Position numbers and translations under genes: made by a program. From assembly GCA_003223255.1 (NCBI GenBank), contig QHYJ01000102.1, forward strand, positions 1-33,194: a DNA stretch of 33,194 bases. The letters run 5' to 3'. The stretch comes from Acidobacteriota bacterium (GTDB lineage: Bacteria; Acidobacteriota; Terriglobia; Acidiferrales; UBA7541). Positions 1 through 33,194 of this stretch are shown piece by piece. A model generated the notes under the pieces. The model worked only from the letters and a program-made list of their open reading frames with translations, ran no database searches and was not told the DNA's origin. Every line of letters starts with the position of its first letter. Within the stretch, counting starts at the first letter, position 1.

Positions 1-2207
1 GCGTGGGAATCGACGCCCTTCGACCTGGCCCAAGGCGGCGCAGTGCGCCGGGCGAATGGAATGTTTGTAAGCGGGGATTACTTCAGGACGCTTGGCATTC
101 GACCCGTGGCAGGACGCTTGCTGGCGGAATCCGACGACAGGCGAGGGTGCGCAGGCGCGGCGGTCTTGAGCTATGGATTCTGGCAGGAACATTTTGCCGG
201 AATGCCTAGCGCCATCGGCAGCATGATTTCGCTCGATGGTCATAAGTTCGAAATCATCGGCGTAAGCCAACCAGGATTTTACGGCACGCATATTGAGATT
301 AAATTCGACGTAGTAATCCCGATTTGCGCCGCAGCGCAGTTTGACGGCGCGAGATCGCGGCTGGACGCAAGGTCGTGGTGGTGGTTGAGCGTGATTGGCC
401 GGAAGAAACCCGGCGCAAGTCTGTCGCAGCTGAAGGCCGGCTCGCAGTGCTCTCTCCTCAAGTATTTTCGGAAGTGGTGCCACCAAACTGGGAGCCCAAA
501 GAGGAAGAGAATTTTCACAAACAGACATTGGTGACTACGCCGGCGAGCACTGGAGTGTCTTATTTGCTGCGCCGGGAATTTGGCCAGCCGCTCGACATGC
601 TGATGGCCGTGGTGGGTCTGGTGTTGCTCATTGCTTGCGCAAACATCGCCAGCTTGATGCTGGCTCGCTCCGCCGCGCGTCAGAAGGAAATTGCGGTGCG
701 AAAGGCGCTGGGTGCCCCAAGAATGCGGTTGATTCGACAGCTGCTGACCGAGTGCGTTCCGCCTTCGACGATAGGGGCCGCGCTTGGAATTTTGTTCGCG
801 CGATGGGGAAGCGCCCTGCTGGTTCGCTTTATCTCGACGAAAAGCAATCCTCTGCCTGTTTTTCTGGATTTGTCGCTCGATTGGCGCGTATTGAGCTTTA
901 CCGCCGTGGTGGCGGTTTTAACTGGGCTACTTTTCGGCGTTTTACCAGCGTTTCGTTCTACGCGCGTTCCTTTGGTCTCCGCAATGAAAGGGACTCAAGC
1001 GGTTGACACAGAAAGCGGAGTGGGGTTCCGACCAGGCAAATGGATTGTGGCTTCGCAAGTCGCCTTTTCGCTCGTTTTGCTGGTGGTCAGTGGGCTATTT
1101 CTAAGGAGTTTGGCAAAGCTGGTAACCATGGACATCGGCTTCGACCGCAACAACGTGTTACTGGTGCATGTGGACTTGCACACAGCGAAAGTTGCGCCCG
1201 AGCAGCAGCCCGCGGTGTTCGACGACATCGAACGCAGGCTGCGTTTACTTCCAGGCGTTATGTCCGCTAGCGGGTCCATAATGACCCCGGTCAGCAATCG
1301 GATTTGGAACAATTTCCTGCAAGTGGACACGCGGAATGCCCCTACCGGAGACGACGCCCTTGTGAATTTCAACTTCATTTCGCCCGGTTATTTTGTGACC
1401 CTGCACACGTCTCTTCTGGCGGGAAGAGATTTCAACGACTCAGACACAAGAACGTCAGCGAAGGTCGCCATTATCAACGAAGCGGTGGCGCGAAAGTTTT
1501 TTTGCGAATTCCAATCCAGTTGGCAAATTCTTCAGAATTCTGCCGGAGCCAGGCCAGGCAGCACCGCCGATTGAGTGGTGGGCTTGGTAAAGAGCGCAAA
1601 GTACGATTCGCTGCGCGAGGACAATTCTGTCACGGCCTATTTCCCCATCACGCAGGTTCCCGAACATGCCGAGGCGCAGTCCTTCGAACTAAGAACGGCG
1701 ATGCGGCCCGCTGTGCTGATGGCCCAGGTCCAGGACGCCGTAGCGCAGGTGAGCAAGGCGATTCCCCTGGAATCCTCTACGCTGGCGCAGCAGGTGGACG
1801 ATTCGCTGATGCAAGAACGGCTGCTGGCTACGCTTTCCACGTTTTTTGGCGGGCTGGCCTTGTTGCTCGCGATGATCGGACTATACGGCGCGCTGAGTTA
1901 CCTGGTCACGCAGCGTCAGGTTGAGTTCGGCATCCGCATGGCCCGTGGGGCGCCCGAGGCTTCCATTCTGGGTTTGGTCATGCGCGATGTTTCCCTTGTA
2001 CTTGCCGGTGGCGTGGCAGCGGGCGTTGGCCTTTCGTTAGCAACCGTGGGCTTGCTTCAAAAGATGCTGTTCGGGCTTGCGGCCCGAGATAGTGTAACGA
2101 TGCTCGCAGCCATTGGAGTCTTGCCGATCGTCGCGATTTGTGCCGGCTACTTGCCGGCGCGCCGCGCCATGCGTGTCGATCCCATGGTCGCGCTGAGATA
2201 TGAATGA
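1..2207 (+). pseudogene. ADOP-type ABC permease (MacB/FtsX family), 5'-truncated by the window and frameshifted
   Basis: Reading across three frames gives one continuous ADOP-like permease of about 735 residues: a MacB periplasmic core region (FVSGDYFRTLGIRPVAGR), the first FtsX block after about nt 590 (LIACANIASLMLARSAARQKEIAVRKALGA), a second periplasmic core, and a C-terminal FtsX block ending in the family-typical MVALRYE. Frame 1 is open from base 1, so the 5' end lies outside the window. Frame 1 must switch to frame 3 near 435 (gccgg|ctcg, one base missing). A run of seven T at 1497-1503 adds one base, and a base is missing near 1574 (gag|tggtggg). Between the last two sites the restored frame reads NSNPVGKFFRILPEPGQ, as expected, while the uncorrected frame hits TGA at 1572-1574. 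These orphan permeases are common in Acidobacteriota; their substrate is generally unknown. Three separate lesions make this a pseudogene unless the assembly is wrong. Confidence 0.85.
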
Positions 2208-2275
2208 AGGTTAGAGGTTGGACGGCCTAAAGTTCGAGGGCCGCATCAAGCCAGCCGCCCGTCCGCCGAGACCTT

Positions 2276-2304
2276 TTGACTGACCTACCCGCTGCATATA
2301 TACT
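2276..2304 (+). promoter_or_regulatory. Sigma-70-type promoter of nuoB
   Basis: TTGACT (2276-2281), a 17-base spacer and TATACT (2299-2304) form a near-consensus promoter. Transcription would start near 2311, giving a leader of about 30 bases that carries a GGAG ribosome site (2330-2333) nine bases before the nuoB ATG. It lies in the 135-base gap after the broken permease, so nuoB is transcribed independently. Confidence 0.7.
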
Positions 2305-2342
2305 CCCCGATGCTAGAGGCTTGTGAGCTGGAGTAGGGACTA

Positions 2343-2903
2343 ATGGGCGTTCTGGACCAACGGTTTGAAAAGAACTTCATGATCACGTCGGTGGACTACG
2401 TGTTCAACTGGGCGCGGAAGAGCGCGCTGTGGCCGCTGACGTTCGGGCTGGCGTGCTGCGCCATCGAGATGATCGCTTCGACGACTTCGCGGGTTGACAT
2501 GGCGCGGTTTGGCGCGGAAGTGTTCCGGCCGTCGCCGCGGCAGGCGGACCTGATGATCGTTTCGGGGACGGTCACGCTGAAAATGTCGCCCGTGATCCAG
2601 CGCGTATGGGCGCAGATGCCGGACCCGAAGTGGTGCATCTCGATGGGAGCGTGCTCGAGCGTGGGCGGGCCTTTCAATACTTACTCGGTTTTGCAGGGTG
2701 TGGACCGCATCGTTCCCGTGGACGTGTACATTGTGGGGTGCCCGCCGCGCCCAGAGGGGCTTTTCTTCGGTTTGATGAAGCTGCAGGACAAGATTGACCA
2801 GATGACGCTGGCGAAACGGCCGACGGAAATACGCCTCAAGCCAGAGATGGTAGAGGATTTCAAAAAGAGCGTGATGGTGGCGCAGACGCCGGAACCAAGA
2901 TGA
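2343..2903 (+). CDS. nuoB: NADH-quinone oxidoreductase subunit B (NuoB)
   Basis: This 186-residue protein matches the usual length of NuoB, the membrane-facing peripheral subunit of complex I that carries the terminal [4Fe-4S] cluster N2 and passes electrons to quinone. The N2 ligands are visible: adjacent Cys38-Cys39 in [10 protein letters not shown], Cys104 in [10 protein letters not shown] and Cys133 in [10 protein letters not shown]. The conserved [16 protein letters not shown] and [19 protein letters not shown] stretches are also present. The start is set by the GGAG at 2330. Unlike the usual nuoA-N operon, nuoA does not precede it and nuoC does not follow; a Rieske ferredoxin comes next after 100 bases. 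Some bacteria have scattered nuo genes or a second nuoB copy; which applies here cannot be seen from the window. The family assignment is very secure. Confidence 0.96.
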
Positions 2904-3003
2904 AGTGAGGATCTAAGGAAGTAAGGATTCAGAGGGGCGCGGCAAGGCCGAAAATCGAAAAGGGCAGAAATAGGAAATTCGCCACGAGGAGTGCCAAGAG
3001 CCA

Positions 3004-3309
3004 ATGGCGTTTGTGAGAACGGCAAAGACCAATGAAATCACGCCGGGGACGATCCGGGAGTTCCAGGTGGAGGGCAAGACGGTGGCCCTGGCAAATATCG
3101 GGGGCAAATACTACGCCATCAACAATACCTGCCTGCATCGAGGCGGGCCGCTGGGACAAGGGGTCCTGAACGGAACAGTGGTGACGTGCCCCTGGCACGG
3201 CTGGCAATACGACGTAACCACGGGGAAGGTGAAGCAGAACCCGGCGGTCGGGGTGGATTGCTATAAAGTCGAGGTGCGGGGCGAGGATGTTTTCGTAGAC
3301 GCGGGTTAG
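3004..3309 (+). CDS. Small Rieske [2Fe-2S] ferredoxin
   Basis: The 101-residue protein is a single Rieske domain with no signal peptide or membrane helix. The cluster ligands are Cys43-x-His45 (CLHRGGPLGQG) and Cys62-x2-His65 (CPWHGWQYD). The form resembles the ferredoxin components of ring-hydroxylating dioxygenases and the NirD-like small subunits of nitrite reductases, which shuttle single electrons in the cytoplasm. No oxygenase or reductase partner gene is nearby, so its electron acceptor is unknown. A GAGGAG at about 2986-2991 lies upstream of the ATG at a slightly long distance. It may be co-transcribed with nuoB (100-base gap and no clear terminator), but a functional link to complex I is only inference. 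Confidence 0.92.
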   Translation: MAFVRTAKTNEITPGTIREFQVEGKTVALANIGGKYYAINNTCLHRGGPLGQGVLNGTVVTCPWHGWQYDVTTGKVKQNPAVGVDCYKVEVRGEDVFVDAG

Positions 3310-3318
3310 TGAGGCCTC

Positions 3319-3343
3319 TATCTCTTTGAAAATAATAGAGATA
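3319..3343. other. AT-rich hairpin after the Rieske gene
   Basis: TATCTCT (3319-3325) and AGAGATA (3337-3343) form a perfect 7-bp stem around an 11-base loop, ten bases after the stop. There is no T-tract, so a role in termination is weak. It could equally be chance in an AT-rich stretch. Confidence 0.25.
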
Positions 3344-3437
3344 ATTTAGATTTCAGACCCCTAGGGACATTTTCGGCAATATCCTTTGCGAGTAACCCTT
3401 TCGCTCAAGCTTCTTTCGGCCTAACCCACACATTTTG

Positions 3438-3467
3438 TTTCGCTTTTCCGACACCACCGTGTATAGT
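3438..3467 (+). promoter_or_regulatory. Possible promoter of the EVE-domain gene
   Basis: TATAGT (3462-3467) is a fair -10 box about 20 bases before the ATG. A poor -35 candidate (TTTCGC, 3438-3443) sits 18 bases upstream. No strong ribosome site precedes the ATG at 3488, so the leader would be short. Confidence 0.3.
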
Positions 3468-3487
3468 TCTGCGGACTCTAGGCCTCA

Positions 3488-3946
3488 ATGTCGATAACGA
3501 CGGTTCAACGACACTATTGGATCTTTAGCGCGGACCCTCACCACTATCACTGGGACACACTTTTTGTAAAAGGGAAGGAGATGTGGCACGGGGCGGGGGC
3601 CAGGCCGGACGCCATCCGCGCGCTCAAGCAGGTGCGCAAGGGCGACCGGGTGCTGTGCTACCACTCGGCGCCAGAGCGGTCGCTCTATTCCATCGCGGAG
3701 GTCACGCGCGATCCGTATCCCGACCCGCACGACCATAAGGGCAAAAACCTGGTGGCGGACCTGCGGGCGTTTGAAAAGCTGCCTCGGCAAGTGATGCTGG
3801 AAGAGATGCGTGCGAACACCGCGTTGAGGAAAATGAAGCTGCTCAAGAACGTGAGACTGCTCATTTCGCCTATTAGCGACGCGGAGTATCAGGAAATTTT
3901 GCGCATGGCCGGGATTGTGCCCACGCCGGGAATTCCGTTGCCCTGA
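3488..3946 (+). CDS. EVE domain-containing protein (PUA-like fold)
   Basis: The 152-residue protein is essentially one EVE domain. It starts with the typical RHYWIFSADPHHYHWDTLF and continues with a conserved W (EMWHGAGARPDAIRALKQVRKGDRVLCYHS), where other members have 'WDGVRNYQARNNLRxMKxGD'. EVE domains belong to the PUA/ASCH/YTH superfamily and bind modified nucleic-acid bases in an aromatic cage; human THYN1 is the known eukaryotic member. In bacteria they occur alone or fused to restriction-like nucleases. Here the domain stands alone with no restriction or defence gene nearby, so a housekeeping base-recognition role is more likely than defence. The substrate is unknown. Confidence 0.85.
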   Translation: MSITTVQRHYWIFSADPHHYHWDTLFVKGKEMWHGAGARPDAIRALKQVRKGDRVLCYHSAPERSLYSIAEVTRDPYPDPHDHKGKNLVADLRAFEKLPRQVMLEEMRANTALRKMKLLKNVRLLISPISDAEYQEILRMAGIVPTPGIPLP

Positions 3947-3993
3947 CGCATGGACTTTCACAAGCACCATGCTCGTTCGAACGGAGGGAAGAG

Positions 3994-4794
3994 ATGGCGG
4001 CGCTGAATCGCGCGAGCTTGCTAGCCATCGGCGTGGTTGCGGTTCTTGGGATGTTTCCCCAAACGGCGCGGCAGGATTTCATGCTAGACGAAATTGCGAG
4101 CGGCAAGACGCGCGTGCTTGATCTGAGCTACGCGATCAACGACAAACTGGTGCGTTGGCCGGGAGACGAAAAAGTTTTTGAAGCGAAAGTCAACGCTTCG
4201 GTCGAGAAGAATGGATACTTCACGCGGAGTTTCTGGATGTTGGAGCATTACGGAACGCATCTGGATGCGTCGGCGCACTTCCCGCCCGGAAAGACGACCG
4301 TCGATCAGATTCCCGTGCAGCAGCTTTTTGGGCCTGCGGTCGTGCTGGACGTGAGGGCCGAAGGCGCGAAAGATGCGGATTATCAGCTTCCTGCGGCGCG
4401 CGTGGAAGAGTGGGAGAAGCGCCATGGACGAATTGCTGATGGAGCGATTGTGCTGCTGAGAACAGGTTGGGCGGCGCGCTGGCCGGATGCGCAGAAATAT
4501 CGCAATCAAGATGCGCAGGGACGGATGCATTTTCCGGGCTTCTCTGCAGAAGCCGTGAAATTGCTGATCGAAAGGAGAATCAGCGGGCTGGGCTGCGACA
4601 GCATGAGTGTGGACCACGGAGCTTCGGCAGACTTTGCGGTGCATCATCTGGCGCTGGGCTCGGGGCTATATCACTTGGAAAATCTTGCGGACCTGAGCGC
4701 GTTGCCGGAAAGCGTAGCGTTCCTGGTGGTGGCACCGATTAAGCTCGAAGGCGGTTCGGGCGGGCCGGTGCGGGTTTTTGCGCTGCTGCCGTGA
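3994..4794 (+). CDS. Exported cyclase-family metal-dependent hydrolase (kynurenine formamidase-like)
   Basis: The 266-residue protein has a short hydrophobic N-terminus (ASLLAIGVVAVLGMF, about 7-21) followed by a cyclase/KynB fold. The metal-binding signature HxGTHxDxxxH is seen as His85-Gly87-Thr88-His89-Asp91-His95 (HYGTHLDASAHF), preceded by VLDLSYAINDKLVRWPGDEKV. The C-terminal half has SVDHG and YHLENLADLSALP, typical of the family. Such enzymes hydrolyse N-formylkynurenine, related amides or lactone rings with a divalent metal. Membership is secure but the substrate is not, and no tryptophan-catabolism gene is adjacent. GGAGG at about 3980-3984 supports the start. Periplasmic location is inferred from the signal-like segment. 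Confidence 0.87.
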   Translation: MAALNRASLLAIGVVAVLGMFPQTARQDFMLDEIASGKTRVLDLSYAINDKLVRWPGDEKVFEAKVNASVEKNGYFTRSFWMLEHYGTHLDASAHFPPGKTTVDQIPVQQLFGPAVVLDVRAEGAKDADYQLPAARVEEWEKRHGRIADGAIVLLRTGWAARWPDAQKYRNQDAQGRMHFPGFSAEAVKLLIERRISGLGCDSMSVDHGASADFAVHHLALGSGLYHLENLADLSALPESVAFLVVAPIKLEGGSGGPVRVFALLP

Positions 4795-4942
4795 AGCTGC
4801 ATTTCTGCAACATTTTCGCGGGCTTACGTCTTATTGAGTTGACGGGTGTGGCGGATTCCAACGGGCGATTCGATTTCCAATGTCCTGAACCGACAGTTCG
4901 CAGCGTGGCCGGGAGATTTTTCTCTTGAGAATTTCGAGAAAG

Positions 4943-4970
4943 CAGATCCCTCGCTTCGCTCGGGATGACC
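4943..4970. repeat. REP-like intergenic hairpin repeat
   Basis: The core ccctcgcttcgctcggg folds into a short hairpin and is followed by atgac. I recognise this general pattern as a frequent intergenic repeat in Acidobacteriota genomes. Only one copy occurs in this window, so its repeat status rests on that prior knowledge. It sits in the 237-base gap before the Tricorn gene; the rest of that gap shows only a small TTTCTC/GAGAAA dyad just upstream. Confidence 0.5.
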
Positions 4971-5031
4971 GCCGAGAGCGTTTTTTCAACGAGTCTTAGG
5001 CACTGCGGGACTCCATGTTTTTGGAGGAAAT

Positions 5032-8000
5032 ATGCGCGCTCGAATGGCGGTGGTGATTGGTGCTTTGCTGGCGTTGGGGTGGGCGGGAGTGACGCGGGGA
5101 GCGGAGGAGACGCCGCTGCTGGCGCATTCGCCGACGCTGAGCAAGACGCAGGTGGTGTTTGCCTATGGCGAGTACTTGTGGAGCGTGCCGCGGGAAGGCG
5201 GTGACGCGCGGCAACTCACCACGGGCGGCCAAGAAGGCGCGCCGGTGTTTTCTCCGGACGGCAAGTGGATTGCGTTTACAGGACAGTACGACGGAAACGT
5301 GGATGTGTTTGTGATTCCGGCCGAAGGGGGAGAGCCGATGCGACTGACGTGGCATCCCGGTGTGGATATTGCAACGGGCTGGACGCCAGACGGAAAGAAA
5401 GTGCTGTTCCATTCGAACCGCGAATCGCATGCGGACTTTGACCGGCTGTACACCGTTCCGGTGGAGGGCGGCCCGGCGGAAGTGCTGCCGATGTGGCGCG
5501 GGGAAGCAGCGTGCTTTTCGCCGGACGGCACGCGCATCGCCTATGTGCCGAATGAGATTTGGCAGACTTCGTGGAAACGTTATCGCGGCGGGCAAACTAC
5601 TCCGATTTACATCGTGCGGCTGAGCGATCTGGCGCTTGAAAAAGTGCCGCGGGAGAATTGGAATGATAAGGATCCCGTCTGGTTTGGCGACACGGTGTAT
5701 TTTCTTTCGGACCGCAACGGGCCGGTGACACTGTTCGCCTACGACACGAAAGCGAAAACAGTGAAACAGGTCATCGACAACCAGGGGCTGGATTTCAAGG
5801 CGCTTTCCGCGGGGCCGGACGCGCTCGTTTACGAACAGTTTGGCGGAATCTATCTCTTCAATCCCTCGAGCGGCAAATCCGCGAAAGTGGACATTCGCAT
5901 TGCGGGCGACCTGCCGTCCACGCGGCCGCACTATGAAAAAGTGGCCGACCGGATTGACAACGCGGGGATTTCGCCTTCCGGCGCGCGCGCGGTGTTTGAA
6001 GCGCGCGGAGAGATTTTCACCGTGCCTGCGGAAAAGGGCGACGTACGCAACCTGACGCATACGCCCGCGGTAGCCGACCGGGACCCGTCGTGGTCCCCGG
6101 ATGGCAAGTCGATTGCTTTCTTCTCCGACGAATCCGGCGAGTACGAGTTGCACATTGTGGATCAGTCGGGCTTGGCGTCGGTGAAGAAGATCAATCTGGG
6201 GAATCCGCCGTCGTTTTTCTACGGGCCGCTGTGGTCGCCGGACAGCAAGAAGATTGCCTACACCGACAAGCGACTGAACGTGTGGTACGTGGACGTGGAA
6301 AAAGGTGTGCCGGTGAAAGTGACCACGGATCGTTACGACGACCCGACGTCGACGATGAATGAATCCTGGTCGCCGGACAGCAAGTGGCTGACGTATTCGA
6401 AGTTTCTAGAAAATCATCTGCGCACCGTGTTCGTGTATTCGTTGGAGACGGGCAAGGAATCACAAATCACCGATGGCATCAGCGATGCGCGGTATCCGGT
6501 TTTCGACCGGGGCGGGAAATGGCTGATCTTCGCCGTGAGCACGGATATGGGGCTTTCCTCGGGGTGGCTGGATTTGTCGAGCTTCCAGCATCCGGTATTG
6601 CGCAACATCTATGCGGCGGTGCTGAAGAAGGGGAATCCTTCGCCGGTTGAGCCGCAGAGCGATGAAGAAAAGGCCGCGGAGGAAAAGAAGGACGCGGCGG
6701 GTGGAGACAAAGGAAAAGAAGCCGACAACAGCAAAGAAGGAGAGAAAGGGAAGGAAGGCGAGAAAAAGAAAGAAGAACCGGTCAAGGTGGTCATTGACTT
6801 TGACGGAATCGGCCAGCGCATCGTGTCGCTACCGATTAAGGCGGCGCGTTACGAAGGTTTGGACACGGGCAAAGCGGGAACGTTGTTCCTTGCGGAAATC
6901 GCGGACGTGCCGCGCTTCGAGCCTGCTCCGATAACCGTTTCGAAGTTCGATTTCACGACGCGCAAAACGGAGCCATTTCTCAGCGGAATCCGGGCGTTCG
7001 GGGTCTCTGCAAATGGCGAGAAGGCTCTCTATCGGCAAAGCGAAGGCTGGTTGATTGCGGGCACGGCGGCCGCGCCGAAACCGGGCGAAGGCGCGCTGAA
7101 GCTGGACGGCATGGAGACTTATGTTGATCCGCGCGCAGAGTGGAACCAGATGTACCACGAAGTGTGGCGTATCGAGCGTGACTTCCTCTACGACCCAAAT
7201 CATCACGGATTGAACATCCCTGCCGCCGAGAAGAAATACTCGGTGTATTTGAAAGGTTTGGGCGGACGCGCCGACCTCAACTATTTGTTTGATGAAATGC
7301 TCGGAGAAATCACCATCGGGCACATGTTTATCGCCGGCGGAGACATCCCCAAGCCTAATCAAGTGAGAGGTGGACTGCTTGGCGCGGATTATAAAATCGA
7401 GAACGGGCGCTACCGCTTCGCGCGCATCTACAACGGCGAGAATTGGAACCCGGACTTGCGCGCGCCGCTGACGCAGCCGGGTGTGGACGTGAAAGTGGGC
7501 GATTATTTGCTCGAAGTGGAGGGCCGCGACGTGCGGCCGCCTGCGGAGGTCTACAGCTTCTTCGAGAACACCGCGGGCAAGCAAATCAAAATCAGGGTGG
7601 GGACAAACGCAGACGGCAAGGATTCGCGCGAGGTGACCGTCGTGCCGCTGCCGAGCGAATTTGCGCTGCGCAACCGCGCGTGGGAAGAAGATAACCGCCG
7701 CAAGGTCGATGAACTCAGCGGCGGAAAGCTGGCGTACGTGCACGTGCCGGACACGGCTGTCGGCGGCTGGCTCAACTTCAACCGCTTCTATTTTGCCCAA
7801 GTCGGCAAGCAGGCCGCCGTGATCGATGAGCGCTACAACCACGGCGGCGAAGTGGCCGATTACATCATCGATATGCTGAAGCGGCCGTTGCGCAACTGCG
7901 CCATCTCGCGCGAAGGCGAAAAGTTCTGCTCGCCGCTGGCGCAGATTTACGGGCCAAAGACGATGATCATCAACGAGATGTCCGGCTCGGGCGGCGATGC

Positions 8001-8340
8001 GCTGCCGTGGATGTTCCGGCAGGACAAGATCGGGCCGCTGGTGGGCACGAAGACTTGGGGCGGCTTGGTCGGCATTTATGGATATCCGCGGCTGCTCGAT
8101 GGCGGCTTCGTCACCGCGCCGCGGGTGGCCATTTACGGCTTGCATGGCGATTGGGAAGTGGAAAACAAAGGCATCCCGCCGGATATTGAAGTGGAAAACG
8201 ATCCCGCGTCCGTTGCGGCAGGGCACGACCGGCAATTGGAAAAGGCCGTGGAAGTCACCATGGAGGCGCTGAAGAAAAATCCCGTCCTGATTCCGGATCA
8301 TCCGGCGTATCCGAATTATCACAATTATCATGAGAAGTGA
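5032..8340 (+). CDS. Secreted Tricorn-type S41 protease with N-terminal beta-propeller
   Basis: This 1102-residue protein begins with a signal peptide (about 1-23, ALLALGWAGVTRGA) and WD40/TolB-like propeller repeats marked by SPDGK, TPDGK and SPDSK motifs to about residue 530. A charged Lys/Glu-rich linker (about 544-583) is followed by the core and PDZ regions and a C-terminal S41 protease. Predicted catalytic residues are His764 (TIGHMFIAGGD), nucleophile Ser986 (MSGSGGDALPW) and a Glu near 1044 (VENKGIPPDIEV). The Ser that precedes the His in archaeal Tricorn is Gly here. Tricorn degrades oligopeptides; the bacterial secreted forms probably process peptides in the periplasm. GGAGG at 5023-5027 fixes the start. 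A CocE/S15-like hydrolase and an esterase elsewhere in the window are also exported. Confidence 0.93.
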   Translation: MRARMAVVIGALLALGWAGVTRGAEETPLLAHSPTLSKTQVVFAYGEYLWSVPREGGDARQLTTGGQEGAPVFSPDGKWIAFTGQYDGNVDVFVIPAEGGEPMRLTWHPGVDIATGWTPDGKKVLFHSNRESHADFDRLYTVPVEGGPAEVLPMWRGEAACFSPDGTRIAYVPNEIWQTSWKRYRGGQTTPIYIVRLSDLALEKVPRENWNDKDPVWFGDTVYFLSDRNGPVTLFAYDTKAKTVKQVIDNQGLDFKALSAGPDALVYEQFGGIYLFNPSSGKSAKVDIRIAGDLPSTRPHYEKVADRIDNAGISPSGARAVFEARGEIFTVPAEKGDVRNLTHTPAVADRDPSWSPDGKSIAFFSDESGEYELHIVDQSGLASVKKINLGNPPSFFYGPLWSPDSKKIAYTDKRLNVWYVDVEKGVPVKVTTDRYDDPTSTMNESWSPDSKWLTYSKFLENHLRTVFVYSLETGKESQITDGISDARYPVFDRGGKWLIFAVSTDMGLSSGWLDLSSFQHPVLRNIYAAVLKKGNPSPVEPQSDEEKAAEEKKDAAGGDKGKEADNSKEGEKGKEGEKKKEEPVKVVIDFDGIGQRIVSLPIKAARYEGLDTGKAGTLFLAEIADVPRFEPAPITVSKFDFTTRKTEPFLSGIRAFGVSANGEKALYRQSEGWLIAGTAAAPKPGEGALKLDGMETYVDPRAEWNQMYHEVWRIERDFLYDPNHHGLNIPAAEKKYSVYLKGLGGRADLNYLFDEMLGEITIGHMFIAGGDIPKPNQVRGGLLGADYKIENGRYRFARIYNGENWNPDLRAPLTQPGVDVKVGDYLLEVEGRDVRPPAEVYSFFENTAGKQIKIRVGTNADGKDSREVTVVPLPSEFALRNRAWEEDNRRKVDELSGGKLAYVHVPDTAVGGWLNFNRFYFAQVGKQAAVIDERYNHGGEVADYIIDMLKRPLRNCAISREGEKFCSPLAQIYGPKTMIINEMSGSGGDALPWMFRQDKIGPLVGTKTWGGLVGIYGYPRLLDGGFVTAPRVAIYGLHGDWEVENKGIPPDIEVENDPASVAAGHDRQLEKAVEVTMEALKKNPVLIPDHPAYPNYHNYHEK

Positions 8341-8454
8341 AGGACTCTTCCCGCGCCGGGACGTCGTATTGCTGCAATCCGGCAGTGACCACGGTTAGAG
8401 CAAAAAGACAGGTCATTTCTCCGGGCGATTTTCGTACGAACTTGGAATCCCGAT

Positions 8455-9261
8455 TTATTTGCTCGAATTTATGCTTGTGGTTTTTGAGAGCATCCAGGGG
8501 AGAAGTTCCGACTCCGCGTAGGCCTTATCCCAGGAGTTGTGGTCCACGCCCGGGTATTCGGTGTAGTGCACTTCGCCGCCCAACGCCTTCATGGCTTCGG
8601 CCATGCGGCGTGATTCGGTGACGGGGACGACCGGGTCGTCGCCGCCGTGAAAAATCCAGACCGGCGTTTCGCCAACTTTCTTGGCGGCCTCGGTGTAAGG
8701 CGAATGGTCATCCGCAGACTGCGCGCGGGCTTTGTCGGGGACCAAGACGCCGCCGCAGATGGGTACGAGGGCCGCGAATTTTCCGGGATATTTTCCGGCA
8801 AGATACCAAGTCCCGTAACCGCCCATGGAAAGGCCCGTCAGATACGTTCGTGTGGCATCGCCGTGAAACTCCTTTTGCGCCGCTTCGAGCGTGGCCATGG
8901 CAACGTCTGCCATCGCACCGGCCCAGAAAACGTCTTTGCGGCACTGCGGCATCACCACAATGGAGGGGAAGCGGTCCCGATACCTGCGAATCGCGGCGCC
9001 AATGCCAACCTGGGTCTGGACCAGGCCGTCGTCGGCGCGTTCGCCCGCGCCGTGAAGGAACAAAATGACCGGCCACTTTTTCTTTTTGGTCCAATTGTCC
9101 GGGACGAAGACCTGATATTTGTACTGCCTTCCCGCGACCGTGACGGTGCGATCGAGAAAACCTGTTTCCGTTTTCTTAGCCCGGGCTGGCGGCACCGCCA
9201 GCGAAATAACAACGAGCGGCAAAAGGAACAGGTACATCAGGGTTTTCCGGAAAACGCGCAC
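8455..9261 (-). CDS. Exported alpha/beta-hydrolase esterase (PHB-depolymerase/LpqC-like)
   Basis: The 268-residue protein begins with GTG, supported by GGAGGT a few bases upstream, and has a signal peptide (LMYLFLLPLVVISLAVPPARA, about 8-28). The fold is a carboxylesterase-type alpha/beta-hydrolase: oxyanion region FLHGAGER (about 68-75), nucleophile Ser145 in GLSMGGYG, acid Asp208/209 in FHGGDDPVVP and His241 in GVDHNSWDKAY. Close relatives are annotated as phospholipase/carboxylesterase, dienelactone hydrolase or PHB depolymerase; the true ester substrate cannot be read from sequence. It faces the Tricorn gene convergently across a 114-base gap that holds no clear terminator. Confidence 0.88.
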   Translation of the reverse strand: MRVFRKTLMYLFLLPLVVISLAVPPARAKKTETGFLDRTVTVAGRQYKYQVFVPDNWTKKKKWPVILFLHGAGERADDGLVQTQVGIGAAIRRYRDRFPSIVVMPQCRKDVFWAGAMADVAMATLEAAQKEFHGDATRTYLTGLSMGGYGTWYLAGKYPGKFAALVPICGGVLVPDKARAQSADDHSPYTEAAKKVGETPVWIFHGGDDPVVPVTESRRMAEAMKALGGEVHYTEYPGVDHNSWDKAYAESELLPWMLSKTTSINSSK

Positions 9262-9346
9262 GAGTCACCTCCAGGCGCGAAACTGTAACATGAGTTCAAA
9301 GAAGGCGGGTTATTAGGGCGGGTGGGGACGGCACTCCATTTCCTCA

Positions 9347-9360
9347 GGGGCAAAAGCCCC
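9347..9360. repeat. GGGGC-AAAA-GCCCC hairpin, possible REP-like element
   Basis: GGGGC (9347-9351), AAAA and GCCCC (9356-9360) form a perfect tetraloop hairpin preceded by tcctca. The 'cctcaggggc...gcccc' pattern resembles a common acidobacterial intergenic element, but only one copy is visible. It lies in the 255-base gap between the divergent esterase and mutM genes, where I see no convincing promoter. Confidence 0.4.
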
Positions 9361-9516
9361 GATTGATATTCCTGACAAGGCTGTCGGACTTGAATGAAGG
9401 TCCGATCTAGAGTTGACGCACCGATCCTTTAGCCTCTGTCGGCTAGGAAATCTGAAGCGAGCCGAGTGGAGCGCATTGTGTGGGCGGCTGTGATATTTTG
9501 AAAGTTCTATTTCCCC

Positions 9517-10494
9517 ATGCCGGAACTTCCTGAAGTCGAAACCGTAGCGCGCGGCTTGCGCCAGGCCATTCTCGGGCGGCGCATCGTGTCAATCACGCTG
9601 GGCAAAACAGATTTCATCGACGATCCGATGGCGCTGGAGCAACACTTGCCGGGACGCCGGATTGAAGCCGTGGAGCGCTACGGAAAATTCATGTTGTTGC
9701 GTTTGTCGGCGGCGGGAACGAACGGCAATCTCAGCGACGATGCGGCAAAGCAGGCATCGCTGTTGGTGCATCTGGGAATGACCGGGCAGATGGCGCCGAG
9801 TCCGGCGGAAAAGCCTCGCGAGAAACATACGCACGTCTGTATGCTGCTGGACGACGGCCGCGAACTGCGGTACACGGATGCGCGGCGCTTTGGGCGGATC
9901 GCTTATCTGGCAGAAGCACCGCTGGCGGAAGAATTGACGCGCTTCGGAGCCGACCCGCTGGAAGTCGGCAAAGAGCAATTTGCGGAAAGCATTCGCGGGC
10001 GACGCGCACGGATTAAGGCACTGCTGCTGGACCAAAGGGTGCTGCGCGGCGTCGGTAATATCTACTCGGACGAAAGCTTGTGGCGAGCGAAGATTCATCC
10101 AGCGCAGCTGGGAGAGAATTTGAGCCGGAAGCAAGCGGAGACGCTATGGCGCGCACTGCAGAAAATTTTGCGCAAAGCCATCGTACTGCGCGGCTCGTCG
10201 ATTTCCGATTTTCTTGACGCCGAAGGCGAGCCGGGAGAATATCAGCGGCGCCATCGGGCGTACGGCCGTGAAGGAAAAGCTTGCCAGCGGTGCAAGACGG
10301 TGATTCGACGCGGGATGGTGGCGGGACGCAGCAGCTATTTTTGCCCGAAATGCCAGCCGGCGCCGTACGGGTTCGTGGTCTCGCCGTTACCGAAACGAGC
10401 GGCCACCGCGGCTGCCGAAAAAATGGAAAGGACCCGAAGAACTGCCAAAAGTAGAATCAAAATGGGCCAAAAGGGCTCGGACCTTCCATACTGA
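9517..10494 (+). CDS. mutM: Formamidopyrimidine-DNA glycosylase (MutM/Fpg)
   Basis: The 325-residue base-excision repair enzyme removes 8-oxoguanine and other oxidised purines and cleaves the strand by beta/delta elimination. The catalytic N-terminus [10 protein letters not shown] provides Pro1 and Glu2 after Met removal. Lys57 (RYGKFML) matches the conserved Lys of the E. coli enzyme. The helix-two-turn-helix shows [20 protein letters not shown], and the zinc finger uses Cys256, Cys259, Cys276 and Cys279 with Arg271 in [10 protein letters not shown]. Two features are unusual: an insertion at about 66-81 ([16 protein letters not shown]) and a basic C-terminal tail of about 45 residues beyond the zinc finger, where most family members end. 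No Shine-Dalgarno is seen. The dtd gene starts one base after the stop. Confidence 0.97.
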
Positions 10495-10495
10495 C

Positions 10496-10945
10496 ATGCG
10501 CGCCGTCGTGCAAAGAGTCAGTCGCGCGAAAGTGACCGTAGAGGGCCGCATCACGGGCGAGATTGGCGCTGGGCTAATGATACTTCTTGGCGTCGGGAAG
10601 AACGATACTTCGGCGGTAGCGGCACGGATGGCGGAACGATGCGCGAACCTGCGCATCTTCGAAGACGAACAGGGAAAAATGAACCGCTCGCTGCTCGACG
10701 TGAAAGGCTGTGTTTTGACTGTTTCACAGTTTACTTTGTATGGCGACGTGCGCGGGCAGCGGCGGCCCAGTTTCATCACCGCGGCACCGCCGGAACTGGC
10801 AAAAACACTTTACCAAGAGTTTTGCGAGGCGCTAGGCAAGCTGGGAGTTACCGTTGCTACGGGAATTTTTCAGGCCATGATGTCGGTGGAGTTGGTCAAT
10901 GAAGGCCCAGTCACGATCCTCCTCGATTCGGACAACACCTTCTAA
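10496..10945 (+). CDS. dtd: D-aminoacyl-tRNA deacylase
   Basis: The 149-residue protein has full family length. Dtd hydrolyses D-aminoacyl-tRNAs (and Gly-tRNA-Ala), keeping D-amino acids out of proteins. It shows the N-terminal [15 protein letters not shown], the active-site SQFTLYGD (77-84) and the cis Gly-Pro motif NEGPVT (135-140, Gly137-Pro138), which enforces chiral selectivity. The start ATG lies one base after the mutM stop (tgacatg) without its own ribosome site, indicating translational coupling. The next gene overlaps its 3' end by 47 bases. Confidence 0.97.
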
Positions 10946-11672
10946 GCGAGATGCAGAGCCTGGGAATCGGTCGGCGTGGACGAAGGCGGCAGTGCTGCGG
11001 GAACTCGAATCGCTGGCCGATCCTCGTGTGCGCGCGAAGATGGAGTACTTTGGCGTGCACGTGTCCAAGGCGCATGGAATCTCGGCGCCCGTGTTGCATG
11101 CGCTAGCGAAGAGAATCGGCAAAGATCATTGGCTTGCGCTGGAACTTTGGAACACGGGAATCCATGAAGCACGCCTCCTGGCGACGCTGATTGGAGAATC
11201 AGAGAAAGTTACGGCGGCAGAGATGGACCGGTGGGTGCGGGACTTCGATTCGTGGGATTTGGTGGACGCCGCGTGCTGCTATCTTTATGCGTATGTCAAA
11301 CCCGCGTGGAGCAAGGCGGCGGCGTGGAGCCGGCGACGGGAGGAATTCGCGAAGCGGGCGGCATTTTCTTTGATGGCGTATCTGAGCTATAAGGACAAGG
11401 CGGCCCCAGATGCTCGATTTACGCGATTCCTACGGGTCATTGAACGGGAAGCGTATGATGAGCGCAATTTTGTGAGAAAGGCGGTCAACTGGGCTTTGCG
11501 CAATATTGGGAAGAGGAATCTTCGGTTGAACCGCGAAGCGATTCGCGTAGGCGAGAAAATCCGCCAGCAGGGCTCGCGTTCGGCTCGGTGGATTGCCGGG
11601 GACGCGCTCCGCGAACTCCAAAGTGCCGCCGTGCAAGCTCGATTGCGACAAAAGGCAGATGCAGGCCAATGA
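10899..11672 (+). CDS. AlkD-like DNA alkylation repair protein (HEAT-repeat glycosylase)
   Basis: The 257-residue protein belongs to the AlkD family, which excises positively charged N3- and N7-alkylpurines by wrapping damaged DNA in HEAT-like repeats without base flipping. Conserved blocks are [45 protein letters not shown] and [18 protein letters not shown]. By alignment with Bacillus cereus AlkD the key residues are Trp119, Asp123 and Trp198, all present. The chosen ATG gives a 47-base overlap with dtd and an unconserved basic N-terminus of about 25 residues. A GTG at 10992 would be a shorter alternative, so the start is uncertain. Its place after mutM fits a repair operon. Confidence 0.88.
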
Positions 11673-12124
11673 CGACAAATAGAAAAGAAAAAGAGCTGAA
11701 AGTTCGCCGCGCGAAGAGTGAGGATGCACCGCGGCTTGCGGAACTCGCCACGCAACTCGGCTATCCGTCAACCGCCGCGCAGCTCCGCCAAAGGCTGCGG
11801 GCGCTCCTCCCCGCAGCGCAGAATGCAGTGTTCGTAGCGGAAGCGAAGGATGCCGGAGTCGTCGGCTGGCTGCACGTGAGCAAGCAGGCGCTGCTGGAGA
11901 GCGAAGTCCGCGCGGAGGTCAACGGTTTGGTCGTCGCGGACGGGCACCGCAGCTTGGGCGCGGGCGCGCAGTTGCTCGCAGCCGCTGAAGACTGGGCCCG
12001 CAAACACGGATGCAAGGGCATGTCGGTGCGTTCGAACGTGATTCGCGAGGGCGCGCACAAGTTTTACGAGCGCAACGGCTACGAGCACTACAAAACGCAG
12101 AAGTCCTTCCGCAAGCCGCTGTAG
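11669..12124 (+). CDS. GNAT-family N-acetyltransferase
   Basis: A 151-residue single-domain GNAT enzyme, which transfers an acetyl group from acetyl-CoA to an amine. The N-terminus LKVRRAKSEDAPRLAELATQLGYP is typical. The acetyl-CoA-binding motif A is seen as VNGLVVADGHRSLGAGAQLLAAAEDWARKHG, and the C-terminal REGAHKFYERNGYEHYKTQKSF closes the fold. The ATG overlaps the stop of the AlkD-like gene (ATGA), a classic coupling arrangement, so it is chosen over longer upstream readings. The acceptor substrate is unknown; proximity to repair genes does not define it. Confidence 0.9.
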   Translation: MTTNRKEKELKVRRAKSEDAPRLAELATQLGYPSTAAQLRQRLRALLPAAQNAVFVAEAKDAGVVGWLHVSKQALLESEVRAEVNGLVVADGHRSLGAGAQLLAAAEDWARKHGCKGMSVRSNVIREGAHKFYERNGYEHYKTQKSFRKPL

Positions 12125-12196
12125 TCTGCGGCACCAGCCCCAGTTCCTCGACATGATTCCTTTTTTGGGACCACAGCGCAGGTTTTCAGGAATATT

Positions 12197-12215
12197 TATA
12201 TCGTACTACGATATA
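12197..12215. promoter_or_regulatory. Perfect 19-bp palindrome: probable MarR operator over the promoter
   Basis: TATATCGTA-C-TACGATATA is perfectly symmetric (9+1+9) and ends nine bases before the MarR-family ATG. A -10-like TATACT (12212-12217) overlaps the right arm and would place transcription start at or next to the ATG. No clear -35 box is seen. Size and symmetry fit a dimeric winged-helix regulator, so autorepression by the downstream gene is the natural reading. Confidence 0.75.
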
Positions 12216-12223
12216 CTAACACC

Positions 12224-12706
12224 ATGGCCAAGGAACTTTCCGCCGCTGAGTATCAGGCCCTGGCGGAACTGCGCTACCGCATCCGCAAATTCTTGCGGGA
12301 AGGCGATACGGTGGCCAGCCAAATGGGGCTCGAACCCCAGCAATATCTGCTCCTGTTGATGATTCGCGGAATTCCTGACGGCCAGGAGGCTACCGTCAGC
12401 AATCTGGCGGAGCGTCTAGTGCTGAAGCACCACAGCGTGGTGGAGCTGATCGACCGCCTGGAAGCTCATGGCTACGTGCGCCGGAGCCGCAGCCGTGAAG
12501 ACCGCCGCAGCGTCTTGGTGTCGTTGCTGCCGCGCGGCGAAAAATTGCTCGAGCTAGTAGCCCAGGACCGCGTCAGCGAACTGCGCACGTCGGGCGCGGC
12601 GCTCGCCAATGCCATTGCGTCGCTGTTGAAGAACGGGCCTGCGTTTCACGGGAGAAAAAGTTCTCACGTTCGTCTGAGGAAAGGATTGGAAAAAAGGCGT
12701 GCATAA
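12224..12706 (+). CDS. MarR-family transcriptional regulator
   Basis: The 160-residue protein has a winged helix-turn-helix at about 55-110: EATVSNLAERLVLKHHSVVELIDRLEAHGYVRRSRSREDRRSVLVSLLPRGEKLLEL. This includes the recognition helix and the Asp-Arg wing (SREDRRSV) typical of MarR proteins. Family members are dimers that usually repress their own operon and release DNA on binding phenolics, metals or oxidants. The ATG lacks a Shine-Dalgarno and sits just after the palindrome at 12197-12215, consistent with a leaderless mRNA. The first ClC gene starts inside its stop region (GTGCATAA), so regulator and transporter are translationally coupled. The inducing ligand is unknown. Confidence 0.93.
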   Translation: MAKELSAAEYQALAELRYRIRKFLREGDTVASQMGLEPQQYLLLLMIRGIPDGQEATVSNLAERLVLKHHSVVELIDRLEAHGYVRRSRSREDRRSVLVSLLPRGEKLLELVAQDRVSELRTSGAALANAIASLLKNGPAFHGRKSSHVRLRKGLEKRRA

Positions 12707-14618
12707 CGTGCAGCAAGGCGTTTCTTCGAACGACCGCGAAAACAGAAAAAACAAAAGCCGCCATCAGGAAGAGTTGGGAGATTTTTCCACCACGCTTCGC
12801 GTGTTGCCGATCTCCGGATTGGCAATCGGCATCGGCGTACTTTGCTCATTTGTTGCCCTGGCGCTGTTGCGTTTAATCGGGCTCTTTACCAACTTGTTTT
12901 ACTACGGTCATTGGGGTGGTGCGCTCGTTTCACCGGCGGGAAATCATCTCGGATGGTACGCCGTTCTCGTTCCTGTTGGGGGCGGGCTCATCGTCGGGCT
13001 AATGGCGCGTTACGGCTCTGAACGCATCCGCGGCCACGGCATCCCGGAAGCCATTGAAGCGATTTTGATCAACGGCAGCCGCGTGGAGCCGAAGGTCGCA
13101 TTTCTCAAGCCGCTGTCTTCCGCGATCTCCATCGGTTCGGGCGGCCCGTTTGGTGCGGAAGGGCCGATCATCATGACTGGCGGCGCGTTTGGATCGATGA
13201 TCGCGCAACTCTTTCACCTGACCAGTGCCGAGCGCAAGACCCTGCTCGTTGCGGGTGCGGCGGGTGGAATGTCTGCAACGTTTGCTTCGCCAGTCGCCGC
13301 TGTGTTGCTGGCGGTCGAGCTGCTGCTCTTCGAGTGGAAACCCCGCAGCTTGATTCCCGTTGCACTCGCGAGCGTCGTAGCCGCTGTAGTGCGCCGATAC
13401 ATTCTGGGATTCGGTCCGCTGTTCCCCGTGCCTGCTCATCCTTTGCACATCGGTCCGGTCAGCTTGCTGGGCTGCGCGCTCGTCGGTCTGCTGGCCGGGG
13501 TGCTTTCGGCGCTGCTCACCGTTTCGGTGTATGCAGCTGAGGACGCGTTTCTAAAATTACCGATGCACTGGATGTGGTGGCCATTGATCGGCGGGCTGGC
13601 GATTGGCTTGGGCGGCATGATTTTTCCCCAGGCCCTCGGCGTTGGATATGACACCATCGGCGCGCTCTTGCAGGGCAGCGTAACGACGAAAGTGGTCCTC
13701 GGAGTGCTATTAGTCAAATGGTTTATCTGGGCAGTTTCCCTCGGCTCGGGCACTTCAGGCGGAGTGCTCGCGCCACTGCTGATGATGGGCGGCGCGCTCG
13801 GTGGGCTCGAAGCGATGTTTCTGCCCAACGAGGGCGCGGGCTTCTGGCCACTTATCAGCATGGGCGCCATTCTGGGAGGCACGATGCGGTCGCCTTTTAC
13901 TAGCATCGTTTTTGCGTTTGAACTGACGCATGATGCCAACATATTTCTTCCCCTGTTGGTTGGAAGTGTGATCGCCCATGCATTCACGGTCTTGACCCTG
14001 AAACGTTCGATCCTGACCGAAAAGGTGGCGCGCCGCGGTTATCACTTGAGCCGCGAGTACGCCGTGGATCCCCTGGAAATTCTGTTCGCGCGCGACGTGA
14101 TGCGCACGAAAGTGGCGGTGTTGCCGGCGTCGAGCAGCCTGCGGGAATATCAAGCCTTGGCGAATCACCGGCAAAGCCAGCGGCTTCTGCCCGTGGTGGA
14201 TGCCGGCGGCGTTCTCGTCGGTGTGGTAACGCGCGGAGATCTTCGCAAGCGCATGGAACAGGAAGGCGAGGCGGCACTGCGGCGGCAGCTTTGCGAGTTG
14301 GTGCGTCCGGAGACGGTCGAAGCCTTCCCGGATGAGCCGCTGCGTTCGGTCGTCTATCGAATGGCGGAAAAACGGGTAACGCGAGTGCCCGTGGTGGAAC
14401 CAGACACGCGAAAATTTCTCGGCCTGGTCGCACTCGACGATTTGTTGAAGGCCCGCGCGCGCCATCTGGAAGAAGAGCGGAGACGCGAACAGGTACTGAC
14501 CTTGCGATTTTTCCTGCCAGGAGGGGGAGTGCAGGAACAGGAAGAAGCGCCGGACCATACAGAAACCCCGCACCATACAGAAACCCCGGACCGAAAAGAA
14601 ACAGCGGCGGCTCCTTGA
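12699..14618 (+). CDS. ClC-family anion channel/transporter with two CBS domains, divergent filter
   Basis: This 639-residue membrane protein starts with GTG overlapping the MarR stop. The ClC core spans about 34-450, followed by CBS1 (about 464-520), CBS2 (about 531-587) and a repetitive hydrophilic tail. Filter motifs are GHGIP (112-116), GAEGP (152-156, gating Glu154 kept) and GVLAP (355-359). Compared with E. coli ClC-ec1 (GSGIP, GREGP, GIFAP, Glu203, Tyr445), the central Ser is His113, the internal proton Glu aligns with Leu208 (VELLL), and Tyr445 aligns with Leu in KRSILTEK. These alignments are by eye. The differences suggest altered ion choice or loss of strict Cl-/H+ exchange. CBS domains usually sense adenine nucleotides. 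The next gene encodes a more canonical ClC. Confidence 0.93.
   Translation: MHNVQQGVSSNDRENRKNKSRHQEELGDFSTTLRVLPISGLAIGIGVLCSFVALALLRLIGLFTNLFYYGHWGGALVSPAGNHLGWYAVLVPVGGGLIVGLMARYGSERIRGHGIPEAIEAILINGSRVEPKVAFLKPLSSAISIGSGGPFGAEGPIIMTGGAFGSMIAQLFHLTSAERKTLLVAGAAGGMSATFASPVAAVLLAVELLLFEWKPRSLIPVALASVVAAVVRRYILGFGPLFPVPAHPLHIGPVSLLGCALVGLLAGVLSALLTVSVYAAEDAFLKLPMHWMWWPLIGGLAIGLGGMIFPQALGVGYDTIGALLQGSVTTKVVLGVLLVKWFIWAVSLGSGTSGGVLAPLLMMGGALGGLEAMFLPNEGAGFWPLISMGAILGGTMRSPFTSIVFAFELTHDANIFLPLLVGSVIAHAFTVLTLKRSILTEKVARRGYHLSREYAVDPLEILFARDVMRTKVAVLPASSSLREYQALANHRQSQRLLPVVDAGGVLVGVVTRGDLRKRMEQEGEAALRRQLCELVRPETVEAFPDEPLRSVVYRMAEKRVTRVPVVEPDTRKFLGLVALDDLLKARARHLEEERRREQVLTLRFFLPGGGVQEQEEAPDHTETPHHTETPDRKETAAAP
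14551..14604 (+). repeat. 18-bp tandem repeat encoding PxxxET units in the ClC tail
   Basis: Three consecutive 18-base units, cggaccatacagaaaccc and two variants, encode PDHTET, PHHTET and PDRKET at the C-terminus of the first ClC protein. The first two copies differ at one base; the third is diverged. In-frame copy-number change would lengthen or shorten the tail without a frameshift. Confidence 0.85.
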
Positions 14619-14671
14619 CATTCTTCGAGACTCTTCTTTCCATTACAACCAGCTAGCGGAAAAAAGAATTC

Positions 14672-16408
14672 ATGAGCACAAGTGCACAAGCAGCCAAAAG
14701 CTGGTGGGGAGCCTCGTCGCAACAGTGGACGGCCATCCTGCGGGAGCGCGAAGAGCAAGTGTTCCTGGCTCTCACGCTGGTCATCGGCGCGCTGGTGGGA
14801 GCAGCCGTCGTCGCGTTCATTTTGCTGACGGAGCGATTTGGAGCTCGGCTCTATCCTGCAGCCGGCATGGGATTGCGAAGGCTGCTGGTGCCGGTGGCAG
14901 GTTCGCTGGGAATGGGTTACCTGCTGTACCGCTATTTTCCGGATGCACGCGGCAGCGGCGTTCCTCAAACGAAAGCCGCCTTGTACGCGCGCGAAGGAAA
15001 TATTTCGCTTGGGACGGTGATTGGGAAATTCTTTTGCACTTCGGCAACGCTGGCCAGCGGCATCCCGCTCGGGCGCGAAGGCCCCGCTGTGCAGGTGGGC
15101 GCTGGGCTCGCTTCGGTGCTGGGACGGTGGCTCGGTCTTCGGCCGGAGAAAGTGAAGGCGCTGCTCCCCGTGGGAGCCACGGCGGCAATTGCGGCGGCAT
15201 TCAACACCCCGCTCGCGGCTGTCCTGTTTTCGCTGGAGGAAGTTGTCGGCGACCTCCACGCTCCGGTTCTTGGTTCGATCGTGCTGGCCTCGGCAACTTC
15301 GTGGGCCATGCTCCGCCTGCTGCTCGGAAACAACCCTCTATTTCATGTTCCGCAATACCAGTTGGTGAATCCCGCAGAATTCGGCATCTACGCCGTGCTC
15401 GGAGTGGCCGGCGGAATGGTTTCCGTGGCGTTCACGAAGCTGCTGCTCTGGATGCGTGCGCGATTCCTGAAATTTCCCAGGAAGACTCTTTGGTTCCAGC
15501 CGGTGGCCGGCGGTGTGACCGTCGGGATCATGGGCTGGTTTGTGCCGCAGTTGCTGGGCGTGGGTTACAAGCACGTCGGCGAGGCGCTGAACGGTGGGTT
15601 GGCCGTGAAGCTGATGGCCCTGCTGCTGGTGCTGAAGCTGGTCGCCGTGGCCACGTGCTACGCCTCGGGGAACGCAGGTGGCATTTTTGGGCCGAGTCTA
15701 TTTCTCGGCGCGATGCTCGGCGGGGTCGTAGGAAATGTCGCCAATCACTTTTTCCCGCACACCGTGGGTACGCCTGCGGCATATGCGCTGGTCGGCATGG
15801 GGACGGCGTTTGCGGGAATTGTGCGCGCGCCCATGACTTCGGTGCTGATGATTTTCGAGATTACGCGCGATTACGCGGTCATCGTGCCGCTGATGATTTC
15901 TAACCTGGTGAGTTTCTTTATCTCCGCCAGGCTGCAACGCAATCCGATTTATGACGAACTGGCGCATCAGGATGGGATCCACCTGCCCGCGGCGCAGACG
16001 CGGAAGCAAGAGACGCAACGTCAAGTGAATCATGCCATGCGCGAAGCTACCGAAGTCCTTCCCCCGGACGCAACCGTGCACGAAGCATTGGAGAGAGCAA
16101 GGGCGAGCGCCTTTAAGGCCTGGCCGGTCGGCGACAGCGGTGGGGTGATTGGCGTGGTGGGCCTGCAACGGTTGACGCAATTGGCCGAGGAGGGCTTAGC
16201 GAGCAAGCCGCTGCGCGAACTTGTTGGCACGAACGACTTCCCCCACGTTCATATTGACCATCCGCTGCACGTGGCGTTGGATCGCATGGGAGCGAGCCAG
16301 TTGGACCTGTTGCCGGTGGTCAGCCGGGCCAATGTGCACCAACTGAGAGGAGTAATCACGCTGCAGGACGTGATGGAACAGTACGGCGTGAAGGAAGCCA
16401 TGAAGTAA
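14672..16408 (+). CDS. ClC-family chloride channel/transporter with two CBS domains, canonical filter
   Basis: The 578-residue membrane protein has a ClC core (about 28-430) and two C-terminal CBS domains (about 450-505 and 515-572). The Cl- pathway motifs are canonical: GSGVP (94-98), GREGP (134-138, gating Glu136), GIFGP (337-341), an internal Glu pair in FSLEEVVGD (Glu189-Glu190, matching the ClC-ec1 proton Glu) and Tyr427 in RNPIYDEL. This predicts a Cl-/H+ antiporter or Cl- channel, with antiport favoured by the two glutamates. It follows the divergent ClC after 53 bases, probably as the third gene of the MarR operon. Two dissimilar ClC proteins in tandem suggest different ions or a hetero-pair; the second is speculation. 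Confidence 0.95.
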   Translation: MSTSAQAAKSWWGASSQQWTAILREREEQVFLALTLVIGALVGAAVVAFILLTERFGARLYPAAGMGLRRLLVPVAGSLGMGYLLYRYFPDARGSGVPQTKAALYAREGNISLGTVIGKFFCTSATLASGIPLGREGPAVQVGAGLASVLGRWLGLRPEKVKALLPVGATAAIAAAFNTPLAAVLFSLEEVVGDLHAPVLGSIVLASATSWAMLRLLLGNNPLFHVPQYQLVNPAEFGIYAVLGVAGGMVSVAFTKLLLWMRARFLKFPRKTLWFQPVAGGVTVGIMGWFVPQLLGVGYKHVGEALNGGLAVKLMALLLVLKLVAVATCYASGNAGGIFGPSLFLGAMLGGVVGNVANHFFPHTVGTPAAYALVGMGTAFAGIVRAPMTSVLMIFEITRDYAVIVPLMISNLVSFFISARLQRNPIYDELAHQDGIHLPAAQTRKQETQRQVNHAMREATEVLPPDATVHEALERARASAFKAWPVGDSGGVIGVVGLQRLTQLAEEGLASKPLRELVGTNDFPHVHIDHPLHVALDRMGASQLDLLPVVSRANVHQLRGVITLQDVMEQYGVKEAMK

Positions 16409-16453
16409 TGACGTAATGAAGAAACGAAAACTGTGATAGCTCGCACGCAAGCA

Positions 16454-16475
16454 CTTCCCCAGGAATCGGGGCAAG
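16454..16475. terminator. Weak hairpin between convergent ClC and CocE genes
   Basis: CTTCCCC (16454-16460) pairs with GGGG-c-AAG (16468-16475) around a 7-base loop, with one bulged C. It lies midway in the 92-base gap between converging genes, a sensible place for a terminator, but no T-tract follows on either strand. Confidence 0.3.
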
Positions 16476-16500
16476 CGCGAGGCCGGCCTTACAAAACCTG

Positions 16501-18486
16501 TCAGTGAGAGTCCGCAGATGGAGAGCCGGCGTGCGGCGGGACGACGGTGACGGTCACCTGCGAAGGGTATTGCTTCGAGTGATGGACGGCGTTGCGGGCG
16601 ACGACGCCTTTGGATTCGTCGTAATTGTTGCCACCGGTGTTCAAGTTGCGGTCGAAGCGCGGGAAATTGCTGCTGGAAACCTCGATGCGAAGCCGGTGGC
16701 CCGCTTCGAAGGAATTGCTGGTGTTTAGCGGCTGCAGCGCGACCTTGTAGACTTTTCCGGATTCCATCCAAACCAGAGGCTTGTCGTAGCCATCGCGATA
16801 CCGCATGCGCTGAATGGATTCGTCGAGATTGTGGGCCCGCCCGTCGGGATAGACATCGAGGACCTTCACGGTAAAGTCCGTGTCTTTGGCATCAGATGAA
16901 ACATAAAGTGTGGGGACAATCGGGCCGGTCACTTCCGTGCCTTCCTTGAAGGGCTCGGAGGTGTAGACAAGGATATCGGCCCGAGCTTCCATCTTGCGCT
17001 GGTCAAAGCTGCCAGCTTGCACGGCATCGCCAGTGCAGCAGACGTTGCCGCCATAGGAAGTCACAGGATTCATAGGATCGTAAGTGAAGGCGTCGGGCTT
17101 GTCGGCTTCGGGAGGGGACGTCAAGAGAACGCCGTCACCGGTCAGAGAGTTCGCGTGGCCTGCGCTGGACAAGTATATCGTCAGCGGGTGGGCGCCCGCG
17201 GGCGGCCAAGTGTCGGATGACTGCCACTTGTTGAGGCCCATGGTGTAATAGGTCACTTTCGGCAGCGCGTCCAGGCGGGGGCTCTTCTCACCCTTTAAGA
17301 AGCGGTCAAAGAAGCTGTAAATGATTTCCTGATAGTCAAGCCGGGCGTCGCCCATGCTGCGTTCGCCGACGATGGTCTCTTCGGTAGCGCGCGTGTAAGC
17401 GCAGTGGGTGACGGGCGCGATGATGGCCCATTGCACATTGGCAATTTCGCCTTTAGCGGTTTTGCGGACGTGATTGTAAAGAGCGAGATTCGGGCCAATC
17501 GAGACGTCGTACCAGGACATGAACCAGAGGCCGGGCACGTTGAGCGGCATGTCGTCGTGGTAGAGACCACCCTTGTACCAGTCGGGATCGTTCGGCGTGC
17601 GCTGAATCATGCGGCCGCCGGTGGGGACGGGCATGGCGTCGGCGAAAATTCCGGGAGGTCCGTCAACCGCTTTCAAAATGTCTTGCTCGGGCAGATGCCA
17701 CAGCGCCTTCGACCATTCGACCGGGGGAAGTTGTTGCGCGAGGTCGAAGGACTTTGACTCGCGGATGAGATCGGCTTGCGAGGTATTGGGCGGAAACATG
17801 GGCCGCACCTGGTTCTGCTCGCCATTGAGCCACGCAATAAAGAGCATCTGGACGGCGCCGCCGCGATACCAGTTGCCTTGCTCGTAATAAGGAGCGACGC
17901 GTCCCACCCCGGCGCCGAAGCCTTGAACGTTCATCGCGGCATACGCAGGATTGCCCATCGCAGCGATGCCCATCTGGTATTCGGCTGTGGAAGAGCAACC
18001 CGTGGTGCCAACTTTTCCGTTGGACCAGGGTTGCGAGGAAATCCAGGAGAGCGCGTCATCGCCGTCGGTGCGCGGAGCACCCAGGATGTCGTAATTGCCT
18101 TCGGAGAAAAAATGACCGCGCTCGTTCTGGAGGATATAGGCATAGCCGCGCTTGATGGCGGTGAGAATGTTGGTCATGTCTGCCGGTACGCCATTGCGCA
18201 CATCCCAGAAATTGAAGTTGTAGGGAGTGCGGACCCAGATGGTGGGGACCTTGCCGGCGGCGTTTTTGGGGCGGTAAATGTCCGTGGCCAAGCGAACGCC
18301 GTCGCGCATCAGCATCCTCACTTTGCGATCGATGATGGCGACCGATTCGAGCTCCTTTTCGGTTTGGATGCGCTGCTCTTTCTGTGCGGGCGTAAGCGGG
18401 GTTGGTTGTTGAGCTCGCGCGACCGCTAGAGCGATAGTACAGACGACCACAGAAGCAACGAATACTCTGACGCTGGATTTTGGCAT
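16501..18486 (-). CDS. Exported CocE/NonD-family hydrolase (X-Pro dipeptidyl-peptidase S15-like)
   Basis: The 661-residue protein has a signal peptide ([19 protein letters not shown], about 8-26). An alpha/beta-hydrolase of the CocE/S15 type follows ([24 protein letters not shown]), and a C-terminal jelly-roll domain ends in [26 protein letters not shown]. The likely triad is Ser165 ([12 protein letters not shown]), Asp327 ([12 protein letters not shown]) and His361 (PVTHCAY). Family members hydrolyse cocaine-type esters, acylated beta-lactams (glutaryl-7-ACA) or X-Pro peptides; the bacterial exported forms are mostly of unknown substrate. GAGGGAG seven bases before the ATG supports the start. 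A probable promoter lies at 18519-18547, and it appears to be a single-gene unit. Confidence 0.92.
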
Positions 18487-18518
18487 CGGATGACTCCCTC
18501 TCGGATAACGGGAGTGTG

Positions 18519-18547
18519 ATTATGCCCCATCCGGTCGCGTGCGGAAA
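18519..18547 (-). promoter_or_regulatory. Probable promoter of the CocE-family gene
   Basis: On the minus strand, TTTCCG (18547-18542), 17 bases and CATAAT (18524-18519) give a fair sigma-70 layout about 33 bases before the start codon. The -10 box is good (5/6); the -35 is poor. Confidence 0.45.
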
Positions 18548-18596
18548 GATTCCATGAAACTCCGAGAATATCCACTGCGTTCAGGCATGTCGTCGG

Positions 18597-20350
18597 CTAG
18601 AAGCCGCCGCCCCCGCCGCCCCCGAACCCGCCTCCGGAGAAGCCGCCTCCTCCGCCGCCGAAGCTGAACCCGGAGCCGCCCGAGCTGCGGGGCGCGGACG
18701 CAAAAACTGTGCCCGCATGCGAAGACATGACGCCGAGATTATTGATGAATGTGTAGGGATAGAACTGTGGGCCAAAGCTACCGCCGCGGTACCACTGGGG
18801 AGGCTCGGTCAGGATGCCTGCAAAGGCTTTGCTCCAATTTTTCTCGACTCCTAGGGCCATAGCAAAGGGAAGAAATTTCTCAAACATCTGTGGCGTCTTA
18901 ATCATTTTGCTGAAGCGTTCCCCTTCGACATGATTGAGAAAATCTTCGAAGCCGAGAACGCCTTCCAGAGCGCGCACACCTTTCACCGTGTGGGCGGGCA
19001 TGAACCAGCCAAAGGCGCAGATCACGCCGCCAGTGAGGATGGCTGCAACGAAAAATGTCAGCGAGGACATGCCGAGAGTGTCAGCGACGGAGTACGAGCC
19101 GAAAATCATGAGAACGCCGATGACCGAACCTGACAAGAGATAGGCGGAGCGCACGGAGTCAGGGCTGCGTCGATAGTAGCCTGCAGAAATGAGGGATGAG
19201 AAGATGCCCTCTTTAATTTCCGGAAGGTACTTGTAAAACTGATTGTGCAAATCCGACAAGGTCACGGTCGTGCTGTTGGGGTCGGGGAAAAAGCCATTGA
19301 GAAGTGACTGCTCGTGAGGCTTCAATTTCGTCCATTGAGGGCGGTCTTTTTGCAAGATGAACTTGTAGTCTTTGTCGTGGACAAGGCCGAGCATACGGTC
19401 ATGCTCGTGCTCTTCGATGACCATGTAGCCGCGGACGGCGAGGTCGACAATGGTGGAAGTGATGTCGCGCATGTCGGCGGAATTGTCGACGAGAGTACCG
19501 ACTTCGCCGGGAGTGAGTTGATCGGGAGGCTCGTATTGTGGGGCGATGGGACGAAGCCGCGGATCGCGACCGCGTGTCCACCATAAACGGAACATGATGA
19601 CAAATACAAGGAGAGGAATCACCAGGGGCCAATTGCTACGAAGGAAAAGGCTGGCTTTTTCGAACGGCGTGGGTTCGTGAACAAAACCCTTGTCGAAGGC
19701 CACGGCGACGGTCAAGCCTTGGTGATAGCGGAGCGGTTCGCGGGCACGAAATTCGACGCCATTGGCGGCGATTTCCACGTCCGCGTTGTGAGCGGTCGAC
19801 TGGTAGGCACCGGTAAAGACGTTTGCGCGAATATTCGTGGTGTTTTCCGGAAGAATGATGCGGGCGTGGGAACATCCCACTCGTCGCCGGTGACGTTCCA
19901 ATACAGTTCGTCGTGATCCTCAAAAAACCGCAGAGCGTCGGAAACCGTGTATTCGATAGAGATGGTTTGGGTGGAGTTGTCGGCATTGGGAACGTAAATC
20001 TTGAGCTTGCGGTAGTGACGGACGCGGCTGCTTTCGAACTTCAGGCTATTGCCGCTGGCGTCGGTGATGGACTTGACTCGCAGAAAGAGCGCGTAATTGA
20101 TCCCTTGCGGCGTGACGTACTCCACGGGAACGGTGCGGTAGAGGCCGCGCCAAGGGCCGCCGCTGAAATGAACCCGAATGTTTTCCGTCACTTCGACGGA
20201 GCCGTTGGGCGAGACGATGATTTCGGCAGCGAAGCTCTCGATGCGCAGCTCTTTTGTGATGAAGGAGGAAGAGGATGACGTGAAGAAGAAGAGCGACAGA
20301 AGCAAAACAATTAGCGAACGCAACGGTAATTTGGACTTGCTAAAGCGCAT
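18597..20350 (-). pseudogene. DUF2207 membrane protein with Gly-rich tail, frameshifted
   Basis: The 5' part (20350 down to about 19870) encodes a signal/TM segment (LIVLLLSLFFFTSSSS) and the start of a DUF2207 domain (SPNGSVEVTENIRVHFSGGPWRGLYRTVP, YWNVTGDEWDVP). The 3' part, in another frame, continues with HARIILPENTTNIRANVFTG, transmembrane helices, the ADMRDITSTIVDLAVRGYMVIEE block and a poly-Gly C-terminus with a Phe end. The frames join at a CCC run (plus-strand GGG 19868-19870); one extra base there would give a single protein of about 584 residues. DUF2207 proteins are membrane proteins of unknown biochemical role that often sit beside LemA, as here (19-base gap). A one-base assembly error is the main alternative to true inactivation. 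Confidence 0.82.
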
Positions 20351-20369
20351 GCGTGGTTTGCGTTCCGCG

Positions 20370-20936
20370 TCAAGCCTTGGGCGCGGTGAAACTGACCTTG
20401 GGGACTTCGCGCTCCGCGGCAGTGGTTACTTCAAAGAATTGCCGTTCCTTAAAGCCGAGCAGGTTGGCAAAGACATTGGTGGGAAATTGCTCGATCTTGG
20501 TGTTCAGGTCGCGCACGACCGCGTTGTAATAACGCCTCGCATTTTGCACCGTGTCTTCAATTTGTGAAAGAGAATTCTGTAAGGACGTGAAGCTTTCGAT
20601 GGCTCGAAGCTGCGGATATGCTTCGGCGAGCGCGAAGAGGCTTTTCAGTGCGCCGGAGAGCATGTTTTCCGCTTCGGCCTTCTCTGCCGGGCTGGTGGCG
20701 GTCATTGCGCGGTTGCGCGCGCTGATAACGGCTTCGAGCGTCTCCTTCTCGTGCGCGGCATAGCCCTTGACGGTTTCGACGAGATTCGGAATCAAATCGT
20801 AACGGCGCTTGAGCTGCACGTCGATGTCCGCCCAGGCGTTGTCGCACTGAATTTTGAGGCGGACCAGGCTGTTGTACATGCCGATGAAAAAAAAGACCAG
20901 GAGCACGAGGATGCCCAGAACAATCAGACCGGTCAT
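20370..20936 (-). CDS. lemA: LemA family protein
   Basis: The 188-residue protein has an N-terminal transmembrane helix (GLIVLGILVLLVFFFIGMYN) followed by a helical LemA domain: LVRLKIQCDNAWADIDVQLKRRYDLIPNLVETVKGYAAHEKETLEAVISARN, then a Leu-rich helical hairpin to FKERQFFEV. LemA proteins are membrane-anchored with the helical part outside; their role is unresolved. The start is supported by GAGGT at 20943-20947. A strong promoter lies at 20983-21011, and the DUF2207 gene follows 19 bases after the stop. LemA next to a DUF2207 or TPM-type partner is a recurrent arrangement, so the pair probably works together in the envelope. Confidence 0.95.
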   Translation of the reverse strand: MTGLIVLGILVLLVFFFIGMYNSLVRLKIQCDNAWADIDVQLKRRYDLIPNLVETVKGYAAHEKETLEAVISARNRAMTATSPAEKAEAENMLSGALKSLFALAEAYPQLRAIESFTSLQNSLSQIEDTVQNARRYYNAVVRDLNTKIEQFPTNVFANLLGFKERQFFEVTTAAEREVPKVSFTAPKA

Positions 20937-20982
20937 CGGAAGACCTCACGCGTTGGAGTGAACACGAATTCGGTCCTGAGGC

Positions 20983-21011
20983 AATATACGTGGGGTGGGC
21001 ATGGGTGTAAA
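20983..21011 (-). promoter_or_regulatory. Sigma-70-type promoter of lemA-DUF2207
   Basis: On the minus strand TTTACA (21011-21006), a 17-base spacer and TATATT (20988-20983) form a good promoter with a leader of about 40 bases carrying the lemA ribosome site. Confidence 0.65.
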
Positions 21012-21132
21012 GCCAATCGGCGCGCGCTCAACGAAGCAAAGTAGTTGGTCCAAGTTAGGGGTTGGTATCACGGTGGAGAAAGCATTCGGCCGCGGCCTCT
21101 TAGCGAAGCAATCCAGTGCCGGACGCTCGACA

Positions 21133-21194
21133 GATCGTATTGGGCTTGAGACGAGCCAATGCGATCGAATGAGCAGGGTACCTGCCCATCGCTC
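21133..21194. other. Two tandem hairpins in the lemA-rsbW gap
   Basis: GATCGTATTGGGCT (21133-21146) and AGCCAATGCGATC (21154-21166) pair over 13 positions with one G-U and one bulged G around a 7-base loop. A second hairpin, GCAGG-gta-CCTGC (21173-21185), follows at once and can be enclosed by GAGC/GCTC (21171-21194). They lie about 130 bases upstream of the RsbW-like gene, within the 389-base gap 20937-21325. Besides these and the lemA promoter I see no gene in that gap. They could be a small RNA, an untranslated-leader structure or a REP-type repeat. Confidence 0.5.
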
Positions 21195-21325
21195 ACTCCG
21201 AGACTTCCAGTAAACCTGGCATCCGAGTAGAGTACGGTACCAGCGTCCATTGACTCCACTTCGTGGGCATGTTACCCATAAATGCGTTCCCTTTGTGGCT
21301 TCCAGGGCAGCCACAACGCGAAAAA

Positions 21326-21796
21326 ATGACTTCGGGCACCAAGCATCTCGAGGTTACGTTGGAGACGCAAGTAGAGAGTGTCAATCTCGCCGAGGAGATG
21401 TGTCTTCGCGTGGCGGAAGCGGCGGGGTTTGGCGAAGATGATTGCTACCGCATCGGAATGAGCGTGCGCGAAGGTGTGATCAACGCGTTTCACTACGGCA
21501 ACCAGGAGCGCCCGGAGAAGAAAATCTATCTGGCCGTCGATATTACGGCGGAAAAGTTGATCATTCACGTGCTGGACGAAGGAACCGGTTTCACACTGGC
21601 CGACGTGCCGGACCCGCTCGCCGAAGAGAATCTGCTGAGCACTTCGGGGCGAGGAATTTTTCTGATGCGCGCTTTCATGGATGAGTTCGACGTGGTGCCG
21701 GGGCGGACGGGTGGCGCAGAAATTGTGATGTCCAAGAAACTGCCTGGGCCGAATGGTCAGGGCGGGCAAGAAACAGGGCCGCAGCAGGGAGCGTAA
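21326..21796 (+). CDS. RsbW-like anti-sigma factor / HATPase serine kinase
   Basis: The 156-residue protein is a lone GHKL ATPase domain. The N-box is SVREGVINAFHYGNQ (Glu49, Asn53), the G1 box is VLDEGTGF (Asp84, Gly86, Gly88) and the G2 box is STSGRGIFLMRAFMDEFDV (about 106-123). Proteins of this form bind a sigma factor or other partner and phosphorylate a STAS antagonist on serine. The STAS gene follows six bases after the stop, so the two form a partner-switching module. No sigma factor or phosphatase gene is adjacent, so the regulated target lies elsewhere. The start at 21326 (MTSGTKHLEVTLE) fits the family N-terminus; a GTG at 21263 in frame would add 21 unconserved residues. Confidence 0.88.
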   Translation: MTSGTKHLEVTLETQVESVNLAEEMCLRVAEAAGFGEDDCYRIGMSVREGVINAFHYGNQERPEKKIYLAVDITAEKLIIHVLDEGTGFTLADVPDPLAEENLLSTSGRGIFLMRAFMDEFDVVPGRTGGAEIVMSKKLPGPNGQGGQETGPQQGA

Positions 21797-21802
21797 GGAA
21801 AG

Positions 21803-22147
21803 ATGTCACTACGAGCCACGCATCGCGACGTCGGGACCATTACGGTTGTGGATTTAAGCGGGCGCATTACGCTTGGTGACGGCAGCGCGCTGCTGCGCAA
21901 GACGATTCGCACACTCCTCGACGACCAGAGGAAAAAAATTCTGCTGAACCTCGCCGACGTGGACTATATCGACAGTTCCGGGATCGGCGAACTCGTCAGC
22001 GGGTTCACGGCCGTGAAAAACCAAGGTGGCGATTTGAAGCTGCTGCAGCTCACAAAGAAAGTCCGCGATCTTCTGCAAATCACAAAACTCTATACGGTGT
22101 TTGACGTCTATTCCGAAGAGAGCTCCGCGGTTCGCAGTTTTCGCTAA
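21803..22147 (+). CDS. STAS-domain anti-anti-sigma factor (RsbV/SpoIIAA-like)
   Basis: The 114-residue protein is a single STAS domain. The phosphorylation motif YIDSSGIGEL places the target serine at Ser58 (DSSG, 57-60). N-terminal VGTITVVDLSGRITLGDGSALLR and C-terminal LLQITKLYTVFDVYSEESSAVRSF are typical. In the RsbV/SpoIIAA scheme the unphosphorylated protein captures the RsbW-like kinase and frees its sigma factor; phosphorylation by the kinase reverses this. The gene follows the kinase after six bases with a GGAAAG ribosome site, the reverse of the usual rsbV-rsbW order. Hairpins at 22301-22366 may end the transcript. Confidence 0.93.
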   Translation: MSLRATHRDVGTITVVDLSGRITLGDGSALLRKTIRTLLDDQRKKILLNLADVDYIDSSGIGELVSGFTAVKNQGGDLKLLQLTKKVRDLLQITKLYTVFDVYSEESSAVRSFR

Positions 22148-22300
22148 CCTTCTTGCAAGGACGAATCTCCTGATGGCGCGAGTTCGAGACCCTGCCAGTT
22201 TACGGGTTCGCGTCCGTCGGAGGTTATGTCCTCAGACTCCCACGTGCTAGTACTGCGCCGAGTCCGCCTTCCTCGCGGTGAGTGAAAACCTCCAGCTTTT

Positions 22301-22366
22301 GTGCGTTTCTTTGAAGGGCCCTGGAATAGGGCTGTTTCACGCACGGCCGCTCCTGATCAGCAGGAG
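22301..22366. other. Structured gap after the STAS gene: two adjacent hairpins
   Basis: GTGCG (22301-22305) pairs with CGCAC (22340-22344), TGAA (22312-22315) with TTCA (22336-22339) and GCCCT (22318-22322) with AGGGC (22328-22332), forming one long bulged hairpin. A second, CTCCTG-ATCAG-CAGGAG (22350-22366), follows directly. Only the first is followed by a few T, inside its own stem. They may be a terminator for the RsbW/STAS pair or a small RNA. The remainder of the gap 22148-22589 shows no gene I can support. Confidence 0.4.
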
Positions 22367-22589
22367 GCTAGTAGCCAATCTAGAGCGGTGACCGATTGAT
22401 TTTGCTGGCGTAAGCCTGTGTGGAGAAAAGGTTGTGAATGTGATGCTGCTCACAAGACTGGAATGGCAGTTGCTCTCCTGTAGCGTTTTGCCGGCCGCGA
22501 AGGGCTAAGAACTCGGCGTGCTTGATCTGTCTATGCGGTCGTTCACGCAAGTTTGCAAGGGACCCTGATTCCGGGTTCCGACGCCATTT

Positions 22590-23524
22590 CAGAGGCGACA
22601 ACCGTGGCAATACTGATCGGGCTGGACGACGGCAGCATTATGCGCGCGGGGCGTGGCGTGCCGTCGTTTCTTCCGACATTTTGTCCAAATTGCTGCTGAA
22701 GGCGAGGCCCTACGAGACCCCTCCAGGCTCCGCGGACCAACTCTATGAAGACCGAACGCTTGAAATTACATACAGCTCCGATAAGGAGCAAATGGAAGCG
22801 CTTCAAGAATGCCTGGTGAAAATCCGCGACCGCTTCCGCGTCCTGGAAATTCATTTAGATCCTCATCGCTCCAATGATCGGCGTCGTTGGAGAAATCTTT
22901 TGCCGCCTGAATACATTCAGCAACAACGATCTGGTGCGGCGGCTCGAAGAATTTGGCGCTGAAGTTTGGCTCAATGACATTGCCGAATGGATCTGGTATG
23001 TCAATGACGACCAGTTGCAGAGGATGCAGCTTCAAGGAACAAGCTTCTCTCTTGGCGCATTCGACGCTCGTTTGCGGAATCATTTTGAACATAAGGACGA
23101 ACATGCGCTGCTTTCGGTGTTCCAGCAAGACTTTCGTGGTTATGAAGAGCCTGACATCCGCGAGACGTTGACATTGGCAGAACGCTACCTGCCGCCACTA
23201 GGCGCGAACGGCGAGATGGTCGTCAATATCGGAAAGGCCGTTTATTTGGCCAACCAGGGTGCCGACGGCGTGATCGACATCAGCCCTTTTACTTGTATGA
23301 ACGGAATCGTTTGCGAAGCCATTTATCCGCGCGTCAGCGCGGACCACGGCGGCATTCCCATTCGCAACCATTATTTCGACGGCACCCGGTCGGATCTGGA
23401 ACGCGACATCGGCATTTTTCTCGAACTAGCGCTCCTACAAACGCAACAAAGCGGTGCCGCGCACCCTTCCGAGTTTCCAGTCCGACGCTCGCCTCCGACG
23501 CTCTGCTGCGGCACAATCTTCTGG
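22590..23524 (+). pseudogene. Remnant of a 2-hydroxyacyl-CoA-dehydratase-activase-related protein (COG3581-like C-terminal part)
   Basis: The stretch encodes the C-terminal part of the large activase-related family: ARGAWRAVVSSDILSKLLLKARPYETPPG, then VVGEIFCRLNTFSNNDLVRRLEEFGAEVWL, DGVIDISPFTCMNGIVCEAIYPRVS and GGIPIRNHYFDGTRSDLERDIGIFLELA. Intact relatives are roughly a thousand residues or more with an N-terminal ATPase domain; no such part is found upstream, so over half is missing. A frame change is needed near 22868: cat-cgctcc-aatgatc would read HRPMIGVVGE with one base fewer. The family end (FLELA) is not followed by a stop; the frame continues about 30 residues straight into queG. 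Family recognition is by memory of conserved motifs; truncation plus frameshift support decay. Confidence 0.72.
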
Positions 23525-24661
23525 ATGAGCCAATCGGCAGACGCAATTTGGATTGTGGAGCAGGCCAAGGGCCTGGGTTTCGACCTGTGCGGCGTAGCGC
23601 GAGCGGATAAGTTCCCTGAACTGGAAAACACTCCGGATTGGCTCGCGCGCGGTTACGCTGGCGAAATGAAGTATCTCTTTGATCCTCGCCGCGAAGATCC
23701 ACGTAGGGCTATGCCAGGGGTTCAAAGCGCCATCGTTTGCCTGCTCAACTATAACAGTGAGCATCCGTTCTCTACGGACGCCAAGTTTGCCCGCCGGAAT
23801 GGCGAAGCAAGGGGATGGGTTTCTCGCTATGCGTGGGGAGACGATTATCATAGTGTTCTTGGGGAGAGACTGGAAGCGCTGAACGCGCTGCTTCGCGAAC
23901 GGTTTTCCGAGCCCTTCGAAGCTCGCGTGTATGTAGACACAGGACCCGTTCAAGAGCGCGTGCTTGCCAAGTACGCGGGACTGGGTTGGCTCGGCAAAAA
24001 CACGCTGCTGCTCAATCAAACGCTCGGCTCCTACTTTTTTCTTGGCGTCATACTAACGACGTTGGATCTGGAACCGACGCTCGGTGAAAAGGAGCTGCCG
24101 CCGCCGGATTTGTGCGGGAGTTGCCGGCAATGTCTTGATGCCTGTCCCACGCAAGCTTTTGTCGAGCCTTATGTCTTGGACGCCCGAAAATGCATTTCGT
24201 ACTTGACGATTGAACTGCGCGGCAGCGTTCCTGAGGAACTTCGAGAGCCCATGGGGAATCACGTTTTTGGCTGCGACATCTGTCAGGATGTTTGTCCTTG
24301 GAACCGCCGCGCCGCTCTCTCCCCGCTGATGCAATTTCAACCGAGAAGTTTGCCATCGCGACAGGAGAATGCAACAGAGGCATCTCCAGACAGTCAGGAT
24401 GATTCGCTGTTGCTCCCCAGGCTGGAGCGGCTCTTGGCTCTCGACGGGGAGAACTTTCGTGATTTCTTTCGCCGAAGCCCTATCAAACGCGCCAAATGGC
24501 GGGGCCTCGTCCGCAACGCCTGCATTGCGGCGGGAAATTCTGGTATGGGGCCCGGCAGCGCGGGCTACGCTCGCATCCTCGATTGCCTAAACCGATTGGC
24601 TGCCTGCGGCGATTCCATCGTTGCCGAATCTGCCCAATGGGCGCTCTCGCGCATCCAATAA
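23525..24661 (+). CDS. queG: Epoxyqueuosine reductase
   Basis: The 378-residue iron-sulfur, cobalamin-dependent enzyme performs the last step of queuosine synthesis, reducing epoxyqueuosine to queuosine in tRNA wobble position 34. Visible are AKGLGFDLCGVARAD at the start, YVDTGPVQERVLAKYAGLGWLGKNTLLLN (with the conserved catalytic Asp and cobalamin region) and two [4Fe-4S] motifs: CGSCRQCLDACPTQAF and GCDICQDVCPWNRR. A HEAT-like C-terminus follows. The ATG at 23525 matches the family N-terminus but has no Shine-Dalgarno. The upstream pseudogene remnant is open in the same frame, so expression may depend on upstream translation, or a longer fused product may be made. No other queuosine gene is in the window. 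Confidence 0.95.
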   Translation: MSQSADAIWIVEQAKGLGFDLCGVARADKFPELENTPDWLARGYAGEMKYLFDPRREDPRRAMPGVQSAIVCLLNYNSEHPFSTDAKFARRNGEARGWVSRYAWGDDYHSVLGERLEALNALLRERFSEPFEARVYVDTGPVQERVLAKYAGLGWLGKNTLLLNQTLGSYFFLGVILTTLDLEPTLGEKELPPPDLCGSCRQCLDACPTQAFVEPYVLDARKCISYLTIELRGSVPEELREPMGNHVFGCDICQDVCPWNRRAALSPLMQFQPRSLPSRQENATEASPDSQDDSLLLPRLERLLALDGENFRDFFRRSPIKRAKWRGLVRNACIAAGNSGMGPGSAGYARILDCLNRLAACGDSIVAESAQWALSRIQ

Positions 24662-24757
24662 AAGCGCAGCGAAATGAATCGATAGAACAGGGAACGCGGT
24701 ACCGGATTTAGCCGGTGGCCGGCATCGAAGGCGTTTCAGATGTTTTCAGAGGCTGCA

Positions 24758-24788
24758 TTGCCAATTCCCCTGGCGCTGGGAGTATAAT
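24758..24788 (+). promoter_or_regulatory. Promoter of the superoxide dismutase gene
   Basis: A perfect TATAAT (24783-24788) is preceded by TTGCCA (24758-24763) at a somewhat long 19-base spacing. Transcription would begin near 24795, giving a leader of about 37 bases with GAGGT just before the ATG. Confidence 0.6.
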
Positions 24789-24831
24789 CCCACGCGCTGG
24801 CCAGCTAGCTCTCCGCGCCACCGAGGTTTCC

Positions 24832-25587
24832 ATGAATCGCCGCAAATTCTTGTTCCATACGAGTATCGTTGGCGCAGGATTGCTCGGGACAGGAAAAGCT
24901 GCACCGGACCTTCTGGGCGCCGGCTGCGTGACCGCTTCGGATTCAAATCTTACACTGGAGGAAAAACCCGTGGCATTTAGCGTGCCCCCGCTCGCTTATC
25001 CCTTCGACGCTCTGGAACCCCACATCGACGCCAAAACAATGGAGATCCATCACGACAAACATCATGGCGCTTACGTGACCAATCTGAACAAAGCCCTGGA
25101 TGGCCAATCCGCGCTCCAGGCGAAATCGATCGACGACTTGCTGAAAGGGCTGGATTCCATCCCCGAAAATATCCGCACGGCCGTCCGCAACAACGGCGGC
25201 GGGCATTGGAACCACACGCTGTTTTGGACGCTGATGAAGAAGGGCGGCGGGGGCGAACCCAAGGGCGACCTTGCGGCAGCGATCAATTCCGCATTTGGTT
25301 CGTTTGCCGGCTTTCAAGAGAAGTTTACCGCCGCGGGCCTAGGTCGCTTCGGCTCGGGCTGGGCCTGGCTTATCTTGAAAGACGGAAAATTGTCCATCGA
25401 CTCGACTCCCAATCAGGACACCCCGTATCTGCTTGGCGGAAACGCCAAGGCGGTCCTGGGCCTGGACGTCTGGGAGCACGCGTATTATTTGAAGTATCAG
25501 AACCTGCGCGGCGATTACATCAGGGCCTGGTGGAACGTGGTGAACTGGGACCGCGCCGCCGAACTTTTTGCGGCTGCGAAGAAGTAA
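24832..25587 (+). CDS. Tat-exported Mn-type superoxide dismutase
   Basis: The 251-residue protein starts with a twin-arginine signal ([24 protein letters not shown]), then an Fe/Mn SOD domain from about residue 49. Metal ligands match E. coli SodA: His73 ([13 protein letters not shown]), His128 ([10 protein letters not shown]), Asp212 and His216 (DVWEHAYY). The second-shell pattern NQDTPY (Gln195) with Gly in NNGGGHWNH is that of manganese rather than iron enzymes. It disproportionates superoxide, here probably in the periplasm. Cys32 in GAGC is a poor lipobox, so membrane anchoring is unlikely. It has its own promoter and ends at a strong shared terminator. Longer upstream readings from 24715 would run through the promoter and are rejected. 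Confidence 0.94.
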
Positions 25588-25617
25588 ATCCTTCTCGCAA
25601 AACTCTAAAGAATGGAA

Positions 25618-25643
25618 AAGGCCCTCGACGATTCGAGGGCCTT
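25618..25643. terminator. Bidirectional intrinsic terminator
   Basis: AAGGCCCTCGA (25618-25628), loop CGAT and TCGAGGGCCTT (25633-25643) make a perfect 11-bp stem. On the plus strand cttgttgt follows; on the minus strand the stem runs into TTTTCC. It lies between the convergent SOD and LuxR-type genes and can end both. Confidence 0.88.
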
Positions 25644-25677
25644 CTTGTTGTCGCTCAAGATTGAAACTGCTTCACCT

Positions 25678-26295
25678 TTAAGCCAATTGCCGTTTCGCCA
25701 GCGGGACGACCGCCACCGTTCGCATAGGCGCAGGATAGCTCTTTATCGGAGGGGCAAAGGGATGAGCGTCTCCAGGGGTTACAGGCAAGGGCTCGCGTAG
25801 GGCTCCCATCGCGTGCCGCGCGGATTCGCGAACCAGTTCCATGCGCCCGCGTACCTGGAATTTTGCCAGCAACGAGGAAACGTGAAATTTAACCGTTCGT
25901 TCCGAGAGGTTGAGTTGGGAAGCGATCTCTTTGTTGGAGCGACTATCCGAGACGCCGGCAAGAACTTCTTCTTCCCGGCGAGTCAGCCGCACCTGGCCAT
26001 GAACGGATTTTCCAGCCTCGAGCAGTTGGTCGGCCTTCTCGATGAGATTTTCGAGAACATGGTTTTCTGTTTGGACCAAAACGGCATAATCGCTTGGAGT
26101 TTGGCCCCGAACCAGACAATGCATGGCAAGCAGTCCCGCCGCCTGGTCCACCGGAAGGCGGCCGTCGGGACCGGCTTGGATGTGAAAATGCGCGACCCCA
26201 GAGGTTTTTTCACAAAAGAAGAAGACATTGCGGTGGGAAACGGGACGCGCAGCTAACAATTGATGCGGATGGTCAACTCTACGGATTACCTTCAC
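25678..26295 (-). CDS. LuxR-type (NarL-like HTH) transcriptional regulator
   Basis: The 205-residue protein carries a C-terminal LuxR helix-turn-helix (LTRREEEVLAGVSDSRSNKEIASQLNLSERTVKFHVSSLLAKFQVRGRMEL), after an N-terminal region of about 100 residues that I do not recognise as a receiver or autoinducer domain. The GTG at 26295 (MKVIRRVDHPHQLL) is preferred because GAGGGGGG lies five bases upstream; the open frame extends 39 residues further to an ATG at 26412, but without a ribosome site. After the HTH is a Pro-rich tail. No sensor kinase is adjacent. Two inverted copies of ATTGGGTAA lie about 90-150 bases upstream and may be its own binding sites. Confidence 0.85.
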   Translation of the reverse strand: MKVIRRVDHPHQLLAARPVSHRNVFFFCEKTSGVAHFHIQAGPDGRLPVDQAAGLLAMHCLVRGQTPSDYAVLVQTENHVLENLIEKADQLLEAGKSVHGQVRLTRREEEVLAGVSDSRSNKEIASQLNLSERTVKFHVSSLLAKFQVRGRMELVRESARHAMGALREPLPVTPGDAHPFAPPIKSYPAPMRTVAVVPLAKRQLA

Positions 26296-26378
26296 GTGCA
26301 CCCCCCTCAGAATGCAGGCTCGGGATGGAACCGAAGCCGATGCGTTTTTTAGTTCTGTGCCCCTCGAAGAGACGGGAA

Positions 26379-26445
26379 ACCCAATTGGGTAAGTCGCCCG
26401 AAAGTGAACCAAACCGTGGCTAGCGCAGGGTACCTTTTACCCAAT
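26379..26445. promoter_or_regulatory. Paired inverted ATTGGGTAA / TTACCCAAT sites upstream of the LuxR gene
   Basis: ATTGGGTAA (26384-26392) lies within the perfect palindrome ACCCAATTGGGT (26379-26390). Its exact reverse complement TTACCCAAT (26437-26445) overlaps a second dyad, GGGTA-N5-TACCC (26428-26442). The centres are 53 bases apart, close to five helical turns. This suits two dimers of the LuxR-type protein acting cooperatively, but no promoter boxes were recognised nearby. Confidence 0.5.
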
Positions 26446-26534
26446 GAACGGCAGGAAAAAACAGGGTTAGGCTGGCAACTCCCTGAAAGTCCGCCACTGG
26501 ACGGTCTGCCGAACATCTCTTTCATGCAAACACT

Positions 26535-26664
26535 CTTCCGCAGTCTTCCGCAGTCCCGGAGAGTGCAACTCTTTCAAAGATTGGGGTTTACACCCCACGC
26601 AAGGTAGGTACTATACCTGATGTACCGGTAGGATTTTCATGGAGCGCGAATTTTTTCCATGAAA
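26535..26664. other. Dyad-dense non-coding gap
   Basis: The gap 26296-26781 between two minus-strand genes holds no coding sequence I can support. Besides the paired sites at 26379-26445 it contains a 10-bp tandem duplication CTTCCGCAGT (26535-26554) and several inverted repeats: AGAGT-GCA-ACTCT (26560-26572), TGGGGT-TTAC-ACCCCA (26582-26597), GGTAC-N10-GTACC (26607-26626), TACCGGTA (26623-26630) and TTTCATGG-N14-CCATGAAA (26635-26664). None has a terminator T-tract. A small RNA or compound regulatory region is possible. Confidence 0.45.
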
Positions 26665-26781
26665 CTAGGCGCAAAATTGCCCTTCTCAAAATAAACGTTA
26701 AATGAATAAGTTCGCACGCCAATGAGCGTTGCTCTATGTGCTGTGGAAAACTCTGTAGAATCTACGCAAAACCGCAAAACA

Positions 26782-27969
26782 TCATCGTATGCGGGTCTGT
26801 TGAGGACTAATCAGCTCATAGGTCATGCCCCGCCAGCGGATTTTGCGGGTCGCTAAAGAATTCATGAAGTTCACCAAGTATAGGAACGGCATGAGGAGCG
26901 GAAGTAGGACGTAAACCGACGCCTGCGCCATGATTTGTGCGCGCGCCGTGGGCAAGGCTTCCGCTACACCCGTAAGGCGCAGTCCTCCGCGGATGGCAGA
27001 CAGCAACAAGGGAAGGAAAGTCAGGGTCATGAGATGGAATGCCGGCCTTTGCGCCAGCACATCGCCGAGTATCAAGTACAAGCCCAAAACCAGCGTCAAG
27101 CAATAGAGAAAATGCGTGAGAACTGCCGATCTCCACATTTTGCCGGCGTATACGCGCGTAATCAGGATTTGCCGGTTGGTGAATTCCAGCAATCCCTCCC
27201 ATTCTGTCTCCACATAAGAGAGCGTCAGGCACTCGGGAACGAACAGAATGGAACGTCCGGTCCTTTCCAGCGCGCGTGTCAGCGAATAATCGTCGCTAAC
27301 GGAGCCCCTCCATTCCTCGAGCACGCCGGATTGCTCGAAAGTACTGCGGCGAATCGCCGTGCCTCCGCCCCAGCAGAAGTTTTGGGCCTTTTCTCCCAGC
27401 ATGGTAACGATCGGGGCATTCCAGGCCGCAAGAAGCACAGTTGGCAGATTGCCGCTATTCGGAATCATCCAGCGCATTGTGGTGGTTGCGCCAACTCTTG
27501 AGTCCGCAAGGGGGGCAACCAGGTGGTGCAGCCAGTGTTTTCCGGGACGGCCGTCGGAATCGGTGAACACGAATACTTCAAATTCTTCGGGAAGCTGTTC
27601 GATCACAAATCGCAGGTTGTTCACCTTCTCGCCGCAATTAACGGGATTCCCCGCAATCACAACGTTCGTCTTGACCCGGGAGCTTTTCACCACGCGGTCG
27701 ATGACGCTGCGTGCGGGGTCCTTCTCTGAAGCCAGGACGAAAAAAACTTCGTAGTTCTGCCGTTCGAATTCCGTCAGGGATAGCAAGTTACGCTCGAGCC
27801 CGGGCTCCATGCCCTTACACGGACAAAGCACAGCAGCGCGTGGCGCGTAGAATCCTGGATCGGCATACTGCCGGCGGCGTACGTAGCCGAGCCACTGCAC
27901 AGCCTGCCAGACGAGGTACGCTCCGGTCAGAATCTGGGTAACGGCCAGTAAATAAAAGAGAGTTTCCAC
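26782..27969 (-). CDS. Membrane glycosyltransferase, GT2/GT21 (ceramide-glucosyltransferase-like)
   Basis: The 395-residue protein has an N-terminal transmembrane helix (about 4-26), a cytoplasmic GT-A domain and C-terminal membrane helices (about 283-303, 313-330 and 348-370). The nucleotide-sugar/metal motif is FTDSDGRPG (TDSDG 136-140), the catalytic region GSVSDDYSLTRAL (SDD 225-227), and TNRQILITRVY replaces the (Q/R)XXRW motif as in ceramide glucosyltransferases and HpnI-like enzymes. It should transfer a sugar from UDP-sugar to a lipid at the inner membrane; sphingolipid-like or hopanoid-type acceptors are both possible. The start is GTG with GGAAG very close by, so the start is uncertain. 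No lipid-synthesis partner genes are adjacent. Confidence 0.87.
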   Translation of the reverse strand: METLFYLLAVTQILTGAYLVWQAVQWLGYVRRRQYADPGFYAPRAAVLCPCKGMEPGLERNLLSLTEFERQNYEVFFVLASEKDPARSVIDRVVKSSRVKTNVVIAGNPVNCGEKVNNLRFVIEQLPEEFEVFVFTDSDGRPGKHWLHHLVAPLADSRVGATTTMRWMIPNSGNLPTVLLAAWNAPIVTMLGEKAQNFCWGGGTAIRRSTFEQSGVLEEWRGSVSDDYSLTRALERTGRSILFVPECLTLSYVETEWEGLLEFTNRQILITRVYAGKMWRSAVLTHFLYCLTLVLGLYLILGDVLAQRPAFHLMTLTFLPLLLSAIRGGLRLTGVAEALPTARAQIMAQASVYVLLPLLMPFLYLVNFMNSLATRKIRWRGMTYELISPQQTRIR

Positions 27970-28080
27970 CTTCCGAGAGAATAACAGAGGAAGATTGCTC
28001 GCGGCGCGCTGTTGAAAACGGTTAGAATCGCACCCGTCAATGGCCGTTCAACGCTGGTTCAATCCTTTAAGGAGAAGCAA

Positions 28081-28422
28081 ATGGCAAGAGTCGATGCGGG
28101 GATGGTTACATCGGGAGCCGAGCTGCCTGGGTATCGGATTGTGAGGAATTTTGGGATTGTTCGCGGCATTATCGTTCGTTCGCGAAGTCTCATTGGAAAT
28201 CTTGGCGCGGCGCTACAAACCATTGTCGGAGGCAACATCACGCTGCTGACGAACTTATGCGAAAAGACCCGGGAGGACGCCTTTGAACTCCTCTTGCAGC
28301 ATGCGGCTGAACACGGCGGCAACGCGGTGATTGGCATGCGCTACGACGCCACGGAAGTGATGCAAGGCGTCACAGAAGTGCTCGCCTACGGCACGGCGGT
28401 TCAGGTGGAGCGCATTTCTTGA
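28081..28422 (+). CDS. YbjQ family protein (UPF0145, heavy-metal-binding-like)
   Basis: The 113-residue protein is a YbjQ_1 domain: [39 protein letters not shown], a helical stretch and [35 protein letters not shown]. The fold makes ring-like oligomers in solved structures; the biochemical function is unknown and metal binding is only inferred from the domain name. The ATG at 28081 is chosen because AAGGAG lies seven bases upstream; an in-frame ATG at 28012 lacks a ribosome site. It is divergent from the glycosyltransferase gene and is followed by a possible terminator at 28488. Confidence 0.9.
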
Positions 28423-28487
28423 GCTAAATTTGCCCATGTTCGCGGTGCGCCGCGAAGCAAACCAGTCATTTGGGCCCTCGTATACGT

Positions 28488-28513
28488 CCGGCGCCATCGC
28501 CGGCGACAGTTTT
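28488..28513 (+). terminator. Possible terminator after the YbjQ gene
   Basis: CCGGCG (28488-28493), loop CCAT and CGCCGG (28498-28503) form a GC-only stem followed six bases later by TTTT (28510-28513). It lies between converging genes. The gap before the T run weakens it. Confidence 0.45.
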
Positions 28514-28533
28514 ATAAAAGAGGATCAATTTTT

Positions 28534-29136
28534 CTACACCGGGTTGTTTTCTGAGCCTGCTTCGCACACCTGCGTGGCGAGGCTTTCCAGTTCCGTCAAC
28601 GTCCGGCTGGCGGCCAGGCGCGCGTTTTCCAGAAACGAAGGATCCAGCAAAAATGCACAACGGTCCACGAAAGGATGGTTTGCTGCTTCGAACGGCTTGC
28701 GGCCTCTCCGCGTTGGCGCCACCCTTGCAAGAAGCTCCGCATATAGTTGCAAATCTCGCTGGAAATCCAACGCTTGTCCTATGGTCCAACCCTGCTGGCG
28801 CACCAGCGAACCCAGAAAGTTCTTGCGAAACAATGCTGCTTCTCGTCGCGGCATCGGCCGCGGCTTCGATTTTCCCTGTACTCTCGGCTCATCGCAGACA
28901 ATTTCGAGGGCCCGCACGCAGAGTGCCAGCAGCGCCTCCCGTTGCAACAGCGCGAGCAAATCGCGATACATCACCGCGTGAACTTGAAGCGCTTGCCGTT
29001 CATTCTCCACAACGTAGGAGTCCACGAAACGCGGCACGATGCGCTCGCGCAACAACGCCTCATGAAGCTGTCGCGCCAGCTCAGCGGCTGCGCTCGACTG
29101 CGATTGCCTTCCCCGAGCCATGACTTTCGCGTACAT
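28534..29136 (-). CDS. Hypothetical protein, about 200 residues, mostly helical
   Basis: I do not recognise this 200-residue protein. It is rich in Ala, Leu, Arg and Glu with no membrane helix or signal peptide. It looks all-helical (AELARQLHEALLRERIVPRFVDSYVVENERQALQVHAVMYRDLLALLQREALLALCVRALEIV), with a basic linker (QGKSKPRPMPRREAALFRKNFLGSLV) and a second helical half ending near EAGSENNPV. Reading on this strand is preferred because its composition is protein-like; the opposite-strand frames are Arg/Pro-rich. The start could also be the ATG at 29121 (MARGRQSQS); neither start has a strong ribosome site. It lies 99 bases beyond the lon stop, on the same strand, with a terminator between, so it is not co-transcribed with lon. 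Confidence 0.6.
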   Translation of the reverse strand: MYAKVMARGRQSQSSAAAELARQLHEALLRERIVPRFVDSYVVENERQALQVHAVMYRDLLALLQREALLALCVRALEIVCDEPRVQGKSKPRPMPRREAALFRKNFLGSLVRQQGWTIGQALDFQRDLQLYAELLARVAPTRRGRKPFEAANHPFVDRCAFLLDPSFLENARLAASRTLTELESLATQVCEAGSENNPV

Positions 29137-29180
29137 GGTAGCAGGACTTGGCCGGGGCCTTCGGAATTGTGGCTAAAGAA

Positions 29181-29207
29181 AAAGCCCGGCATGGCTTGCC
29201 GGGCTTT
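29181..29207 (-). terminator. Intrinsic terminator of lon
   Basis: AAAGCCCGGCA (29181-29191), loop TGGCT and TGCCGGGCTTT (29197-29207) give a perfect 11-bp stem. On the minus strand, after the lon stop, it is followed by TTTTTCTTT (including the stem end), a textbook terminator for lon. Confidence 0.9.
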
Positions 29208-29235
29208 GCCCCTTATCCCTAGGAAATGAGCCAAC

Positions 29236-31662
<2,427 letters not shown>

Positions 31663-31797
31663 ATTCTCCCCAGTCTCTCAAGGCGGCTCCACCGAGCCCC
31701 TTCACTCGAGATTAGATGCGGCCTAGGCATAAATGTTGCACAGCAATGAGAAGGCCGCTAGCAATAAACTTTAGTCTGTCTCGCTCATATTTTAGTA

Positions 31798-31824
31798 TCA
31801 AAACTCTCTTTTTACGAGTGAATC
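31798..31824. promoter_or_regulatory. Weak CIRCE-like dyad upstream of lon
   Basis: TCAAAACTC-N9-GAGTGAATC (31798-31824) keeps the CIRCE spacing and the inner ACTC/GAGT, but the outer arms do not match TTAGCACTC-N9-GAGTGCTAA. It lies about 136 bases before the lon start. HrcA control is only a possibility; the other 240 bases of this gap show nothing clear. Confidence 0.2.
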
Positions 31825-31931
31825 AAGTAAAGCATTTATTTTGTATATCTTACTAGCCTCTCTGGCCACTCCTTTACCTTGCTTTCCGCCTGAAATTCCC
31901 GGCACGCAACAGACTAGGGTCCCCCGACTTC

Positions 31932-33194
31932 TTATCCGGCCTTACTTTGCTTGATCTCAACGCTCCTTAGAACGAAGGCTTTTGCTTCCTCTCGCGTCTT
32001 GATCTGCCCTTCGAGCTGCGCGTCCTCAATGGCTCCCAGGATTCGAGCAAACTGCGGGCCAGGGCGCAAGCCCATCGCCAGGAGGTCATCTCCGGTCAAG
32101 AGACGATCCGGCCGCACCTGCTCGGGAGGCGTTTGGTCCAGAAAACGCTGGACGAACTGGTAGGAATCCAGGTTCCCGTGGCTCGACAGGCAGTCCAGTC
32201 GATGCAACTCCAGATGCTCCTCAAACAGGGGCAGTCGAACCAACCGCTTCAACGTTGCCTTCTTCATGGCTTCCACCGCGCCAAACCGCATGTGATTCGC
32301 CACAAGGGCGGTGATTTGTTTCGTCTCGTCGTTGGAAGACCGCAGCCGCCGACAAATGGCTTCCGCCATCCGCACGCCCACGTCCACGTGATGGTTGAAC
32401 CGGATGCGGTCACCGGTTTGCTCCGCCGATTGGAACGTCGGCGGCTTCCCAACGTCGTGCAACAGTACACCCCAAGCGAGCGTTGGGGAAGCGCCCTTCT
32501 CTAGTTTTTCGAGCATCAGACGCGTATGAATCCACACGTCGCCTTCCGGATGAAATTCCGGCGGCTGCTCCACGCCCTTCATCGAGGCAATTTCCGGCAG
32601 CACTTGCTGGAGCAGTGCGGTTTCCTCCAGCAATTCAAACGCGCGCCGGGCCGCTCCCTCGGTAAGCATCTTGGTAAGCTCTTCCCGCAGGCGCTCCGGA
32701 GAAACTTGAGCAATTTCCGCGACATGATGCCGAATCGCGCGAAACGTCGCGGCTTCGATTGCAAAACCGAACCGCGCGGCGAAACGCGCCGCCCGCATCA
32801 TCCTCAGCTTGTCTTCCGCAAACCGGCGTTCAGGATCGCCGATAGCGCGAATGATTCCGGCGTCTAAATCCTTCTGCCCGCCGACGAAATCAAGCACATC
32901 GCCGCTGTCATGCCGCATCAGCAGGCCGTTGATGGTGAAGTCCCGGCGCTGCACGTCTCGTTCTGCAGTCTCCGCATAGACCACGCGGTCCGGGTGGCGC
33001 CCGTCGCTGTAGCCGAAGTCCGACCGGAACGTGGCCACTTCCACTTTCAAGCCATCCTTGGGGATCAAGATCACGCCAAATTGCGCCCCCACCGCGACGC
33101 TCTCCGGAAACAAACCCGCCACCTCGACCGGCGTCGCATCGGTCGCGACGTCAAAATCAGCCGGCTCGCGTCCCAGTAACAGGTCGCGCACACA
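31932..33194 (-). CDS. CCA-adding enzyme / poly(A) polymerase family nucleotidyltransferase with HD domain (5' end outside window)
   Basis: About 421 residues are visible; the frame is open through the right edge (CVRDLLLG), so only the first few dozen residues are missing. The nucleotidyltransferase head has the catalytic DxD in ADFDVATDATP and RRDFTINGLL, followed by the RNA-binding EDKLRMMRAARFAARFGF neck. An HD phosphohydrolase-like domain shows WIHTRLMLEKL, LLHDVGKP and FNHHVDVG, and the end has LLTGDDLLAMGLRPGPQFARIL. Such proteins add CCA to tRNA 3' ends or poly(A) tails; in lineages with split activities one paralogue adds CC and another A, so the exact role cannot be fixed here. It reads toward lon on the same strand across a 269-base gap. 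Confidence 0.92.
   Translation of the reverse strand, partial: CVRDLLLGREPADFDVATDATPVEVAGLFPESVAVGAQFGVILIPKDGLKVEVATFRSDFGYSDGRHPDRVVYAETAERDVQRRDFTINGLLMRHDSGDVLDFVGGQKDLDAGIIRAIGDPERRFAEDKLRMMRAARFAARFGFAIEAATFRAIRHHVAEIAQVSPERLREELTKMLTEGAARRAFELLEETALLQQVLPEIASMKGVEQPPEFHPEGDVWIHTRLMLEKLEKGASPTLAWGVLLHDVGKPPTFQSAEQTGDRIRFNHHVDVGVRMAEAICRRLRSSNDETKQITALVANHMRFGAVEAMKKATLKRLVRLPLFEEHLELHRLDCLSSHGNLDSYQFVQRFLDQTPPEQVRPDRLLTGDDLLAMGLRPGPQFARILGAIEDAQLEGQIKTREEAKAFVLRSVEIKQSKAG

Follow-up and report, generated by a model that had tools for sequence, protein, structure and literature searches.

A MarR-type regulator gene and a palindromic candidate operator recur beside a bacterial ClC subfamily with altered filter residues

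The locus and its two ClC proteins

The window, i.e. the whole stretch of 33,194 nucleotides that was analysed, carries three genes in a head-to-tail series on the + strand. The first gene of the presumed operon encodes a MarR-family regulator of 160 amino acids (12224-12706, + strand), in which the Pfam domain MarR_2 was found with 54 bits against a cut-off of 27 (E 1.9e-14). It is followed by ClC-A, a non-canonical ClC of 639 amino acids with a GTG start and two CBS stretches by Pfam (12699-14618, + strand), and by ClC-B, a canonical ClC of 578 amino acids with an ATG start and one CBS stretch (14672-16408, + strand). The MarR stop overlaps the GTG start of ClC-A by 8 bases, and a gap of 53 bp separates ClC-A from ClC-B. 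A sequence-only reading had described the tandem order MarR-ClC-A-ClC-B, which is confirmed by the exact coordinates; the MarR gene sits just outside the span named there (12699-16408). A candidate MarR operator, the perfect palindrome TATCGTACTACGATA with TATCGTA and TACGATA on either side of a central C, lies upstream at 12199-12213, 10 bases from the MarR start codon. The flanking genes before MarR encode MutM, a D-Tyr-tRNA deacylase, a DNA-alkylation-repair protein and a GNAT acetyltransferase, and ClC-B is followed by an S15-type peptidase gene on the − strand.

Judged from the sequence, a single transcript is likely, since a search of the + strand in 12050-16600 detected nothing that resembles a terminator. 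A scan for sigma-70-type promoters in the same interval gave no match; promoters of the host group may differ. A tRNA scan of the whole window returned none. The host is a soil bacterium. Its genome (6.66 Mb in 428 contigs, 97.3% complete) contains no Voltage_CLC matches besides ClC-A and ClC-B and no second close MarR, the next match having 30% identity (E 2e-7).

The Pfam domain Voltage_CLC was assigned to both proteins far above its cut-off of 24.8 bits, with 261.8 bits (E 1.2e-77) for ClC-A and 320.8 bits (E 1.4e-95) for ClC-B. Residues were numbered by alignment with full-length E. coli ClcA (ClC-ec1), and position 445 was tallied by motif count together with this alignment. In its own numbering, ClC-A reads G112-H113-G-I-P, G152-A153-E154-G-P, E207-L208, G355-V-L357-A-P and S437-I-L439-T, where L208 occupies the position of the internal glutamate (Gluin) and L439 that of Tyr445. 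This corresponds to H107, A147, E148, E202, L203, L357 and L445 in ClC-ec1 numbering, versus S107, R147, E148, E202, E203, F357 and Y445 in ClC-B. Of the canonical ClcA-type set S107/E148/E203/Y445, ClC-A thus keeps E148 only and ClC-B all four. The earlier description of the second ClC as canonical (GSGVP, GREGP, the E-E pair, GIFGP and Y427) agrees with the alignment. The first had been called altered, with GHGIP, GAEGP, GVLAP, leucine at the Gluin and Tyr445 positions and the gate Glu154 retained; this holds as well, and alignment with full-length ClcA did not restore Glu203 and Tyr445 equivalents. That the two ClCs are unlike is borne out by their placement in separate parts of the tree.

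The predicted structure of ClC-A (mean pLDDT 84.1, pTM 0.77) superimposes on ClC-ec1 (1ots_B) with Z 46.4 and an rmsd of 2.9 over 417 residues at 24% identity. The substitutions therefore appear, in the model, to lie inside an ordinary ClC fold. PDB entries among the matches listed include the ClC-ec1 mutants Y445L, E203V and R147A (the latter within a triple mutant), so laboratory counterparts of the ClC-A changes exist. Among the matches listed from the open literature searched on ClC behaviour, Y445L was not mentioned.

The ClC-A subfamily and its MarR partner

The matches listed from 297 genomes of the phylum comprise the window ClC-A and 49 others that reach at least 43% identity along most of the sequence; identity then drops to 37% and below, and some matches stop before the CBS part. 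Flanks were taken for 60 listed phylum matches, and 46 of them (46/49) carry ClC-A by a bit-score rule. A scan of a species-genome collection gave at least 563 related stretches, the best 80 of which were kept. The ClC-A sample therefore comprises 126 loci (46 from the phylum plus the best 80 of at least 563), and residue counts add the window to give 127. The 126 loci fall into 120 clusters at 95% identity, so redundancy is small; 65 of these clusters have a close MarR.

Across the 127 sequences, the best 80 of at least 563 included, the gate glutamate E148, E202 and K131 are each kept without exception (127/127). His107 is present in 126/127 with one gap, Ala147 in 126/127, leucine in place of Gluin (E203) in 124/127 and Leu357 in 121/127. 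Position 445 is Leu in 104, Met in 21 and Val in 1 of the 126 loci, and Tyr in none. The subfamily is thus marked by GHGIPEA, GPFGAEGP, E202-L203 and Leu or Met at 445, and the window ClC-A fits this pattern. Since the same letters hold across the subfamily, the residue changes are not chance. By record labels, ClC-A occurs in at least seven phyla; many of these records come from metagenome bins and may be mislabelled.

In the tree, 17/17 ClC-A rows form one group (support 100/100). Five rows of a GHGVPEVM type adjoin this group and two more are nearby, with a fork support of only 80/71. These seven sampled relatives have His107 and no Gluin but keep GREGP with Arg147 as well as Tyr445. His107 and the loss of Gluin therefore seem to be common to a wider ClcB-like group, as far as a fork of 80/71 and the long row of E. 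coli ClcB, whose placement is unsure, allow. Ala147, Leu or Met445 and mostly Leu357 appear to be the marks of ClC-A proper.

The regulator was followed with a profile built from MarRs beside ClC-A. This favours such pairs, and the profile therefore measures a dedicated subfamily and not MarRs at large. A MarR-type gene was found within 300 bp of ClC-A in 83/126 loci (including the best 80 of at least 563), with 68 close to the window MarR (E <1e-20) and 15 looser matches, some of which have uncertain starts because they overlap the longest ClC reading frame. No adjacent MarR was detected at the other 43/126 loci, 4 of which have less than 600 bp of upstream sequence. Elsewhere in the 1.59 Mb of ClC-A loci there were 10 MarR matches, eight of them within about 2 kb of a ClC. 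By comparison, no MarR match below 1e-10 was seen at loci of other ClC types (0/14), and the 7 GHG-type loci had no such MarR.

Strict MarR-ClC-A pairs make up 44 of the best 80 (of at least 563) loci from the species collection. By record label they come from Acidobacteriota (17/32), Pseudomonadota (13/18), Actinomycetota (6/14), Verrucomicrobiota (3/4), Chloroflexota (2/6), delta/myxobacteria (1/2), Planctomycetota (1/3) and an unclassified record (1/1), which places the pair in seven phyla as far as labels of many metagenome bins can be trusted. The layout varies among these best 80, with 25 MarR genes upstream on the same strand, 17 divergent and 2 downstream. Examples of named strains that have the pair are Dictyobacter vulcani, Rhizobium leguminosarum, Nitrospirillum amazonense, Caballeronia udeis and Leekyejoonella antrihumi; examples in which no adjacent MarR was detected are Ktedonospora formicarum, Trinickia symbiotica, Dyella flagellata and Kitasatospora mediocidica.

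A profile search for the MarR family in the 297 genomes, again with a profile derived from MarRs next to ClC-A and scoring up to 13 candidates per genome, gave at least 39 matches at 90 bits or more, after which scores drop to 73 bits; three of the 39 hold an in-frame stop. Positions were compared with those of ClC genes by hand. The regulator adjoins ClC-A in 24 cases, heads a run MarR - HSTEEV-type ClC - ClC-A in 2 and adjoins an HSTEEV-type ClC alone in 5; the remaining 8 lie elsewhere, four of them beside an adenylosuccinate-lyase-like gene. The strongest argument for a functional MarR-ClC link is that 31/39 of the at least 39 matches accompany a divergent ClC. The HSTEEV-type ClCs have Voltage_CLC scores of 245 and 253 bits and no CBS stretch (two scanned) and sit on a branch of length 3.16 in the ClC tree. 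On the MarR tree, which rests on 147 columns only, their partners need 3 changes versus 5.9 when shuffled.

Among 1033 neighbouring ORFs clustered from the 126 ClC-A loci (including the best 80 of at least 563), MarR is the sole frequent neighbour. Its main cluster holds 39 loci, some being hidden by the longest-ORF rule, and a 16-locus cluster appears, from its sequence and position, to be the opposite strand of MarR. Every other cluster, adenylosuccinate lyase included, has at most 10 loci. As MarR alone recurs often, no metabolic context names the anion of ClC-A.

No published link for a MarR-ClC pair was found among the matches listed from the open literature that was searched. In the available excerpt of PMC6119699, only an EriC gene and an author name match MarR/ClC terms, and the portions available from PMC11186258 treat both families in general terms only. 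Excerpts of PMC5936775, on acid stress in Rhizobium tropici, describe a MarR mutant whose growth in acid is impaired and mention four ClC genes, among which sycA is cited for acid tolerance. The MarR and ClC genes have widely separated locus tags, and these excerpts do not connect them.

The sequence-only reading had also suggested that ClC-A may carry a different anion or act as a channel, had proposed an operon with two complementary anion routes and had asked whether the order MarR-ClC-ClC recurs. The MarR-ClC-A part recurs, as described, while the trio is limited to close kin. A second ClC lies within 3 kb of ClC-A in 8/126 loci besides the window (the best 80 of at least 563 included): it is of the ClC-B type in L093, L097 and L125, of a GPEDP type in L056, L057 and L077, and of the HSTEEV type in L074, L076 and L077, where L074 and L076 are near-copies. 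The full trio is present in L093 (53-bp gap) and L097 (12 bp). In L125 a ClC-B type follows at a distance of about 1 kb downstream; this locus has the operator, but no adjacent MarR was found there. From these sequences the trio appears confined to close relatives of the window, so that two complementary routes would be a local arrangement, and the proposal is not supported in the form given. The general unit is MarR plus ClC-A, with the operator; this regulatory side is the stronger finding, and the interest lies there.

The palindromic candidate operator

The operator scan used the half-sites ATCGTA and TACGAT separated by any one base, allowing up to 2 mismatches in the 12 fixed positions. 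For the site at 12199-12213, a scan with up to 2 mismatches gave 1 match versus 0.08 expected. The palindrome TATCGTANTACGATA was found in 45/69 upstream regions of MarR genes, versus 0.1 in letter shuffles; spacers of 0, 2 and 3 bases gave 2, 1 and 0 regions in place of the 45/69 seen with a spacer of 1 base. The other 24/69 regions have no palindrome at the scan threshold. Both same-strand and divergent MarR-ClC-A layouts carry it. It was also detected upstream of 9/55 ClC-A genes without an adjacent MarR, versus 11/702 control ORFs, for which one in three of the long ORFs at these loci was taken, whether or not it is a genuine gene.

Exact palindromes number 5 in the 6.66 Mb host genome versus 0 for the reversed control, and 4/5 lie away from ClC genes. 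In the phylum draw, 33 exact sites were found in 20/297 genomes versus 1 for the reversed control. Read by hand, 11 sites belong to MarR-ClC-A pairs, 2 to MarR-HSTEEV ClC pairs, 3 to orphan MarRs of the family and 17 lie elsewhere, i.e. 20/33 are away from ClC genes, including the 3 at orphan family MarRs. Because sites also occur away from ClC genes, the palindrome may have other users; it is enriched at MarR-ClC pairs without being exclusive to them.

Seven other host sites, with at most 1 mismatch, were considered as a clue to the MarR ligand. They lie near a gene of the 6-phosphogluconate/3-hydroxyisobutyrate dehydrogenase type (NAD-binding), MacB/FtsX permeases (two sites), an OmpA-type gene and two uncharacterised genes, and one is inside an ORF. 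Since they share no theme, this clue was rejected.

The suggestion that the ClCs are controlled by the adjacent MarR gains from both observations, the recurrent neighbour and the conserved palindrome, and such control appears likely.

Proposed mechanism and comparison with known systems

The gene order, the subfamily, its residues, the recurrent MarR partner and the palindrome, all read from sequence, are best accommodated if ClC-A is an anion transporter under MarR repression whose central site is remodelled and whose proton coupling is probably weakened. A dedicated MarR-type repressor would bind the palindrome just upstream of its own start codon and thereby shut off itself, ClC-A and probably ClC-B, until a small-molecule ligand releases it and frees the operon. 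ClC-A would presumably be a CBS-containing homodimer in which the gate Glu148 still swings in the anion path, while the central anion site would be rebuilt, with His for Ser107, Leu or Met for Tyr445 and Gluin gone. From a site rebuilt in this way, anion transport across the inner membrane with loose or altered H+ coupling, or with a changed anion preference, would be expected; ClC-B would be an ordinary 2 Cl-/1 H+ exchanger. We hold the link between MarR, palindrome and ClC-A with considerable confidence, and consider the whole chain, from an autoregulated operon to remodelled ClC-A transport, somewhat more probable than its failure.

Published work on ClC-ec1 bears on the transport part. In the excerpts available from PMC12248016, the inner gate consists of S107 and Y445, which also contact the central anion, and mutating these positions causes uncoupling; weak binding at the central site is by itself not sufficient for this, as K131 mutants demonstrate. 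Excerpts of PMC3519907 state that E202 organises proton access, that the Tyr hydroxyl is dispensable and, in this older report, that non-protonatable Gluin mutants abolish H+ movement. According to the accessible part of PMC7253180, H+ pumping is possible without a titratable Gluin, and E203A and E203Q degrade coupling. For ClC-A, we would expect weakened coupling or an altered anion choice rather than a plain loss of function. Coupling could also be intact, given that H+ pumping can do without Gluin, that a Tyr hydroxyl is dispensable and that weak central binding is not uncoupling by itself.

On another account, ClC-A would be an ordinary H+-coupled Cl- exchanger of a ClcB-like branch, whose substitutions are lineage drift that left mechanism and substrate as they were, and whose level alone is set by MarR. 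The seven GHGVPEVM-type relatives and E. coli ClcB (with His107) also miss Gluin, K131, E148 and E202 are kept in 127/127 (including the best 80 of at least 563), and pumping without a titratable Gluin is described in the excerpted PMC7253180. However, ClC-A adds R147A, Y445L/M and mostly F357L, which are kept across phyla, whereas the seven relatives retain GREGP and Tyr445; the Gluin results excerpted from PMC3519907 (H+ movement abolished) and PMC7253180 (coupling degraded) also argue against it. We regard this account as possible but doubtful.

A true glutamate-gated anion channel without H+ transport, serving as a MarR-controlled passive arm beside the active exchanger, seems unlikely. 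Replacement of both central-site side-chain ligands and loss of Gluin with the gate glutamate kept are consistent with it, and the excerpted PMC12248016 discusses a suggestion that channels are recognisable by weak central binding, but the K131 mutants in the same excerpts show that this alone is not uncoupling, and according to the available text of PMC6019066, ClC channels and transporters do not seem to be distinguishable by sequence. The missing Gluin by itself is no sign of a channel, since H+ pumping without a titratable Gluin is described in the excerpted PMC7253180; His107 and the lack of Gluin are also features of E. coli ClcB.

It is improbable that the MarR-ClC surroundings reflect inherited synteny or a neutral block spread by shared transfer, the palindrome belonging to other regulators: 10 loci adjoin an adenylosuccinate-lyase-like gene (one scanned), so that part of the adjacency is local synteny, and palindromes occur elsewhere too, but the pair persists while order and orientation vary among the best 80 (25, 17 and 2, as above), same-strand and divergent layouts alike carry the palindrome, MarRs of this family also accompany the HSTEEV branch, and other neighbours recur far less.

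Returning to the MarR-repressed transporter, one may speculate, tentatively, that one MarR subfamily with its own palindrome is dedicated to switching two separate ClC branches with remodelled filters, namely ClC-A and HSTEEV, which release or take up a specific organic or inorganic anion that is the MarR ligand or is tied to it. If this is true, the switch would constitute an inducible anion-stress response and a widespread signalling unit of soil bacteria.

Compared with ClC-ec1 (E. coli ClcA), a 2 Cl-/1 H+ exchanger, ClC-A shares the fold, the gate glutamate, E202 and K131, but differs in His107, Ala147, Leu203, Leu357, Leu445, two CBS stretches and a MarR partner, whereas the canonical residues are retained in ClC-B. 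ClC-A has His107 and the absent Gluin in common with E. coli ClcB and the GHGVPEVM-type ClCs, which differ from it in keeping Arg147, Phe357 and Tyr445. The best NCBIfam model of ClC-A is NF002505 'ClcB-like' with 244.5 bits; ClC-B reaches 281.4 bits, both under the cut-off of 482.

The CLC-F fluoride/proton antiporter, which departs from the canonical ClC filter, has the ClC fold in common with ClC-A (6d0j_B, Z 42.0) at 18% identity; ClC-A differs in its CBS stretches and GHGIP. ClC-A is closer to the ClcA type, the best CLC-F chain giving E 1.5e-5 versus 1.8e-27 for the S. typhimurium ClC and about 1e-21 for E. coli ClcA. In 11900-16600 no Rfam family, the fluoride riboswitch included, reached its gathering score; many fluoride exporters lack this riboswitch, and the result weighs little. 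The eukaryotic CmCLC (3org_A, 21% identity to ClC-A), described as a Cl-/H+ exchanger in the excerpted PMC7253180, has a non-titratable Thr at Gluin, which is also non-titratable in ClC-A.

Most of what is understood about the ClC mechanism derives from a small number of canonical exchangers. In ClC-A, nature has replaced both side-chain ligands of the central site together with the internal proton glutamate, across phyla and with the gate kept; the subfamily can therefore be used to test which features determine whether a ClC works as an exchanger or a channel, or prefers another anion. Through the recurrent MarR and its palindrome one may learn when bacteria use ClC-A, and knowing what ligand MarR binds would indicate the anion or the stress. 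MarR-family repressors often adjoin their own target and have a palindromic site. The window MarR has the MarR domain in common with the repressors OhrR, HpaR and CouR, stays below the cut-off of all 12 listed NCBIfam MarR-type models (best HpaR, 36.7 versus 121.2 bits) and, unlike these three, adjoins a ClC gene.

Additional ClC types at ClC-A and MarR loci

A second, highly divergent ClC type was observed at loci L190, L203, L213, L214 and L215, where it stands alone with a MarR gene, and at L074, L076 and L077, where it lies near ClC-A, the non-canonical ClC subfamily. This type carries the motifs HSTEEV or HSTEEI, SAALEGP or STALEGP, and EMPY, and forms a long branch in the ClC tree. At the loci where it stands alone, the protein is about 450-460 aa long. 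No CBS domain was found in the two members that were scanned. It is partnered by the same MarR family as ClC-A, except at L077, where a MarR was looked for and not found.

A further type, with GSGVN and GPEDP motifs and Phe at position 445 (ClC-ec1 numbering), is encoded near ClC-A in L056 (4466-6175), L057 (4250-5968) and L077 (3398-5149). These three genomes all belong to one class.

Gene neighbours of ClC-A and its MarR family

At 10 loci (L039, L044, L045, L047, L049, L068, L069, L113, L120 and L123), ClC-A occurs with a divergently oriented adenylosuccinate-lyase-like gene, identified by a Pfam scan of one member. A gene of this kind also adjoins four family MarRs that are not located beside a ClC (L201, L202, L210 and L212). 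It may have a control region in common with its neighbour, or the arrangement may reflect old synteny. In the Rhizobiales loci L160, L167 and L172, two tandem family MarR genes are divergent from ClC-A.

Other features of the window and its genome

A 595-aa reading frame in the window (22874-24661) matches QueG and 4Fe-4S domains from residue 273 onward only, with no Pfam match before this residue; a gene fusion or an assembly join is possible. Elsewhere in the same genome, region L184 carries palindromes resembling the candidate MarR operator at 4863 and 4907, spaced by 44 bp. MacB/FtsX-type permease genes are located downstream of both, and these palindromes may belong to a different regulator.
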